This document shows positions 1 through 64,000 of a stretch of 64,000 nt of DNA, in pieces. The notes beneath the pieces were generated by a model. That model had not been told where the DNA came from. It saw nothing but the letters and a program-made list of their open reading frames with translations, and searched no databases. The position numbers and the translations under genes were made by a program. Position 1 is the first letter of the stretch; each line of letters begins with the position of its first letter. The DNA comes from Luteibacter sp. Sphag1AF. Its GTDB lineage: Bacteria > Pseudomonadota > Gammaproteobacteria > Xanthomonadales > Rhodanobacteraceae. The stretch is taken from positions 310,001 to 374,000 of the forward strand of contig NZ_JACHYH010000001.1 of assembly GCF_014192715.1 (NCBI RefSeq). The letters are read 5' to 3'.

Positions 1-887
1 GCAACAACTGGACGGTGGGTGCCAAGGGAACGTATCGCGAACTGAAGAGCTCGATCGACGACTTCTGCGATTCGCGCCCGTTCAAGAACTGGGGTACGCG
101 CAACAACGTGGACATGAGCAAGGCCGTCATTTCCGGCTGCTACCTGTTCAATCCGGGCAAGTCCAATACCTTCCAGGTCAACATGGATGGCAAGGGCACC
201 TTCCGCGACGTCACGCTGACCAAGCAGGACTTCACGAACAACGGCATCGGCTTCCCGGACCTGAAGCGCAAGTACGTGGCTCTGAATCTGTACGCCGAGC
301 ATCAGTTCAACCAGGACTGGTACGGCAAGATCGACTACGTCTGGTCGCACAGCTTCGGCAACTCCGAGGGCATGCTGAAGTCGGACATCGGCCAGCGCGA
401 TCCGTCGGTCACGCAGGACTGGGATGCACCGGAACTGATGGTCGGCTCCAATGGTCCGCTGCCCAACGACCGCAAGCACCAGCTCAAGGCCTACGGTTAC
501 TACCAGTTCAATCCTGAGTGGCTGTTCAGCGCCAACCTCACGGTTGCATCGGGTCGTCCGATCAACTGCCTGGGCGTGGCCCCTGGCGATCCGGTCAAGT
601 ACGGTGCCGCCTACTTCTACTGCGACGGCAAGGTTTCGCCGCGCGGCAGCCGTGGTCGTCTGCCGTGGTCCGAACAGCTCAATCTTGGCGTGGAATACCG
701 TCCGGCGTTTGCAGACCACAAGCTGGCCTTCAACGCGGACATCTTCAACGTCTTCACCCAGCAGCGCACGCAGAGCCTGATCGAAGTTGGCGAGAACGCC
801 GCCGGCGCACCGGTTGTGACCTACCAGCGCCCGATCTCGTTCAGCACCCCGCGTTACTTCCGTTTCGCGGTGCGTTACGACCTGTAA
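1..887 (+). CDS. TonB-dependent receptor, Oar-like, C-terminal part (5' partial)
   Basis: The reading frame is open from the window edge, so the start, signal peptide and plug domain lie upstream. The 294 visible residues alternate aromatic and polar residues as outer-membrane beta-strands do, and end in a beta-signal-like aromatic strand (FRFAVRYDL). They resemble the C-terminal barrel of Oar-type TonB-dependent receptors, with NADIFNVFTQQR near the end as in that family. The two Cys of the CLGVAP and YFYCDG stretches may form a disulfide in an extracellular loop. The likely role is TonB-powered uptake of an unknown ligand across the outer membrane. The gene is followed by two hairpins, the second a strong terminator, so it ends its transcription unit. 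The family is fairly certain and the substrate is unknown. Confidence 0.8.
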   Translation, partial: NNWTVGAKGTYRELKSSIDDFCDSRPFKNWGTRNNVDMSKAVISGCYLFNPGKSNTFQVNMDGKGTFRDVTLTKQDFTNNGIGFPDLKRKYVALNLYAEHQFNQDWYGKIDYVWSHSFGNSEGMLKSDIGQRDPSVTQDWDAPELMVGSNGPLPNDRKHQLKAYGYYQFNPEWLFSANLTVASGRPINCLGVAPGDPVKYGAAYFYCDGKVSPRGSRGRLPWSEQLNLGVEYRPAFADHKLAFNADIFNVFTQQRTQSLIEVGENAAGAPVVTYQRPISFSTPRYFRFAVRYDL

Positions 888-899
888 AGCAACAAAACG

Positions 900-925
900 T
901 CACGCGCGTCCTCCCGCGCGCGTGA
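900..925 (+). repeat. GC-rich hairpin after the TonB receptor gene
   Basis: A perfect 9-bp inverted repeat (TCACGCGCG at 900-908 with CGCGCGTGA at 917-925) and an 8-nt loop lie 12 bases after the receptor stop codon. No T-tract follows. It probably protects the 3' end of the mRNA or assists the terminator just downstream. Confidence 0.6.
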
Positions 926-952
926 TGTGATGACTACTTCGAGATATCTCGG

Positions 953-979
953 ACCCGGCCCCCAGGCCGGGTTTTTTTT
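953..979 (+). terminator. rho-independent terminator of the TonB receptor gene
   Basis: An 8-bp perfect stem (ACCCGGCC at 953-960 with GGCCGGGT at 965-972) with a CCCA loop runs directly into eight T residues (972-979). The T-tract is on the plus-strand side only, so it stops receptor transcription before the oppositely oriented tviB-like gene. Confidence 0.9.
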
Positions 980-1002
980 GTAGTCACCACACACACGCCG
1001 GA

Positions 1003-2280
1003 TCAGAGGCGCCCGTCTACCGATTCCTGCGGGAGGACCGACTTCACGTCGTACACCACGCCGCCCGGACGGGCGAAGTTACGGATGCGTTCTGCGCCGA
1101 ATTCGCGGAACTGCGAATGCGCCACGGCGATGATGACTGCGTCGTATGCACCTTCGTCGATGGTTTCCACCGGCCGGATTCCGTATTCACGTTCGGCGTC
1201 ATCGGCATTGACCCAGGGATCGTAAACGTCCACGTGCGCCATCGAGTGCTGCAATTCGCGGGTGATGTCGATCACGCGGGTGTTGCGCAGGTCGGGGCAG
1301 TTTTCCTTGAAGGCGAAACCCAGCACCAGCACACGCGCATCCACGATATGCAGACGACGCTCGCTCATCAGGCGAATCACCCGATCAGCGACATAGGTAC
1401 CCATGCGGCTGTTGATGCGCCGCGCCGCCAGGATCAGTTCCGGGTGATAGCCCGTGACCTCCGCCTTGTGAGTGAGGTAATACGGATCAACGCCGATGCA
1501 ATGGCCACCCACAAGTCCCGGACGGAACGGCAGGAAGTTCCACTTCGTGCCTGCCGCCTCCAGCACCTCTTCGGTGTCGATGCCAAGGCGATTGAAGATC
1601 AGCGCCAGCTCGTTGACCAGCGCGATATTGACGTCACGCTGCACGTTCTCGATGACCTTCGCCGCTTCTGCCACACGTACCGACGAGGTTTTGTGCGTGC
1701 CGGCGCGGATGATCGTGCGATACAGCGCATCCACACGTTCGGCCGCCTCCGGCGTGGAGCCCGACGTGAGCTTGCGGATATCGACCACCCGCCGGGCATG
1801 GTCGCCCGGGTTGATGCGCTCCGGGCTGTAGCCGCAGTGGAAATCGACGTTGAAGGTGAGGCCGGACGCAGCTTCCAGAATGGGTACACAGATTTCTTCC
1901 GTGGTGCCCGGGTACACCGTGGACTCGAAGACCACCAAGTCGCCCTGCTTCAGCAACGCGCCGAGCATGCGGCAGGCGCCTTCCAGCGGCGACAGGTCGG
2001 GACGCTGAGCTTCGTCGATGGGCGTCGGGACGGTCACGATGAAAACGTTGCGGTCGGTAAGTTCGTCCACCGTTTCGGTATAACGCAGCCGCGCCGCTGC
2101 CGTCAGGGCATCGGGGGCCACTTCCATCGTGTGGTCGCGTCCGGCGCGCAGCTCGGCGATGCGAGCCGGATTGATGTCAAAACCGAGCGTGTCGAAATGC
2201 CTGCCAAATTCCACCGCCAGGGGCAGTCCGACGTAGCCCAGGCCAATGATGCCGATCCGTGGTTCCGAGTGAGAGACCAT
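1003..2280 (-). CDS. tviB: UDP-N-acetylglucosamine 6-dehydrogenase (TviB/WbpO-type nucleotide sugar dehydrogenase)
   Basis: A 425-residue NAD-dependent nucleotide-sugar dehydrogenase. It would oxidise C6 of a UDP-N-acetylhexosamine to the uronic acid, for capsule or O-antigen synthesis in the cytoplasm. The Rossmann motif GIIGLGYVGLPLA is at residues 10-22, VPTPID at 84-89, and the catalytic Cys261 sits in GGHCIGVDPYY. The NPGD and KWNFLPF segments are typical of the TviB/WbpO branch that acts on UDP-GlcNAc rather than UDP-glucose. The length is normal for the family. The ATG at 2280 has no strong ribosome-binding site. No polysaccharide genes surround it, so its pathway partners must lie elsewhere. 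The enzyme class is certain; the exact substrate rests on subfamily resemblance. Confidence 0.87.
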   Translation of the reverse strand: MVSHSEPRIGIIGLGYVGLPLAVEFGRHFDTLGFDINPARIAELRAGRDHTMEVAPDALTAAARLRYTETVDELTDRNVFIVTVPTPIDEAQRPDLSPLEGACRMLGALLKQGDLVVFESTVYPGTTEEICVPILEAASGLTFNVDFHCGYSPERINPGDHARRVVDIRKLTSGSTPEAAERVDALYRTIIRAGTHKTSSVRVAEAAKVIENVQRDVNIALVNELALIFNRLGIDTEEVLEAAGTKWNFLPFRPGLVGGHCIGVDPYYLTHKAEVTGYHPELILAARRINSRMGTYVADRVIRLMSERRLHIVDARVLVLGFAFKENCPDLRNTRVIDITRELQHSMAHVDVYDPWVNADDAEREYGIRPVETIDEGAYDAVIIAVAHSQFREFGAERIRNFARPGGVVYDVKSVLPQESVDGRL

Positions 2281-2345
2281 GTTGCAACCGAGCCAAAAGA
2301 AGCAAAGCGTACACGGTCAGGCTCCGGGGCTGAAATATCGGGACC

Positions 2346-2834
2346 TCAGGGGCGCACGGCCGTCACTTCGATCTCCACCAGGAAACCCGGATTGGCCAGG
2401 GCCGCCACCTGCATCGCCGAGCGCGACGGCAGTTTCGGCTGCGTCGGCGTGCCGAAAAACTGTGTGTAGCCCTGCATGAATCCGGCGAAGTCCATCTTGC
2501 CGCCCTTGGCCGGATCGCCCACCAGGAAGACCTGCATCTTGACCACGTCGCCCATGCCGAGCCCCATGCTCTTGAGCTGCTTTTCGATGGCACCAAGCAC
2601 CCCGGCGGTCTGGGTCTTCGTATCGCCATAGGCAGCGGGACTGTCCTTGGCCGCAGACGCATCCGCCACGGGTGGAACCACGCCGCTCAGAAACACCAGC
2701 GTCTTTCCGGCCGGCACTTCCACCGCCGCAGAAATCGGGAAGGTACTGTTGGGAATCGCATGCCTCACCACATCGGTGGCGGTTGCCTGCGAGGCGAGGC
2801 CCAGAATCGGAAGCAGCAGCGCGAGCTTTTTCAT
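2346..2834 (-). CDS. RidA family protein with a signal peptide (predicted periplasmic imine deaminase)
   Basis: A 162-residue protein of the RidA/YjgF family, which hydrolyses reactive enamines and imines to carbonyl compounds plus ammonia. It carries an N-terminal secretion signal (MKKLALLLPILG, probable cleavage after A19 in QATA), unlike cytosolic RidA. The family's key arginine is present as R138 in KLPSRSAMQV, and the terminal EIEV strand is conserved, so activity is plausible. The start is the ATG at 2834, preceded by AGGAGAAACC, which overlaps the stop of the cytochrome c gene as ATGA. It is the last gene of a three-gene operon with an FAD amine oxidase. I infer that it clears the imine product of that oxidase in the periplasm. 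Confidence 0.85.
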   Translation of the reverse strand: MKKLALLLPILGLASQATATDVVRHAIPNSTFPISAAVEVPAGKTLVFLSGVVPPVADASAAKDSPAAYGDTKTQTAGVLGAIEKQLKSMGLGMGDVVKMQVFLVGDPAKGGKMDFAGFMQGYTQFFGTPTQPKLPSRSAMQVAALANPGFLVEIEVTAVRP

Positions 2835-3235
2835 GGTTTCTCCTGAGGACGCAGTGCCTGAACCTGCGCGGCAGTCAGTGGGTCGTGATAGTCGTTGCCA
2901 AAATGCGTGCGAACGTAGTTCACCACATCCGCGATTTGCTGATTGCTGAGCACGTTCCCAAACGCAGGCATCCCCGCACGACCATTCAACACCATCGCAG
3001 CGGGATACAGCGCCGAGGCCAGCCTGGGATTGGCAGCCAGCGCAGGATACGCCCCAGCCCCGGCCGCACCCTTGCCGTCCGCCATGTGGCATGCCTGGCA
3101 GATGTGGGTGAAGAACGCATGGCCATCGGCTGTGGCTGCGGATTTCTGATCCAGAAAAGGCGGGTCATCGGCCGCCTGTGCGGCGGCGCTGAAAGTCACA
3201 AGACACGCCACGAGCATCGAGGTCACATGTTTCAT
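2831..3235 (-). CDS. secreted c-type cytochrome
   Basis: A 134-residue class I cytochrome c. A Sec signal peptide ends at AAAQA near residue 21. The haem attachment motif CQACH is at residues 46-50, and Met89 in GRAGMPAFG is the probable axial ligand. SNQQIADVVNYVR is the usual C-terminal helix. Both flanking genes overlap it by ATGA junctions, so translation is probably coupled with the upstream FAD oxidase and the downstream RidA gene. Such an arrangement suggests it takes electrons from the flavoenzyme and passes them to the respiratory chain, as reported for cytochrome-c-linked members of the flavin amine oxidase family. That partnership is inferred from context. Confidence 0.9.
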   Translation of the reverse strand: MKHVTSMLVACLVTFSAAAQAADDPPFLDQKSAATADGHAFFTHICQACHMADGKGAAGAGAYPALAANPRLASALYPAAMVLNGRAGMPAFGNVLSNQQIADVVNYVRTHFGNDYHDPLTAAQVQALRPQEKP

Positions 3236-4836
3236 GCCCGACCTCCCGCCAACGCGCGACGGTGCACCTGGTCGATGGCCGAAAGCGACGAAAGAATCGC
3301 GCCTTCCTGCCACGCTGGCAGATACGACGCGTGTTCGCCCGCCAGCACGATGCGGCCGTCCATCGCGCACAGATCGGCGTAATGCTTCTCGCGCATCTGA
3401 TCGGACCAGTTGCCAAAACAGCCCAGCGTGAAAGGCGAACGATGCCACGCGACGGCCATGCCGTTTTCATACGTGTCGGCGTATTGCGGATGAATCTGCT
3501 TGCCGTATTCCAGCGCCGCGCGAATGCGCTCAGCCGGATCAAGCGCCGTGAATTCCAGCGCCTCGACAAAAAAGGTGTACGAGGCAAGCAGCACGCCCTT
3601 CTTCGTACCGAAACCGTGGCTGGGATAGGACATCATGCCGATGGGCAAATCGCTGAAAGACACGCCACCGTAAATGGCATCGTCTTCTTCCCAGAACCGC
3701 CGGCTGAACTGGATGCCCACCTTGTTCGATGCGGCGTATGGCACGGCACTGATGGCGGCGGCCATCGCGGCCCCCACCTGCACCGGAATCTGACTCAGGA
3801 TCGACAGCGGAATCGTGCACACGCACCAGTCCGCTTTCGCCACATGCCGGCTTCCCGGTGCCTTCGTATCCTCATATGCAACGCTTACGCCTGCGCTGTC
3901 CTGGGCGATGTCCACGACTTTGGCACCGTAGCGGACATGCGAGCCCACTTCACGACCAAATGCCTTGCCGATGGCGTCCATGCCACCCACCGGCTGCATC
4001 ATGGTGGTCTGGTATTCGTACTGATCGCTGGCGGCGAGGTTGCCCCAGAGCCGCGCATTCAATACGTCATGCAATCCTACGGGCGTGGAAAAATCCGGCT
4101 TGCCATGGGCTCCGCCGCCGGCATCACGCGCGTAGCCGCGATAGTCATTGCTCACTGGCCCGGCAGCGTACGAAAAGTCCCTGTTCAGGCCGCCCCATTC
4201 GCGCATCGCTTCGAGGAGAATTTCGCGGTCTTCCTTGGTGACCAGATCATCCAGGCGCCCGGTCGATGTGGCCTTGGCCAGCAGTTCGGCGACACCGCCG
4301 TTGAAGTCCGCCTTTACCTCACGGATGCGCTGCGGTTTGCCGCCAAACGCATCGCGGCGATGAAAGTATGCGTTGTGATTGAGCTGGACAAACGGCTCCA
4401 GAGCCACGCCCAGCTGACGGCAATAATCCAGTACGCCGTGATGGTGATAAGGAATGCGCCACGGTCCCGGATTGAAATACTGCCCTTCATCGAACTGGCA
4501 GCGCTGGGTGTGGCCGCCCAATTCCGTGTAGAGGTCACCACCGCGCAGTGTCCAGTTGCGGCCGCCAAGGCGCTGGTTGTATTCCAGCACCTGCACTTTG
4601 TAGCCGGCTTTGCCGAGTTCATACGCGGCCACCAGACCCGCAAGACCTGCACCCAGGATCAGTACGGACTGGCCATTTCCCGATCCTGCCAGTGGGGGCG
4701 GCGGTCGATATGGAGATTCCTTCGCAAACCCCAGACCCGTCATCGCCTGGTACATCAGCGCTCCGCTGCCCGCCATGCCGATCATCCGCAGCATCTGCCG
4801 CCGGGTCATCGTGGGCATGAATGTGTCCTCTGCCAT
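3232..4836 (-). CDS. Tat-exported flavin monoamine oxidase/dehydrogenase
   Basis: A 534-residue FAD enzyme of the amine oxidase superfamily. A twin-arginine signal (TRRQMLRMIG, residues 11-20) predicts folded export to the periplasm. The dinucleotide-binding GAGLAG is at 62-67, followed by the family signature RLGGRNWT. A second FAD-contact motif (VLAGEHASYLPAWQEGA) lies near the C-terminus. The chosen ATG at 4836 follows GGGGAGATC; an upstream in-frame start exists but lacks a ribosome-binding site. It leads an operon with a cytochrome c and a periplasmic RidA, which suggests an amine or amino-acid dehydrogenase that passes electrons to cytochrome c and whose imine product is hydrolysed by RidA. 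The substrate cannot be told from sequence. Confidence 0.87.
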   Translation of the reverse strand: MAEDTFMPTMTRRQMLRMIGMAGSGALMYQAMTGLGFAKESPYRPPPPLAGSGNGQSVLILGAGLAGLVAAYELGKAGYKVQVLEYNQRLGGRNWTLRGGDLYTELGGHTQRCQFDEGQYFNPGPWRIPYHHHGVLDYCRQLGVALEPFVQLNHNAYFHRRDAFGGKPQRIREVKADFNGGVAELLAKATSTGRLDDLVTKEDREILLEAMREWGGLNRDFSYAAGPVSNDYRGYARDAGGGAHGKPDFSTPVGLHDVLNARLWGNLAASDQYEYQTTMMQPVGGMDAIGKAFGREVGSHVRYGAKVVDIAQDSAGVSVAYEDTKAPGSRHVAKADWCVCTIPLSILSQIPVQVGAAMAAAISAVPYAASNKVGIQFSRRFWEEDDAIYGGVSFSDLPIGMMSYPSHGFGTKKGVLLASYTFFVEALEFTALDPAERIRAALEYGKQIHPQYADTYENGMAVAWHRSPFTLGCFGNWSDQMREKHYADLCAMDGRIVLAGEHASYLPAWQEGAILSSLSAIDQVHRRALAGGRA

Positions 4837-4998
4837 GATCTCCCCTCGTCCGCCTGCGCCAGGAAGCGCCATTATCGGAATCCCCCGACCCCATCCCCCT
4901 AGCATCAGCCGCCGACCCTCCATTCACAAGTAGCCTTTCGGCACCCTGCTGACACGGGCGCGGTGCAGGCAGCACGCCCAACCTCGCACGCGCCTCGG

Positions 4999-5004
4999 TA
5001 TGAT
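4999..5004 (+). promoter_or_regulatory. -10 element placing the start site at the amgK ATG (leaderless)
   Basis: TATGAT lies exactly six bases before the amgK ATG at 5011, and there is no Shine-Dalgarno sequence. With normal spacing transcription would begin at the A of the start codon, giving a leaderless mRNA. No good -35 is visible. Confidence 0.5.
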
Positions 5005-5010
5005 TCGCCC

Positions 5011-6018
5011 ATGCTTACCGACCGCACTTCCGCTCGTCTCGCCTGGGCCCGCTCCGTCACGGGTGATGCCTCCCTTGAACTCGTACCGGCCTCGGCCGAC
5101 GCCAGCTTTCGCAGCTATTGGCGCGGCGAGGTAGATGGCGGCACGGTGATCGTCATGGATTCCCCGCCCGAGAAAGAAAATCCGGCGCCATGGATCGCAA
5201 TTGGCACGCGGCTGGCTTCGGCAGGACTGCACGTTCCGAAGGTCCACGCGTACGACGCCACACAAGGTTTTTTGCTCATTGATGACCTGGGCACGCGCAC
5301 GTACTTGCCCGAGCTGAACGATGACTCCGTGGACGCGCTGTATGCCGATGCACTGGATGCGCTGATCCACATGCAGACGCACGTAGACACGCGCGAACTG
5401 CCAGATTTCGACCGCGCATGGCAGACCATGGAACTGGAAATCATGCCTACATGGTTTCTGGAAACCCATCTGGGACAGACACTGGCTTGCAGCGACTGGG
5501 ACGTGATCGAGGCGGCTTTCGACGTGCTGATGCATGGCATTGCCGAACAGCCGCGCGCGTTCATGCACCGCGATTATCACAGCCGCAATCTGCTGGTTTG
5601 CCCGGAACACAATCCGGGCATCATTGATTTTCAGGGCGCTATGGTGGGACCGATCACGTACGACCTGGCCTCGCTGCTTCGCGACTGCTACATCGTGTGG
5701 GACAACGAACGCGTTCAGGGGTGGGTCGAAGGTTACCGGCTGCGCCTGCTGCACACGCATATCATCGAGGATACCGTGGACACCGATCGCTTCCAGCGCT
5801 GGTTTGATTTCGCCGGCCTGCAACGCCACATCAAGGTGCTGGGTCTGTTCTGCCGACTCTGGTATCGCGATGGCAAGCCGGGCTATCTGACCGACCTGCC
5901 CCGCGTGCTCACCTATATTCTGGATGTATCGCGCCGTCATCATGAACTCGCGGCGTTCGCCGATCTTCTGGAAGCCAGGATAGGCAATTGCGATATCCGC
6001 GAGGCGCGCGCGGCATGA
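5011..6018 (+). CDS. amgK: N-acetylmuramate/N-acetylglucosamine anomeric kinase AmgK
   Basis: A 335-residue sugar kinase of the aminoglycoside phosphotransferase fold. AmgK phosphorylates MurNAc (and GlcNAc) at C1, the first committed step of the cell-wall recycling shortcut that bypasses de novo UDP-MurNAc synthesis. The catalytic loop HRDYHSRN holds Asp188, and the metal-binding IDFQG motif holds Asp206; ITYDLASLLRD follows as in the family. The ATG at 5011 lacks a ribosome-binding site and sits six bases after a -10 box. The stop overlaps the start of murU as ATGA, and this pairing fixes the function more firmly than the fold alone. The pathway is known to confer intrinsic fosfomycin tolerance in pseudomonads. 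Confidence 0.92.
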   Translation: MLTDRTSARLAWARSVTGDASLELVPASADASFRSYWRGEVDGGTVIVMDSPPEKENPAPWIAIGTRLASAGLHVPKVHAYDATQGFLLIDDLGTRTYLPELNDDSVDALYADALDALIHMQTHVDTRELPDFDRAWQTMELEIMPTWFLETHLGQTLACSDWDVIEAAFDVLMHGIAEQPRAFMHRDYHSRNLLVCPEHNPGIIDFQGAMVGPITYDLASLLRDCYIVWDNERVQGWVEGYRLRLLHTHIIEDTVDTDRFQRWFDFAGLQRHIKVLGLFCRLWYRDGKPGYLTDLPRVLTYILDVSRRHHELAAFADLLEARIGNCDIREARAA

Positions 6019-6719
6019 GGCATGCGCTGATTCTCGCCGCAGGGCTGGGTGAACGCATGCGCCCCCTCACCACGCACACACCCAAGCCGCTACTCCCCGT
6101 CGGCGGCAAACCGCTGATCGAGTGGCACCTGGAAAAGCTGGCCGCGGCAGACGTCCGCTACGTGGTCATCAACACCTCGCATCTGGCCGACCAGTTTCCT
6201 GCGGCGCTGGGGGACGGTTCGCGCTGGGGGTTGCGGATTCGTTATGCCTACGAAGGGCCCACGCCACTGGAAACCGGCGGCGGCATCCTGAACGCCCTGC
6301 CATTGCTGGGGCCTGATCCGTTCATCGTGGTCAGTGGCGACATCTACAGCGACTACGACTATGCGCGACTGCCGGCTCAACCCGAAGGCGTGGCGCATCT
6401 GGTCATGGTCGACAACCCACCCTGGCATCCAGCGGGCGATTTCTTACTGGCAGATGGACGTCTTTATGAAAAAGACGCACCCGTCGTTGCGAGCCATATC
6501 GCTCCCGCAACGGGCGCGCAGTGCCTGACTTTCGCGAACATCGGTGTGTATCGGCCGCAGATCGTGGCGGGCCAGTCGCCGGGGAAGTTCAAGCTGCTTC
6601 CCATGTATCAACGCGCGATGCGTGACGGCTCACTGCGCGGTGAGCGATTTGATGGATTCTGGCGAAACATCGGCACGCCCGCACAGCGGGACGAACTGGA
6701 AGCGCAGCTTCGCGATTAA
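6015..6719 (+). CDS. murU: N-acetylmuramate alpha-1-phosphate uridylyltransferase MurU
   Basis: A 234-residue nucleotidyltransferase that converts MurNAc-1-phosphate plus UTP to UDP-MurNAc, completing the recycling branch begun by AmgK. The N-terminal signature LILAAGLGERMRPLT, followed by KPLLPVGGKPLIEW, is the nucleotide-binding and catalytic region of this family. VVSGDIYSDYD carries the metal-binding aspartates. The length matches known MurU proteins. The ATG at 6015 overlaps the amgK stop (ATGA), so translation is likely coupled. The TAA stop shares the palindrome TTAA with the stop of the convergent small gene. The MurNAc-6-phosphate phosphatase of the pathway (MupP) is not in this window. 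Confidence 0.92.
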   Translation: MRHALILAAGLGERMRPLTTHTPKPLLPVGGKPLIEWHLEKLAAADVRYVVINTSHLADQFPAALGDGSRWGLRIRYAYEGPTPLETGGGILNALPLLGPDPFIVVSGDIYSDYDYARLPAQPEGVAHLVMVDNPPWHPAGDFLLADGRLYEKDAPVVASHIAPATGAQCLTFANIGVYRPQIVAGQSPGKFKLLPMYQRAMRDGSLRGERFDGFWRNIGTPAQRDELEAQLRD

Positions 6720-6946
6720 GCGACGGCGCCTTCTGCGCCAAGCGCCTTCAGTCGCTCATGACCCTGAGCGAAGGCTTCGTTGTATGCGCTGGTAATGTCG
6801 CCGTGCGCCAGAGTGCCTGTGCTGGTCTCGATCTCTTCGCCTTGCGTATCCAGAATGCGGTAACTGGATCTATACACAGGCTGACCATCGGACCCGTCCT
6901 GCTTGATGGCTTTGGCGACCACCCGGAATTTATTGTAACTGTCCAC
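6716..6946 (-). CDS. small conserved-type hypothetical protein (76 aa)
   Basis: I do not recognise this protein. The most likely start is GTG at 6946, preceded by the strong ribosome-binding site GGGAGGGAG. A longer in-frame extension upstream runs through GC-rich spacer and looks spurious. The 76 residues are soluble and mixed in charge (SYNKFRVVAKAIKQDG, then RILDTQGEEIETSTG and a C-terminal helix), with no signal peptide or membrane segment. The DTQGEEIETS pattern could be a beta-hairpin of a small alpha/beta protein. It ends convergently with murU, sharing the TTAA stop. It lies downstream of motB behind a 311-bp spacer rich in inverted repeats, so it is probably transcribed independently. 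Confidence 0.6.
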   Translation of the reverse strand: MDSYNKFRVVAKAIKQDGSDGQPVYRSSYRILDTQGEEIETSTGTLAHGDITSAYNEAFAQGHERLKALGAEGAVA

Positions 6947-6999
6947 GTTTACTCCCTCCCCTGTTGCCCCATCCTGCGCCCCCGGGCGGCCGAGCGCAA

Positions 7000-7020
7000 G
7001 CACCCCGCAGGAGGGGGTGC
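7000..7020. repeat. inverted repeat, 7-bp stem
   Basis: GCACCCC at 7000-7006 pairs with GGGGTGC at 7014-7020 across a 7-nt loop. It lies in the leader or promoter region of the small gene that starts at 6946. Confidence 0.5.
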
Positions 7021-7026
7021 CTGCAG

Positions 7027-7055
7027 TCACGCGGGCCGTGTACCGGGCCGCGTGA
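7027..7055. repeat. inverted repeat, 8-bp stem
   Basis: TCACGCGG at 7027-7034 is the reverse complement of CCGCGTGA at 7048-7055, with a 13-nt loop. It is adjacent to the previous hairpin, and no T-tract follows on either side. Confidence 0.5.
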
Positions 7056-7138
7056 AGGCGGGATGATATTGGTGTGGTGAGTGTTTCGGAGACCATGCGC
7101 CGGGCTGACTGCCCCCTTGCGCAAATGGACGTCCAAAC

Positions 7139-7174
7139 ACACATGCTTCGATACTGTGTATACGAAGCATGTGT
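7139..7174. repeat. perfect 12-bp inverted repeat with 12-bp spacer
   Basis: ACACATGCTTCG (7139-7150) and CGAAGCATGTGT (7163-7174) are exact reverse complements flanking ATACTGTGTATA. It is AT-richer than its surroundings, lies 84 bp beyond the motB stop, and has no T-tract. The geometry fits a dimeric regulator site or a stable cruciform or hairpin better than a terminator. The function is unknown. Confidence 0.75.
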
Positions 7175-7257
7175 ATCACCGCCGCATGTCCGGAGGATGA
7201 CTTTGCCGGACGGGACGATCTTGCGGGCAGCACGCTTGCGCGCGACGAGCGCGCCAA

Positions 7258-8277
7258 TCAAATACCCGAAGGCGCCACCGACGCACCCCGCGTCGTCGAC
7301 ACGTCCGACGCATGCACGGCCGGGGCGGCTGGAACGCCGCCCGCCGCGTGATCGGCTTCCGCGGAACGAAGCGTCGGAACGATCGGCAGCGGCTTGGCCT
7401 CGTTGACCAGTTCGGGCGAGAGCGCCGCCTTGGCCGCCTGATCGGTCATCACCACGATGCTGATCCGGCGATTGGTGGCCGCCGAGGGGTCCGCCTTGTC
7501 GAACGGCACGGAGGCAGCAAGACCCACCACGCGAGCCACTTTCTCGCCCTGCATGCCGCCATCGGTCAACGTGCGACGCGCGGCATTGGCGCGATCGGCA
7601 GAAAGCTCCCAGTTGCCGTACTGACTGTCGGCACGCACGTAAGGCGCGCTGTCGGTATGCCCGGAGATGCTGATCTGGTTGGGCACCTGATTGATGAACC
7701 CGGCCAGTTCGTGAAGGATCTGAACGGTGTACGGCTTCAGGGCACCACTGCCCAGGTCGAACATCGGGCGGTTCTGCTTGTCGACGATCTGGATGCGCAG
7801 GCCTTCGGACGTGATGTCCAGCAGCAGCTGATCCTTGAACGGTGCCATGGCCTGACTTTTGGCAATCGCATCGTTCAGGTCTTTCATCAGCTTCTCAAGG
7901 CGCTTCTTTTCTTTTTCCCGGGCCATCTTCTCGGCCTGTTCCGCACTGGGGGGCGCGAACGAGGTCTTGTCACCCGGGCCGGTGGGCAGATTCATGGCAC
8001 CGCCCAGCTTGATCATGCTGGTGCTGGCACCGCCCGGGCCCGTCATGCCCGAGGGAGCCATGGTCGACTGGCCGGACGTCATGCTGGGGTTCTTGAAGTA
8101 TTCGGAGATGGCCGCGCGCTGCTGCTTCGTGCCCGCGCCGATCAGCCACATCACGAGGAAGAACGCCATCATGGCGGTGACGAAGTCAGCGTAGGCGACT
8201 TTCCACGCGCCGCCATGATGGGCGTGACCGCCCTTCCTGCGCTTCCGGACGATGATGACCTGTTTCAGCTCCGCCAT
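7258..8277 (-). CDS. motB: flagellar motor stator protein MotB
   Basis: A 339-residue stator subunit that anchors the proton-driven flagellar motor to peptidoglycan. After a basic N-terminus (VRKRRKGGHAHHGG) comes a single membrane helix starting at WKVAYADFVTAMM, with the proton-carrying Asp31 at the expected place. A plug/linker region follows, then an OmpA-like peptidoglycan-binding domain with ISGHTDSAPY and ELSADRANAARR. The C-terminal tail is Ala/Pro-rich and probably disordered. The ATG at 8277 lies nine bases after the motA stop, so the two are co-transcribed from a predicted sigma-28 promoter upstream of motA. The H+-type assignment follows from the sequence resembling MotB, not PomB. 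Confidence 0.95.
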   Translation of the reverse strand: MAELKQVIIVRKRRKGGHAHHGGAWKVAYADFVTAMMAFFLVMWLIGAGTKQQRAAISEYFKNPSMTSGQSTMAPSGMTGPGGASTSMIKLGGAMNLPTGPGDKTSFAPPSAEQAEKMAREKEKKRLEKLMKDLNDAIAKSQAMAPFKDQLLLDITSEGLRIQIVDKQNRPMFDLGSGALKPYTVQILHELAGFINQVPNQISISGHTDSAPYVRADSQYGNWELSADRANAARRTLTDGGMQGEKVARVVGLAASVPFDKADPSAATNRRISIVVMTDQAAKAALSPELVNEAKPLPIVPTLRSAEADHAAGGVPAAPAVHASDVSTTRGASVAPSGI

Positions 8278-8286
8278 GGTCGTGAC

Positions 8287-9141
8287 TCAGCGTGCGGTTT
8301 TCAGGTGCGCTTCCAGGTCCTGGAAGTTCGGACGGGCGCGCGAGGTCAACGACTTGCGCGCGAACTCCACGGCAACCATCGGGTTGTAGCCACGCAGGGA
8401 GGCCAGCAGGCCAACTTTCACGCACTCGAACGCCTTGCCGTCTTCGTTGACGCGTCCTTCCATGGCGGCAGCCAGCGGGCCCACGAAGCCGTAGGCCAGG
8501 AGGATGCCGAGGAAGGTACCCACCAGCGCGCCGGCGATGTGCTCACCGATGACGGCAGCGTCGCCGTCGATGGACTTCATGGTGATGACGATACCGAGCA
8601 CGGCGGCCACGATGCCGAAGCCCGGGAGCGCATCGGCCATCTTCTGCACGGCCAGCGCAGGCGCGGACGCTTCGTGATGATGGCTTTCCAGCTCGATGTC
8701 CAGAAGCTGTTCAAGCTCGTGCGGATCCATGCTGCCGCCGACAATCAGGCGCAGGCAGTCCGTGATGAAGTCGATGAGGTGATGCTCGGCCACCAGGCGC
8801 GGATAGGCCGAAAAGAGCGAGCTTTGCGAAGGGTTCTCGATGTGCTCTTCCATGGCAAGCTGCCCTTCCTTGCGCATCTTCACGAAGATGTCGTACAGAA
8901 GTGACAGCAGGTCCACGTAGTCCTGCTTGCGGTACTTCGGCCCCTTCAGCAGGGCGAGCATGTCGCGCATGGCGCCCTTCACGATCTCCATGGAATTGGA
9001 GCTCACAAAGGCGCCGGCCGCACCGCCGAAAATGATCAGCAGCTCGTAGGGCTGCCAAAGCGCGGCGATACTGCCGTGCGAAAGCACGTAACCACCCAGC
9101 ACGCTGACCAGGACGACGATGAAACCGATGATGACCAACAT
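8287..9141 (-). CDS. motA: flagellar motor stator protein MotA
   Basis: A 284-residue integral membrane stator subunit that forms the proton channel with MotB and transmits torque to FliG. The N-terminal helix LVIIGFIVVLVSVLGGYVL and FGGAAGAFVSS are characteristic. The cytoplasmic torque loop contains KYRKQDYVDLLSLLYD, and the C-terminal transmembrane pair includes GFGIVAAVLGIVITM and GTFLGILLAYGFVGP. The length equals typical gammaproteobacterial MotA. It is the first gene of motAB, with a sigma-28-type -10 element (GCCGATAA) about 25 bases upstream of its ATG. Confidence 0.96.
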   Translation of the reverse strand: MLVIIGFIVVLVSVLGGYVLSHGSIAALWQPYELLIIFGGAAGAFVSSNSMEIVKGAMRDMLALLKGPKYRKQDYVDLLSLLYDIFVKMRKEGQLAMEEHIENPSQSSLFSAYPRLVAEHHLIDFITDCLRLIVGGSMDPHELEQLLDIELESHHHEASAPALAVQKMADALPGFGIVAAVLGIVITMKSIDGDAAVIGEHIAGALVGTFLGILLAYGFVGPLAAAMEGRVNEDGKAFECVKVGLLASLRGYNPMVAVEFARKSLTSRARPNFQDLEAHLKTAR

Positions 9142-9165
9142 GGATGTTCCTCTCTGCCAGAGTGT

Positions 9166-9192
9166 TTATCGGCAGGAAGGAGCATCCATTGA
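9166..9192 (-). promoter_or_regulatory. predicted sigma-28 (FliA) promoter of motAB
   Basis: On the minus strand a perfect FliA -10 (GCCGATAA, 9173-9166) is spaced 11 nt from a weak -35 (TCAATGGA, 9192-9185). It lies about 25 bases before the motA ATG. Flagellar stator genes are usually FliA-dependent, which supports the call despite the poor -35. Confidence 0.6.
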
Positions 9193-9202
9193 GGGACTTT
9201 GA

Positions 9203-10540
9203 TCACACTTTGTGAACAGAATCGGCCAGCATGTCCAGTGAGCCCATATAGCGCGGAAAGACCAGCTGAATCGTCGTACCGTGCCCGGATTCACTGTCCA
9301 CCTCGATGAAGCCGCCCGCCTGCGCAACGCTTCCGTAGACCTGGGCCAGCCCGAGGCCGCTGCCACCCTCACGAGTCGTGAAATACGGCTCGAACAATCG
9401 CTGCCGCACCGCCTCAGTCATGCCCTCCCCGGAGTCCTTCACGGCCACCGCCACGTAGTGGCCTGAGGCGGAATCGCGCAGGGTCACGCCGGGCAGCGCC
9501 ACCAGTTCGCGGGTGAACAGGCGGATCTGCACCGTGCCACCGGAGGCCATGGCGTCGCGGGCATTGAGGCAGACGTTCATCAGTGCCTGTTCCAGCGCAT
9601 GACGGTCAAGATAGACCGGCAACGGCTCGTCCGGCGCATCGACGGTCAGGCCCACGCGACCACCCATGCCATGCCGGGCAAAGTCGGCAAAGTCATGCAC
9701 GGCCTGCACCATGTCCAGAGGCTCCGGCCGGGCCGGATGCGTACGCGCAAACGCCAGCAGCCGCCTGGTCAACGCCGTGGCGTGCCGGGAGCCTTCCACC
9801 GCGTAACGAAGCATTTTCCGGTGCTGGGGCAGCAACAGCTCGATATCATCTTCAAGGCCACTGAGGCTCACTATGACCGTTTGCAACATGTTGTTGAAAT
9901 CGTGAGCGATGCCGCTCACCAGCTGACCGATGGCCTGCTGCCGGTGTGCCTGACGCGAACTCTCTTCTGCAAGCCTGCGAGCCGTTGTAGCCATGTCCAG
10001 TTCGGAACTGATGGCGGCAACCATGCGTTCGGCCGCCTCGCGGGCGGCGTGCTCGGACTCCAGCCGTTCCAGCAGCGTGCCGTAGCGACTGGTGGCGTTC
10101 ACGGAACTGGCCAGCGTCTCATTCAACTTGTCTTGCAGGACTTGGTTGATCGACTCCAGCGCCACCTGCAATTGCACCCTGTCGGTGATGTCGCGGCTTA
10201 TGACGATGAAATGGTCCAGCGTGCCGTCCGCATTCATTGCCGGCGTGACCGACACATCCCACCAGCGTTGCGCCCCACTGGGCGCAGGGCGCGCGCAGCT
10301 GAAGTCAACACGGTTGCCCTGACGAGCCGTTCGCAGCGTGCGCAACAACATGTCGTGCGCGGCTTCCGGCCACAACGCCAGCCAGCTTAAACCCAGCACG
10401 TTGGCCGGATTGTCAAAACCAAGCACCGCCGCACCGCGGCCGCCGATGAAACGCACAATACCGTCGCCGTCCAGCTCTTTGATGCAGTCAGCGGAGGCCT
10501 CGACGTACTGGCGATATCTTTCTTCCGAATCAGTCGCCAC
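9203..10540 (-). CDS. PAS-domain hybrid-type-lacking sensor histidine kinase
   Basis: A 445-residue soluble histidine kinase. An N-terminal PAS sensor domain spans about residues 5-125 (ending FIVISRDITDR), followed by a coiled-coil-like stretch (residues 125-200). The dimerisation/phosphoacceptor motif VSGIAHDFNNML has His213. The ATPase domain shows NVCLNARDAM, VKDSGEGM and GGSGLGLAQVYG. No membrane helix or signal peptide is present, so it senses a cytoplasmic cue. The start is a GTG at 10540 with an in-frame stop just upstream. It is divergently oriented from a single-domain receiver gene and sits beside motAB. The pair plausibly forms one two-component system, but its signal and target are unknown. 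Confidence 0.87.
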   Translation of the reverse strand: MATDSEERYRQYVEASADCIKELDGDGIVRFIGGRGAAVLGFDNPANVLGLSWLALWPEAAHDMLLRTLRTARQGNRVDFSCARPAPSGAQRWWDVSVTPAMNADGTLDHFIVISRDITDRVQLQVALESINQVLQDKLNETLASSVNATSRYGTLLERLESEHAAREAAERMVAAISSELDMATTARRLAEESSRQAHRQQAIGQLVSGIAHDFNNMLQTVIVSLSGLEDDIELLLPQHRKMLRYAVEGSRHATALTRRLLAFARTHPARPEPLDMVQAVHDFADFARHGMGGRVGLTVDAPDEPLPVYLDRHALEQALMNVCLNARDAMASGGTVQIRLFTRELVALPGVTLRDSASGHYVAVAVKDSGEGMTEAVRQRLFEPYFTTREGGSGLGLAQVYGSVAQAGGFIEVDSESGHGTTIQLVFPRYMGSLDMLADSVHKV

Positions 10541-10601
10541 AAATTAGACCCATGTCGGATGAGTGCCCAGTATGGAGGCGCACGATAAACGTGGCGTCAA
10601 G

Positions 10602-10617
10602 CTGGCCAGAAGGCCAG
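10602..10617. repeat. small hairpin in the kinase/receiver intergenic region
   Basis: CTGGCC at 10602-10607 pairs with GGCCAG at 10612-10617 around an AGAA loop. It sits midway in the 151-bp divergent promoter region and could be an operator or chance symmetry. Confidence 0.3.
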
Positions 10618-10691
10618 TGCTATCGGATGCGTCACGGTTTGCCAACGCGCCCGGGCTCACAGTCCAGCCGTCACCTTGACTTGGGATACCG

Positions 10692-11060
10692 ATGCAATCT
10701 GACGAAGCCACCGTACTGATCGTCGAGGACGACCGAAACGTCCTGGATATCACGGGGTTCATGCTCGAAATGGCGGGCTACCACGTTCTCACCGCCTCCA
10801 ATGCCACCGAGGCACTTTTCGCCGTGGGCGAGCATCCGGACATCGGCCTGGTCTTCACCGACGTCAACATGCCTGGTGACATGGACGGCATCGAAATGGT
10901 GAACGAGCTACGCCGCCGGGGAATGCTCATGCCCGTGCTGGTTGTTTCCGGCGATGTGGGTGGCGTGGAACAACGACTGGGCCTGCACGCGTCCTTCCTT
11001 GCCAAGCCCTATGACCGCCAACAGCTGCTGGAGGCGGTCGGCGGTGCGCTGCGCCATTGA
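10692..11060 (+). CDS. single-domain response regulator (receiver only)
   Basis: A 122-residue CheY-like receiver with no output domain. The acidic pair is at D13-D14 (VEDD), the phosphorylatable Asp57 is in VFTDVNMPG, the conserved Ser/Thr region is VVSGDVGG, and Lys105 is in FLAKPYD. All catalytic positions are intact. It is divergently transcribed from the PAS histidine kinase, which is the obvious phosphodonor candidate. It is most like receivers attached to PAS-kinase proteins, so it may act as a phosphate sink or bind a partner protein. The proximity to motAB makes a motility role conceivable but unproven. Confidence 0.9.
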   Translation: MQSDEATVLIVEDDRNVLDITGFMLEMAGYHVLTASNATEALFAVGEHPDIGLVFTDVNMPGDMDGIEMVNELRRRGMLMPVLVVSGDVGGVEQRLGLHASFLAKPYDRQQLLEAVGGALRH

Positions 11061-11069
11061 CGCGATCAG

Positions 11070-11384
11070 TTACTCCGCGAGCGGCTCGGCATCACTCTCA
11101 CCCGGACGGTCGTCGTCAAATCCGGTTTCGCCCTCGGCGAATACGGGCGTACCGTCATCGTCCACACCCTGGACCAATGCCAGGGCCTTCTCGGCTGCTT
11201 CTTCAGCGGTAGCCAGCTCGCGGAAACTGCGGTTGTCGTAGACCGTGAAATATTCCGGCCGGGTCGTTCCGTCCGGCCGACGACTTCCGCCTTCGGGCCG
11301 CACGACCAGGTAGGCGGAATACCGGGCACCGTCCTTGCCGGCGCCAGAAGTCATGACATAGTTGGGAAAAGCGCGTTCTGCCAT
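11070..11384 (-). CDS. hypothetical protein (104 aa, acidic C-terminus)
   Basis: I do not recognise this protein. The ATG at 11384 is chosen over a GTG at 11399; neither has a good ribosome-binding site. The N-terminal 60 residues look like a small beta-rich domain (YSAYLVVRPEGG, then YFTVYDNRSFREL), followed by a helix (TAEEAAEKALALVQG) and an Asp/Glu-rich tail. No signal peptide or membrane segment is present. It ends 9 bp from the convergent receiver gene. It resembles small conserved proteins of unknown function in related genomes, but I cannot name a family. Confidence 0.6.
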   Translation of the reverse strand: MAERAFPNYVMTSGAGKDGARYSAYLVVRPEGGSRRPDGTTRPEYFTVYDNRSFRELATAEEAAEKALALVQGVDDDGTPVFAEGETGFDDDRPGESDAEPLAE

Positions 11385-11551
11385 GGTTTTTTCCGGCACA
11401 GGGGGATGGGGCGAGCCAGTTTACCCCGGCTTGGGAAACCGCGTTCAGCTGACCGGCACTTGTCTCGCAGGAAATTGTAGGGTATTTCCTACATACGCCA
11501 GCGTCACGTTCTATTCACGGATGCGGCGAATCGAGCACAGGGGCTCAGTCG

Positions 11552-11800
11552 ATGAAGTTTTCACACAAAAGCAAACCGTCCAGGCGTCTCGTCTGGACGG
11601 TGGCCGCCGCGATGGCCCTTGTGGGTATCGGCGGCGTGGCATTTACCCCGCGGGTAGCCGCTGCCGTACCGCGCGTGTCGTTGCAGATGGCCTACGCATG
11701 GCTTTGCGCCTCCCTCGTGGGAGCCGCCTATGTCGTGGTCACGCTGCGCGATGACGCGGAAGGCGCGGAGCGCACAGGGAGCGACGACGAGGAATTTTGA
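11552..11800 (+). CDS. small inner-membrane protein (82 aa)
   Basis: I do not recognise this protein. It has a basic N-terminus (KFSHKSKPSRR), two hydrophobic segments (about residues 13-30 and 43-63) and an acidic C-terminal tail (DDAEGAERTGSDDEEF). That predicts a two-helix membrane protein with both ends in the cytoplasm. A purine-rich AGGGG precedes the ATG at modest distance. A strong terminator follows 21 bases after the stop, which supports a real, monocistronic gene. Confidence 0.6.
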   Translation: MKFSHKSKPSRRLVWTVAAAMALVGIGGVAFTPRVAAAVPRVSLQMAYAWLCASLVGAAYVVVTLRDDAEGAERTGSDDEEF

Positions 11801-11820
11801 CTCGTCGCCCAAGGGATGAA

Positions 11821-11858
11821 AAAAAGACCCGGCCGGGAAACCCGCCGGGTCTTTTTTT
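11821..11858 (+). terminator. rho-independent terminator after the small membrane protein gene
   Basis: GACCCGGC (11826-11833) pairs with GCCGGGTC (11844-11851), followed by seven T. A run of A residues precedes the stem, so it may work in both directions. Confidence 0.9.
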
Positions 11859-12085
11859 GTTGCTTGCAGATTACCGGGAGGCCTTTTCGCAGGAGCCCGG
11901 AATATTTCTTCATGAATACCGCCCGGCCTTTCACGGTAAAGCCGCATTAACCAAAATCATGAACGACAAGAACGCGCGGAGTGGCAGATAAGCGGCCTAA
12001 TCCGCGCTGGAGGAACCGGGTTATTTGTCGCGCCAGCGATAGCGGGGGCGCGAAAGCTTCGATGTAATACGAAATGCTTAAAAGA
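11859..12085. other. non-coding spacer between two terminators
   Basis: Between the terminators at 11821-11858 and 12086-12115 I see no convincing gene, tRNA or repeat. One possible stem (GCGCGGA with TCCGCGC, loop about 20 nt) lies near 11975-12010. It may be leftover intergenic sequence. Confidence 0.4.
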
Positions 12086-12115
12086 AAAGGCCCGGCTGTT
12101 TCCAGCCGGGCCTTT
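12086..12115 (-). terminator. rho-independent terminator of the yajC-secDF operon
   Basis: A 13-bp perfect stem (12086-12098 with 12103-12115) with a 4-nt loop lies 24 bases beyond the secF stop. Read on the minus strand it is followed by TTCTTTT, a suitable U-tract. Confidence 0.85.
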
Positions 12116-12139
12116 CTGTGTGCACGTGTGCCGTGATGC

Positions 12140-13102
12140 TCAGGGACGGCGGGCGAGCTCGCCCTCGTCCTTGGCCACCGGCATCAGGTCTTTCTTCGAC
12201 ACGCCCAGCCACAGCAGGATCGGGCTGGCGACGAAGATCGACGACAGCGTACCGACCAGGATGCCGATCAGCATGGTGATGGCGAAGCCGTGAACCACCG
12301 GGCCGCCGATGAAATACAGCGCGGCCATGGTGATGCCGGTAAACAGCGACGTGATGATGGTTCGCGACAGCGTGCTGTTGATCGACTTGTTCAGCACTTC
12401 TTCCGGCGATGCATTGCGGCTGGAGCGGAACAGTTCGCGCACACGGTCGAAGACCACGACCTTGTCGTTGATGGAGTAACCCACCACGGCGAGGACGGAG
12501 GCCAGAACGGTCAGGTCGAACTCACGCTGGGTGAGCGCGAAGATGCCCAGGGTCACCAGGACGTCATGGACTTCGGTGGCAAGCGCCGCGAGAGCAAAGC
12601 GCTTCTCGAAGCGAATCCACAGGTAACCCATGATGCCCACGATGACGAAGATCACCGCGTAGATACCGTCGCTGCGCAGCTCTTCACCCACCTGCGGGCC
12701 CACGAACGAGCGGCTGGTCATGCGTACGTCGGGCCGGGCGGCCTTCAGTGCGGCGACCACGTCGTTGGCAACCTTGCCAGCGGCTTCGTCGCCGGACATG
12801 CCGGCAGCGCCAGCATCGTCCTTGCCCTGCAGGCGGACGCTGAGCTCACGCGTGCCACCCACAGCCTGCACCAGCGCGTCTTCAAGACCGCCCTTCGCCA
12901 GAGCCGCGCGAACGTCGGCCGAGTCGATGGGGTTCTCGTAAGCCACGCCGACGACGATACCGCCGGTGAAGTCCTGGCCGTAGTTGAAGCCCTTGCCGAG
13001 GATCAGGCCGATCGAGCCCAGCATCAGAAGAACGGCAAGACCGATGCTGAAACGACGCAGGCCAAGGAAGTTGAAATTGGCGTTGTGGTTAAAAATTTCC
13101 AT
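12140..13102 (-). CDS. secF: protein translocase subunit SecF
   Basis: A 320-residue inner-membrane protein, partner of SecD. It uses the proton motive force to pull proteins through the SecYEG channel on the periplasmic side. The first membrane helix follows LGLRRFSIGLAVLLML, and the first periplasmic domain begins GQDFTGGIVV. The C-terminal membrane bundle includes GYSINDKVVVFDRVRE and SINSTLSRTIITS, the hallmark SecF motifs. The length is typical. It starts 16 bases after secD and is the last gene before a strong terminator. Confidence 0.97.
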   Translation of the reverse strand: MEIFNHNANFNFLGLRRFSIGLAVLLMLGSIGLILGKGFNYGQDFTGGIVVGVAYENPIDSADVRAALAKGGLEDALVQAVGGTRELSVRLQGKDDAGAAGMSGDEAAGKVANDVVAALKAARPDVRMTSRSFVGPQVGEELRSDGIYAVIFVIVGIMGYLWIRFEKRFALAALATEVHDVLVTLGIFALTQREFDLTVLASVLAVVGYSINDKVVVFDRVRELFRSSRNASPEEVLNKSINSTLSRTIITSLFTGITMAALYFIGGPVVHGFAITMLIGILVGTLSSIFVASPILLWLGVSKKDLMPVAKDEGELARRP

Positions 13103-13118
13103 GTCGTTCTCCGGCCCC

Positions 13119-14993
13119 TTAGACCGACAGCGTCTTGAGCTTGCGACCGCCGTGGATCAGCGCGGTGATGGCGTGGGTCACGGTCACCGAGGTGAACATG
13201 GAGGTCAGGATGCCGATGAACAGCGTGACGCCGAAGCCCTTGATCGGGCCGGAGCCCATCGTCATCAGGCCAAGCGCGGCCAGAAGATGGGTGACGTTGG
13301 CATCAAGAATGGTTGCCCATGCCTTGTCGTAACCGGTGCGGATGGCAGCCAGCGGCGACGAGCCGTTGCGCAGTTCTTCACGGATGCGCTCGCAGATCAG
13401 CACGTTGGCGTCGATGGCCATGCCGAGAGTCAGCACGATACCCGCGATGCCCGGCATGGTCAGCGTGACGCCGATCAGGGACATGACGGCTACCAGGATC
13501 ACCAGGTTGAAGAACAGCGCGACGTCGGCCACCAGACCGAAGAGCTTGTAGTAGATGGCAGCGGCTAGGAGCACGAGGCCCAGACCGATCATCACTGCGT
13601 TGAAGCCCTTCTTGATGTTGTCGGCGCCCAGGCTCGGACCAATGACGCTTTCAGCCACGATGTCGACAGGCGCGGCCAGCGAACCGCCGCGCAGCAGCAG
13701 CGCCAGGTCACGGGCTTCCGAATCGCTCGGCAGGCCGTTGGTCTGGAACTTGTTGCTGAAGGGGCTGCTGATGTTGGCGTAGTTGATGACCTCTTCGGTC
13801 GTCTTGGGCACCTTCACTTCCTTGCCGTCGACCATCTTCACTTCGTTGACGCGGGTGACGTAAAGCACCGCCATCGGCTTGCCGACGTTGGCGTTGGTGA
13901 ACTCAGCCATCTTGCGTGCGCCGGAGCTGTTCAGCGTGACGCTGACGTTCGGCGTGCCGTTCTGCTGGTCGCGGCCGGAGGTCGCGTCGATCAGTTCGTC
14001 ACCGGTGACGATGGGCTTCTTGGCCAGCAGGTACGGACGGCCTTCGCGACCGAAGTACAGCTTCGCATCCGGCGGAACGCTGCCCGAGCGGGCGGCTTCC
14101 ATCGCCTGTTCCGGGCTATAGAGACCTGCGCGGTATTGCAGCGTGGCCACTGCACCGATGAGCTTCTTGGCTTCGGCCGTATCCTGCACACCGGCCAGCT
14201 CGACGATGATCTGGCTTTCGCCCTGCTGCTGGATGATCGGCTCGGACACGCCCAGCGCATTGACGCGGTTGCGCAGCGTGGTGACGTTCTGGCGGATGGT
14301 GCTCTGGGCCAGTTCACGCAGCTTGGCCGGCTTCACTGTGGCGTTGAGCACGAAGCGGTCGCCGGTGGTGGCACCGTCGTTGATCTGCAGGTCCGGGTAT
14401 TCCGTGCCCAGCAGCGTGGCAGCGGCCTGACGGTCGGCGTCGCTGCGCAGGATGATGCCCACGCCCTGGCCACGCGGATTGCGGTTGACCGAGTCGAAGG
14501 GAACATTCTTGTCGCGCAGCAGCGAACGGATGTCGTCCGAGTAGCGCGTTTCCTGCGTGTCGATGACCGCGTTCTGGTCCACTTCCATCAGGAAGCGCAC
14601 ACCACCCTGCAAATCCAGGCCCAACGGCATGGAGTTGGCGTTGATCGCACGGAGCCAGCTGGGCACCGTGGAAGCAAGGTTCAGGGCAACGTTGTACTGG
14701 TCACCCAGCGCCTGACGAAGCTGGTCGCCAGCCCTGGACTGCGCGTCGGCATCCGGAAAACGGGCCAGCAGGCGCGAGCCCGTGGCGTCGATCTCGATGG
14801 CAGAAACAGGGGTGTTGCTTTGCTGCAGCAGCCCGGCAACCTTCGTTTTCAGGGCCTCATCGACCGTGGCACCGCGGTTGGCAGATATCTGTACGGCGCT
14901 CTGGGGCGGGAAGATGTTGGGCAGCGCGTAAACGATACCGAACAGCAACACGAGTACGACCAGCGCATATTTCCAGCGTGGAAAATCAGTCAT
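13119..14993 (-). CDS. secD: protein translocase subunit SecD
   Basis: A 624-residue RND-like membrane protein that works with SecF and YajC in Sec-dependent export. The N-terminal helix begins FPRWKYALVVLVLLFG, as in SecD. LGLDLQGGVRFLMEVD is the first periplasmic-domain signature, and the C-terminal bundle contains LTLGMAIDANVLICERIREE. I prefer the ATG at 14993, which aligns with known SecD starts; another ATG lies three codons upstream. The gene follows yajC by 43 bases. Confidence 0.97.
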   Translation of the reverse strand: MTDFPRWKYALVVLVLLFGIVYALPNIFPPQSAVQISANRGATVDEALKTKVAGLLQQSNTPVSAIEIDATGSRLLARFPDADAQSRAGDQLRQALGDQYNVALNLASTVPSWLRAINANSMPLGLDLQGGVRFLMEVDQNAVIDTQETRYSDDIRSLLRDKNVPFDSVNRNPRGQGVGIILRSDADRQAAATLLGTEYPDLQINDGATTGDRFVLNATVKPAKLRELAQSTIRQNVTTLRNRVNALGVSEPIIQQQGESQIIVELAGVQDTAEAKKLIGAVATLQYRAGLYSPEQAMEAARSGSVPPDAKLYFGREGRPYLLAKKPIVTGDELIDATSGRDQQNGTPNVSVTLNSSGARKMAEFTNANVGKPMAVLYVTRVNEVKMVDGKEVKVPKTTEEVINYANISSPFSNKFQTNGLPSDSEARDLALLLRGGSLAAPVDIVAESVIGPSLGADNIKKGFNAVMIGLGLVLLAAAIYYKLFGLVADVALFFNLVILVAVMSLIGVTLTMPGIAGIVLTLGMAIDANVLICERIREELRNGSSPLAAIRTGYDKAWATILDANVTHLLAALGLMTMGSGPIKGFGVTLFIGILTSMFTSVTVTHAITALIHGGRKLKTLSV

Positions 14994-15036
14994 GCCTTGC
15001 ATTCCATGAAAGCGGCCGGGGCCGCGGCAGCGGGCC

Positions 15037-15378
15037 TCAGGAGTTCTTCAGCGTGTCTTTCGGAAGGACCTGCTGGATGGCGCCTTTCTGCACCTTGATC
15101 GAAACGTTGGGAGCAATCTCGACGCTGACGAACGAATCGCCCACATCGGTGATACGGCCGGCGATACCGCCGTTGGTGACGACTTCGTCACCCTTGGAGA
15201 GCGCGGCGAGCAGCGCGCGGTGCTCCTTCTGACGCTTCATCTGCGGGCGGATCATCATGAAATAGAAGATGCCGAAGAGCACGGCCATCATGATCAGCGG
15301 CGAAAAACCGAAAGCGCCGGGGGCACCGGCAGCCGGAGCGGCGGCCTGGGCGAATGCTGCAGAGGTCAGAATGCTCAT
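15037..15378 (-). CDS. yajC: preprotein translocase accessory subunit YajC
   Basis: A 113-residue single-span inner-membrane protein that associates with SecDF. The hydrophobic helix LIMMAVLFGIFYFMMIRPQ is followed by the family motif QMKRQKEHRALLAALSKGDEV and TNGGIAGRI. The N-terminus is Ala/Pro/Gly-rich. It begins the yajC-secD-secF block. Its promoter should lie in the 151-bp gap separating it from tgt. Confidence 0.95.
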   Translation of the reverse strand: MSILTSAAFAQAAAPAAGAPGAFGFSPLIMMAVLFGIFYFMMIRPQMKRQKEHRALLAALSKGDEVVTNGGIAGRITDVGDSFVSVEIAPNVSIKVQKGAIQQVLPKDTLKNS

Positions 15379-15492
15379 CGAAATTCTCGCAAGTTGTGGA
15401 TCAGACTCAAAAAAAAGCCTGATCGCTTAAAAAGATCGTGGATTATGCCACGCCCCCCGGTGCCGTGCACCGCGAGTGAAGGCGTGGGGGCA

Positions 15493-15527
15493 CCCCGCCG
15501 GGAACCCAAGCGGGGCGCTCGGCGGGG
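15493..15527 (-). repeat. GC hairpin directly after tgt
   Basis: CCCCGCCG (15493-15500) and CGGCGGGG (15520-15527) form an 8-bp stem immediately downstream of the tgt stop codon. No U-tract follows, so it may stabilise the 3' end or weaken read-through into yajC. Confidence 0.5.
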
Positions 15528-15529
15528 CC

Positions 15530-16792
<1,263 letters not shown>

Positions 16793-16862
16793 TCACCATT
16801 CAACGGCCGAAAGCCGTGCAACCTGAAGCGCCCAACGCTCGCGGGAAACGCCCCGGGGCCCC

Positions 16863-16889
16863 TAAAGTTCTTGCGAAACCTGCCGATCC
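16863..16889 (+). promoter_or_regulatory. sigma-28 (FliA) flagellar promoter upstream of the FliK-like gene
   Basis: TAAAGTTC (16863-16870), an 11-nt spacer and GCCGATCC (16882-16889) match the FliA consensus TAAAGTTT-N11-GCCGATAA at 13 of 16 positions with exact spacing. It lies 60 bases before the start codon of the FliK-like gene. The remaining gap back to tgt (16674-16862) shows nothing else convincing. Confidence 0.85.
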
Positions 16890-16949
16890 CCACTGCAACA
16901 GGAATGTGCCTACCCAGGCCACGCCCACGCACGCAGGAGGCCCTGCCCC

Positions 16950-18104
16950 ATGATCGTCCAACCGACCAGTCTGGCGGCTCAGCTATGGGCCGGTGCAGCT
17001 GCGGGCAGCACAGCCACCGCGGAGACCTGGCGGGTAGGCGCGTTGTTGTCTGCCACCTTGCTGGGCCAGAACGATCAGGGCAAGCTGATTCTCCAGGTCG
17101 GCGGCATGGCCGTGGAGGCTGACGCCGCAGGAACACAGCTTCCGCCGCAGTTCCAGGTGCGTGTGCTGACCCAGGGGCCGCAACCCCAGCTTGAAATCGT
17201 GGCCGCCCCCACGGGCGACCGCGTCGCCATGCAGGGCCTGCGGGAGCGGCTGCCTCAACAGAGTGGCTACGCTCCATTGCTTGGCGTGCTCAGTGCCCTT
17301 GCCCGCCGCCCCGCTGCACGCCTGCTGCCCGCACCATTGCGCGCTGCGCTGGCCACGCTTGAGGCGGCCATCGGCAAGGGCGAGGAAGTGGCCACGCCTT
17401 CGGGAATGAAAGATGCCATTGCCCGCAGCGGCCTGTTCCTCGAATCGCGCCTGGCTACTCCGGAAGAAAAAGCCCCTGCCGCAGACGACTTCAAGGCCGC
17501 CCTGCTTCAGTTGCGACGCACGCTGGACGAACTGCCGCCGCTGCGCGCGCGCGGCGGCGGCCTGCCGCAGACACTGACCGACACGGCACCGCCGTTGCGC
17601 CAGCGTTCACTGGTTCCGCAGCAGCGCCTGCCGGAACCCGCCACGGATACCGACATGGACGACCTGGTCGCCCAACTTCGCGGCGGCATCAGGGGTGCGC
17701 TGTCGCGCGTGGAAATTGCCCAGCTGGAATCCCAGCCGCACGCGGGCGTGTGGATGGTGGAAGTACCGCTGGGCGGCACGCGCGGCTACGACGTGCTCCA
17801 GTTGCGCATCGAGGAAGGTGCGTCGCGACCGGACGACCGCGAAGGCTCGTGGACGATCGGCTTTGCCATCGACCTCCCGGCGCTTGGCGCCATTCAGGGC
17901 GAGATACAGCTGCGCGTGCCACGGGTATCGGTGCGCATCTGGGCACAGCACGATGCAACCGTTACGCGCATCGAAGACGAATTCCTGCCGCTGCGCCAGT
18001 TGCTGGAACGCAGCGGCCTGCAACTGGACCACCTGTCGTGCATCCACGGCTTGCCGCAACCCGCCGGTGCCTACAGTGCCGTCCTGCTTGAAGCCACCGC
18101 ATGA
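16950..18104 (+). CDS. FliK-like flagellar hook-length control family protein
   Basis: A 384-residue soluble protein. The N-terminal half is Ala/Gly/Pro/Gln-rich and low in complexity, as in FliK. The C-terminal 130 residues (from about VWMVEVPLGG) look like the FliK C-terminal core: MVEVPL, LQLRIE, WTIGFAIDLPALGAIQGEIQLR, then RLLERSG-type helix LRQLLERSGLQL. FliK measures hook length and switches export specificity by acting on FlhB. The next gene encodes an FlhB-tail homologue, and a sigma-28 promoter lies upstream, both supporting a flagellar role. AGGAGG lies 9 bases before the ATG at 16950. It is isolated from the main flagellar cluster, so it may be a second FliK-type regulator, not the principal one. 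Confidence 0.7.
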   Translation: MIVQPTSLAAQLWAGAAAGSTATAETWRVGALLSATLLGQNDQGKLILQVGGMAVEADAAGTQLPPQFQVRVLTQGPQPQLEIVAAPTGDRVAMQGLRERLPQQSGYAPLLGVLSALARRPAARLLPAPLRAALATLEAAIGKGEEVATPSGMKDAIARSGLFLESRLATPEEKAPAADDFKAALLQLRRTLDELPPLRARGGGLPQTLTDTAPPLRQRSLVPQQRLPEPATDTDMDDLVAQLRGGIRGALSRVEIAQLESQPHAGVWMVEVPLGGTRGYDVLQLRIEEGASRPDDREGSWTIGFAIDLPALGAIQGEIQLRVPRVSVRIWAQHDATVTRIEDEFLPLRQLLERSGLQLDHLSCIHGLPQPAGAYSAVLLEATA

Positions 18105-18373
18105 CACTCAGCCTTCCGTCACCGCGACGCAGCGTGACGCTGCGCGTCGCCTCCCCCACCCACAACGGTCACAGCGAGCATCTGGACGCTGCGGCCGTCA
18201 AAGCCATGATGGATCGGGCTCAGGCGATGGGCCTGTCCTCGCCGCATCTTGATCCGCAGGTAGCCACGTTGCTGGCGGCGGTCAGGCTTCGCGACGACGT
18301 ACCGCCGGAACTCTACGCGGCACTCGCCGCCCTGATGGGCACGCTGCTTTCAGCGGCAAAAAAAGCCGAATAA
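18101..18373 (+). CDS. FhlB-like protein (FlhB/YscU C-terminal domain homologue)
   Basis: A 90-residue cytoplasmic protein resembling the C-terminal part of the export-switch protein FlhB: the helix VKAMMDRAQAMGLSSPHLDP, then VATLLAAVRLRDDVPPELYAALAALMG, which matches the FlhB/EscU C-terminus. The autocleavage motif NPTH and the membrane domain are absent. Such short homologues (FhlB) can substitute for the cleaved FlhB tail in some bacteria. Its ATG overlaps the stop of the FliK-like gene (ATGA), so a joint role in export switching is likely. Confidence 0.75.
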   Translation: MTLSLPSPRRSVTLRVASPTHNGHSEHLDAAAVKAMMDRAQAMGLSSPHLDPQVATLLAAVRLRDDVPPELYAALAALMGTLLSAAKKAE

Positions 18374-18391
18374 TCGGACGCCCCCAAAGCT

Positions 18392-19747
18392 TCAGGAAAC
18401 GCCCAGCCCCTGAATCGAAGCGGCATCGGCGGCAAACCCCGCCAGTTCCGCGAACCGGCGCCCGCGATCAGCGTAATCGTGGAACTGGTCGAAACTTGGC
18501 GCACCGGGCGACAGCAACACATAGCCGTCCCCTTCCAGCACGCGCCGGGCGATGCTCACCGCGCCAGCCAGATCGGCTGCGTGATGCACCACCGACACGC
18601 CAGCCTCCTCCAGAGACGCCGCAATCCGCTCGCCGCTGGCACCCTGGCAAATGATGGCCGTTGGCGCTTCCAGGCGCATGGCATCCACAAACGGTGTCCA
18701 GTCCAGTCCGCGATCATGGCCGCCGACGATCAACGCAATGCGCTCGCCGTGCAGGCTTTCCAGCGCAGCAAGGCTCGCCAGAGGCGTGGTACTGATCGAA
18801 TCGTTGACCCACAAGAGGCCGTCGTGTTCGCCCAGAGGCTGCAACCGATGTGGCAACGGCGCAAACGTTGCCAGCGAAGGCGCCGCCGCACGCGCGTCAT
18901 ACCCCATCAACTCCAGCGCCGCCAGCGCCGCACACGCGTTCACGGCGTTGTGCAACCCGGGGGCCGTGAGCCGGAATGTCTCTATGACGCGCTCGGTGCC
19001 ACGCCTTATCCAGCCGTCCGCCACATGCCAGCCGGCCACATCGCCGAAGCGATAGACGTCCGGATGACCTGCGACGCGGGCCATCAGCGCGGGTTGCCGC
19101 GCGTTGATCAGCACGCGCCGCGAGGCACCGGCCAGCTTCAGCTTGTCTTCCAGATACTGCTCGCGCGAGCCGTGCCAATCCAGATGCTCTTCATAGAGGC
19201 TGGTGATGACACCCAGATCCACGCCGCTGGCTTCGCTGGTCTGATAGCTGGAAAGCTCGATGACCCAGAGTTCCGCTTCCGCCGCATCCAGTTCCAGCAG
19301 CGGCAAACCGATATTGCCCGCCAGCGCCGTACGCACTCCCAGTGACCGGGCCATATGTGCGATCAGCGCGCTGGTGGTGCTTTTGCCTTTGGTGCCCGTC
19401 ACGCCAATGGTGTGCGCATTGCGATGGCTGAGAAACCACAGCGCCGTTCCAGACGTGAACCGGGTGCCGCGTGCCGAAGCATCCAGAAGCTCGGGCTTGT
19501 AGGCGGATATGCCCGGCGACTTGATGACCACGTCGAACCCGGCCAGTGCATCGGCATCCGGCGCCGCCTCGTGCACCGCCACGCCTGCGCCATACAGGTG
19601 ACGGACGACCTCGGCTTCCGAGGTGGAACAGAACACATCCACGCTTTGCCCGGGCAAGTGGGCGCGCAACGCATTCAGCGCTGCGCGGCCTTCCCGACCA
19701 AAACCCCACACCGCGACACGGCGGCCTTCCAGTTCAGCCCAGGGCAT
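18392..19747 (-). CDS. murD2: UDP-MurNAc-L-Ala--L-glutamate ligase MurD2
   Basis: A 451-residue Mur ligase. The adjacent murL gene identifies it as the MurD2 form, characterised in Xanthomonas, which adds L-glutamate (not D-glutamate) to UDP-MurNAc-L-Ala. The N-terminal nucleotide-binding domain contains VAVWGFGREGRAAL. The ATP loop reads GVTGTKGKSTTS (from residue 115) in place of the usual GTNGKT of MurD. NDSISTTPLASLAAL and LIVGGHDRGLDW are typical MurD segments. The start overlaps murL by 14 bases, and the order lysAC-murL-murD2 indicates one operon. If this organism also has a standard murD and murI, the two routes would coexist. Confidence 0.87.
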   Translation of the reverse strand: MPWAELEGRRVAVWGFGREGRAALNALRAHLPGQSVDVFCSTSEAEVVRHLYGAGVAVHEAAPDADALAGFDVVIKSPGISAYKPELLDASARGTRFTSGTALWFLSHRNAHTIGVTGTKGKSTTSALIAHMARSLGVRTALAGNIGLPLLELDAAEAELWVIELSSYQTSEASGVDLGVITSLYEEHLDWHGSREQYLEDKLKLAGASRRVLINARQPALMARVAGHPDVYRFGDVAGWHVADGWIRRGTERVIETFRLTAPGLHNAVNACAALAALELMGYDARAAAPSLATFAPLPHRLQPLGEHDGLLWVNDSISTTPLASLAALESLHGERIALIVGGHDRGLDWTPFVDAMRLEAPTAIICQGASGERIAASLEEAGVSVVHHAADLAGAVSIARRVLEGDGYVLLSPGAPSFDQFHDYADRGRRFAELAGFAADAASIQGLGVS

Positions 19748-21080
19748 CCAATGCTCCGATCAAACGTTGAGGCACCAGATGGGATGCCCCCGGCAACAGC
19801 CAGGGCTCCAGCGCCAGCTCTTCGACATTCAACTGCGGCAACACGTCACGACGGAAGCGCACGATCAGCGCATCTTCCTGCCATTCGGGGCGTTGCGACA
19901 GTGCATACATCGCCGCCCGGGCTTCGGCCCCTTCGCCGACGCATTCAAACGGCTTGTGGTCCTGGAACTCCAGCAACGCGTCGAAACCCGCGACCTGCTC
20001 TTCGTCGTCCAGCAGGTTACGCCCAAAAATGGACAGCAACCGCTGTTTGGCCACAAACGGCGCCAGTGCAAGAAAAACGAAGTGGCATTTCGGACACTGG
20101 CCGCACCAGCGATCCGCCGGCTTCGGGCCGAGGATGCGGAAGTTACGGTTGCAACTGGAGAACACGTCGAAGTACGGCGTACCCAGCCGTGCGAACGCGG
20201 AGGTGACGGCAAGCTCGGAATACGGACGCAGCAGCGAGCAATAGTTGAGATCGCGCGCCACGTGCGTATGCAGGTAATCGTGGAAGGACTTCTCGAAACC
20301 GAAGCCCTTGCTCCACTGGTGGTTCACTTCCTGCCCCTCGTACTCGAGGGTGGCCACCGATGCGGAACGCTCGTTGGCAAACACGATGCTGTCGTAGCCA
20401 TAGAGGATGGCGGCCAGCACCAGGATGGCAGAGTTGATCGCGGTGACCGGGATATGGCCGTTCCATGCACCCAACCGGTTCAGCTCGAACAGGCCGGGCG
20501 CCAGTTCGCGGGTGATGTTGAGCATCGACAGGCCCGTGCGCTCGGCGCACGTGGCAATCAAAGGGGAGTTCCCTACCCATACGGCCGTGGCATCGGCACC
20601 GGTGGACTTCACCGCTTCCACGGCAACCACCGAATCCTTGCCACCGCCAATGGGCAGCAACGAGCGCTCGGGCAGGCCAATGGCCGGCGCGGGCGCAGGA
20701 CGCGCGCCGTTGGCCGGGAAGTTCACCCGGCCGCGCAGGTCCAGCTTGTTGCGATACGCAAACTCCGCCAGGCCGTGCAGATAGAGCGCATCCAGGAGCA
20801 CGGCGGTATCCGCATCGGGCTCCCAGCCTTGCACCTCGATACGCGACGGAATGCCGGCCTTGTAATAACTGACGCCAGCGACCAGATGCAGCAGGCGAAG
20901 CGCCGACGAAAAGGCTTCTGCCCGCCCCTCGGGAATGGCCGGCGCACCGGGGAACGTGATGCGTTCCACCAGCTCGGGCCCCTGATCGAACGCATACACC
21001 AGCTCGGCCACGCCATCGGCGAAGCTCGAACGGATAAAACGGAACGCTGCGGCGCCGCGCGGGTCGATGTAGTTACTCAT
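19734..21080 (-). CDS. murL: UDP-MurNAc-L-alanyl-L-glutamate epimerase MurL
   Basis: A 448-residue enzyme. It inverts the terminal L-Glu of UDP-MurNAc-L-Ala-L-Glu to D-Glu, using ATP and Mg2+, and thereby replaces glutamate racemase MurI for peptidoglycan synthesis. An ATP-pyrophosphatase-type PP-loop is visible as LPIGGGKDS (GGGKDS at 145-150), consistent with an adenylated intermediate. The putative metal or structural CxxC is in WCGQCPKC. ANERSASVATLEYEG and FSSCNRNFR are other conserved-looking segments. Translation is coupled to lysAC by an ATGA overlap, and its 3' end overlaps murD2. The assignment rests on recognising the protein and its partner. Confidence 0.88.
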   Translation of the reverse strand: MSNYIDPRGAAAFRFIRSSFADGVAELVYAFDQGPELVERITFPGAPAIPEGRAEAFSSALRLLHLVAGVSYYKAGIPSRIEVQGWEPDADTAVLLDALYLHGLAEFAYRNKLDLRGRVNFPANGARPAPAPAIGLPERSLLPIGGGKDSVVAVEAVKSTGADATAVWVGNSPLIATCAERTGLSMLNITRELAPGLFELNRLGAWNGHIPVTAINSAILVLAAILYGYDSIVFANERSASVATLEYEGQEVNHQWSKGFGFEKSFHDYLHTHVARDLNYCSLLRPYSELAVTSAFARLGTPYFDVFSSCNRNFRILGPKPADRWCGQCPKCHFVFLALAPFVAKQRLLSIFGRNLLDDEEQVAGFDALLEFQDHKPFECVGEGAEARAAMYALSQRPEWQEDALIVRFRRDVLPQLNVEELALEPWLLPGASHLVPQRLIGALDALG

Positions 21081-23689
21081 GGCAGCAGCACCTCATCGGC
21101 TTCATCACGCAGGTTGTAGCGCGACGACATCACCGCCCCATACGCTCCTGCCTGTCCTATCAGGATGACGTCATCCTCCTTCGACTCCGGAAGGCGGCGA
21201 TCCGAGCCGAGCACGTCGCCGGATTCGCAGATGGGCCCGACCACCTGATACATGGTGGTAGCGGCTTCGCCGAAGCGCGAGATGTTGGCGATGTCGTGCC
21301 ACGCATCGTAAAGCGCCGGACGGATGAGGCTGTTCATGCCGGTGTCGATGCCGAGGTAGCGCACGCTGGCGCCCTTTTCCTTTTCCTGGGTGACGCGTGC
21401 AAGCAGCACGCCCGCATCAGCCACAAGGAAACGGCCAGGCTCCATCCAGACCTGGAACTGCGGATACGCCTGACGCACGGATTTGAGCACGCGATCCAGC
21501 GCCGTCATGTCCAGAGGCGTTTCGCCCGGATGCGACGGCACGCCCAGGCCACCACCGATGTCCAGAATGGAAATGCTGCCGATGCGCTCGGCAAGCGCAG
21601 CCAGCTGCGAATACACCTCGCCCCAGTGCGCGGCATCGAGAATGCCCGAGCCCAGATGCGCATGCAGGCCGATGACCCGCGCTCCTGCTTCGTGCGCCAG
21701 CGTGAGGAAGCGGTCGATGTGTTCGATGGGCACACCAAACTTGCTGCCCGTGCCGCCCGTGCGCACCTTTTCGTGATGACCCAGGCCGCGGCCAAGATCA
21801 ACGCGAAGCATGATGTCGCGACCGGCGAAAAGATCGCCCCAGTGTTCAATCGGATGCAGCGCATCGATGCCGATGGTGGCGCGCGTCTTCAACGCGGCCA
21901 CGAAGTCGCGGCGCGCGGCAAAGTTGGGCGTGAAGAGAATCGGCGCACTTTCCGGCACGGCGGCCATCACGGCGGCAAGCTCGCCGGGCGACACGCATTC
22001 GAATGCCATGCCTTCTTCGGCCAGCGCTTTGAGGATGCCCGGATGCGTGTTTGCCTTCACCGCGAAGTGCACGCGATCCACCGCCGACAATGCTTTCAGG
22101 CGACGGGCCTGCGCGCGGATGGTCGGCACGTTGTACACGTAGCGCGGCGTACGCTCCTGCGCCAGAGCGAGCAGCTTCGGAATATCGCCCTGCCACCACT
22201 GGGCAGGTGGCAGCACCTGCTCGCCCGCGCCGTACAGCGCCTGCCAGCTGGGACCAAACACCAGGCTGTCGTCGGTGCGCAGCGCACCCGCGCCGATCAG
22301 CAGTTCGTGCAGACGCGGCAGCATGTCGTCCACCACATCCTCATCCACCACGAAGGTGATGTTGAGATTGTTGGAGGACTGCGAAATCAGATGCACGCGA
22401 AGCTGACCAAACTCAGCCAGCACGCCGGACAACTTGTGCAGCATGGAACGCATGCCGCGTCCCACCAGTGTGATCGCCGCGCACGGCGCGATGACCTTCA
22501 CCCGGCACACGCGTGCCAGATCGGCGGCGAGTGCAGCGATGGCGTCCGAATCGAGCAGGTTCTCGGTTGGGTCAAGGGAGACGGTGACGTTGGTCTCGGC
22601 CGAACCGATCAGATCGACCGACAGACCGTGACGCTTGAATGCATCAAACACGTCGGCAAGAAAGCCGACCTGCTGCCACATGCCTACCGACTCCATCGAG
22701 ATCAGCGTGATGCCCTTGCGCGCGCTGATCGCCTTGATGCTGGGCGCATGCTCGCGCACTTCCGGCCCGATGGCCGTGCCTTCCAGCTCCGGCCGGTTGG
22801 TGTCCTTGATGAGCAACGGCACGCGGGGTTCGCGCAACGGCGAAAGACACCGCGGATGCAGCACCTTGGCACCGGTGGAGGCGATTTCCTGAGCCTCTTC
22901 GTAGTCTAGGCGCTGCAACAGGCGGGCGCCGGCCACCTGGCGCGGATTGGCACTGAACATGCCGGCCACGTCGGTCCAGATTTCCACGCGCTGCGCACGC
23001 AGCAGCGCGCCGAGGTAAGCGGCCGAGGTATCGGAGCCACCACGTCCCAGCAGCACGGTACGACCTTCTTCATCCCGGGCGATGAAACCCTGGGTGATGA
23101 AGACCTCGCCCTGTGCCGCGAGGCGAGCCGACAGTTCGGCGTCGTAATGCGGCTCGACCATGGCCGAGAGCAGTCGGGTGCGCTCGTTCTGGTTGGGCAA
23201 CGCAACGGACGCGAGGCAGTCGCGCGCGTCCAGCCATGCGGTCGGCAGGCCGTTCGCACTGAGAAATGCCGCACCCAGCGCGCTGGACATCAGCTCGCCA
23301 TGGGCCTGCACCCGCGCCTGCCAGGCCAGTTCGCCAAGCGGGCCGGCGCCGGTTTCGGCAAGGTCGGCAAGGTCGGCCAGGCGCGCGCCGAGGGTCTCGG
23401 GCATGGTCAGCGCCATGTCCGCCAGCAACGCATGGTGACGATCGGCCAGTGCGGCGGCCGCCTCCGAGCGACGTTTCGATTCGGTGTGAGTGCAAAGCTG
23501 TTTCAGGCCATCGGTGATGCCGGACAGGGCCGACACAACGATCAGAACACGGGCGCCTTCGGCGCGACGGGTTGCTGCGAGTTCAAGGATGTTGCGCCAG
23601 CGCGCAACCGTGGCAACAGAGGTGCCACCGAACTTCATGACGATCCAGGGCGCGTTGGCGGACAACGGCGCGTTTGCGATTTCTCTCAC
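21077..23689 (-). CDS. lysAC: bifunctional aspartate kinase / diaminopimelate decarboxylase
   Basis: An 870-residue fusion catalysing the first and last steps of lysine synthesis. The N-terminal aspartokinase begins WIVMKFGGTS (catalytic Lys19) and includes GRGGSDTSA and FITQGFIA, followed by two ACT regulatory domains (from about ISMESVGMW and VGRGMRSMLHK). The C-terminal half is PLP-dependent DAP decarboxylase, with FAVKANTHPG (PLP lysine K545), LHAHLGSGI, DIGGGLGVP, EPGRFLVADAG and the closing CESGDVLG. The fusion is a hallmark of Xanthomonadales. I chose GTG at 23689, which yields the usual length; an ORF extension to 23821 has no family resemblance. It heads the operon with murL and murD2, linking DAP/lysine balance to wall synthesis. 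Confidence 0.93.
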   Translation of the reverse strand: MREIANAPLSANAPWIVMKFGGTSVATVARWRNILELAATRRAEGARVLIVVSALSGITDGLKQLCTHTESKRRSEAAAALADRHHALLADMALTMPETLGARLADLADLAETGAGPLGELAWQARVQAHGELMSSALGAAFLSANGLPTAWLDARDCLASVALPNQNERTRLLSAMVEPHYDAELSARLAAQGEVFITQGFIARDEEGRTVLLGRGGSDTSAAYLGALLRAQRVEIWTDVAGMFSANPRQVAGARLLQRLDYEEAQEIASTGAKVLHPRCLSPLREPRVPLLIKDTNRPELEGTAIGPEVREHAPSIKAISARKGITLISMESVGMWQQVGFLADVFDAFKRHGLSVDLIGSAETNVTVSLDPTENLLDSDAIAALAADLARVCRVKVIAPCAAITLVGRGMRSMLHKLSGVLAEFGQLRVHLISQSSNNLNITFVVDEDVVDDMLPRLHELLIGAGALRTDDSLVFGPSWQALYGAGEQVLPPAQWWQGDIPKLLALAQERTPRYVYNVPTIRAQARRLKALSAVDRVHFAVKANTHPGILKALAEEGMAFECVSPGELAAVMAAVPESAPILFTPNFAARRDFVAALKTRATIGIDALHPIEHWGDLFAGRDIMLRVDLGRGLGHHEKVRTGGTGSKFGVPIEHIDRFLTLAHEAGARVIGLHAHLGSGILDAAHWGEVYSQLAALAERIGSISILDIGGGLGVPSHPGETPLDMTALDRVLKSVRQAYPQFQVWMEPGRFLVADAGVLLARVTQEKEKGASVRYLGIDTGMNSLIRPALYDAWHDIANISRFGEAATTMYQVVGPICESGDVLGSDRRLPESKEDDVILIGQAGAYGAVMSSRYNLRDEADEVLLP

Positions 23690-23839
23690 TTGGGAATCTA
23701 TGCCGGTAGTGGTGGGTGGGTAAAAAGTAGACGCCGGAGTGTTGCGCTGCGGGAAAGAAAAGGCAACGAGGGCACGGCGCTCTTGCTCCCTGCGCCCCTG
23801 CCCGCCATCCTTCACGGCCACTCATCACGAAGCGCCGCC

Positions 23840-25153
23840 ATGTCTTCCTCAGGCTACGTTCGCCGTCTCACGCTCATGGATGCCGCGTTGATCGTCGTCG
23901 GCGGCATCATCGGCGGGGGCATCTTCGTCAACCCGTATATCGCGGCGCAGCGCACCTCCTCCGGATTGATCCTGCTGCTTCTGTGGGTGGGCGGCGGCCT
24001 GCTCACCCTGGTGGGAGCGCTGTGCTACGCAGAACTTGGCGCCCGCCGCCCGCAGGCGGGCGGCAGCTACGTCTATCTGCGCGAGGCCTTTGGACGTCCG
24101 GCCGGATTCCTTTTTGGCTGGACCATGCTGCTGGTGATCTACAGCGGCAGCAGCGCTGCGGTAGCCACGATTTTTGCCCTGTACGCCACCCCGGCGCTGG
24201 GTCTGCCGCCATCCATGACCCAGCCGCTGACCGTGGGTGCGCTGGTCTTCGTTACCGGACTGAACCTTTTCGGCATTCGTTTCGGCGCCCAGGTGCAGAA
24301 CCTGTTCGCCATCCTGAAGCTGGCGGCGGTGGCGGTGCTGGTCGTCACGGGCCTGGCTTTCGCCGGATCCGGCGCCACCAAGGCGCTGGCCGCCGACCCG
24401 GCCGTGACCGACGTGGGCTTCGTGGGCGCCCTGCTGCCGGTGCTGTTCGCCTATAGCGGCTTCACCTATCTGAACAACCTCGCCGGCGAAGTCCGCGATC
24501 CGCAGCGCACCCTGCCCCGCGCCCTGTTCGTCGGCATGCTGATCGTGGTGGCGGCCTATGCGCTGACCAACTTCGCCTATCTGGCCGTGCTGGGCCATGG
24601 CGGCCTGGCAGAAAGCCGCGCCCCTGCCGCGGATGTCATGCGCCGGGTCTTCGGCGAGGCCGGTGCGCGCGTGATCGCCATCGGCATCGCGATCTCCGCC
24701 CTGGGTTTCTGCAACATCACCCTCGTGGCCGGCGCCCGCGTTTTGCAGGTGATGGGCGATGACGGCATGTTCTTCCGCATCGTGGCGAAACTGCACCCGA
24801 AACATCACACGCCCAACATCGCCCTGATGATGCTGAGCGGCTGGGCCATCGTGCTGGCCGTGACCACCGATTTCGAGCAACTGCTCAATTTCGCCACGTT
24901 CGGCGACTGGTCGGCGTGTGCCATCACCATCGCCACGCTGTTCTGGTACCGGCTGCGCGACCGGGAGGCTCCGGCCTTCCTGACCCCGGCCTACCCGTTG
25001 CTGCCCATCGTGTTCCTCATGACCGTGGTGGGCGTCGTGGTGGCTACTGCCATCAAGAACCCGCTGAGTGCCGGAGTCGTGGGCGCCATCGTGGTAGCTG
25101 GCGTGCCTGTTTACTTCGTCTGGCGACGCCTGTTCAGTAAAGTCGTCCACTAA
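23840..25153 (+). CDS. APC-family amino acid permease
   Basis: A 437-residue inner-membrane transporter with about twelve hydrophobic segments. The N-terminal signature IVVGGIIGGGIFVNPYI is the substrate- and ion-binding unwound helix of APC transporters, and GGSYVYLREAFGRPAGFLFGW is the classic second motif. LFAYSGFTYLNNLAGEVRDP marks helix 6 and its loop. The start ATG at 23840 is taken just before the first helix; the open frame upstream opposes lysAC and is not coding. It is divergently oriented from lysAC, so a role in amino-acid uptake is likely, with substrate unknown. Confidence 0.88.
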   Translation: MSSSGYVRRLTLMDAALIVVGGIIGGGIFVNPYIAAQRTSSGLILLLLWVGGGLLTLVGALCYAELGARRPQAGGSYVYLREAFGRPAGFLFGWTMLLVIYSGSSAAVATIFALYATPALGLPPSMTQPLTVGALVFVTGLNLFGIRFGAQVQNLFAILKLAAVAVLVVTGLAFAGSGATKALAADPAVTDVGFVGALLPVLFAYSGFTYLNNLAGEVRDPQRTLPRALFVGMLIVVAAYALTNFAYLAVLGHGGLAESRAPAADVMRRVFGEAGARVIAIGIAISALGFCNITLVAGARVLQVMGDDGMFFRIVAKLHPKHHTPNIALMMLSGWAIVLAVTTDFEQLLNFATFGDWSACAITIATLFWYRLRDREAPAFLTPAYPLLPIVFLMTVVGVVVATAIKNPLSAGVVGAIVVAGVPVYFVWRRLFSKVVH

Positions 25154-25201
25154 ACGACGCCACCGATGCGACAATGATTCGGTACGAGTGAAGGAAACCG
25201 A

Positions 25202-25750
25202 ATGGCACAGCAAGGCCCGAACGCCCCAGTCCCCGTCCCGACTGCCGACGCCCATCAGCCGGCTCCCCGGCCCGTGCGCGAAGGCATTGATCTGGTGGTG
25301 AACGACAAGCGCTACCGGCACACGGGCGACGCATCCATGCCCCTGCTCTGGTACCTGCGCGACGAACTGCGTCTTACGGGCGCCAAATACGGCTGCGACT
25401 CCGGCGAGTGCGGCTTCTGCACCGTGCTGGTGGACGGCAAGGCCGTGCAGGCCTGCGCCACCAAAATGGAAAAGCTCGCCGGCAAGCGGGTCACCACCGT
25501 GGAAGGTCTGGCCGATGGCCAGGGCAACCTTCATCCGGTGCAGCAGGCATGGATCACCGAAGACGCCACCCTGTGCGGCTACTGCCAGCCCGGCCAGCTC
25601 ATGGCTGCCGTGGATCTACTGGCCCGCCAGAAGAACCCGTCTGACGCCGACATCGACAAGATCACCAACCTCTGCCGCTGCGGCAGTTACGGCCCGATTC
25701 GCAAAGCCATCAAGCGTGCTGCTGCGGCCATGAAGGACGCCAAGGCATGA
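25202..25750 (+). CDS. [2Fe-2S] small subunit of a molybdenum hydroxylase (IorA-like)
   Basis: A 182-residue iron-sulphur subunit of the isoquinoline 1-oxidoreductase/xanthine dehydrogenase class. The plant-type cluster Cys pattern CDSGECGFC with VQAC eleven residues on, and the second cluster CGYCQ with CRCGSYG, are all intact. It relays electrons from the molybdenum cofactor of the large subunit. AAGGAAACCG precedes the ATG at 25202. It overlaps the large-subunit gene as ATGA. The N-terminal 30 residues are Pro-rich with no own signal, so it probably travels with the Tat signal of the large subunit. No FAD subunit or haem partner is adjacent. Confidence 0.9.
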   Translation: MAQQGPNAPVPVPTADAHQPAPRPVREGIDLVVNDKRYRHTGDASMPLLWYLRDELRLTGAKYGCDSGECGFCTVLVDGKAVQACATKMEKLAGKRVTTVEGLADGQGNLHPVQQAWITEDATLCGYCQPGQLMAAVDLLARQKNPSDADIDKITNLCRCGSYGPIRKAIKRAAAAMKDAKA

Positions 25751-28023
25751 GTGGTGAGATTCAGCTTTCGCGTCGCCGTTTCCTGAAATTCGCCAGCTGC
25801 GCCGCAGGTGGCCTGATCATTGGCGTAAGCACTGCCTCCGCGCTGGAACGCCCGGCCCCCGTTGCCCTGCTGGGCGACGCATGGAGCCAGCTCGGCCCCT
25901 ACCTGCGCATCGCCGCCGATGGGCGCATTTTCATTGGCGTACGTGACCCCGACAACGGCGAAGGCACATCCACCTCGCTGGCACGCCTCATTGCCGACGA
26001 GCTGGACGCCGACTGGTCGCGCGTGATCGTCGAACCCCTGGGCCTGGGCGTGGAAGCCGGCAACGGCGAGCCCCGCTGGACCTACGGCCGCCAGCACAGC
26101 GGCGACGCCGACAGCATTCCCGCCGCGTGGGCCGACCTGCGTCAGGCCGGGGCACTGGCGCGCTGGCTGATTTTCCAGGCGGCGGCGCGCCGCCTCGGCG
26201 TGCCGGCCGAACAGATCCATGGCGCCAACGGCATGGCCATTGCCGCCGATGGCCGCCGCCTCGCTTACGGCGACCTGGCCAGTGCCGCCGCCGCGTTGCA
26301 GGCACCCACCACCGCGCCGCCAGTAAAGACTGCCGACCACTACACCCTGATCGGTCAGGGCGTGGGCGACGTCAACGCGCGTGACATCGTCACCGGCCAG
26401 CTGAAATACGCCATCGACCAGACTCTGGGCGACACCATTGTCGCCGTGCTGGCCCGTTGCCCGTATCCGGGCGGCACGCTGGATACCGCGGATCGCGAAG
26501 CCGCGAAGCGCGTGTCGGGCGTTTACGACGTCATCGACATCGGCCCGGAAACGGGCCAGCAGCCCGGCTACACGCCACAGGCGCCAGGTCTCGCCGTGCT
26601 GGCCAAAGACACCTGGTCCGCCTTGCAGGGCCGCGCCGCACTGAAGGCCACGTGGAAGCCCGGCGCTTTCGTCGAAACAGGCACGGGCGCGCTGGAACAG
26701 CAGGCTCTGGCGATGTTCGACAACGAGACGGTGGTGCCTTCGACGGCACGCGACGACGGCGACGTGGCGGCTGCACGCAAGAAGGCCGCGCGTGCGCTCG
26801 AAGCCACTTATTTCCAGCCGTGGGTCGCTCATGCCACGGCCGAGCCGCCCAACTGCCTCGTGCGGCTGGACCCGGACACAAGCGTCACCGTGATTGCCGC
26901 CACTCAGGCACCGCGCCAGGCTTATGCCGTCGTGCAGCGCCTTACCGGCTTCACCCCGGAGCAGATCGACATCCGCGTGCCGCGCGGCGGCGGTGGCTTC
27001 GGTCGTCGCCTGCATCACGATCAGGTCGCCGAGGCCATGCTCATCGCGCTGGCCAAAAAACCGGACGAAATCCGCAACCGCACCATCCGCGTGATGTGGA
27101 CGCGCGACGACGATCTGACCCACGACTTCTACCGCCCGATGGCCGTCCATCGCATCAACGCATCCATAGATGCGAAGAAGCGCGTGGTGGGCTGGCATCA
27201 GCGGATGGCCAGCCCGTCGATCCAGAAAGGTCGCGGTGTTCCCGACGAACGCCTGTGGCAGTCCGAAATGATGCCCGACGCGCTGCCGGCCGGCCTGGTC
27301 CCGAATTTCCGCAGCGACTGGTATCCGCTGGAGTCGCAGATGCTTCGCGGTGAATGGCGCGGTTCTCCGCACGTCACGCCGACGTTCGCCACTGAATCGT
27401 TCATCGACGAAATCGCGCATTCCCTGAAGGCCAACCCGCTGGACTATCGCCTGTCCCTGCTGGGAGAGGGTCGCCAGTTGCCGTACAACGGCCGCGGCGG
27501 CCCCATCGACACAGCCCGGCTGGCCAACGTGTTGCGTCTGGCTGCCGAGCGCATCGACTGGTCGCGCTGGTTGCGCAGCGAAAACGGTCTGGGCATCGCG
27601 TGCGCCTATGTGTGGGGCGCCTACATCGCGCACGCCGTGGAAGTCATTCCCACCACGGACGGCGTCGATGTCACACGCGTGGTGTGCGCCGTGGATGTGG
27701 GCCGCCCGATCAATCCCACCGGCCTTCAGGGACAGATTGCCGGTGCCACGATGGACGCCCTGTCCACCGCGCTGAATCTGGCCATCACCGTCAAGGACGG
27801 ACAGGTTCAGCAGCGCACGTTGCGCGACTATCCGCTCGCCAACAGCGCGCAGATGCCCAACGAAGTGGAAGTGTTCATCGTGCCGTCCACCGCCGAACCC
27901 ACGGGCGCCAGCGTCATGGGCGTGCCCTCTGCGGCGCCGGCCCTGGCCAATGCCGTGTTCCGTGCCACCGCCGTACGCGTACGCAGGCTTCCCCTGCTTC
28001 GCGAACTTGCCCGACTACGCTGA
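25747..28023 (+). CDS. molybdopterin-binding large subunit, IorB-like, with altered catalytic motif
   Basis: A 758-residue Tat-exported molybdenum hydroxylase subunit, with the Tat motif SRRRFLKFASC near residue 10. PRGGGGFGRRLHHDQVAEA is the cofactor-binding glycine loop. IorB-type enzymes usually end with a GEPG(V/T)PP-type segment whose Glu is the general base. Here the aligned region reads GASVMGVPSAAPALANAV, so the Glu position appears to be Val723. The rest (VDVGRPINPTGLQGQIAGA) is well preserved. It forms a complex with the [2Fe-2S] subunit encoded immediately upstream. The likely role is hydroxylation of an N-heterocycle or aldehyde, but catalysis is uncertain given the replaced residue. 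Confidence 0.85.
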   Translation: MSGEIQLSRRRFLKFASCAAGGLIIGVSTASALERPAPVALLGDAWSQLGPYLRIAADGRIFIGVRDPDNGEGTSTSLARLIADELDADWSRVIVEPLGLGVEAGNGEPRWTYGRQHSGDADSIPAAWADLRQAGALARWLIFQAAARRLGVPAEQIHGANGMAIAADGRRLAYGDLASAAAALQAPTTAPPVKTADHYTLIGQGVGDVNARDIVTGQLKYAIDQTLGDTIVAVLARCPYPGGTLDTADREAAKRVSGVYDVIDIGPETGQQPGYTPQAPGLAVLAKDTWSALQGRAALKATWKPGAFVETGTGALEQQALAMFDNETVVPSTARDDGDVAAARKKAARALEATYFQPWVAHATAEPPNCLVRLDPDTSVTVIAATQAPRQAYAVVQRLTGFTPEQIDIRVPRGGGGFGRRLHHDQVAEAMLIALAKKPDEIRNRTIRVMWTRDDDLTHDFYRPMAVHRINASIDAKKRVVGWHQRMASPSIQKGRGVPDERLWQSEMMPDALPAGLVPNFRSDWYPLESQMLRGEWRGSPHVTPTFATESFIDEIAHSLKANPLDYRLSLLGEGRQLPYNGRGGPIDTARLANVLRLAAERIDWSRWLRSENGLGIACAYVWGAYIAHAVEVIPTTDGVDVTRVVCAVDVGRPINPTGLQGQIAGATMDALSTALNLAITVKDGQVQQRTLRDYPLANSAQMPNEVEVFIVPSTAEPTGASVMGVPSAAPALANAVFRATAVRVRRLPLLRELARLR

Positions 28024-28035
28024 CGGAACCCGCCG

Positions 28036-28797
28036 ATGACGATCACATCCCTCACTCCGGGCACGCCCGGCACCCGCACGGATGCTGATCTCATCGGCAG
28101 CAACCGCAAGTTCTATGACGCGCTGTGGCGCGACGCCAGGCTGTTCTCGCCGGATCGCTTCAACACGTGGCCCCTGGTGTCCGAACTCGCCGCGCGCTCC
28201 ACCTCGCGGCTGGAAGTGGCACCGGGCCTGCGGCCGCGTCTGCCGTTGAACGACACGCAGTTCGTGGACCTCAGTCGTCCTGCGCTTTCCGAACTCCACC
28301 GGCACGGCGCCCGCGTGGCGCACGCGATGATCGGCGCGCTGCCGTTCAAGGACGGCAGCTTCGATTTCGTCTGTGCGTTCGACATTCTGGAACACGTGGT
28401 CGACGACGAAGGCGCGCTGGGCGAACTGGCCCGCGTTGCTCAACCCAGCGCATCGCTGCTGCTGTCCGTGCCGTTGCATCCGTCGGCGTGGAACGCGTTC
28501 GACGAATTCGTGGGCCACTACCGCCGGTACGAGCCGGAGGCCATCACCGCCCTGCTCGCCCGTCACGGCTTCACCATCGAGCGCAGCGCCATCTACGGCA
28601 TGCAGCCGAAATCATCGAAGCTGCTGGATCTGGGCCAGTGGTACCTCACCCACCAGCGCGAACGCGCGATGTGGTGGTACAACAAGGTGTTCATGCCCCT
28701 GGGCGTGCGCTTTCAGAAGCCGCTTGCATTGAAAGACGGGTTTCATCCCGGCGCGGATGTGGATGAGGTGTTGCTGGTGTGTCGCAAGGCTCTTTGA
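28036..28797 (+). CDS. class I SAM-dependent methyltransferase
   Basis: A 253-residue Methyltransf_11-type Rossmann enzyme. The usual glycine-rich motif I is represented by RLEVAPGLRPRLP. The motif IV region is FKDGSFDFVCAFDILEHV, and LGELARVAQPSASLLLSVPL is motif V/VI. The substrate is unknown. It follows the molybdenum hydroxylase genes by 12 bases and may be co-transcribed. The C-terminal portion (QWYLTHQRERAMWWYNKVFMPLGVRFQK) is amphipathic and may contact membrane or lipid, but no transmembrane helix is clear. The stretch 28798-28990 after it holds no gene. Confidence 0.83.
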   Translation: MTITSLTPGTPGTRTDADLIGSNRKFYDALWRDARLFSPDRFNTWPLVSELAARSTSRLEVAPGLRPRLPLNDTQFVDLSRPALSELHRHGARVAHAMIGALPFKDGSFDFVCAFDILEHVVDDEGALGELARVAQPSASLLLSVPLHPSAWNAFDEFVGHYRRYEPEAITALLARHGFTIERSAIYGMQPKSSKLLDLGQWYLTHQRERAMWWYNKVFMPLGVRFQKPLALKDGFHPGADVDEVLLVCRKAL

Positions 28798-28990
28798 CGG
28801 GGCCACGACCAGAGCCGGAGCGTTTGGGCAAGCCATTCGCCACACCCCGCAAAAGCTGAACGGGCGTACGCGGCAAGGCCTCATTTCGGGCTTGGATCGA
28901 GCCAAATAACCCGTCAAACCAGTTACTTAACACGTGGTGCGCCGCCACAAGCTAAGATGCGTCACTTTCCCCATCCCCCGGACGCTCTGC

Positions 28991-30274
28991 ATGCTCTATC
29001 TCATGCACGAATGGCAACGCTCGATGCTCGGCCCGCTGACCTATTGGGCCGAGGCCAGCGCGAAGATGTTTGGCGATGCGGGCAGTTTCTTTTCCCGCAT
29101 CCCGGGCGCGGATCGCGCGGCGGCGGGTTATGAACTGATGTACCGGCTGGGCAAGGCGTACGAGAAGCCCGAGTTCGCCATCCACAGCGTCCAGGCGCAT
29201 GGCCATGAAGTGGCCATCGTAGAACAGGTGTCGATGAGCAAGCCGTTCTGCACGCTGAAGCGCTTCAAGCGGTTCAGCGACGATCAGGCCACCGTCGACA
29301 AGATGAAAAACGATCCGGCCGTGCTGGTCGTGGCGCCGCTGTCGGGCCACCACTCCACACTACTGCGCGACACCGTCCGCACGCTGCTGCGCGACCACAA
29401 GGTGTACATCACCGACTGGGTCGATGCGCGCATGATTCCGGTGGACGAAGGCTCCTTCAGCCTCGCCGACTACGTGTCGTACATCGAAGAATTCATTCGT
29501 CACGTGGGCGTGCATCGCGCGCACGTGGTGTCGGTTTGCCAGCCCACCGTGCCGGTGCTTGCCGCCGTCTCGCTGATGGCCGCACGCGGCGAACCCACGC
29601 CGCTCACGCTCACGCTGATGGGCGGCCCGATCGACACGCGCCGCAGCCCCACCAGCGTGGACAACCTGGCCACCACGCGCCCGTTGTCGTGGTTCCAGAA
29701 TCAGGTCATTCACAAGGTGCCCTGGCAGTATCCGGGCGCAGGGCGTGACGTGTATCCGGGCTTCCTGCAGCACGCCGGTTTTGTCGCGATGAATCCCAGC
29801 CGTCATCTGATGTCGCACTGGGACTTCTACGAAAACCTGCGCAAGGGCGACATGGAAGATGCCGAAGCGCATCGCAAGTTCTACGACGATTACAACGCCG
29901 TACTGGACATGCCGGCGGAGTATTACCTCGACACCATCGAAACCGTGTTCCAGGAACATCGCCTGCCGATGGGCACCTGGGAAATTCACGGTGAACTGGT
30001 GCGTCCCGAGAAGATCAAGGGCACCGCCCTGCTCACCATCGAAGGCGAACTGGACGACATTTCCGGCCCCGGCCAGACCGAAGCCGCGCACGATCTGTGC
30101 AAGGGCATCGCGAAGAAATCCCGCAAGCACATCACCGTGGCGGGCGCGGGTCACTACGGCATATTCAGCGGTCGCCGGTGGCGCGAAACGGTGTATCCGG
30201 ACGTGCGCGACTTCATCAAGCGATTCGACAAGGGCAACAGCGCCACCGGCGCGAAACCGCCGCGCAAGGCCTGA
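28991..30274 (+). CDS. phaZ: intracellular polyhydroxyalkanoate depolymerase
   Basis: A 427-residue alpha/beta hydrolase that mobilises stored poly(3-hydroxybutyrate). The start at 28991 (MLYLMHEWQRSMLGPLTYWA) aligns with the Ralstonia PhaZ1 type. The catalytic triad falls at C183 (SVCQPTVPVL), D355 (GELDDISG) and H388 (GAGHYGIF), the same numbers I recall for the Ralstonia enzyme, whose nucleophile is Cys, not Ser. No signal peptide is present, as expected for granule-associated enzymes. The PHA synthase is not nearby. The 193-bp gap upstream shows no gene and no clear promoter. Confidence 0.93.
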   Translation: MLYLMHEWQRSMLGPLTYWAEASAKMFGDAGSFFSRIPGADRAAAGYELMYRLGKAYEKPEFAIHSVQAHGHEVAIVEQVSMSKPFCTLKRFKRFSDDQATVDKMKNDPAVLVVAPLSGHHSTLLRDTVRTLLRDHKVYITDWVDARMIPVDEGSFSLADYVSYIEEFIRHVGVHRAHVVSVCQPTVPVLAAVSLMAARGEPTPLTLTLMGGPIDTRRSPTSVDNLATTRPLSWFQNQVIHKVPWQYPGAGRDVYPGFLQHAGFVAMNPSRHLMSHWDFYENLRKGDMEDAEAHRKFYDDYNAVLDMPAEYYLDTIETVFQEHRLPMGTWEIHGELVRPEKIKGTALLTIEGELDDISGPGQTEAAHDLCKGIAKKSRKHITVAGAGHYGIFSGRRWRETVYPDVRDFIKRFDKGNSATGAKPPRKA

Positions 30275-30330
30275 TGCAAGGTCCCGTGTTCCGCGAAGGC
30301 AGCACCCTGCCTTCGCGGAACACATCGCGC

Positions 30331-31392
30331 TTACCAGTTCCGGCTGACCTTCGTTCCACCCGAAATCATGCCACCGGCCTGAAGCCGCGCAAGGAACTCG
30401 TGCGGGAATCCCATGGAAACCGTGCTGGCGTCGTCCAGGCGCCGTGCCTGCGCCTCCGTCAACACGACGTCCAACGCCCCCAGGTTGTCCTCGAACTGCT
30501 TCAGCGTGCGCGCCCCGATGATCGGAATGATCCTCGGCGCCGTACGACGCAACGTCCAGGCCAGCGCGACCTGGGCGGAGCTGTGGCCCGTTTCACGTGC
30601 GATGTCCCCGACGACGTCGGCGATATCCAGCGCACGTTCCGTCAGCGCGCCATTGCTGGCGGCGACAGCCTTGCGCGTGGTCATCGGGGCGTGCGGGTCC
30701 GCGCTCGTCAGATCATCGCGCGTGTACTTGCCCGTAAGCACACCACTGCCCAGCGGTGACCAGCCGTGCACGCCGAGGCCAAGCTCGTCCGCCATCGGAA
30801 GCAGATCGCGTTCCACCGTGCGCTCGATGAGGCTGTATTCGATCTGCAACGCGGAAATGGGGGCCCATCCGCGCAGGGTCGCGATGGTCTGCATGCGTGC
30901 CACCTGCCAGGCCGGTGCGTCGGAGATGCCCACGTACATGACCTTGCCCGAACGCACGACGTCGTCGAACGCCCGGACGATTTCTTCCGGCGGAGTTACA
31001 GCGTCCCACACATGCAGATACAGCACGTCGATGTAATCCGTGCCAAGACGTTCCAGGCTCGCTTCCACCGAACGCAGCAGATTGCGGCGGTGATTGCCGC
31101 CCGTGTTCGGATTGCCCGGCTGCATGTTCAGCGAATACTTCGTGCCGATGACCACCTCGTCGCGATGACCGGCGGTGAACTGGCCAAGCAGGCGTTCCGC
31201 GCTTCCGCCGGTGTAGATGTTGGCCGTGTCAACGAAGTTGCCGCCGTGCTCGCGGTACGCGTCATAGATGCGGCGGGACTCGCTGGCGTCGGCGCCCCAG
31301 CCCCAGTCATCGCCAAAGGTCATCGTGCCGAGTGACAGCGGGCTGACGCGCAGGCCGGTACGTCCCAGGGTCAGGTAGTCGTCGAGTTTCAT
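30331..31392 (-). CDS. aldo/keto reductase
   Basis: A 353-residue NADPH-dependent oxidoreductase of the AKR TIM-barrel family. LGRTGLRVSPLSLGTMTFG is the N-terminal signature. VDTANIYTGGSAERLLG carries the catalytic Asp and Tyr, VIGTKYSLNM the Lys, and DVLYLHVWD the His. It reduces or oxidises unknown carbonyl compounds. The ATG at 31392 follows AAGGATCGCAGC; a longer open frame upstream is not supported. It is divergent from a LysR-type gene, which probably controls it. Confidence 0.92.
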   Translation of the reverse strand: MKLDDYLTLGRTGLRVSPLSLGTMTFGDDWGWGADASESRRIYDAYREHGGNFVDTANIYTGGSAERLLGQFTAGHRDEVVIGTKYSLNMQPGNPNTGGNHRRNLLRSVEASLERLGTDYIDVLYLHVWDAVTPPEEIVRAFDDVVRSGKVMYVGISDAPAWQVARMQTIATLRGWAPISALQIEYSLIERTVERDLLPMADELGLGVHGWSPLGSGVLTGKYTRDDLTSADPHAPMTTRKAVAASNGALTERALDIADVVGDIARETGHSSAQVALAWTLRRTAPRIIPIIGARTLKQFEDNLGALDVVLTEAQARRLDDASTVSMGFPHEFLARLQAGGMISGGTKVSRNW

Positions 31393-31506
31393 GCTGCGAT
31401 CCTTTTTGTCCGGCGGCGCGGAGTGCGTCACCCATGCCCTCCAAGGTAGGCGCATGCCGCCGAGAGAAACATCCGCCTCTTGCGCATGCACTTTGAAGCT
31501 GTGCTT

Positions 31507-31512
31507 TATAGT
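31507..31512 (+). promoter_or_regulatory. -10 element of a probable leaderless LysR gene
   Basis: TATAGT ends six bases before the ATG at 31519, leaving no room for a Shine-Dalgarno sequence. The intergenic region 31393-31518 must also hold the LysR binding site and the promoter of the aldo/keto reductase gene. Confidence 0.5.
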
Positions 31513-31518
31513 CGGGCC

Positions 31519-32415
31519 ATGACCCCCGACCTTCTGCCTGCCATCGCCGCGTTTGCGCGCGTGGCGCACCATGCGAGCTTCACCCGGGCTGCGCGCGAGC
31601 TTGGCGTATCTCCCTCGGCGCTCTCACAGACGATGCGCACGCTGGAGGCCCGCCTTGGCGTCCGCCTGCTGGAGCGCACCACCCGCCGCGTCGGCCTCAC
31701 GGAACTCGGTCAACGGTTCCTGACGGACGCCCGCCCGGCCCTCGCTGCGCTCGGCGCCGCCGTGGCCGACATCGACGAGGTGCGTGACCGGCCAGCCGGG
31801 TTGCTTCGCATCAATGCATCTGAGCTGGTCGCCGACTTGCTGATTACGCCGCATCTGCCGGCGTTCCTCACGATGTATCCGGACGTGACGGTGGAAGTGC
31901 ATTGCGACACGCGATTCATGGATCTGGTGTCCCATGGCTTCGATGCAGGCGTGCGCCTTGAACAGAGCGTGGAGCGCGACATGGTCGCCATCCCCATCGG
32001 GCCACCCCTGCGCAACATGACGTTCGCAGCGCCTTCCTACCTTGCCCGGTACGGCGTGCCCGCCACCCCGTGGCAACTTCTGGAACACCGTTGCCTCAAC
32101 CTGCGCTTCGCGGGCGGCGATCTGTTTCCGTGGAGGTACGAAGACAACGGCAAGCCGTTCGAACTGACCGTGAGCGGGCCGCTCATCAGCAACAACATCA
32201 CGCTGTTGCTGGATGCCGCCCTCCGGGGCGTCGGCATCGCGTGCTGCTTCGAGGACAAAGTCCGCGCCGACGTCGACGCCGGACGCCTGGTTCCGATACT
32301 GGAGCCATGGTGGCCCATATTTCCGCCGTTTTGCCTCTACTACCCCGGCCGCGCGCACATGCCCCGCAAGCTCCGGGTCTTCATCGACTTCATGCGGCAG
32401 CGTTCAGGCGCCTAG
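31519..32415 (+). CDS. LysR-family transcriptional regulator
   Basis: A 298-residue regulator. The winged helix-turn-helix is at about residues 5-60 (AIAAFARVAHHASFTRAARELGVSPSALSQ, split here by the turn), followed by an inducer-binding domain beginning GLLRINASELVADLLI. It sits divergently opposite the aldo/keto reductase, the classic arrangement for a LysR regulator and its target. Its last 12 bases overlap the 3' end of the convergent permease gene. The inducer is unknown. The start ATG at 31519 follows a -10 box closely, so the transcript may be leaderless. Confidence 0.93.
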   Translation: MTPDLLPAIAAFARVAHHASFTRAARELGVSPSALSQTMRTLEARLGVRLLERTTRRVGLTELGQRFLTDARPALAALGAAVADIDEVRDRPAGLLRINASELVADLLITPHLPAFLTMYPDVTVEVHCDTRFMDLVSHGFDAGVRLEQSVERDMVAIPIGPPLRNMTFAAPSYLARYGVPATPWQLLEHRCLNLRFAGGDLFPWRYEDNGKPFELTVSGPLISNNITLLLDAALRGVGIACCFEDKVRADVDAGRLVPILEPWWPIFPPFCLYYPGRAHMPRKLRVFIDFMRQRSGA

Positions 32416-33546
32416 AAGGAAATAGCCGACGACCCCGGCGGCAAGAAGAAACGGCACGGAATACAGGTGAATTTCCAGCCATGCCTTGCGCTCGCCCAGC
32501 AGGCGAAGCGCAATCAGGTTGGCCAGCGAACCCAGCATGAAGCCAAAGCCACCGACGTTCACACCCCAGGCAATCGTGCGGAAATCCTTTGAGTATTCCG
32601 CCATGGCGATAGCCGCAGGCACATTGCTGATGATCTGCGAGGACAGTGCACCCGCGGTGTAAAGCCGCTTCGGTTCATCCAGCCCCAGCCCGCCGATGAA
32701 TTGGTGCACGGCGGGCAATCCGGCCAGCAGTCGCAGATCAATAAACATCAGCACGAAGACGACCAGCAGTCCCCAGTCGATGGACACGATGATGCTGCGC
32801 CGTACCACGAGGAAAATGCAAAACACACCGGCAAGCGCCCACGCTGTGTAATGCAGGTCGGCAAGCAGAAGAAACGGGATATACAGAGCCGCAGCCACCC
32901 ATAGCAGCGTGCGATCAACCACATGATCGTCGGCGTGGTCGTGTCCCTTGATGGCCGATGCGGGAAACGCGAACCACGTCGCCGCGATCAGCATGACCGA
33001 CATGACCGCGACCAGCGGCGCGAGCGCCCATACATAGGCACCGAAACTCACACCCCATTGCTGCCACAGAAACAGATTCTGCGGATTGCCGATGGGTGTG
33101 AGACTGGAGCCGACGTTGACCGCCAGCGCTTCAAAAATGACCAGCCGTGTTGCCGGCATCCGCGCCGCGCGACACATGCTCAGCGTAAGCGGGACCATCA
33201 CGAACAGCGCCACGTCGTTGGTGACCAGCATCGACAGCACGGCGGTGACCAGCACGAGCACCATGGCCGTCATGCGGCGGGTGGCGGTACGCGCAATCAG
33301 CCACGCACCCACCCGATGCAACGCGCCGCTGACTTCCACTGCCTTGGTAAGCAACAGCAAGCCGGTGAGTGTGGCAATGGTCGGCCAGTCCACCAGCGAC
33401 GGGTACGTAGGGATCTTCGAAGGCGCCAGCGCCGACAGCAGCAGCAATGCGGCGAGCAGCGCCAGGAAGAAATAGTCCTGGCGCAGGCCGCGTATGGATT
33501 CGGGAATCCAGCCTATCCCACCTTTCTGCACAACCATTCCCGGCAT
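32404..33546 (-). CDS. ion-transporter-superfamily permease (SLC13/ArsB-like)
   Basis: A 380-residue integral membrane protein with about ten hydrophobic segments, of the divalent-anion/arsenite transporter class. Supporting motifs are MLVTNDVALFVMVPLTL and NVGSSLTPIGNPQNLFLW, the second being the conserved hairpin loop of this superfamily, and SSQIISNVPAAIAMAEYSKDF in the second half. A cytoplasmic loop bears HDHADDH, which could bind metal. Start codons at 33552 (GTG), 33546 and 33537 are possible; 33546 is a compromise, as none has a strong ribosome-binding site. The substrate cannot be inferred. Confidence 0.82.
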   Translation of the reverse strand: MPGMVVQKGGIGWIPESIRGLRQDYFFLALLAALLLLSALAPSKIPTYPSLVDWPTIATLTGLLLLTKAVEVSGALHRVGAWLIARTATRRMTAMVLVLVTAVLSMLVTNDVALFVMVPLTLSMCRAARMPATRLVIFEALAVNVGSSLTPIGNPQNLFLWQQWGVSFGAYVWALAPLVAVMSVMLIAATWFAFPASAIKGHDHADDHVVDRTLLWVAAALYIPFLLLADLHYTAWALAGVFCIFLVVRRSIIVSIDWGLLVVFVLMFIDLRLLAGLPAVHQFIGGLGLDEPKRLYTAGALSSQIISNVPAAIAMAEYSKDFRTIAWGVNVGGFGFMLGSLANLIALRLLGERKAWLEIHLYSVPFLLAAGVVGYFLLGA

Positions 33547-33626
33547 GTCCACTTCAGACCGGGAAGCCCGGTAACGCGCGGATCATAGGCGAAACGCGCG
33601 TCGCCGTGGCGTGCATGGCCGGGGCC

Positions 33627-34040
33627 TCAATGGACGGGAATGGAGACCTTGCCGGCAACACCATGGTGGTCGACATCGCCGCTGCCGAGCGTGTCCACGG
33701 TCAGGCTTCCGGTGGCGTCATTGACGTGGAGATCGCCTGAGCCAATCGTGCCGACCTTTATGTTGCCCGTGACGCTGGACACGTTGGCATCGCCCGAACC
33801 GATGCTGTCGATCGAAACATCGCCGCGCACCGTCTTTACAGTGAAGTCGCCCGAACCAATGGAACCCACGCGAACCGGGCCCACGTCCTGCGCGTCCACA
33901 TCGCCGGAGCCAACGTTGGTGGAGAACGAACCGGACACGTGGCTCACATCGAGGTCGCCCGAGCCCACCGAGCTTTGCAGCGACACCACGTTGCGCACGT
34001 TGGCATCACCGGAGCCCACTTTGACATCGACGGGGAGGTT
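33627..34040 (-). repeat. seven tandem GSGD protein repeats (54-57 bp units)
   Basis: The 3' half of the gene encodes VGSGDANV, VGSGDLDV, VGSGDVDA, IGSGDFTV, IGSGDANV, IGSGDLHV and LGSGDVDH at regular spacing. The units are diverged at DNA level, so this is an old protein repeat, not a recent expansion. Confidence 0.75.
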
Positions 34041-34385
34041 CGTCGGCACCTTTATGTCGACCTTCAGATCCGAGTAGTGACTGCCCCATCCCCAGTGCGA
34101 AGTTTCGTCCTTCAGCTCAACAACGATCACATCACCCTCGCGCTGCTGCGTGATGGTGAGTCCCTTCAGGCCGTCCTGATCCGATGCGCAGGCTTTGCCG
34201 CGAACAATGATCTTCGGCGTAGCCGTTCCTTCCAGATGGATCTCGTGGCTGTTCACCACCACGCGCACGCTCTTGGCGCCTGCCAGATCAATATCCAGAT
34301 TGCGATCGGCCTGAGCGGCACACTGCTCGTGGGCGAAAGAAAGCGCGGGGGCAAGCAGCATGGCAGTCAGGAGATAGAGGCGCAT
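33627..34385 (-). CDS. secreted GSGD-repeat protein (GIN/DUF2807-DUF4097-like adhesin fold)
   Basis: A 252-residue exported protein. The signal peptide MRLYLLTAMLLAPALSFA precedes a small N-terminal domain with an apparent Cys pair. From about residue 125 there are seven tandem repeats of 18-19 residues, each with (V/I/L)GSGD. This is the pattern of right-handed beta-helices in GIN-domain (DUF2807) proteins. It is probably a periplasmic or surface-associated structural protein with unknown ligand. It is divergent from the small His/Gly-rich secreted protein gene at 34555. The start at 34385 is set by the signal peptide. Confidence 0.8.
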   Translation of the reverse strand: MRLYLLTAMLLAPALSFAHEQCAAQADRNLDIDLAGAKSVRVVVNSHEIHLEGTATPKIIVRGKACASDQDGLKGLTITQQREGDVIVVELKDETSHWGWGSHYSDLKVDIKVPTNLPVDVKVGSGDANVRNVVSLQSSVGSGDLDVSHVSGSFSTNVGSGDVDAQDVGPVRVGSIGSGDFTVKTVRGDVSIDSIGSGDANVSSVTGNIKVGTIGSGDLHVNDATGSLTVDTLGSGDVDHHGVAGKVSIPVH

Positions 34386-34554
34386 GGATCGTTCCTTCGG
34401 GGTTCGGTGATGGACTTGTGGGTGGTCTGATGCAGCCCGGATGCAAAGGGTTGCAAGGACCTGCGAACCTGAACACAACCCGTGACGGAGACGTCAACCG
34501 GTCTGTAACAGGCACGTTCTTGGGACGGCAACATCCAACTGAAGGAGATACCCT

Positions 34555-35073
34555 ATGCAACGCAAGACCTTGCTCGCCAGTGCCGCCACCCTGCTTCTCG
34601 CCGGATCGACGACTTTTGCGTTCGCGCAGGACGGCACACCTCCTCCTCCGCCGCCGGCAAGCCAGTCGGCCGCGAATCACGCCATGCCGCCCAAAGGTGG
34701 CCCGAAGGGCGGCCAGCATGGTGATCGCGGCGGCCAGCATGGCTGGGGCGGCCACCACGGCATGCGCGAACAGGGCGGCGTGATCGGCGACCTTCGCGGC
34801 CTTGAGCGCCTGTACATCATGCAGGGTCGCGCCAAGGAGCTTCCCGCGCTGTACAACGAAGTGCTCGCCAAGTCGCAGAACCCGCGCGTGCGTGACTATG
34901 CATACAGCCACCTGGCTCGCGCGCAGATGCAGCCGGGCAACGCTGATGCTGCCATCGCCACGCTGCGCAAGAGCCTGGACGAAAACCTCGCCAACGACGC
35001 GAAGCGCCATGCTGCCATGGAACAGTGGCGCGCACAGCGTGCCAATGGTCAGGCACCTTCCACTGCCAAGTAA
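34555..35073 (+). CDS. secreted His/Gly-rich protein with helical repeat domain
   Basis: I do not recognise a family. This 172-residue protein has a signal peptide (MQRKTLLASAATLLLAGSTTFAFA, cleaved before QDG), then a proline run and a His/Gly-rich segment (GGQHGDRGGQHGWGGHHGM) that could bind metal. The C-terminal 95 residues form helix pairs like TPR units (LPALYNEVLAKSQ, YAYSHLARAQMQPGNADAAIATLRKSL). A very strong ribosome-binding site (AAGGAGATA) precedes the ATG. A symmetric terminator follows. It looks like a highly expressed periplasmic protein. Confidence 0.7.
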   Translation: MQRKTLLASAATLLLAGSTTFAFAQDGTPPPPPPASQSAANHAMPPKGGPKGGQHGDRGGQHGWGGHHGMREQGGVIGDLRGLERLYIMQGRAKELPALYNEVLAKSQNPRVRDYAYSHLARAQMQPGNADAAIATLRKSLDENLANDAKRHAAMEQWRAQRANGQAPSTAK

Positions 35074-35097
35074 GTTGCCGGGTTAGTGCGTAAAGGA

Positions 35098-35135
35098 GAG
35101 AAGGCGCGGCGCTTCAGCCACCGCGCCTTCTCTTT
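35098..35135 (+). terminator. terminator shared by two convergent genes
   Basis: A 12-bp perfect stem (GAGAAGGCGCGG at 35098-35109 with CCGCGCCTTCTC at 35121-35132) is followed by TTT. It lies between the ends of the His/Gly-rich gene and mazG and probably serves both directions. Confidence 0.75.
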
Positions 35136-35143
35136 GCCTGACG

Positions 35144-35947
35144 TCAGAGCGCGTCGCGCTTGACCCGCATCCAGAGCGCTTCCTGCTCTTCCAGCGAGTA
35201 CGACTTCAACTCTCGACCTTCGGCCGCAGCGATGGCCTCCATCGCGCGGAAGCGGCGTTCAAATTTCGCATTGGCCGAACGCATGGCGCGCGACACATCC
35301 ACCTTTGCGTGACGTGCCAGATTGGCGACGACAAAAAGCACGTCGCCGATTTCATCCGTAAGCCGCTCTACATCCGCACCGGCATCGAATTCGGCGCGCA
35401 CTTCTTCCGCTTCCTCAAGCAACTTGTCCAGCACCGGACGATGGTCGGGCCAGTCGAAGCCCTGATTCGCCGCACGCTTCTGCAACTTGGTGGCGCGCTG
35501 CCATTCGGGCAACCCGCGCGGGATACCTGCGAGCGCACTGGTATCTGTCTCACCCCGCGCCGCGCGCTCGTCCGCCTTCAGGCGTTCCCAATCGACCATC
35601 TGCTCGGTGAGATCCCCATAGGTTGCATCGGCGAAGATGTGCGGATGACGCCTCACCATCTTGTCGCGAATGCCACCGGCCACTTCATCGAAATCGAAAA
35701 GCCCGGCTTCTTCGGCAATGCGCGATTGCAACACCACCTGCAACAGCAGATCACCGAGCTCATCACGCAGGTCATCGTGATCCGCACGGTCGATGGCATC
35801 GGCCACCTCGTACGCTTCCTCGATGGTGTAAGGCGCGATGGTTTCGAAGGTTTGCTTCAGGTCCCACGGACATCCGTTCACCGGATCACGAAGGCGCGCC
35901 ATGATGGCGATCAGATCGTCGATGTTGCGGCGTGTATCGGTGGCCAT
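35144..35947 (-). CDS. mazG: nucleoside triphosphate pyrophosphohydrolase MazG
   Basis: A 267-residue house-cleaning enzyme that hydrolyses (d)NTPs to NMP and pyrophosphate and tempers ppGpp-related stress. The tandem MazG domains show the metal motif EEAYEVADAI with DELGDLLLQVV in the first, and EEAEEVRAEF with DEIGDVLFVVANLAR in the second. The opening LIAIMARLRDPVNGCPWDLKQT is diagnostic. The ATG at 35947 is eight bases after cysQ. It is the last of five tightly packed genes. Confidence 0.96.
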   Translation of the reverse strand: MATDTRRNIDDLIAIMARLRDPVNGCPWDLKQTFETIAPYTIEEAYEVADAIDRADHDDLRDELGDLLLQVVLQSRIAEEAGLFDFDEVAGGIRDKMVRRHPHIFADATYGDLTEQMVDWERLKADERAARGETDTSALAGIPRGLPEWQRATKLQKRAANQGFDWPDHRPVLDKLLEEAEEVRAEFDAGADVERLTDEIGDVLFVVANLARHAKVDVSRAMRSANAKFERRFRAMEAIAAAEGRELKSYSLEEQEALWMRVKRDAL

Positions 35948-35955
35948 GGTTGCCT

Positions 35956-36765
35956 TCAGGGGTCGATGAGTCTCGCGGCCCAGTCGGTGCGTGGATCGCC
36001 GCAAGCGATGAATTCAGGATTGATAAGTGAATCGCGCGTGTTGTACCGGAAGGGCCGGCCGGCAAGGTCAAGCACTGCACCACCCGCCTCTTCCAGCACG
36101 CATTGCGCCGCTGCCGTATCCCACTCGGACGTGGCACCCAACCGCAGATACAGGTCAGCGTCACCACGTGCAATGATGCAGAACTTCAGCGACGAGCCCA
36201 GCGCGAAGGTTTCGTGCGGCCCAAGGCGCTCAAGCAGCGTGGCCATGCGGGCATTGCCGTGAGAGCGGCTGCCCGTGACGCGCATGGTTTCCGGTGGCGT
36301 GCGGGCATGAATCGGCTCGCGCACAGCGCCTTCGTCGCGCTGGCGCCAGGCGCCCTGGCCATGCAGGCCGGCATACAAGTCACCGGTGACCGGTGCCGAC
36401 ACCACACCAAGCACCGGCCGGTGATCTTCGATCAGTGCAATGTTGACCGTGAATTCGCCATTGCGCTTCACGAACTCGCGCGTGCCATCCAGCGGATCCA
36501 CCAGCCAGTACCGTCGCCACGTGCTGCGCTCGGCCCAGGGGGCGGCGGCGGCTTCTTCGGATATCAGGGGAACGCCCGGCGTGAGCCTGGCCAGCCCTTC
36601 GGCGATGACCCGCTGGGCCGCGAGATCGGCCGCAGTGACCGGCGATTCATCCGCCTTGCGGATGACCTCGAAGTCCTCGGCGTAGATCTCAAGGATCGCA
36701 TCGCCTGCCCGACGCGCGAGCATGGCGACGTGGGTAAGCAGATCAGCCGAGGCGAACGTGCTCAC
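35956..36765 (-). CDS. cysQ: 3'(2'),5'-bisphosphate nucleotidase CysQ
   Basis: A 269-residue phosphatase of the inositol monophosphatase superfamily that removes 3'-phosphoadenosine 5'-phosphate, a by-product of sulphate assimilation and carrier-protein turnover. The metal motifs are LISEE (residues 68-71), VDPLDGTREFV (90-99 region) and SEWDTAA near the C-terminus. Substrate-type features (KFCIIARGDADLYLR) match CysQ. The start overlaps the stop of nudE as ATGA. Beside nudE, mazG and a second IMPase, it forms a nucleotide-scavenging operon. Confidence 0.94.
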   Translation of the reverse strand: MSTFASADLLTHVAMLARRAGDAILEIYAEDFEVIRKADESPVTAADLAAQRVIAEGLARLTPGVPLISEEAAAAPWAERSTWRRYWLVDPLDGTREFVKRNGEFTVNIALIEDHRPVLGVVSAPVTGDLYAGLHGQGAWRQRDEGAVREPIHARTPPETMRVTGSRSHGNARMATLLERLGPHETFALGSSLKFCIIARGDADLYLRLGATSEWDTAAAQCVLEEAGGAVLDLAGRPFRYNTRDSLINPEFIACGDPRTDWAARLIDP

Positions 36766-37319
36766 GCGGGATGGTAGCGGCCGGCGAGATACTCGCGCGC
36801 CATGAAGAGGGCCGCGATGGAGCGCCCCTCGGTGACATCGTCGCGCGCCAGCAATTCGTGCAGCGCATCCAGACGCCAGGGCACCACGTCCAGTTGCTCG
36901 GGCTCGTCGCCTTCGAGGCGCTCCGGGTAGAGATCCTGTGCCAGTACCACGTGCGCCATATGGGTCATGTAGGACGGCGACAACGACAGCGTGCCCAGAA
37001 TCCGGAGCTTGCGCGCGCCAAACCCCACTTCTTCCTTCAGTTCGCGGTTGGCGCCCTGCTCGGCTGTTTCGTCCTGATCCAGGCGGCCCTTGGGCAAGCC
37101 CAGTTCGTAGCGGTCGACGCCCACGCCGTACTCGCGCACGAGCAGCACGGTATCGGGATCGCGCATGGGCACGATGATGACGGCACCCAGGCCGCCGCCC
37201 TTCAGGCGCTCGTAGGTGCGCAGTTCTCCGTTGGAGAAGCGCAGATCCACCTGCTCGACATGAAGGAAGTGGCTATCGGTGGCGTCGCGCGTGGCGAGGA
37301 TCGTCGGGCGTTCGTTCAT
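36762..37319 (-). CDS. nudE: ADP compounds hydrolase NudE
   Basis: A 185-residue Nudix hydrolase cleaving ADP-ribose, NADH and Ap3A-type compounds. The Nudix box runs from Gly78 to Phe100 (with REL KEEVGF spacing intact). LGLPKGRLDQDE and SPSYMTHMAHVVLAQDLYP are NudE-like. The coding frame overlaps both neighbours by four bases. The ATG is at 37319, and no other start is better. In this operon it would dispose of nucleotide waste in the same way as its neighbours. Confidence 0.92.
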   Translation of the reverse strand: MNERPTILATRDATDSHFLHVEQVDLRFSNGELRTYERLKGGGLGAVIIVPMRDPDTVLLVREYGVGVDRYELGLPKGRLDQDETAEQGANRELKEEVGFGARKLRILGTLSLSPSYMTHMAHVVLAQDLYPERLEGDEPEQLDVVPWRLDALHELLARDDVTEGRSIAALFMAREYLAGRYHPA

Positions 37320-38113
37320 CGGCTGATTGTAGCGCTGGAAAAGCGGCGAAGGGCTTCGGCGTGAAGGCCGGGTACGGAGGCGAGCACGCTGCGCGTCTCC
37401 AGCCCGGGCGCCTGGCCGTTCAGATCGGTGAACACGCCGCCGGCCTCATTCACGATGACAGCCAGCGCCGCGATGTCCAGAATGTTGACGTCCGATTCGA
37501 TCACCAGATCCAGCGCGCCGCGCGCCAGCAGGTGGTAGTGGCAAAAATCACCGTAGCCGCGAATGCGGTTGCTGTCCCGGATCAACTGGCCCAGCGCTGC
37601 CCAGCGCGCATCACCGGTCATCGTTTTCACGTTGCCCGTGGACACGGAGGCCTGCGCCATCTGCGTGGTATCGGCCACGCGCACGCGCTCGCCGTCCAGA
37701 TAGGCGCCGCCGCCGCGCACAGCCCACATCGTTTCGCCGTAGACCGGCGCTGACGACACACCCAGCACCAGCTCACCGCGCCACATCAGCGCAATCTGCG
37801 TGGAGAAGAACGGCGTGCGACGCACGAAGCTCTTGGTGCCGTCCAGCGGGTCCACCAGCCAGAGGAATTCACGGTCGCCACCGTCAACGCCAAATTCTTC
37901 GCCGTAGATGCCAGCCTCCGGCAGCGCTTCGGTGAGGATGTCCCGAATGGCCAGTTCGGCCTCGCGGTCGGCCACGGTCACTGGCGTGTCGTCACTTTTG
38001 GTCACGACCTCCACGCCCGAGCGCCAGTAATGACGAATGATGTTGCCGGCGGCATCGGCTGCAACGCGTGCGGCGAGCAGAGCGCGGTCCAGAAGAGCGG
38101 AATCGGGGGTCAT
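37316..38113 (-). CDS. inositol monophosphatase-family phosphatase (possible HisN-type)
   Basis: A 265-residue Mg2+-dependent phosphatase, a distant paralogue of the cysQ product two genes downstream. The motifs are GEEF (71-74), VDPLDGTKSFV (87-97) and NILDIAALAVIVNEAGG, where Asp replaces the WD of the usual WDxAA motif. TPFFSTQIALMWRGELVLGV resembles histidinol-phosphatases of the HisN type. The substrate could be histidinol phosphate, inositol phosphate or another small phosphate ester; sequence alone does not decide. ATGA overlaps join it to gspN and nudE. Confidence 0.85.
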   Translation of the reverse strand: MTPDSALLDRALLAARVAADAAGNIIRHYWRSGVEVVTKSDDTPVTVADREAELAIRDILTEALPEAGIYGEEFGVDGGDREFLWLVDPLDGTKSFVRRTPFFSTQIALMWRGELVLGVSSAPVYGETMWAVRGGGAYLDGERVRVADTTQMAQASVSTGNVKTMTGDARWAALGQLIRDSNRIRGYGDFCHYHLLARGALDLVIESDVNILDIAALAVIVNEAGGVFTDLNGQAPGLETRSVLASVPGLHAEALRRFSSATISR

Positions 38114-38877
38114 GGCATCTCCGCAGGCGCGAGGCCCGCCTTGCGTTGAATGTGTACGGTGCCGTCGGCGCCGGGAACGCCATAGCGTGCAATGAAGTGG
38201 CGCGTGGCCGTGTCGGCAATGCGCGGTTTCAGGGTCAACTGCCCGCGCCAGCCGATGGGCGAAGCCATCATGGCGCCCCGTATCTGCACCGAGCCGTTGC
38301 CGTCGTCGCCGAGGGTGGCCTTCACCACGCCTGCCGCACTGCTGGCGTCCAGATCCAGGCGGCCCAGCATCACCTGCCCCTCGGGCGTACCCACCGAGGC
38401 ATCGGCCCAGTGAAGGTTGGCGCGCATCGTCATGGGCCAGCTGCCCTGCATCAGCGCTTCGGGCACGTTGCCTGACAGCCTGCCGCGGGGACGCAGGTCG
38501 CCCATGGCGGGCGTCAGCACGGCGGCGTCCATGTCGAAGGACACATCGTGCCAGGCACGGGAATCCGCCGTGACCTGATCGTAGCGGCCATCAAAGCGGC
38601 CCGAGGGGCCCTCGATATGCAGCACCAGGTGGGTGCGACCAAGCACCACGTCGCGGCCCAGTTCCCAGTCGGCAGCGCCCAGCGCCACGCCGTCGGGCAG
38701 AACAATGCTTTGCGCATGACCTTTCCACAGCGAGCCGGACACGCCGGAGAACGTCATTCCGTGCAGGCGCGACCCCAGCAATCCCACCGCCAGTGACGCG
38801 GGCAGGAACCAGTACAGAAGGCCCAGCGTCACACACAGGAACAACACGATGACAACGACCCAGCGAATCCACTTCAA
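38110..38877 (-). CDS. gspN: type II secretion system protein N (GspN)-like
   Basis: A 255-residue protein with one N-terminal membrane helix (WVVVIVLFLCVTLGLLYWF) and a periplasmic domain. Features typical of GspN are VSGSLWKGHAQSI and LGAADWELGRDVVLGR, then long amphipathic beta strands. GspN belongs to the inner-membrane part of some type II secretion systems. The start appears to be TTG at 38877, after GAGAGG at moderate distance; the ORF extends further upstream, but without family resemblance and across the divergent bioA promoter. No other gsp genes are present here. It leads the overlapping operon with IMPase, nudE, cysQ and mazG. Confidence 0.7.
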   Translation of the reverse strand: MKWIRWVVVIVLFLCVTLGLLYWFLPASLAVGLLGSRLHGMTFSGVSGSLWKGHAQSIVLPDGVALGAADWELGRDVVLGRTHLVLHIEGPSGRFDGRYDQVTADSRAWHDVSFDMDAAVLTPAMGDLRPRGRLSGNVPEALMQGSWPMTMRANLHWADASVGTPEGQVMLGRLDLDASSAAGVVKATLGDDGNGSVQIRGAMMASPIGWRGQLTLKPRIADTATRHFIARYGVPGADGTVHIQRKAGLAPAEMP

Positions 38878-38934
38878 ACCCGAGTACCTCTCATCTCGCT
38901 TGAGTCCGATGGGCGGGGGACCGATCATTGGCCG

Positions 38935-40308
38935 ATGACCGACGCATTCCTCGTTCCGCCCACATCCAGTGCCGCGCTTGCCGCGCGCGACCTCAACGTG
39001 CTCTGGCACCCTTGCACACAGATGCACGACCACGAAAGCCTTCCCATGGTACCTGTGGTTCGCGGCGAGGGGGCGTGGCTGGTTGACGCTGATGGCCGCC
39101 GCTACCTCGATGCCGTGAGTTCCTGGTGGACCAACCTCTTCGGCCACAGCCATCCGCAGATCGCCGGGGCCATCAAGCAGCAGGTCGACACGCTGGAGCA
39201 TGTGATCTTCGCCGGCTTCACCCACCAGCCGGCCATCGAGCTGGCCGAGGAACTGGTCCGCATCACGCCGCCCGGCCTGGAGCGGGTGTTTCTGGCAGAC
39301 AACGGCTCCGCCGCCATCGAAGTGGCGCTGAAGATGAGCTTCCACTACTGGCTGAATCAGGGCCACGGCGAGAAAACCCGCTTCATTGCCCTGACCGGCA
39401 GCTATCACGGTGAAACCCTGGGGGCGCTCTCAGTCAGCGACGTGGCGCTGTATCGCAAAACGTACGCGCCCCTGCTGCTGACACCTGAACTGGCGCCCTC
39501 CCCGGATGCCTACGAGGGTGAACCGGGCGAAACCCCGGCCCAGACCGCGACCCGTCGCCTGGCCGACATGCGCGCACTGCTGGAGCGTCACGCACACGAA
39601 ACCTGTGCCGTGATCGTGGAACCGCTGGTCCAGTGCGCGGGCGGCATGCGCATGTATGACCCCGGCTATCTCACGGGCCTGCGCGCGCTTTGCGACGAGT
39701 TCGAAGTTCACTTGATCGCCGATGAAATCGCCGTGGGCTTTGGCCGCACAGGCACGCTGTTCGCTTGCGAGCAGGCCTCGATCAGCCCCGACTTCATGTG
39801 CCTCTCAAAAGGGCTGACCGGTGGTTTCCTGCCGCTGTCGGCGGTGGTGACCACGCAGGATGTGTACGAGGCGTTCTATGCCGAGTACGCCAGCGGCAAG
39901 GCATTCCTGCATTCACATAGCTATACAGGCAATCCGCTGGCCTGTAGTGCGGCGGTAGCCACGCTGTCGATCTTCCGTGAGCAGCCGGTACTGGAACGGA
40001 ACCGTCAGCTGGCGGCCCACCTGGCCACGCGCATTGCGCCGCTGCGTGACCACCCGAATGTGGCCGATGTGCGCCAGACCGGCATGATCGCCGCCATCGA
40101 GCTGGTGGCCGACAAACGCACGCGCCAGCCCTTCGCCGCTCACGAACGGCGCGGTTTGCGCGTCTATCGTCACGGCCTGGAACAGGGCGTGCTGCTGCGG
40201 CCGCTGGGCAACATCGTGTACTTCATGCCGCCGTATGTGGTGACGGAGGCAGACATCGACCTGATGGTGGCCACCGCCGTGCGGGGCATTGAGCTGGCGG
40301 TGAGCTGA
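38935..40308 (+). CDS. bioA: adenosylmethionine-8-amino-7-oxononanoate aminotransferase
   Basis: A 457-residue class III PLP aminotransferase of biotin synthesis, forming 7,8-diaminononanoate with S-adenosylmethionine as amino donor. Hallmarks are LWHPCTQMHDHE (substrate-binding Trp region), AVSSWWTNLFGHSHP, DNGSAAIEVALKMS, GSYHGETLGALS and the PLP-lysine K292 in SKGLTGG. Length and motifs are typical. It is divergent from gspN, with only 57 bp between. The rest of the biotin pathway is not in this window. Confidence 0.96.
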   Translation: MTDAFLVPPTSSAALAARDLNVLWHPCTQMHDHESLPMVPVVRGEGAWLVDADGRRYLDAVSSWWTNLFGHSHPQIAGAIKQQVDTLEHVIFAGFTHQPAIELAEELVRITPPGLERVFLADNGSAAIEVALKMSFHYWLNQGHGEKTRFIALTGSYHGETLGALSVSDVALYRKTYAPLLLTPELAPSPDAYEGEPGETPAQTATRRLADMRALLERHAHETCAVIVEPLVQCAGGMRMYDPGYLTGLRALCDEFEVHLIADEIAVGFGRTGTLFACEQASISPDFMCLSKGLTGGFLPLSAVVTTQDVYEAFYAEYASGKAFLHSHSYTGNPLACSAAVATLSIFREQPVLERNRQLAAHLATRIAPLRDHPNVADVRQTGMIAAIELVADKRTRQPFAAHERRGLRVYRHGLEQGVLLRPLGNIVYFMPPYVVTEADIDLMVATAVRGIELAVS

Positions 40309-40342
40309 CGGGGCAAGCGCCGGAATCACGACCTTCGGCGCT

Positions 40343-40831
40343 CTATACCCGCGAATACGACCACGACACCATGCGGCCCTCGCTGTACGGCATCACGCCA
40401 TGGAACGGCCGGGGGTCGTTGTCGAACACCAGTGGCAGAAAATGGCGGTCGCCTTCCCACATCGGCAAGGCGTCCAGGCCGTCCAGCGGCACCCACTCCA
40501 GCGCGCCCTCCGGATTTTCCGAGTGCGGCGTACCTTCAAAGCGGTCGATCACGAAGATGAAGCCCAGCCAGTCTTCGCCTTGCTTGCCGAAGCCCGGCCA
40601 GTTCAGCGTGCCGCGCAGGCGCATGTCCAGGCATTCGATGCCCGCTTCCTCACGGATTTCCCGGCGCATGCAGGCCGCGATGTCCTCATGCGGCTCCATC
40701 TTGCCGCCCAGGCCGTTGTATTTGCCCAGGTGCTGATCGTCCTTGCGCGCATTGCGATGGACCATCAAAACCTGGCGGCCGTCAGGCGACATGACGTAAC
40801 CGAGGGTGGCGACAATAGGCGTATAGGGCAT
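40343..40831 (-). CDS. Nudix hydrolase, 8-oxo-dGTP diphosphatase (MutT/MutX-like)
   Basis: A 162-residue Nudix protein. The Nudix box GGKMEPHEDIAACMRREI continues through REEAGI (residues 42-65) with all catalytic residues. KYNGLGGKMEPHE resembles the MutX/MTH1 branch that hydrolyses 8-oxo-dGTP and related oxidised nucleotides. It converges with bioA; a separate promoter should lie in 40832-40958, divergent from the next gene. The exact substrate is inferred from subfamily resemblance only. Confidence 0.86.
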   Translation of the reverse strand: MPYTPIVATLGYVMSPDGRQVLMVHRNARKDDQHLGKYNGLGGKMEPHEDIAACMRREIREEAGIECLDMRLRGTLNWPGFGKQGEDWLGFIFVIDRFEGTPHSENPEGALEWVPLDGLDALPMWEGDRHFLPLVFDNDPRPFHGVMPYSEGRMVSWSYSRV

Positions 40832-40958
40832 GGCTTATTGCAACGCGAGATAAAGACCGACAGTTTACGCGACACAATCACTCGCCGGACCCTTGCACTC
40901 GGCACACCCGGGCAGCGACCATCGGAGGATGCCCCATGCGCTCCCCCTCCCCACTCCC

Positions 40959-41741
40959 ATGCGCCGGCTCGGACTACCTTTACTGGTGGCCTTCTCCGTC
41001 GTGGTCTCACTGGTTTGCTCACGTACGGCCGACGCGGTGGACAGCCGCGACGTCACCTTCGAGAACCAGTCCTACCGGGTGGTCTCGGTAGACACCCGAC
41101 GCGAAACCATCGAGCTGCACTGGCGCAATCCGGACACCCAGCAGCCCTTCGGCACCATTGATGCCCTGCGACTTTGGGGTGAGGCAAATGGCCGTTCGCT
41201 GGCGTTCGCCACCAATGCAGGTATCTACGACCGCCAGTACGCGCCGCTGGGCCTGTATGTGGAGGAAGGCAAAACGCTGGTGCCCCTGAACCTTGCGCAT
41301 GGCAATCCCCGCTCGGGCAATTTCTCGCTGCTGCCCAATGGCGTGTTTGCCATCTACGACGACGGTCGCGCCCAGGTGCTGACCAGCGAAGCCTTCCGTG
41401 CGCTGGGCAGCAAGCCGCGCATCGCAACGCAGTCCGGCCCCATGCTCGTCATTGACGGACAGATCAACCCGCAGTTCGACAACGATTCGGACAGCGTGAA
41501 ATGGCGCAGCGGCGTGTGTGCAAAGACTCCGAACGAAGTCGTCTTCGTGGTCAGCCGCGCGCCCGTGAATTTTCACGGATTCGCGCGGCTGTTCCGCGAC
41601 GAAATCGGATGTCGCGATGCGTTATTCCTGGACGGCACCATCTCTGAGGCATACACCGCTGAAGACGGCTATGCCGGCGCGCCGGCCTTCATGACCAAGC
41701 CGTACGCTGGCATCTTCTCCGTATTCAGGAAGAACGAGTAA
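40959..41741 (+). CDS. secreted phosphodiester glycosidase family protein (DUF2233)
   Basis: A 260-residue exported protein of the NAGPA/phosphodiester glycosidase family. A signal peptide (LGLPLLVAFSVVVSLVCSRTADA) is followed by family motifs: FATNAGIYDRQYAPLGLYVEEG, GNFSLLPNGVFAI, ATQSGPMLVIDGQ and DALFLDGTISEAY. Family members cleave sugar phosphodiesters such as GlcNAc-1-phosphodiester bonds, so a wall- or polymer-related substrate is possible. The start is uncertain: the ATG at 40959 fits the signal peptide, and an in-frame ATG at 40929 abuts GGAGG too closely. Confidence 0.82.
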   Translation: MRRLGLPLLVAFSVVVSLVCSRTADAVDSRDVTFENQSYRVVSVDTRRETIELHWRNPDTQQPFGTIDALRLWGEANGRSLAFATNAGIYDRQYAPLGLYVEEGKTLVPLNLAHGNPRSGNFSLLPNGVFAIYDDGRAQVLTSEAFRALGSKPRIATQSGPMLVIDGQINPQFDNDSDSVKWRSGVCAKTPNEVVFVVSRAPVNFHGFARLFRDEIGCRDALFLDGTISEAYTAEDGYAGAPAFMTKPYAGIFSVFRKNE

Positions 41742-41750
41742 CGCCGCCGT

Positions 41751-43298
41751 TCAGATCAGCGGCATGCGAAACGACATGAAGTCCTTCCACAACACGCGTG
41801 CCTTCGGTGACAGCGACTGATCTGGCGGCTGCACGTGCGTGGCACAGTTGGGGCCGTCGAAGCAGGTGTTCCAGCCCACTTCGTACAGGATGTTGTAACT
41901 GAAACGAAGTCCCGCATTCTCCTCCACCGGCAACTCCCACACGATCTCGTAATTCGGATTGAGCGTGGCTGCCAGCGGAGTGGCCTGACTGAGGTTGCCC
42001 CTGTGACCGCGTGATGCGATCCAGCGGTAAATCGCAGGAACATCCGGCGTCCAGCGCGTGGTGCGGTAATGGACGGTGTCTGCGTTGGAGTGCGTCTGCA
42101 ACAGTTGCATCTGCGTTTGCGCGGTATCAGTGCGTGTTTGCGCCAGGTTGAGGTTGAACACAAAGCTGGGCGTCACCTTGCCTGTGTTGTCTACCGATAC
42201 ACCCGCCTGCGCGCTGCCACCCACAATGAACCGCTCTGCGAGAGACACGGTCACTGTGCCATCCACCGAGTCGGCGGGATACAGCGTATGCAAGCGCAGG
42301 GCTCTTGGACATCCGAACAATCTCGGCTCGTCGGGCTTGTCGCAGTCGAACACGTGCGTATTCCCGGTATCGGGAAACGACGAATTGAGCGGCCATGCTG
42401 TCAGCAATTCATCGTGAGCCAGAGGCCCCCACCCGCTGTGAATGGCGACGTCCATCAGACGGAAAATGCCTCCGTACACATGGTCGTAATAGGCCTCGCT
42501 GCCGCTCCGGCGGGTGAAGCCATTGCCAGCGCCCCGCCCCATGGTCTTCGCCCAGAAAAAGTAGCTCGCCTTTTCCGGATCCACGGGGTCCTCGCTGCGC
42601 ATCAATGACCATTCAGTCGCGATCGTGAGCAGCGGTTCGTTGGTGAACTGATAAGGCGGAATGGCCGCGTCAGGCGAACTCGACTGATGCAACGACAGAT
42701 TGCCGTACTGACACCAGCGGCGCATTTCGTGACGAAAAGCCCTTTTCTCAGCCAGTGCCGCTGAAGCGGGTGAGGCCGCCGATGACAGAATCTGTGCTGC
42801 CATCTTGCGCCGGAATGACTGGCACACCGACGCAGGCGATGTGCCTGAGAGGTCGAAGGCCACATTGCGGATACGCGGCGAAAGCTCCTCAGCTGCACGG
42901 GCCTGAGGACGGACAGGTGCAGAAGCATCAGCGCCCTCGTGCGCCCACTTCCAGGCACGCAACACCGCGAGCCGGTGCGCGTCGTCACTCGCTTCAAAAC
43001 CGAAGACGCCAAGTCCCGCTCCGGGGTCAAGCACAATCGTATTGGTGGACGGCCACGCGTACACGTCATCGGGCCCCGCCTCGGCAACGATAGCCGACGG
43101 CCCGGTCAACGCGATGCGCATGCCTGCGTCCAGCCACTGCGTGATGTGCCCCTGAATCTCAACGGGCGCATCGCCCTCTTCCAGCGTAACCAGCGTGACG
43201 CCGGGCACACGGGTGTCATCACGCTGCATGGCCCGCGCAGGCTGCCCCAATACCGCCGCGATGCTTACTGCCATCACGGCACATGCCACAACTCTCAT
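41751..43298 (-). CDS. unrecognised secreted protein, possibly leukocidin/haemolysin-like
   Basis: A 515-residue protein with a signal peptide (MRVVACAVMAVSIAAVLGQPARA). I cannot assign it with confidence. The N-terminal 130 residues include a compact alpha/beta region (YAWPSTNTIVLDPGAG, then LAVLRAWKWAHEG). The middle has a Cys-containing segment (ASVCQSFRRK with RRWCQYGNLSLHQ). The C-terminal part is beta-rich with alternating residues and Gly (FIVGGSAQAGVSVDNTGKV, then SFVFNLNLAQTRTDTAQTQ, HYRTTRW). This pattern recalls the membrane-inserting region of haemolysin-type pore-forming toxins such as Vibrio cytolysin, but the match is by eye only. AGGGA precedes the chosen ATG at 43298; a GTG two codons upstream is the alternative. 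Confidence 0.8.
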   Translation of the reverse strand: MRVVACAVMAVSIAAVLGQPARAMQRDDTRVPGVTLVTLEEGDAPVEIQGHITQWLDAGMRIALTGPSAIVAEAGPDDVYAWPSTNTIVLDPGAGLGVFGFEASDDAHRLAVLRAWKWAHEGADASAPVRPQARAAEELSPRIRNVAFDLSGTSPASVCQSFRRKMAAQILSSAASPASAALAEKRAFRHEMRRWCQYGNLSLHQSSSPDAAIPPYQFTNEPLLTIATEWSLMRSEDPVDPEKASYFFWAKTMGRGAGNGFTRRSGSEAYYDHVYGGIFRLMDVAIHSGWGPLAHDELLTAWPLNSSFPDTGNTHVFDCDKPDEPRLFGCPRALRLHTLYPADSVDGTVTVSLAERFIVGGSAQAGVSVDNTGKVTPSFVFNLNLAQTRTDTAQTQMQLLQTHSNADTVHYRTTRWTPDVPAIYRWIASRGHRGNLSQATPLAATLNPNYEIVWELPVEENAGLRFSYNILYEVGWNTCFDGPNCATHVQPPDQSLSPKARVLWKDFMSFRMPLI

Positions 43299-43398
43299 AA
43301 CCACTTCCCTTATGCGTCAGCCCCTGTCGGGCTGAAGCGAGCTTGCGGGGGAAGATCATGTGGCCATAGCAGGACAATTCGACGGGAGCTGTGAGCCG

Positions 43399-44529
43399 TC
43401 AGCGCAGCATGCGTTCGCAGATGGCTTCGTAAAGATCGGGAAGGCGCTCCAGCTGATCGACTGCCACGCTTTCGTCGACCTTGTGAATCGTCGCATTCAC
43501 CGGGCCCAGTTCAATCACTTCAGCGCCCATCGGCGCGATGAAGCGACCATCCGACGTGCCACCACCCGTGCTTTGTTCCGGATCGATGCCGCAAAGATCA
43601 CGGCACACCGACACCACCACCTCGCGCAGCTTGCCGCCCGGCGTCGCCAGAAACGGATGGCCAGACAGATGCCAGTCGATGGAAAAATCGACGTCGTATT
43701 TGCGCAGGATCGCTTCGCAGCGCTCGCGAAGCTCGTCGGCCGTGCTCGCGGTGGAGAAACGGAAATTGATGAGCGCCACCAGATCGCCGGGAATGACGTT
43801 GTTGGCGCCGGTGCCCGAATTGATGTTCGACACCTGGAATGAGGTGGGCGGGAAGTCTGCATTCCCCTCGTCCCAACGCTCGGCCGCCAGTGCAGCCAGC
43901 GCAGGCGCAAACGCGTGGATCGGATTACGTGCCTTTTCCGGATAAGCCACATGACCCTGAATGCCACGAACATTGAGGGTGCCGGACAACGAGCCACGCC
44001 GCCCCACGCGAATCAGATCACCCAGGCGCGCTTTCGCGGACGGCTCACCGACGACACAGGCGTCGATGCGTTGCCCCGTCGCCTCGAAGTGTTCCACTAC
44101 CTGACGCACGCCATGCAGTGCCACGCCTTCCTCATCACTGGTCAGCAACAGACCGACCGTGCCGGCATGATCGGGGTGCGCGCGAACGAAGCGCTCCAGC
44201 GCGATGACCATTGCTGCCACCGAGCCCTTCATGTCGGCCGCGCCACGGCCGTAAAGCACACCGTCGCGGATGGTCGGCTCGAACGGCGGTGTTGCCCAGT
44301 CCGATTCCGGTCCCGGCGGCACTACGTCGGTATGCCCCAGGAACGCGAGGACAGGACCGCTGCTGCCGTGGGTGATCCACAGATTGTCGACATCAACGAA
44401 ACGCAGCCGCTCTGCCCGGAACCCCGCCACTTCCAGCCGGGCCGATATCGCGTCCAGACACCCGGCATCTTCCGGCGTGACGGAACGACGGCGGATGAGA
44501 TCACAGGTGAGGTCGAGAACGTCGGACAT
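43399..44529 (-). CDS. dapE: succinyl-diaminopimelate desuccinylase
   Basis: A 376-residue dizinc M20 metallohydrolase that removes succinate from N-succinyl-LL-DAP in lysine and peptidoglycan precursor synthesis. The metal ligands are in [33 protein letters not shown] and [34 protein letters not shown] and [10 protein letters not shown] match DapE. It follows yffB after a 67-bp gap that contains a perfect hairpin. The operon glnD-dapD-yffB-dapE links nitrogen sensing with DAP synthesis. Confidence 0.96.
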
Positions 44530-44556
44530 GCGGGGAAATGCCTGTTGAGGGATGGG

Positions 44557-44586
44557 CACCCTGCATGGCAACAGCCATGCAGGGTG
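44557..44586 (-). repeat. perfect 13-bp intercistronic hairpin between yffB and dapE
   Basis: CACCCTGCATGGC (44557-44569) and GCCATGCAGGGTG (44574-44586) form a perfect stem around AACA. It lies between two same-strand genes without a U-tract. It may be an RNA processing or stability element, or an attenuator tuning dapE. Confidence 0.85.
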
Positions 44587-44596
44587 GTAACGGGTC

Positions 44597-44947
44597 TTAC
44601 TTGCCGAAGCGGGTCTTGAAGGCGTTGTCGGTAAAACCGACCGTCACCTCATCGCCCGTGACAACCACCGGCCGCTTGATCAGCGCGGGGTATTCCTTCA
44701 GCAGCAGCGTCCATTCCGGATCACTCTGCGGATCCTTGCGCTGCGGCAGCAGCTGACGCCAGGTTGTGCTGCTTTTGTTGACCAGCTTTTCCCAGCCACC
44801 CACTTTCGTCGCCCACGCCTTCAGCGTGGCTGCCGGCACGGGCTGTGCGCGGTAGTCGATGAAGGTATGGGGCACCTCGAAGCGGGCAAGCCAGTTGCGT
44901 GCCTTCTTGCACGTGTCGCAGTTGCCGAGGCCGTAGATCTCGGTCAT
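44597..44947 (-). CDS. yffB: ArsC/Spx-family reductase-like protein YffB
   Basis: A 116-residue thioredoxin-fold protein of the ArsC/Spx family. The N-terminal [15 protein letters not shown] contains the CxxC pair, followed by YRAQPVP and a C-terminal [14 protein letters not shown]. YffB-type proteins lie between dapD and dapE in many gammaproteobacteria and are often mislabelled arsenate reductases. Their true role is poorly known. Four bases separate it from dapD. The ATG at 44947 is taken, as the upstream in-frame ATG adds only five codons and overlaps dapD. Confidence 0.88.
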
Positions 44948-44951
44948 CGGA

Positions 44952-45785
44952 TCACTCGCCACTGCGCAGCAGTTCGTTGATGCCCGTCTTGGAACGGGTC
45001 TTCTCGTCCACCTGCTTCACGATGATGGCGGCGTACAGGCTGTGGCTGCCGTCCTTCGCCGGCAGGTTGCCTGCCACGACGACGCTGCCTGCCGGCACGC
45101 GGCCGTAGCTGACCTCGCCCGTGGCACGGTTGTAGATGCGCGTGGACTGGCCGAGGAACACGCCCATGCCGATGACGCTGCCCTTCTCGACGACCACGCC
45201 TTCCACCACTTCGGAACGTGCGCCGATGAAGCAGTTGTCTTCAATGATGGTCGGGTTGGCCTGAAGCGGCTCAAGCACGCCGCCGATACCCACGCCACCG
45301 GACAGGTGCACGCCCGCGCCGATCTGCGCGCAGGAACCCACCGTCGCCCACGTGTCGACCATGGTGCCTGCGCCAACAAACGCACCGATATTGACGTAGC
45401 TCGGCATCAGCACGGCATCTTTGGCAATGTGCGCACCACGGCGCACGAGTGCACCGGGTACCACGCGTGCGCCGAGGTTGCCGAACTCAAGCGCGTCGCC
45501 ATCGGCAAAGCGCAGCGGCACCTTGTCAAAGGCCGACGAAGGACCGCCGTCCATCACGCGATTGCCATTCATGCGGAAGTACAGCAACACGGCCTTCTTC
45601 AGCCACGCATTGACGGTCCAGCCGCCCTTGCCGTCCGGCTCTGCCACGCGGCGCTCACCGGACTCAAGCAAGTCCAGCACCTGATCCACGGCAGGGCGCA
45701 GGCTGCTTTCGATTTCCGACTGGGTCAGGTCAGCGCGACGCTCGAACGCATCGTCGATCAGGGATTCAAGGGTTTGCATTTGCAT
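44952..45785 (-). CDS. dapD: 2,3,4,5-tetrahydropyridine-2,6-dicarboxylate N-succinyltransferase
   Basis: A 277-residue acyltransferase that succinylates tetrahydrodipicolinate with succinyl-CoA in the DAP pathway. An N-terminal helical domain ([15 protein letters not shown]) is followed by a left-handed beta-helix with hexapeptide repeats ([52 protein letters not shown]). Length and motifs are typical. The start at 45785 overlaps the glnD 3' end by 20 bases, so the two are translationally linked. Another in-frame ATG lies two codons on. Confidence 0.96.
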
Positions 45786-48420
45786 GTACGACATTCCTGG
45801 ATTCGCCGCCGATCCAGCGCAGCAGGACCTCGCGCAGGATGTCCCTGCGTTCGGCCGAAAGCGGCGCATTCTGACGGTCAGTCAATTGAAAGAAATCTTC
45901 GACGCGTTCGCCGAAAGTGGCGATGCGCGCATCATGCACGCGCACCTGCGCTTCGGCCAGCGCCTGCGCCACCGCCGCCAGCAAGCCGGGGCGATCCGTG
46001 CACACAAGCGCAAGCTGGGTACGACCTGCCGCCTCCACAAACTCGATGCGAGGCGGCATCTGGAAATGACGCAGGTGACGGGACAGGCTGCGCTTGGCCG
46101 GCTGTTGGCCGGCGGTCTGCACCAGTGCACGCTGCATGCGCAGACGCAGCTCGTCAGCGCGCTGCAACGTTGCCGGCGCCTGTGTGTCGGCCTCCAGCAA
46201 CAGGAAGGTGTCCAGCGCCATTGCGTTGCTGGAACTGAGAATGCGCGCTTCAACGACAGAGAATCGCAGACGGTCGAGCATGGCCGTCACAGTGGCGAAA
46301 AGGCCATCGCGGTCTGTGGTGTAAATGAAGAGCTCCGTGCTTCCGCGCACCGAGAACGGATGCACCTCAACCAGGGGCGTTTCACCATTGGCGCGCAGGA
46401 TGGCGGCCGTCTGCCAGGCAATCTGCTCGGGGCGGTGTCGCAGAAAGCTGGTATCCGGGAATTCACCCCAGACGCGCGCGATCTCTTCAGCGGGGACGTG
46501 ATCGGCTACCAGCATCGACAGCGCGCGCTCGCGACACTCGCGTACGCGAATGCCTGCATGCGCCGGCAATTGGAGATCACTGCGCAGTGCGTAACGCGTG
46601 GCGGTGTACAGGTCGGCCAGCAGCCGGTCTTTCCATGCGTTCCACAGTTTCGGACTGGTGCCGATGATGTCGGCGATGGTCAGCAGATACAGATGATCCA
46701 GCCGTTCCCAGTCACCCACTACCGTGGCGAAACGGTGCACGACGTCCGGATCGGTGATGTCCTGACGTTGCGCCGTGGTGCTCATCAGCAGATGCCAGCG
46801 CACCAGCCACGCTACCAGGTCGGTTTCCTCATCGGCCAACCCGACGCGCGTGCAGAATTCCCGGGCGTCTTCTTCGCCCAGCACCGAGTGATCGCCGCCA
46901 CGGCCCTTGGCAATGTCGTGGAACAGCGCAGCCAACAGAAGCAGTTCGGGTTTTTCCAGTGACGGCCAGATTTCGCATGCAATGGGAAAATCGCGGCGCG
47001 CGCCGGGATCGGCAAAACGCGCCACGTTGCGCAGCACGCGCAGCGTATGCTCGTCCACGGTGTACACGTGGAAAAGGTCGTACTGCATGCGGCCCACGAC
47101 GCGACCGAACGCGGGCAGAATCGCAGCCAGCAGGCCATGCCGGTTCATCCGCCACAACGCTTCCACGGCCGGCGCGCCACGGCGCAACAGCGCAAGGAAC
47201 GCTTCCAGCACGTGCGGCTCATCGGCCAGCGTTTCGCCGTGAATGGATACGGCATGCTGGATGCGACGCATGGTTTCGGCAGTGAAGCCCGAGATGCCCG
47301 GCTCATCAAGCCGTGCAATGAAAATTTCCACCAGTGCGGCAGGGCGACGCTGAAACAGATGCGGATTGCGCAATGCGAGGCGCGCGCCATAGCGGACGTA
47401 ATCGGCGCCCACCGCCTGCGGTTCCGATTCGGGTTCGAGCATTTCCTCGAAGCGCTCGGCCAGTTGCACGCCCACCCGTTCAATCAGCGTGGCTGCGCGG
47501 TAGTAGCCCTGCATGAACTGTTCAACGCCCAGATTCTTGGCATGTTCGTCCTCAAACCCCAACCGCGCGGCGATGGCGCGCTGGTAATCGAACAGCAGGC
47601 GCTCTTCCGCGCGCCCCGCTTCCAGATGCAATGCGTAGCGATAACGGCGAAGCGTCTCTTCGGCGCGCAGCAATCCTGCCGCTTCCACTGGCTCGAGCAA
47701 GCCTTCACCCACCATCGCGTCGAAGTTCGGCGCATGCGCCAGGCGCAGGCCCAGCCAGCGCAGCGAATCAAGCGTGCGCAGGCCACCGGGGCCGTCCTTG
47801 ATGTTGGGCTCAAGATTGTGGGCGGTGTCGTCGTAGCGGGCGTGACGCGCATCGCGCTCGGCAAGGCGCGCGGCAAGATACGCACGCGGTGGCCACAGCT
47901 CAGGGTCAGCCAGGATGCCCCGCAGTTCCGTCTCCAGGATCGGCTGCCCCACCAGACGGCGTGCGTCCAGCAGACTGGTAAAGACGCTCACGTCGGTCTG
48001 CGCCAGCGCACGGCACTCACCCACCGTGCGCACGGCGTGCCCGGGCTTCATGCCGATGTCCCACAGGCAGGCAAAGAAGCTTTCCAGCGCGCGCGACACC
48101 GCCGGGGACGATTCGCCCACCAGCGCCAGCAGGTCAACGTCCGAGCAGGGAAACAGCAGGCCGCGGCCGAAGCCCCCCACTGCAAACAGCGCGGCGGCAG
48201 GAATGTCGCCAAGGCAGGCGCCCCACACGTGCACCACGATGCGCTGCACGGCTTCACCGCGACGGCGAGCCAGCGCGCTGGCGTCCTCGCCCTCCCGGAA
48301 CGCGACATTCAGATCGCGGTCGATGTCACCAAGAAGCTGCCGCAATGCGCGCCGCGCGTCGGGCGACACGCCCGAACGGGGAACGACGGCAGGTAGGCGT
48401 GGAAGCGGCGGAAGCGTCAC
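45766..48420 (-). CDS. glnD: bifunctional [protein-PII] uridylyltransferase/uridylyl-removing enzyme
   Basis: An 884-residue nitrogen sensor. It uridylylates PII proteins when glutamine is low and removes UMP when it is high. The nucleotidyltransferase domain shows [20 protein letters not shown] (about residue 82), the HD domain [16 protein letters not shown], and the C-terminal pair of ACT domains ([37 protein letters not shown]) binds glutamine. The start is GTG at 48420. It heads a run with dapD, yffB and dapE. Its length is typical. Confidence 0.96.
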
Positions 48421-48450
48421 GTCGGGGCCTGCTCGGGCGGGAGTGAAACA

Positions 48451-48480
48451 GCGCCTGTCCGCACAACTGCGGACAGGCGC
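48451..48480 (-). repeat. perfect 13-bp hairpin between map and glnD
   Basis: GCGCCTGTCCGCA (48451-48463) pairs with TGCGGACAGGCGC (48468-48480) around a CAAC loop. It lies just beyond the map stop on the minus strand. Downstream reads TGTTTC, a weak T-rich run, so it could be a poor terminator or a processing element. Confidence 0.8.
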
Positions 48481-48490
48481 AGGAATAACG

Positions 48491-49258
48491 TCAGGAGGCG
48501 TCCGGCCACGGGGTCAGGATTTCAAAGCCATCCTCGGTGACCGCAATGGTGTGCTCCCACTGGGCAGACAGCGAGTGATCCTTGGTGACCACGGTCCAGC
48601 CGTCCGGGAGTTCCTTGGTTTCGCGGCGACCGGCGTTGATCATCGGCTCCACCGTGAAGGTCATGCCGGCTTTCAGCTCCAGGCCCGTGCCCGCGCGGCC
48701 GTAATGCAGCACCTGCGGCTCGTCGTGGTAGATCTTGCCGATGCCGTGGCCGCAATACTCACGCACCACGGAGAAACCCGCCGCTTCCGCGTGCTTCTGG
48801 ATGGCCGCGCCAACGTCGCCAAGGGTGGCGCCGGGACGCACGGCCTGGATGCCACGCATCATCGCCTCGTGGGTGGTTTCCACCAGGCGTTTGGCCAGCA
48901 CGCTGGGCGTGCCCACGAAGTACATGCGGCTGGTGTCGCCGTGCCAGCCATCCTTGATGACCGTAACGTCGATATTGACGATGTCGCCGTCCTTCAGGAC
49001 CTTGGTTTCCGTGGGGATACCGTGGCAGATGACGTGATTGACCGAGGTGCAGACCGTTTTCGGAAAGCCCCGGTAGCCGACGTTGGCCGGAATGGCCTTC
49101 TGGACGTTGACGATGTGGTCGTGGGCCAGACGGTCCAGTTCTTCGGTGGTCACGCCCGGCTTCACGTGCGGGACGAGCATGGCCAGCACTTCGGCTGCCA
49201 GCTTGCCGGCAACGCGCATGCCTTCGATTTCTTCCGGGGTTTTCAGGATAACTGCCAT
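48491..49258 (-). CDS. map: methionine aminopeptidase, type I
   Basis: A 255-residue dinuclear-metal enzyme that removes the initiator Met from nascent proteins. The metal-binding residues lie in IVNIDVTVIKDGWHGDTSRM, CGHGIGKIYHDEP, FTVEPMINAGR and SAQWEHTIAVTEDGFEIL. It is divergent from rpsB, as in most gammaproteobacteria. The ATG at 49258 is preceded by no strong ribosome-binding site; the longer open frame upstream runs through the rpsB promoter and is not coding. Confidence 0.97.
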   Translation of the reverse strand: MAVILKTPEEIEGMRVAGKLAAEVLAMLVPHVKPGVTTEELDRLAHDHIVNVQKAIPANVGYRGFPKTVCTSVNHVICHGIPTETKVLKDGDIVNIDVTVIKDGWHGDTSRMYFVGTPSVLAKRLVETTHEAMMRGIQAVRPGATLGDVGAAIQKHAEAAGFSVVREYCGHGIGKIYHDEPQVLHYGRAGTGLELKAGMTFTVEPMINAGRRETKELPDGWTVVTKDHSLSAQWEHTIAVTEDGFEILTPWPDAS

Positions 49259-49338
49259 AAACGTTCTCTGCCGGTAAGGCGCCATGCGGCCTGGGGAGGG
49301 CATACAGATGGCGGCCAGAGGCGGCAAATTCCACCACC

Positions 49339-49368
49339 TTGTCGCCAGAATGCCCCTCGGGCTACAAT
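49339..49368 (+). promoter_or_regulatory. sigma-70 promoter of rpsB-tsf
   Basis: TTGTCG (49339-49344) and TACAAT (49363-49368), separated by 18 bp, form a good housekeeping promoter. It implies a leader of roughly 240 nt before rpsB. Confidence 0.75.
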
Positions 49369-49497
49369 TAGCGAGTTTTGCTGACCGGGCAACCGCCTTC
49401 TTTAAGGCTCCGGACGCAGGATCGAAGCGCGATTGTAACCTCATCAGGGCTTAATCAGCCCCGTCAGGGCCATCGCTTTAAACGCCACACACGCATC

Positions 49498-49542
49498 GGC
49501 ACCGCCTTCGGGGTGCCCCGCCCTTCAGTGAACCGGGCGGGG
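49498..49542 (+). promoter_or_regulatory. rpsB leader with overlapping hairpins
   Basis: Hairpin A pairs GGCACC (49498-49503) with GGTGCC (49512-49517). Hairpin B pairs CCCCGCCC (49516-49523) with GGGCGGGG (49535-49542). They share two bases, so full formation of both is exclusive. Leaders of rpsB in gammaproteobacteria mediate S2 autoregulation, which could explain the arrangement. Confidence 0.5.
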
Positions 49543-49615
49543 TCGAAGCCGGGGATGCGTGGAGGTCCCAACCCCCACAGAACCGCCTCGGCGCGGTTCG
49601 CCCAGGAGTAATTCC

Positions 49616-50455
49616 ATGGCACAAGTCACCATGCGCGAGATGCTGGAAGCCGGCGTCCATTTCGGCCACCAGACCCGTTACTGGAACCCCAAGATGGCTC
49701 CGTACATCTTCGGCGCCCGCGGCAAGATCCACATCATCAACCTCGAAAAGACCCTTCCGCTGTTCACCGACGCGATGAATTTCCTGTCGGGTCTGGCACA
49801 GAAGGGCGGCACGGTCCTGTTCGTCGGCACCAAGCGCTCCGCCCGTGAGTCGCTGGCCGAAGAAGCCACCCGCGCCAACCAGCCGTTCGTCACGGCCCGC
49901 TGGCTCGGCGGCATGCTGACCAACTTCCGCACGGTCAAGCAGTCGGTTGCCCGCCTGAAGGAACTCGAAGCCGCCGAAACCGACGGTTCGTTCGACCGCC
50001 TGGTCAAGCACGAAGTGCTGGCCCGTCGTCGCGAGCGCGAGAAGCTGCAGAACTCGCTGGGCGGCATCAAGGACATGAACCGTCTGCCGGACGCCCTGTT
50101 CATCGTTGACATCGGTCACGAAGACATCGCCGTCCAGGAAGCCCGCAAGCTCGGCATCCCGGTCGTCGCCGTTGTCGATACCAACTACGACCCGGCCCTC
50201 GTCGACTACGCCATCCCGGGTAACGACGACGCCATCCGCGCGATCCAGCTGTACGCCCGCGCCGCCGCCGACTCCATCCTGGAAGGCAAGGCTGCTGCCC
50301 CGCAGCACGCCGCCCGTGGCAATGCTGACGAATTCGTCGAAATGGACGAAGAAGGCAAGCCGGCAGCCAAGGACGAGCGCGGCGACCGTCGCGGCGCCCC
50401 GGCCAAGAAGGGCCCGGCAGGTCCGCGTCGTGAAGGCGGCCGCGGCCGCGCGTAA
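49616..50455 (+). CDS. rpsB: 30S ribosomal protein S2 with long basic C-terminal tail
   Basis: A 279-residue ribosomal protein of the small-subunit neck. [22 protein letters not shown] is the standard N-terminus (family length near 240), with [16 protein letters not shown] and [21 protein letters not shown]. After about residue 240 it has an extra tail rich in Lys, Arg, Gly and Glu ([17 protein letters not shown] and [16 protein letters not shown]), probably disordered. CAGGAG precedes the ATG at 49616. It forms the usual operon with tsf. Confidence 0.98.
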
Positions 50456-50484
50456 GCGCCCGCCCCGATTCTTCGGTTCCATCC

Positions 50485-50512
50485 GGCACCGCGGCACATC
50501 CGCCGCGGTGCC
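50485..50512 (+). repeat. 11-bp hairpin between rpsB and tsf
   Basis: GGCACCGCGGC (50485-50495) and GCCGCGGTGCC (50502-50512) form a perfect stem with a 6-nt loop, followed by CACCAAAT and no U-tract. Such an intercistronic hairpin could stabilise the rpsB message or attenuate tsf. Confidence 0.8.
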
Positions 50513-50535
50513 CACCAAATTCTGAGGAAATACAC

Positions 50536-51414
50536 ATGGCTGAGATCACTGCAAGCCTCGTTAAAGACCTGCGTGAGCGTTCGGGCGTTGGCATGATGGA
50601 GTGCAAGAAGGCACTCGTCGAAAGCAATGGCGACATCGAAGCCGCCATGGAAGCCCTCCGCAAGAGCGGCGCCGCCAAGGCCGACAAGAAGGCCGACCGC
50701 GTGGCTGCTGAAGGCCTGATCGCTGTCGACAAGAAAGACGGCGTCGTCGTGATGGTGGAAGTCAACAGCGAAACCGACTTCTCCACGAAGAACGACCAGT
50801 TCATCGCTTTCACGAAGGCTGCCGCCGCTGCTGCCCTCGCCGATGGCATCACCGACATCGAGGCGCTGAAGGCCTCCCCGCTCGGCGACACCACGGTGGA
50901 AGGCGCAGCCAAGGACCTGACCCTGGTCATCGGCGAGAAGTTCGACGTGCGCCGCATGGCCCGCATCGAGTCCGACGGCGTGCTGGCGAACTACTCGCAC
51001 GGCGGCCGCATCGGCGTGCTGGTGGCCCTCAAGGGCGGCACTGAAGAGCTGGCCCGCGGCATCGCGATGCACGTCGCCGCCATGAACCCGAAGTTCATCT
51101 TCGAGTCGGACATCCCGGCTGACTTCCTTGAGAAAGAAAAGGAAATCGAGCTCAGCAAGATGACCGACAAGGAAAAGGCCAAGCCGGCCGAAATCCTCGA
51201 GAAGATCGTCAGCGGCAAGGTCAACAAGATCAAGGCTGAAGTCACCCTCGTCGGCCAGCAGTACGCGCTGGACGGTGACGTGACGGTGGCCGAAGTCCTC
51301 AAGAAGGCCGGTGCCGAGCTCATCTCGGTGCAGCGCATGGCTGTGGGCGAAGGCATCGAGAAGGTCGTTGACGACTTCGCTGCCGAAGTCATGAAGCAGG
51401 CTGGCCTGGCGTAA
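50536..51414 (+). CDS. tsf: elongation factor Ts
   Basis: A 292-residue guanine-nucleotide exchange factor for EF-Tu. The opening [22 protein letters not shown] is diagnostic. [16 protein letters not shown] is the core, and the end [12 protein letters not shown] is typical. GAGGAAA precedes the ATG. A strong terminator follows 27 bases after the stop. Confidence 0.98.
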
Positions 51415-51440
51415 GCCTCTCCAACCTGACAGCAGTACCC

Positions 51441-51474
51441 CGAAGGCCGCGAGTGATCGCGGCCTTCGCTTTTT
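51441..51474 (+). terminator. rho-independent terminator after tsf
   Basis: A 12-bp stem (CGAAGGCCGCGA, 51441-51452, with TCGCGGCCTTCG, 51457-51468) with a GTGA loop is followed by CTTTTT. It ends the rpsB-tsf unit, so pyrH must have its own promoter. Confidence 0.92.
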
Positions 51475-51561
51475 GTGAGGGCCGTACGCACCCCGGTAGG
51501 ACCGGGAGGCGCGCTGCCGTTACACTACTGCTGTTTTGCCCACACAATCTGGAGATCCCCC

Positions 51562-52284
51562 ATGAGCACACCGCTGAATCATCGCCGCATCCTGCTCAAG
51601 CTCTCCGGCGAAGCGCTGATGGGAACCGAGGACTACGGCATTGATCCGAAGATGATCGGCCGCCTCGCCAAGGAAATCCTCGAAATCGTCAGTGAAGGCG
51701 TGCAGGTTGGCGTCGTCATCGGCGGCGGCAACATTTTCCGTGGCGCCGGCCTTGCGGCCGCCGGCATGGATCGCGTAACGGGTGACCACATGGGCATGCT
51801 GGCCACCGTCATGAACGCCCTGGCCATGCAGGACGCCATCGAGAAGCTGGGCGGCGAAGCCCGCACCATGAGCGCCATCAAGATCAACGAAGTCTGTGAG
51901 GACTTCATCCGCCGCCGCGCCATCCGCCACCTCGAAAAGGGTCGGGTCGTGCTGTTCGCGGCCGGTATCGGCAACCCGTTCTTCACCACCGACTCCGCTG
52001 CCGCCCTGCGCGCCGTGGAAGTGGGCGCCGACCTGTTGCTGAAGGCCACCAAGGTCGACGGCGTGTACACGGCGGACCCGAAGCGCCACGCCGATGCCGA
52101 GCGCTACGAGCACCTCACCTACAACCAGGTGATCGAGCGCCGCCTCGAAGTCATGGACACCGCCGCCATCGCGCTGTGCCGCGACCACCGCCTGCCCCTG
52201 CGCATCTACGACATGACCGAGCCGGGCAACCTCATGCGCATCATGAAGGGCGAGCCCGTCGGCACGCTGGTGGACGCCGGCTGA
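51562..52284 (+). CDS. pyrH: uridylate kinase
   Basis: A 240-residue bacterial UMP kinase forming UDP, a hexamer regulated by GTP and [15 protein letters not shown] and [19 protein letters not shown] are conserved, as are [18 protein letters not shown] and [21 protein letters not shown] precedes the ATG at 51562. It starts the pyrH-frr pair common in bacteria. Confidence 0.98.
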
Positions 52285-52343
52285 CCGCCGCCACACCCAC
52301 CGTCCGGCCGTGCCGCGCTGCGAGATAGGCGCTGCGGCCACAC

Positions 52344-52352
52344 TGCTATACT
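52344..52352 (+). promoter_or_regulatory. extended -10 promoter upstream of frr
   Basis: TGCTATACT (52344-52352) is an extended -10 (TGnTATACT), 33 bases before frr. The -35 is weak. It could provide independent expression of frr and the genes after it. Confidence 0.45.
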
Positions 52353-52385
52353 CGCCTGCTGACCAGATCCACCGGGAAAACGCCC

Positions 52386-52943
52386 ATGATCAACGACATC
52401 AAGACCGATGCCAAAACCCGTATGGGCAAGAGCATCGAATCGCTCAGGCATGAGCTGAAGACGCTCCGCACGGGTCGCGCCAACGCCGCCATTCTCGACA
52501 ACATCCAGGTGCCCTATTACGGCACGCCGACCCCGCTGGCCCAGGTGGCCAACGTATCGACGCCCGACGCACGCTCGCTGTCGGTAAAGCCGTTTGAAAA
52601 GACCATGGTCGGCCCGATCGAGAAGGCCCTGATGGCGTCCGATCTGGGCATCACGCCCACCACCATGGGCATGGAAATCCGCCTCAACTTCCCGCCGCCG
52701 ACCGAAGAGCGCCGCAAGGAGCTGGCCAAGAAGGTCGCGCATTATGGCGAGGACGGCAAAATCGCCATCCGCAACGTCCGTCGCGATGCCATTCAGAAGG
52801 TCAAGGACCTGCTGAAGGACAAGGCCATTACGGAAGACGAGCAGAAGCGCGCCGAAGACGACATCCAGAAACTCACGGACCAGTTCGTGAAGGAAGTGGA
52901 CGACGTCGTGAAAGAAAAGGAAAAGGAGCTGATGGCGCTCTGA
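52386..52943 (+). CDS. frr: ribosome recycling factor
   Basis: A 185-residue three-helix-bundle protein that, with EF-G, splits post-termination ribosomes. KTDAKTRMGKSIESLRHELKTLRTGRANAAILD and VPYYGTPTPLAQVANVS (shortened here by eye) are the family pattern, with the C-terminal EKEKELMAL. It follows pyrH by 101 bp and leads directly into uppS, 16 bp away. Confidence 0.98.
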   Translation: MINDIKTDAKTRMGKSIESLRHELKTLRTGRANAAILDNIQVPYYGTPTPLAQVANVSTPDARSLSVKPFEKTMVGPIEKALMASDLGITPTTMGMEIRLNFPPPTEERRKELAKKVAHYGEDGKIAIRNVRRDAIQKVKDLLKDKAITEDEQKRAEDDIQKLTDQFVKEVDDVVKEKEKELMAL

Positions 52944-52959
52944 GGCGCCATCGCATCTC

Positions 52960-53697
52960 ATGGCAAGTCCGGCTGCGCGCGTCCCGCGTCATGTCGCCAT
53001 CGTCATGGATGGCAATGGCCGCTGGGCGAAGAAACGTCTTCGCCCTCGCAGCTTTGGTCACCATGCCGGGCAGAAAGCCGTGCGCGAGGCCGTGGAATTC
53101 AGCCTGCGCAACGGCATTGAATCCCTGACGCTGTTCGCGTTCTCCAGCGAAAACTGGAACCGCCCGGCCACCGAAGTCGGCGCCCTCATGGACCTGTTCC
53201 TGAAGGCGCTGGACAAGGAAGTGGATGAATTGCACGGCAATGGCGTGCGCATCCGCTTCGTCGGCGACCTGGATGCCTTCGCCCCGGAACTGCGCCAGCG
53301 CATGCTCGGAGCCATGGAACGCACGGCGGGCAACGCCGCGCTCAACATGAATGTGGCCGTCAATTACGGCGGTCGCTGGGACATCGCCCAGGCCGCCCGC
53401 AAGGCGGCCGAGGCCGTGGCCCGCGGCGAGCTTGCCGCCAGCCAGATCACCGAAGACACCCTGGCCTCGTATACCTGCCTGGCCGACCAGCCTCCGCTGG
53501 ACCTCTTCATTCGCACCGGTGGAGAACATCGCGTCAGCAACTTCCTGCTCTGGCAGGTCGCTTACGCCGAACTGTATTTCACCGACACCCTGTGGCCCGA
53601 CGTCGACCAGGCCTGCCTCGCAGAGGCCCTCGACGACTATGCCCGCCGCGAGCGCCGCTACGGCCGCACCGGTGAGCAGGTCGCCAACGCCAGCTGA
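52960..53697 (+). CDS. uppS: undecaprenyl diphosphate synthase
   Basis: A 245-residue cis-prenyltransferase producing the C55 carrier of cell-wall and O-antigen synthesis. VAIVMDGNGRWAKKRLRP bears the catalytic Asp. LFAFSSENWNRP, VNYGGRWDIAQAA and DLFIRTGGEHRVSNFLLWQ are typical. It is 16 bp after frr and 13 bp before cdsA, so they form an operon. Confidence 0.97.
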   Translation: MASPAARVPRHVAIVMDGNGRWAKKRLRPRSFGHHAGQKAVREAVEFSLRNGIESLTLFAFSSENWNRPATEVGALMDLFLKALDKEVDELHGNGVRIRFVGDLDAFAPELRQRMLGAMERTAGNAALNMNVAVNYGGRWDIAQAARKAAEAVARGELAASQITEDTLASYTCLADQPPLDLFIRTGGEHRVSNFLLWQVAYAELYFTDTLWPDVDQACLAEALDDYARRERRYGRTGEQVANAS

Positions 53698-53710
53698 CGC
53701 CGAGACCTAC

Positions 53711-54532
53711 ATGCTCAAGACCCGTGTCATCACCGCTGTTTCCCTGATTCCCCTCGTGCTGGCGCTGATCCTGCTGCCGCCGACCTGGCTGTTTGCCGCC
53801 TTCGCGTCACTGGCCTTCCTGGGCGCCGCCTGGGAATGGAGCGCGCTGGCAGGCTGCCGTACCCGCAACGGCCGTGGCGTCGTGGTGGCGGTGGCTGCGG
53901 CCCTGCTGCTGGCGCTGAACCTGGTCCGCACTCCGGACGTGCTCAGCGTGCTCGTCTTCATGGGCGTGGCCTGGTGGATCGGCGTGCTGTTCTGGCTGCG
54001 CAACCTCACCTTCGCGGCAGCACCCAGTGCGGAAAACCGCATGCTCAAGCTCGGTGCAGGCGTGCTGCTCCTCGTGCCCACCCTGGCCGCCGCCATCTCC
54101 CTGCACAGCTCTGAACCGCATGGTCACTGGTGGATGCTGTTCGCACTGGTGCTCGTGTGGGTGGCCGATACCGGCGCCTATTTCAGCGGCCGCTTCCTCG
54201 GCAAGCGCAAGCTCGCGCCGCGGGTCAGCCCGGGCAAGACCTGGGCAGGCGTGTACGGCGCCGTGGTCGCTGGCGCCCTGTTCACCTGGCTGGGTGGCTG
54301 GCTGCTCGGTGTCACCGATACCGCACACATGATCGGCCTCATCGTACTGGGCGTACTCACCGTCGCCGCGTCGGTCACGGGCGATTTGTACGAAAGCCTG
54401 ATGAAGCGCCACGCTGACGTCAAAGACTCAGGCACGCTTTTCCCGGGCCACGGCGGCCTGCTGGACCGCCTCGACAGCGTGTTCGCCGCCCTGCCCGTGT
54501 TTGCAGCCGGCAAACTGATTCTGGGGCTGTAA
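53711..54532 (+). CDS. cdsA: phosphatidate cytidylyltransferase
   Basis: A 273-residue inner-membrane enzyme that makes CDP-diacylglycerol, the precursor of all phospholipids here. It has about seven hydrophobic segments. The C-terminal signature [20 protein letters not shown] with [16 protein letters not shown] is diagnostic. Its TAA stop shares its last base with the ATG of dxr. Confidence 0.96.
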
Positions 54533-55713
54533 TGGTTACCAACGTCGCCGTCCTCGGCGCCACCGGCTCCATCGGCACCAGCACCCTGGACGTCATCGCG
54601 CGACACCCGGAGCGCTTCCGCGCCAGCGTGCTGGTGGCACATCGCAGCGTTGAAGCCCTTGTGGCGCTATGCCAGCGCTTTCGTCCCGACCTGGCAGTCA
54701 TCGCCGACCCGGCGATGGAAGGCGAACTGGTGCGCCGCCTCAAGGCCGCCGACGTGCGCTGTGACGTGGGCGCCGGCCCGGATGCCGTGGTAGCCGCCGC
54801 ATCCGGCTCGCTGTGCGACACCGTGGTCGCCGCCATCGTGGGCGCCGCGGGCCTTGAGTCGACCCTCGCCGCCGCGCGCGCGGGCAAGCGCCTGCTGCTG
54901 GCGAACAAGGAATCCATCGTGATGGGCGGGGCGCTGCTGCTTGACGCCCTGCGCGAAGGCGGCGGCGATCTGATCCCTGTGGATTCCGAGCACAACGCCA
55001 TTTTTCAGTGCCTGCCGGGCGGCCGCCCCGACCTGCGGGCTTCCGGCGTGCGCCGACTGATCCTGACCGCCTCTGGCGGCCCGTTCCGCGGCCGCACCCG
55101 CGCCGATCTGGGCAGCATCACGCCCGATCAGGCCTGCGCGCACCCGAACTGGTCCATGGGACGCAAGATCTCGGTCGATTCGGCCACCCTGATGAACAAG
55201 GGGCTGGAAGTCATCGAGGCGCATTACCTGTTTGGCGCCCCGGCCGATGCCATCGACGTGGTGGTGCACCCGCAGAGCCTGGTGCATTCCATGGTCGAGT
55301 ACCAGGACGGCTCCGTGCTGGCCCAACTGGGCAATCCGGACATGCGCACCGCCATCGCCCACGCCCTGGCATGGCCGGAGCGCATCGAGGCAGGGGTCGC
55401 CCCCCTGGACCTGACCCGCACGCCCAGCCTGGCTTTCGAGCCGGCCGACACCGACACCTTCCGCTGCCTCGCCCTCGCCTTCCAGGCTCTGCGGGCCGGT
55501 GGCGATGCCACGGCCATCCTCAACGCCGCCAACGAGGTTGCGGTGGATGCCTTCCTGGCCGGCGCACTGCCTTTCCTGGCCATCGCCGAGGTGGTGGAGC
55601 ACGTCCTTACGGAACTGCCGCCCGAAGCCGTGGTCGATGTCCGGACCCTTGTTGCGCGCGACGAAGCTGCCCGTCAGGCCGCCCGCAAGGTGCTGGCCCG
55701 CGCTTGCTGCTAA
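54532..55713 (+). CDS. dxr: 1-deoxy-D-xylulose 5-phosphate reductoisomerase
   Basis: A 393-residue NADPH enzyme of the MEP isoprenoid pathway, target of fosmidomycin. [16 protein letters not shown] is the nucleotide loop. [23 protein letters not shown] and the catalytic region [19 protein letters not shown] are intact. [18 protein letters not shown] is also conserved. A one-base stop/start overlap with cdsA suggests coupled translation. Confidence 0.98.
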
Positions 55714-55760
55714 GCTAGCTCGACCCGAACCGCGATACTTCAAGAAGCGTCCCCTAGAAA

Positions 55761-57107
55761 ATGAGCCCCATCCTCGGTTCCGTGTTCTGGTTGCTTGTCA
55801 CGCTTGGCGTGCTTGTGACGTTCCACGAATTTGGCCACTACTGGGTCGCCCGCCGCTGCGGGGTCAAAGTACTGCGCTTTTCGGTAGGCTTTGGCCGGCC
55901 GCTGTGGCGCCGTGTGGCCAAAGACGGAACCGAATACCAGATTGCCGCCATCCCGCTGGGTGGCTACGTGAAAATGCTGGACGCCCGCGAAGGCGACGTG
56001 GCCCCTGAAGACCGGGCGCAGGAATTCACCGGCAAGCCGATCTGGCAGCGCATCGCCATCGTGGCGGCCGGTCCCGTGTTCAACCTCATTTTTGCCATCG
56101 CTGCGTTCTGGGCCACGTTCGTGATCGGCCGCCCCGATGCCGTGCCCTTCATTTCGGTTGCCCCGAACAGCCTCGCCGCACAGGCCGGCATGGTGTCGGG
56201 CGATCGCATCGTCAGCATCGACGGGAATCCCACCACCACCTGGAGCGAAGCCGGCGAAACGCTGGTCTACGCCGTGGTCGGCCGCTCTCCTCTGCCCCTG
56301 CATGTGCAAGGCACCGATGGCACGCAGCGTGACGTGGTTCTCCCCCTGCAGAAACTCCCTTCCGGTGGTGACGTCAGCAAGGATCTCACCGCGCTTGGCC
56401 TGTCCGCTCAGGCCGGAACGACGCTTGTAGGCGCCGTGACGCCGGGCGATCCCGCCGCGCGCGCTGGCGTGCAGGGAGGCGACCGCATCATCAGCGTCAA
56501 CGGCCGCCCGCTGGGCGACTTTGAAGCCCTGACGAAGGCCGTGCAGGAAGAAGCCGCGAAGTCGCCGACCATGGCTCTCGTCGTCGAACGCGCTGGCAAG
56601 CAGCAACAGCTGACCGTCATCGCAGAAAAGAAATCCGTTCAGGGTCAGCCGCCGCGCTGGCTCGTGGGCATCGCGCCTGCGCCGCCTGAAGCGGCCATTC
56701 TGCGATACCCGCCAGGCAAAGCCTTCACTGCGGCCCTGCAAACCACCTGGAACACCGCTGCCGGCACGCTCAGCCTCATCGGCAAGATGGTCACCGGCCA
56801 GGCCTCTGCGAAAAATCTTTCGGGTGTGATCGGCATTGCCCAGGTTGCCAATGATTCGGCCGGCCGGGGCCTCGCCTGGTTCCTGACTTTCCTCGGATCA
56901 GTGTCGCTCAGCCTTGCCGTCCTGAACCTGCTTCCCATCCCGGTCTTGGACGGCGGTCACCTGCTGTATTACCTTATTGAGTTGGTCAAGGGCCGCCCGG
57001 TAAGCGAGCGGACCATGATTGCAGGCCAGTATGTGGGTCTGGCGCTGCTGTTTACGATGATGGGCGTCGCGTTCTTCAACGACATTCAGCGAATTTTTGT
57101 TTCGTGA
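55761..57107 (+). CDS. rseP: site-2 intramembrane protease RseP
   Basis: A 448-residue membrane zinc metalloprotease that completes cleavage of anti-sigma factor RseA and activates the sigma-E envelope stress response. The zinc motif is FHEFGHYW (His22, Glu23, His26), with the second metal motif LPIPVLDGGHLLYY. Two PDZ domains sit between. It lies between dxr and bamA, the conserved position. Confidence 0.97.
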   Translation: MSPILGSVFWLLVTLGVLVTFHEFGHYWVARRCGVKVLRFSVGFGRPLWRRVAKDGTEYQIAAIPLGGYVKMLDAREGDVAPEDRAQEFTGKPIWQRIAIVAAGPVFNLIFAIAAFWATFVIGRPDAVPFISVAPNSLAAQAGMVSGDRIVSIDGNPTTTWSEAGETLVYAVVGRSPLPLHVQGTDGTQRDVVLPLQKLPSGGDVSKDLTALGLSAQAGTTLVGAVTPGDPAARAGVQGGDRIISVNGRPLGDFEALTKAVQEEAAKSPTMALVVERAGKQQQLTVIAEKKSVQGQPPRWLVGIAPAPPEAAILRYPPGKAFTAALQTTWNTAAGTLSLIGKMVTGQASAKNLSGVIGIAQVANDSAGRGLAWFLTFLGSVSLSLAVLNLLPIPVLDGGHLLYYLIELVKGRPVSERTMIAGQYVGLALLFTMMGVAFFNDIQRIFVS

Positions 57108-57211
57108 CATCAAAGTTCGGATTTCACGGACCTTCGGCGTCATTGCGTTGTCCAACCGCGACATCTCCGGTCATGACCGGCGAGGGCGCAGGGCGTAGCA
57201 AGCTTCAAACC

Positions 57212-57239
57212 GACCGCAAGCGCCTGCGCGCCTGCGGTC
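57212..57239 (+). repeat. hairpin in the bamA leader
   Basis: GACCGCA (57212-57218) pairs with TGCGGTC (57233-57239). The rest of the 222-bp rseP-bamA gap (57108-57329) shows nothing else I can name. A bamA promoter, likely sigma-E controlled in relatives, was not located. Confidence 0.4.
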
Positions 57240-57329
57240 ATCCATCGTCGGGAACGATCCCGGCAATGGCACCTCTTCGGAAGATGGCCTCGTCCGCCAT
57301 CGTCCAGAATTAACTCAACGGAATCGACG

Positions 57330-59735
57330 ATGAAGCGTATCGCCGCCTTGATTTTGCTTGCCTCCCTGACTGCGAATGCACTGGCTTTCGAGCCGTTCGT
57401 TGTTTCCGACATACGTATCGACGGCCTTACGCGCATTGCGCAAGGCACGGTGCTCAGCTATCTGCCCATTGAAAAGGGCGACACGCTGAACGACGAGAAG
57501 GTCCAGGCCGCCATCCGCGCCCTGTACCAGACCAAGTTCTTCAGCGATGTGGAAGTCGACCGCCAGGGCGACATCCTGGTCATCAAGGTCGTTGAGCGTC
57601 CCGCTATCGCCAAGCTCACGCTTCGCGGCAACAAGGACATCAAGGAAGACGACCTGCGCAAGGGCCTGAAGGAAATCGGCCTGGCCGAAGGCGAAACCTT
57701 CGACCGCCTGTCCCTGGACCGCGTGCAGCAGGAACTCATCCGCCAGTACTACAACCGCGGCAAGTACAACGTGTCGGTCGATCCGCACGTCACCAGGCTG
57801 GATCGCAACCGCGTCGCCATCGACATTGAAATTCGCGAAGGCAAGGCCGCGAAGATCAAGGAAATCAACATCGTCGGCAACAAGGCGTTCACCGACAAGG
57901 CGATCCGCGAAGGCTTCGAGTCCGACACCACCAACTGGCTGTCCTGGTACTCGAAAGACGACCAGTACTCGCGCGAAAAGCTCAGCGGCGATCTGGAAAA
58001 ACTCAGCGCGTACTACATGAACCGCGGCTACGCCGACTTTGGTGTCGATTCGACCCAGGTTGCCATCAGCCCGGACAAGCGCGCCATGTACATCAGCAGC
58101 AGCGTGAAGGAAGGCGAGGTTTACACCGTCTCCGACGTCAAGCTGCTCGGCGAACTGATCCTCCCGGAAGAAACGCTGCGCAAGCTCGTCTTCATCAAGA
58201 AGGGCCAGACCTTCAACCGCGGCGCCATCGAAGCCAGCACGGATTCCATCAAGGGCATCCTGGCCAACATCGGCTACGCGTTTGCCAAGGTCACGCCGAT
58301 TCCGAAGCTGGACAAGGACAAGCGCACCGTCGACCTCACCCTGTTCATCGAACCGGGCAAGCGCGTGTACGTTCGCCGCGTGGTGTTCCAGGGCAACACC
58401 CGTACGGAAGACGAAGTGCTCCGTCGCGAAATGCGTCAGCTGGAAGGCGGCTGGTACTCGCAGGCCGCGATTGACCGCTCGAAGACCCGTCTGCAGCGCC
58501 TCGGTTACTTCAAGACCGTGGACATCGACAAGGCTCTGGTGCCCGGCACCGTCGATCAGGTTGACCTGACGGCGAAGGTCGAGGAACAGTCGGCCGGCAG
58601 CCTGATGTTCGGCGTGGGCTACTCGCAGTACTCCAAGATCATCCTCAGCGCGTCCGTGTCGCAGAACAACTTCCTCGGCACCGGCGACCGCTTCTCGGTG
58701 GGCGCGGAAACCAGCTCGTACTACAAGCGAATCAACGCGAGCTACGTCAATCCGTACCTCACGGACAATGGCGTGCAGCTGGGCTACAACGTCGGCTACA
58801 GCAAGCTCGATTACGGCGATACCGATCTGGCGAACTACACGTACAGCACCAAGTCGTTCCAGACGACGCTGTCGTTCCCGATCACCGACTTCGACTCGTT
58901 CAACACGAGCCTCGGCGTCAGCAGCAACCTCATCAACTCGCAGGTCACCACGCCGCGTGAACTGGTGGCTTATCAGGACGCCATCGGCAACCGCACGATC
59001 CACTCCTGGACCAGCAGCATCGGTTACACCCATGACACCCGCAACGGTTACTGGGCTCCGACGCGCGGTGGCCAGCTGAGTGCATCCGTGGAAGGCGCCC
59101 TGCCCGGCTCGACCGTGCAGTTCTACAAGATCTTCGGCGAAGCCAACCATTACTGGCCCGTCGGCGGCGGCTTCGTGCTGTACCTCGATGGTCAGATCGG
59201 CTACGGCAAGACCTACGGCCAGACCTACGACAACAACGGTTACGACGCCAACGGCAACATCATTTATCGCAAGGGCGACAAGATCGACTTCCCGTTCTGG
59301 GAAAACTACTACGGCGGCGGTGTGCGCGACGTACGTGGCTTCCAGGACAACACGCTCGGTCCCCGTCTTTGCGATGGCGCAAGCACCTCGCCGACCCCGG
59401 CGAAGGACGGCTCGTGCTCGGGCGGTTACTACAGCTACGGTCAGCCGATCGGTGGCGCGTTCAAGGTGCTCGGTACCGCGCAGGTCTTCCTGCCGCTGCC
59501 CTTCCTGAAGGACGTGAACACGGCCCGCGTGTCCTGGTTCGTTGACGTCGGTAACGTCTACAAGGACTACTCCGCATTCAGCGCCAGCGAACTGCGTGCA
59601 TCGACCGGTCTGTCGCTCCAGTGGCAGGCGCCGATTGGCCCGCTGATCATCAACTTCGCCGTGCCCATCCGTAAGAAGGATGAGGACAGCCGCTTCGTCG
59701 AACGCATCCAGTTCACGTTCGGCAACACGTTCTGA
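57330..59735 (+). CDS. bamA: outer membrane assembly factor BamA
   Basis: An 801-residue Omp85 protein that folds beta-barrels into the outer membrane. A signal peptide (MKRIAALILLASLTANALA) is followed by five POTRA domains (starting VVSDIRIDGLTRIAQGT) and a 16-strand barrel. VRGF within DVRGFQDNTLGPR marks the conserved L6 loop, and the C-terminal strand ends IQFTFGNTF with terminal Phe. Length and order are typical. Confidence 0.98.
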   Translation: MKRIAALILLASLTANALAFEPFVVSDIRIDGLTRIAQGTVLSYLPIEKGDTLNDEKVQAAIRALYQTKFFSDVEVDRQGDILVIKVVERPAIAKLTLRGNKDIKEDDLRKGLKEIGLAEGETFDRLSLDRVQQELIRQYYNRGKYNVSVDPHVTRLDRNRVAIDIEIREGKAAKIKEINIVGNKAFTDKAIREGFESDTTNWLSWYSKDDQYSREKLSGDLEKLSAYYMNRGYADFGVDSTQVAISPDKRAMYISSSVKEGEVYTVSDVKLLGELILPEETLRKLVFIKKGQTFNRGAIEASTDSIKGILANIGYAFAKVTPIPKLDKDKRTVDLTLFIEPGKRVYVRRVVFQGNTRTEDEVLRREMRQLEGGWYSQAAIDRSKTRLQRLGYFKTVDIDKALVPGTVDQVDLTAKVEEQSAGSLMFGVGYSQYSKIILSASVSQNNFLGTGDRFSVGAETSSYYKRINASYVNPYLTDNGVQLGYNVGYSKLDYGDTDLANYTYSTKSFQTTLSFPITDFDSFNTSLGVSSNLINSQVTTPRELVAYQDAIGNRTIHSWTSSIGYTHDTRNGYWAPTRGGQLSASVEGALPGSTVQFYKIFGEANHYWPVGGGFVLYLDGQIGYGKTYGQTYDNNGYDANGNIIYRKGDKIDFPFWENYYGGGVRDVRGFQDNTLGPRLCDGASTSPTPAKDGSCSGGYYSYGQPIGGAFKVLGTAQVFLPLPFLKDVNTARVSWFVDVGNVYKDYSAFSASELRASTGLSLQWQAPIGPLIINFAVPIRKKDEDSRFVERIQFTFGNTF

Positions 59736-59746
59736 TAAGGGCGTGA

Positions 59747-59767
59747 AGAGTAAAGCGTAAAGAGTCA
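59747..59767 (+). repeat. three tandem imperfect 7-bp repeats after bamA
   Basis: AGAGTAA, AGCGTAA and AGAGTCA lie in direct succession just after the bamA stop codon, in an AT-richer stretch immediately before the terminator. No function is evident. Confidence 0.45.
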
Positions 59768-59777
59768 GTAGAATGAC

Positions 59778-59815
59778 AGGGTGGCAGGGCTTCACGTCCT
59801 GCCACCCTTTTTTTT
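59778..59815 (+). terminator. rho-independent terminator between bamA and lpxD
   Basis: An 11-bp perfect stem (AGGGTGGCAGG, 59778-59788, with CCTGCCACCCT, 59798-59808) and a 9-nt loop run into eight T residues. It is one of the strongest terminators in the window, only 23 bases before lpxD. Confidence 0.93.
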
Positions 59816-59838
59816 GCACGAGAACAGGGAGATACGAC

Positions 59839-60870
59839 GTGAGCGGGAATCCGCACTACACGCTGGCCGAACTGGCCGAGCGATTCGGCCTTCAGCCGCA
59901 CGGTGACGGTTCGGTCACTGTCGATGGCGTGGGCACGCTGGCGGGTGCCACGGCCACGCAACTCACCTTCCTGTCCAACTCCAAATACGCCTCGCAGCTG
60001 GCCGATACCGGAGCGGGCATCGTGCTGGTACGCGAAGCCGACCTGCCCTCGCGCACGGGTGCCGCGCTGGTGGCCCACGATCCGTACGTGGCCTACGCAA
60101 AGATCGCCGCCCTGTTCGAGAAACATCCGGCAGCGCCGCGTGGCATCCACCCCAGCGCGGTCGTCTCGCCCAGTGCGCGCGTCAGCGCCACGGCAAGCAT
60201 CGGCCCGTGCTGCGTCATCGAAGATGGCGCGATCATCGAAGACGGCGCCATTCTCGGCCCGCACTGCTCCATTGGTCCGGGTTGCGTCGTGGGCGCTCAC
60301 TCCCGTCTCGTAGCGCGCGTCACCCTGGTCATTCGCGTCACCCTGGGCCAACGCGTGCTGGTTCACCCCGGCGCCGTGATTGGCTCGGACGGCTTCGGCC
60401 TCGCCTTTGATCGCGACCATTGGGTGAAGCTGCCCCAGCTTGGCGGCGTGCGCATCGGCGACGATTGCGAGATCGGCGCCAACACCACCATCGACCGCGG
60501 CGCGCTGGACGACACGGTGCTGGAAGAGGACGTTCGCCTGGACAACCAGATCCAGATTGCCCACAACGTGCATATCGGCGCGCATACCGCGATGGCCGGC
60601 TGCTCGGCCGTGGCCGGCAGCGCGAAGATCGGCCGCTACTGCCTGATTGGCGGCAACGCCGGTATCCTCGGGCACCTTGAAGTGGCCGACCGGGTTACCA
60701 TCACGGCCAAGAGCCTGGTCACCAGTTCGATTCGCGAGCCAGGCGAGTATTCGTCGGGCACGCCTTTGCAGGAAAATCGTCAGTGGCGCCGCAATGCTGC
60801 GCGCATGAAACACCTGGACGAGTACGCGCGCCGCCTGACGGCGCTTGAGAAGGACAGAGGAAATGACTGA
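59839..60870 (+). CDS. lpxD: UDP-3-O-(3-hydroxyacyl)glucosamine N-acyltransferase
   Basis: A 343-residue acyltransferase, the third step of lipid A synthesis. A uridine-binding N-terminal domain ([25 protein letters not shown]) is followed by a left-handed beta-helix with hexapeptide repeats ([29 protein letters not shown]). [12 protein letters not shown] and [18 protein letters not shown] (catalytic His) are conserved. The start is GTG at 59839 with GGGAGA upstream. It lies just past a strong terminator, so an extra promoter, not yet seen, or read-through must supply it. Confidence 0.96.
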
Positions 60871-61336
60871 AACCCAAGCCGGCGTGACCCTTCCCGTGAA
60901 CGTGGAGCAGATTCAGCGGCTGCTGCCGCACCGCTACCCGTTCCTGCTTGTCGATCGGGTGATCGAAATTGAGCCGGGCAAATCCATTGCGGCCATCAAG
61001 AACGTCACGATCAACGAGCCGTTTTTCCAGGGCCACTTCCCCGGTCACCCGGTGATGCCTGGCGTGCTGATCGTCGAGGCCATGGCCCAGACGGCCGGTC
61101 TGCTCACGCAGATCACCAGCCAGATCGACGGCCAGAGCGGCAGCCCGCTGTTCTACCTGGTGAAGGTGGACAACGCACGCTTCTCCGCCGTGGTGGCCCC
61201 GGGCGACCAGCTGCGTCTGGAAGTCTCGCTAAAGCGCCTGATCCGCGGCATGGGCCTGTTCGAGGCACGCGCGCTCGTGGACGGCAAGGTGGTTGCCTGC
61301 TGCGAACTGATGTGCGCCGCGAGGAGCGACAAATGA
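60863..61336 (+). CDS. fabZ: 3-hydroxyacyl-ACP dehydratase FabZ
   Basis: A 157-residue hotdog-fold dehydratase of type II fatty acid synthesis. [14 protein letters not shown] and [20 protein letters not shown] (catalytic His and Glu) are intact. It overlaps lpxD by eight bases and lpxA by an ATGA junction, so it shares lipid A operon control, balancing hydroxyacyl-ACP between lipid A and membrane lipids. Confidence 0.98.
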
Positions 61337-62106
61337 TTCACACCACAGCGCAGGTCGATCCGAACGCCCGCATCGCTGACAACGTCTCGATCGGTGCCTA
61401 CAGCATCATTGGCGCCGACGTCGTCATCGGCGAAGGCACCGTCATCGGCCCGCATGTGGTCATCGAAGGCCCGACCACGATCGGACGCGATAACCGCATC
61501 TCGCAGTTCGCATCCATCGGCGGCGCGCCGCAGGACAAGAAATTCGCAGGAGAGCGCTCGGAAGTCATCATTGGCGACCGCAACCTCATCCGCGAATTCG
61601 TCACGATCAACCGGGGCACGGGCGTGGGCGGCGGCGTCACCCGCGTCGGCAACGACAACTGGCTGCTGGCCTACGTGCATATCGCGCACGACTGCCTCGT
61701 TGGCAACAACGTGGTGTTCTCCAACTACTCGGCACTGGCCGGGCACGCGGAGATCGGCGACTGGACCATCCTTTCCGGCTACTCCGGCGTGCACCAGTTC
61801 TGCAAGGTGGGCGCGCATGCGTTCATCGGCATGGGTTGCCTGGTGGGCTCGGATGTTCCCCCGTTCGTGATGATGGCCAACGAAACCCGCGGCCGTCCGC
61901 GTGGCATCAACAGCGAAGGCCTGAAGCGTCGCGGTTTCGATACCGCACGCATCGCCGCCATCAAGCGCGCTTATCGCACGTTGTACATGGGCGGCCTGCC
62001 GCTGGCCGAAGCCCGCGAGCAGTTGCTGGCGCAGGCGGAACTCAGCGACGACGTCCGCGCGATGCTCGAATTTCTTGATCGCAGCGAGCGTTCGCTGGCG
62101 CGGTAA
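61333..62106 (+). CDS. lpxA: UDP-N-acetylglucosamine acyltransferase
   Basis: A 257-residue trimeric acyltransferase, first step of lipid A synthesis. Hexapeptide repeats begin [20 protein letters not shown]. The substrate-binding motif [18 protein letters not shown] and the catalytic-His region [23 protein letters not shown] are present. [15 protein letters not shown] is typical. ATGA overlap with fabZ. Acyl-chain length cannot be told from these motifs alone. Confidence 0.98.
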
Positions 62107-62164
62107 CTTTGGTGGCCGTCATGGCCACCCTGGTTCGTATCGCCCAAGGCAGGAGGACACCATC

Positions 62165-63394
62165 ATGCAGAACACGACCTCGATGGCGTCGGCGCCCCTG
62201 ATTGCACTGGTTGCCGGAGAAGACTCCGGTGACCAGCTCGGCGCCGATCTGATCCTCGCCCTGCGGCGTCGCTACCCCGATGCCCGCTTTGTCGGTATTG
62301 GCGGCGCCCGCATGCTCGCTCAGGGCTTTGAATCCTGGTACGACATCCGCGAGCTTTCCGTCATGGGCTTTGCCGAAGTGCTGCGGCATCTGCCGCGACT
62401 GCTTCGTCTGCGCAAGGATGTGACCGCACAGTTGCTCGCAGCACGCCCGGATATCGTGGTGGGCATCGACGCTCCGGACTTCAATCTGGGCGTGGAGCGC
62501 AAGCTCAAAGCCGCTGGCCTGCGCACGGTGCATTACGTCAGCCCCTCGGTCTGGGCATGGCGTGAAAAACGCGCTGAGAAAATCGGCCAGTCCGCCGACC
62601 GCGTGCTGTGCCTCTTTCCGATGGAACCGCCCATCTATCAGAAGCATGGCGTCGATGCCCGCTTCGTGGGTCACCCGCTGGCCGACCGTTTCCCGCTGGT
62701 TGCCGACCGGGCTGCCGCGCGCGATGCGCTTGGCCTGCCTCAGGATGCGCCGGTGCTTGCCGTGCTGCCCGGCAGTCGTCCCAGCGAAATTGACCGGCTG
62801 GGCACCATTTTTCTCGATGCGGCTGCCCGCGTTGCGGCATCCATGCCGCAGGTCCGCATCGTGGTGCCGGCCGCCAATCCGGCGGTACATGCTCGCCTGA
62901 CGCAGTTGCTGTCGTCGTTCGCCGTTCCGGGTGCTACCGCGCCGCTGCTGGTAGACGGCCATTCGCACGAAGCCATGCTGGCTGCCGACACGGTGCTGCT
63001 GGCTTCGGGCACTGCCACGCTGGAAGCCATGCTGGCCAAGCGGCCCATGGTGGTGGGCTACCGCGTGGCGCCCACCAGCTATCGCATCGCGCGTGCGCTG
63101 AAAATGCTGAAGACCGACGTCTACGCGCTGCCCAACATCCTGGCGCGCGCCTGCGGGCTCGGCAATCGCCTGCTCGCCCCCGAATTCATGCAGGACGACT
63201 GCACGGCAGACAATCTCGCCCGCGCCACGCTGGACCTGCTGGGCGACAGCGAGCGCCGTGGCGGTATCGTTGCCGCGTTCGAATATCTGCATCAGGCACT
63301 GCGCGGCGGCCTGGAAGGACATGCCGCGGACCACGCCGCAGAAGCCATCGCCGAACTGATCCCTTCGCTTCCCAGCGAAGTCACCACGCGCTGA
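62165..63394 (+). CDS. lpxB: lipid A disaccharide synthase
   Basis: A 409-residue GT19 glycosyltransferase that joins UDP-2,3-diacylglucosamine to lipid [42 protein letters not shown] and [17 protein letters not shown] are family motifs, as are [10 protein letters not shown] and [21 protein letters not shown] precedes the ATG at 62165. It follows lpxA by 58 bp. Confidence 0.97.
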
Positions 63395-63408
63395 CCGGGT
63401 CACCTGCC

Positions 63409-64000
63409 ATGCCGCGCAAACGCAACGTCAGCTCCCGCCTTGAACCTGGCCTCATCGTCGCAGGTGTGGACGAAGCTGGCCGCGGGCCGCTGGCAGGCCC
63501 CGTCGTGGTGGCAGCCGTCATTCTGGACCCTGCGCGTGCCATTCGCGGATTGAACGACTCCAAGCAGTTGAACGAAAGCGTCCGCGAAAAGCTCTTCGAC
63601 CGCATCATCGAACGTGCCCTCGCGTTCACCGTGGTATTCGTCGAGCGCGACGAGATCGACCGCATCAACATCTTCCAGGCCACGATGACCGGCATGACGC
63701 GCTCGCTGATGGGGCTGTCTGTCGCGCCGCAGGTAGCGCTGATCGACGGCAATCGCCTGCCGAAGACACTGCCCTGCCAGGCCCATGCCGTGATTGGCGG
63801 CGATGCCACCGAGCCGGCCATCAGCGCCGCATCCATCCTGGCCAAGGTCAGCCGCGACCGGCACATGCATGAACTGGACGCCCGTTATCCCGGTTACGGC
63901 TTTGCCCGTCACAAGGGTTACGGCGTACCCGAACACCTGGATGCCCTGGAACGACTGGGCCCGTGCGATGCGCACCGGCGCAGTTTCGCGCCTGTGCGCC
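63409..64000 (+). CDS. rnhB: ribonuclease HII (3' end beyond the window)
   Basis: The first 197 residues of a type 2 RNase H that removes ribonucleotides and RNA-DNA hybrids. [17 protein letters not shown] bears the catalytic Asp-Glu pair, with [13 protein letters not shown] and [10 protein letters not shown] following, then [13 protein letters not shown] and [13 protein letters not shown]. The ATG at 63409 lies 14 bases after lpxB. The frame is still open at the window edge, so only a few residues are likely missing. Confidence 0.96.

Follow-up and report, generated by a model that had tools for sequence, protein, structure and literature searches.

The window, a stretch of 64,000 nucleotides from Luteibacter sp. 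Sphag1AF, contains on a single strand, in the order lao-cccA-ridA, genes for an L-amino acid oxidase (LAAO)-like flavoprotein, a cytochrome c and a Rid protein (Table 1). A sequence-only reading had proposed three genes here joined by two ATGA overlaps; all three do lie together on the minus strand, and the oxidase-cytochrome c and cytochrome c-Rid junctions both read ATGA. Sequences resembling ribosome-binding sites precede the three starts (GAGGGGAGATC, GGGAGGTCGGGC and AGGAGAAACC). The motifs and Pfam families that the same reading implied, for a Tat-signal flavin oxidase, a Sec-signal cytochrome c with CQACH and a signal-peptide Rid protein with Arg138, were likewise found, and the window genome encodes both TatC, of the Tat system, and CcmH, of the cytochrome c maturation system.

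Table 1. Genes of the lao-cccA-ridA operon, in window positions.
Predicted product	Position	Strand	Length	Motifs and residues	Pfam
Tat-signal FAD L-amino acid oxidase/dehydrogenase-like protein	3232..4836	-	534 aa	TRRQMLRMIG, Arg127 in GPWRIP	PF01593
Sec-signal monohaem cytochrome c	2831..3235	-	134 aa	CQACH	PF13442, PF00034
Rid3-subfamily imine hydrolase-like protein, Sec-type leader	2346..2834	-	162 aa	Arg138, Ile34, Glu154	PF01042

The oxidase matched the flavin amine oxidoreductase family PF01593 (1.6e-51), and its best PDB match was the Rhodococcus opacus L-amino acid oxidase 2jae (1.7e-85, over residues 55–528), with Arg127 of its GPWRIP segment aligned with the RIP of 2jae. This arginine, the carboxylate binder in this oxidase family, and Pro129 were present in 102/102 nonredundant oxidases, and the arginine pair of the Tat signal, which was judged by its motif, was present in 100/102 (Arg12) and 101/102 (Arg13). 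The earlier likening of the protein to nicotine-degradation enzymes did not survive the PDB search, which returned no nicotine-enzyme-named chain among 49 sequences at E 1e-10; with 2jae as its closest solved relative and the RIP arginine invariant, the window enzyme is by sequence L-amino-acid-oxidase-like, in the LAAO branch of PF01593, and 2-imino acids are thus its expected product. The cytochrome c matched its families (PF13442 and PF00034), its Sec signal was judged by rule and by eye, and haem attachment is predicted. The Rid protein matched PF01042 (1.3e-17) and its closest PDB proteins were PSPTO3006 (6.6e-40) and PFL1385 (4.8e-33), the next match being at 4.4e-6. Its active-site Arg138 was found in 107/107 nonredundant Rid proteins, and Ile34, placed in the column of the RidA Tyr by reading PIS against PYS, in 104 of the 107 (one Phe, two gaps). 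As replacement of this Tyr by Ile is a described mark of Rid3 (PMC4433059), the window Rid is, on its residues and matches, a member of that subfamily.

The sequence-only reading had also expected the trio to be conserved together, and this held in good part. Across the relatives, 149 genomes counting that of the window, Rid occurred together with a close oxidase (at least 57% identity) in 33; six had Rid only, one had a close oxidase only and 109 had neither, four of the last carrying a distant oxidase (31–39% identity). The relatives gave 43 oxidase matches in all; the five at 31–39% (L078–L082) fall outside the 38 close loci, and tblastn found neither a cytochrome nor a Rid partner for them. 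In a phylum-wide sample of 398 genomes, Rid was found in 25, the oxidase in 27 and both in 24 (Fisher p 3.7e-34), with Rid only in one (a 77-residue partial match), oxidase only in three and neither in 370. All three genes were present in 69 of 80 named loci, these being the best 80 of 540 found through Rid; the share with Rid is biased, because the named loci, like the greater part of the nonredundant set, were reached that way, and the oxidase-first samples are the relatives' and the phylum oxidase searches. Taking as adjacent a CxxCH gene on the same strand at most 1.3 kb downstream, a cytochrome gene followed the oxidase in 38/38 close-oxidase loci of the relatives, window included, and in 21/30 phylum loci (in L171 at 486 bases). 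Its association with the oxidase changed only twice on a tree of 102 oxidases, a quick tree with long branches meeting that we used for change counts and one grouping only.

The trio is not fixed, though: an adjacent Rid was absent in 6/38 close-oxidase loci of the relatives, and an adjacent oxidase in 7/38 of their Rid loci. Locus L070 lies close to the end of its contig. Nine of the 102 nonredundant oxidases had Rid without cytochrome c, 12 had cytochrome c without Rid and four had neither, and 21 Rid loci had no full-length oxidase call. We therefore rejected a strict three-gene unit, since there are oxidase-cytochrome pairs that lack Rid (L072–L077) as well as Rid genes with no oxidase next to them. 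A look at plasmids, covering six of 35 records with incomplete gene tables, found no annotated Rid in a Deinococcus plasmid stretch or in a Rhizobium tropici plasmid stretch with one unread gap. With gene starts chosen by script, the oxidase-cytochrome overlap was -4 in 32 of the relatives' 37 further loci (window locus excluded), and the cytochrome-Rid spacing was -4 in 7/31 and -1 to +110 in the others; ATGA at both junctions was accordingly rejected as a hallmark of the operon, as only the oxidase-cytochrome junction is widely kept.

All three proteins are predicted to be exported, signal peptides having been called with a rough rule and by visual inspection, which agrees with the earlier placement of the Rid protein outside the cytoplasm. 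Of the three findings that the sequence-only reading named as refuting it, two, a Rid that stays in the cytoplasm and a trio not conserved together, do not hold at the level of sequence. The signal-peptide rule passed 3/17 presumed cytosolic controls (names and starts set by eye), so we kept it as a screen only and the case for export rests on the cross-species pattern. In 17 Rid proteins picked from 39, the leader was 26% identical between species, versus 65% for the rest of the protein, hydrophobic in 17/17 and net positive at its start in 16/17; it is fast-changing and signal-like, ends near A-x-A, and in L165, L167, L172, L175 and L117 is lipobox-like. Where the rule gave 'SPII' (L037, L043 and L044), it probably picked up a false lipobox within the hydrophobic stretch, and its 'none' label for L068, L095, L099, L188 and L071 looks wrong by eye; L068 seems to start at a rare start codon. 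Four Pseudomonas genomes (L190, L191, L219 and L222) have a Rid with no leader, an oxidase with charges in the segment behind the arginine pair, and no adjoining cytochrome gene. In nine further genomes of the Pseudomonas family the cytochrome gene is missing and both leaders are kept, so leader loss is not simply tied to cytochrome loss. Rid3 thus appears to be exported in nearly every locus, in some apparently as a lipoprotein, and to be cytosolic in one Pseudomonas branch, where the oxidase Tat segment looks spoiled as well. These leaderless Pseudomonas proteins, together with the window genome's other two Rid proteins, which have no signal-like leader, would fit a Rid that works in the cytoplasm behind an uncleaved anchor or a mis-set start; the strong AGGAG site upstream of the Rid start, the signal-like leader with its A-x-A end and the lipobox-like forms of some lineages argue against this, and we hold it to be very improbable.

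The role for which Rid proteins are mainly known is the protection of PLP enzymes in the cytosol. From its genes and their predicted locations, we think the operon probably encodes a periplasmic, respiration-linked module for L-amino acid deamination, that is, a cytochrome-c-linked dehydrogenase with its own imine hydrolase. The flavoenzyme would fold with FAD in the cytoplasm, leave through Tat and oxidise at least one L-amino acid, giving the 2-imino acid; the cytochrome c encoded with it, its predicted partner, would accept electrons from the reduced flavin and pass them to a terminal oxidase, so that little H2O2 would be made; and the exported Rid3, presumably needed for this step, would hydrolyse the imino acid to a 2-oxo acid and ammonia at its site of formation. 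We counted for this module the kinship with 2jae, the RIP arginine, the adjacency of the cytochrome, the Rid leader pattern and the lipobox-like leaders, the joint loss of Rid leader, uncharged oxidase segment and adjoining cytochrome gene in L190, L191, L219 and L222, and the published results, described below, on Tat flavoenzymes with operonic cytochromes c, on the two Rid3 proteins in vitro and on Gluconacetobacter diazotrophicus. We counted against it the incomplete trios (9, 12 and 4 of 102, and the 21 Rid loci), the partnerless L078–L082, the controls that passed the signal-peptide rule, the nine Pseudomonas-family genomes with both leaders and no cytochrome gene, and a Luteibacter isolate without auxin from tryptophan.

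A true periplasmic oxidase, using O2 and making H2O2 in the style of antibacterial or nitrogen-scavenging LAAOs, with the cytochrome c serving elsewhere or as a peroxide scavenger, strikes us as quite unlikely. The solved relatives do bear oxidase names, a periplasmic Chlamydomonas LAAO produces H2O2 (PMC10805672), oxidase and Rid occur without a cytochrome gene in 9/102, and of the Tat flavoenzymes assayed that had no cytochrome gene close by, the majority reacted fast with O2 (PMC12224317), but the cytochrome gene in every close-oxidase locus of the relatives and its widely kept four-base overlap (32/37 outside the window) speak against a true oxidase. We also regard as unlikely that the flavoenzyme acts on an amine or specialised amino compound imported by a TonB receptor, with Rid hydrolysing the resulting imine. 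Genes for TonB-dependent receptors do occur close to the oxidase, in 26/97 nonredundant loci, in 21/55 oxidase lineages and in 11/27 phylum-sample loci (loci with at least 2 kb upstream, though nine receptors sit downstream, and receptors loosely grouped). Against this, eight genomes checked carry 25–60 TonB receptors each, so some receptor neighbours arise by chance; the window operon has no adjoining receptor, the nearest known enzymes are L-amino acid oxidases with an invariant RIP arginine, and a related lao gene is required for tryptophan conversion (in the accessible text of PMC5053998).

In Gluconacetobacter diazotrophicus PAL5 (PMC5053998), insertions in the oxidase gene left tryptophan largely unused with no auxin made, though they also reduced cccA and ridA transcripts; the paper cites an auxin yield of 5% for mutants in cytochrome c maturation. 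The role in converting tryptophan to indole-3-pyruvate is a genetic result from the G. diazotrophicus lao-cccA-ridA operon, not from the window operon, and a tryptophan reading here is limited by a Luteibacter isolate, studied elsewhere, that did not form auxin when tryptophan was its only source (PMC3782478). Nor was support found for a complete auxin pathway within the cell: the best match in the genome to TIGR03394 (indole/phenylpyruvate decarboxylase), the one decarboxylase family searched, scored 105.6 bits against a curated cut-off of 554.5, which 0/14 control genomes reached either.

We tentatively speculate, and as a whole think it doubtful, that within the Rid family Rid3 forms a branch working mainly outside the cytoplasm, made up of secreted or lipid-anchored imine hydrolases; that most of these belong with an L-amino acid dehydrogenase linked to cytochrome c, and that a TonB receptor is often close by; that a cytosolic Pseudomonas offshoot exists whose oxidase has likewise lost a working Tat signal; and that the Luteibacter module makes indole-3-pyruvate from tryptophan extracellularly, which a fungal host with a decarboxylase of its own could convert to auxin. 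This last step would explain why a Luteibacter without auxin production by itself increases the auxin made by its fungus. If so, Rid3, for which a 2015 paper described the in vivo substrates as unknown (PMC4433059), would gain a concrete partner and place, the idea of cytochrome-c-linked dehydrogenases would extend from amine to amino acid enzymes, and the Luteibacter auxin effect on its fungal host would have a testable route; if exported Rid proteins are widespread, reactive imino acids would be managed in the periplasm too.

The operon type itself has been known since 2016 and is thus not new here. The lao-cccA-ridA operon of G. diazotrophicus PAL5 (GDI2456-2454), published that year with much the same hypothesis, has the same three functions and order as the window, with a Tat-signal LAAO modelled on that of R. 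opacus; its authors suggest that the products cooperate and that the LAAO is periplasmic, and refer to OperonDB for the occurrence of the cluster in Caulobacter and Xanthomonas (PMC5053998). Judged from the printed ridA primer positions rather than the full sequence, its RidA core motifs come 3–4 codons later than those of the window Rid, which gives it an N-terminal extension of similar length; the available text held no statement on a RidA signal peptide or export, or on the LAAO as a dehydrogenase. A periplasmic LAAO/RidA pair has also been described in Chlamydomonas, where LAO1 with LAO2/RIDA resembles the predicted window pair in that the LAAO is extracellular and its RidA partner also lies outside the cytosol; unlike the window pair, the system is eukaryotic, with an H2O2-making oxidase, and the available text mentions no cytochrome c gene for the cluster (PMC10805672). 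The 'unrecognised' extracytoplasmic RidA role of the sequence-only reading was therefore overstated; the apparent export of Rid3 has been little noticed so far and is the under-described point here. Work published in 2025 showed dehydrogenase behaviour for Tat flavoenzymes with operonic cytochromes c, in NicA2-related clades; the NicA2/Pnao/CycN type shares with the window a Tat flavoenzyme of the same superfamily and an operonic Sec cytochrome c, but the sampling was of NicA2-related sequences, whereas the window enzyme is LAAO-like, and neither 'l-amino acid' nor 'rida' occurs in the paper (PMC12224317). Rid3 proteins PSPTO_3006 and PFL_1385 clear L-amino acid oxidase-made imines in vitro (PMC5619798), and Rid3 genes, like that of the window, are reported at times in clusters with FAD amine oxidases (PMC5619798, PMC4433059); 'periplasm' is absent from both papers and 'signal' from the former. 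The window Rid, whose best matches are these two proteins (PDB 9bka, 9bkc), keeps the Arg and Glu and has Ile for Tyr; its leader is absent from the 144-residue PSPTO3006 chain and from the Pseudomonas proteins of 140–144 aa found in this analysis.

Reading of the sequence confirmed the three minus-strand genes of the sequence-only reading, at the positions and with both overlapping junctions claimed for them. All three starts are preceded by purine-rich ribosome sites, the best being the AGGAG ahead of the Rid gene; as the upstream neighbour of the oxidase gene is divergent (start at ~4963–5011 in the window) and 1003–2280 is a separate gene beyond Rid, the operon seems to consist of just the oxidase, cytochrome c and Rid genes. 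The Luteibacter sp. Sphag1AF genome (4.18 Mb, 18 contigs) encodes both TatC and CcmH, and has two further PF01042 proteins, neither with a signal-like leader by our rough signal rule. The region 15–887, cut by the window start and not adjoining the operon, seems to encode the C-terminal end of an outer-membrane beta-barrel protein, whose sole Pfam match (PF25183) was sub-threshold.

Coordinates of the operon genes in the window and of a receptor gene at a related locus
Feature	Location	Strand	Remark
Oxidase gene	4836–3232	minus	Tat-signal flavoenzyme
Cytochrome c gene	3235–2831	minus	shares ATGA with oxidase gene
Rid gene	2834–2346	minus	shares ATGA with cytochrome c gene
TonB-dependent receptor gene	L053:7666–10113		example

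The window's oxidase matches PF01593, and a search of PDB sequences gave as top match the L-amino acid oxidase of R. opacus (1.7e-85); further L-amino acid oxidases, including ancestral tetrapod reconstructions, ranked next. Its Arg127 (GPWRIP), which we take to be the arginine that binds the substrate carboxylate, aligns to the RIP of 2jae and is kept in 102/102 nonredundant oxidases; the twin arginines of the Tat motif are kept in 100/102 and 101/102. The cytochrome c is small and monohaem. The nearest solved relatives of the Rid protein are PSPTO3006 and PFL1385, the pair of Rid3 members that PMC5619798 assayed according to its accessible text, and the conservation of Arg138 (107/107), Glu154 (107/107) and Ile34 (104/107) among nonredundant Rid proteins agrees with the description of Rid3 in the available part of PMC4433059.

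The proposed co-occurrence of the genes was borne out in a phylum sample of 398 genomes where, at the thresholds used, Rid was found in 25, the oxidase in 27 and both in 24 (Fisher 3.7e-34). Among 149 relatives, the window's genome included, Rid was present in 39 and a close oxidase (at least 57% identity) in 34, with both in 33, Rid only in 6 and close oxidase only in 1. The 38 Rid loci fetched from relatives had the order oxidase-cytochrome-Rid in 31 cases and lacked it in 7, and 6 more loci had oxidase and cytochrome without Rid; with the window, these trios and pairs place a cytochrome gene at 38/38 close-oxidase loci and Rid at 32/38. Five distant oxidases of relatives had neither partner. 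At 30 oxidase loci read in the phylum sample we found the cytochrome in 21, Rid in 20, both in 15 and neither in 4. On a quick tree of 102 oxidases, the number of changes needed to explain the association was 2 for the cytochrome gene and 10 for Rid, indicating that the oxidase-cytochrome pair is the steadier core and that Rid was gained or lost more often.

Among the best 80 of 540 named loci found through Rid, which include Dyella, Xanthomonas, Mesorhizobium, Aminobacter, Inquilinus, Variovorax, Cupriavidus and Pseudomonas, 69 had all three genes and 11 no full-length oxidase call, the oxidase reading being cut short in two of the latter (L117, L134). The oxidase was also matched by 35 plasmid records; among the six opened, the trio was present in Microvirga, Sulfitobacter, Comamonas and Ketogulonicigenium, and those of Deinococcus and Rhizobium tropici had oxidase and cytochrome with no annotated Rid. 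On two plasmids of nodule bacteria, annotated group II intron maturase genes lie directly downstream of the operon (L229 7042–8292, L228 6263–6628). Three oxidase-cytochrome loci that lack Rid (L075, L076, L077) encode, upstream of the oxidase, a large exported hydrolase that by eye resembles an X-Pro dipeptidyl peptidase or amino acid ester hydrolase. At seven loci (L052, L058, L061, L062, L066, L070, L071; L070 close to a contig end) the Rid3 gene encodes a signal-like leader but has neither an oxidase nor a cytochrome gene as its neighbour; an oxidase match at E 1e-40 was absent from six of these genomes, and the seventh (G070) has one elsewhere.

Regarding export of Rid, 17 proteins chosen from the 39 had 26% identity over the first ~20 residues versus 65% over the remainder, with leaders that were hydrophobic in 17/17 and had a net positive start in 16/17. 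Across 86 nonredundant loci with adjoining oxidase and Rid, the signal rule, which also passes 3/17 presumed cytosolic controls so that a single call is not proof of export, scored Rid as signal-bearing in 80 and not in 6; by eye four of the six were also signal-like, leaving L190 and L191 as clear exceptions. A lipobox-like cysteine within the leader (e.g., LLTGC, NVTGC, AIGAC) at L165, L167, L172, L175 and L117 points to a possible lipoprotein form of Rid in these lineages.

This Rid type occurs in 20 of 198 Pseudomonas-family genomes, 18 of them with an adjoining oxidase; one of the remaining hits is a fragment (G451), the other a divergent Rid without leader or oxidase (G542). Five of the 18 loci have the cytochrome gene and both leaders, nine have both leaders without a cytochrome gene, and four (L190, L191, L219, L222) have neither cytochrome gene nor Rid leader. 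In these four the Rid start is immediately ahead of the fold, and several charges occur in the oxidase segment behind the arginine pair; one reading is that oxidase and Rid jointly lost export, the cytochrome gene having been lost earlier. The two of these sequences present on the quick tree group together, and hence represent one event and not a statistical pattern.

A TonB-dependent receptor gene (PF00593, PF07715) was near the oxidase at 26/97 nonredundant loci, in 21/55 oxidase lineages, and at 11/27 in the oxidase-first phylum sample; eight genomes of 2.8–5.5 Mb carry 25–60 receptors each (~1 per 70–125 kb), a density predicting a chance neighbour at a few per cent to ~1/10 of loci. Fourteen of the 26 were upstream on the same strand (12 within 300 bases), three upstream on the opposite strand and nine on the downstream side, these last including five Pseudomonas loci without cytochrome c where the receptor gene is directly behind Rid. 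No TonB receptor gene was found near the window's operon. These neighbours suggest that substrate is drawn into the periplasm in some species, with the receptor as a possible fourth part of the module.

Most likely, the Tat-exported flavoenzyme would oxidize an L-amino acid to the 2-imino acid, cytochrome c would accept its electrons one at a time, and the exported Rid3 would hydrolyse the imine. We propose the electron step by analogy with PMC12224317, whose accessible text treats a Tat signal with an operonic cytochrome c as the mark of true dehydrogenases in NicA2-related clades, and the hydrolysis step by analogy with PMC5619798, in the available part of which Rid3 proteins removed imines produced by snake L-amino acid oxidase. 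An endohyphal Luteibacter increases the auxin output of its fungus, tryptophan being required and the bacterium alone making none (PMC3782478, accessible text); it would fit if that strain had such a module, converting tryptophan to indole-3-pyruvate outside the cell, and the fungus completed the last step. No TIGR03394 decarboxylase exceeded the cut-off in the window's genome, which is weak evidence as none did in control genomes either, and term counts over the available text of PMC9040847, a transcriptome of this Luteibacter-fungus pair, gave no mention of RidA or of an amino acid or amine oxidase.

The operon is real, conserved and mechanistically coherent, and it is largely anticipated in print. 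As far as their accessible text goes, PMC4433059 has Rid3 genes at times clustered with FAD amine oxidases, PMC10805672 assigns LAO1 together with LAO2/RIDA to the periplasm of Chlamydomonas, and PMC5053998 describes lao-cccA-ridA of G. diazotrophicus, so that the module type is already known. The suggestion that RidA has an unrecognised role outside the cytoplasm thus gives way, for the module, to PMC5053998 and PMC10805672, and stands in so far as the apparent export of Rid3, predicted here from leader sequences, is the under-described point; the accessible open-licence literature yielded no statement that a bacterial Rid is exported. The window's operon is like that of G. diazotrophicus in grouping an LAAO, a cytochrome c and a RidA. 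There, in the available text, lao insertions reduced all three transcripts and abolished auxin production from tryptophan, the authors proposed cytochrome c and RidA as partners of a LAAO suggested to be periplasmic, and OperonDB is cited for the same cluster in Xanthomonas and Caulobacter; by the printed primer positions, the core of that RidA begins 3–4 codons later than in the window's Rid, pointing to an N-terminal extension there too.
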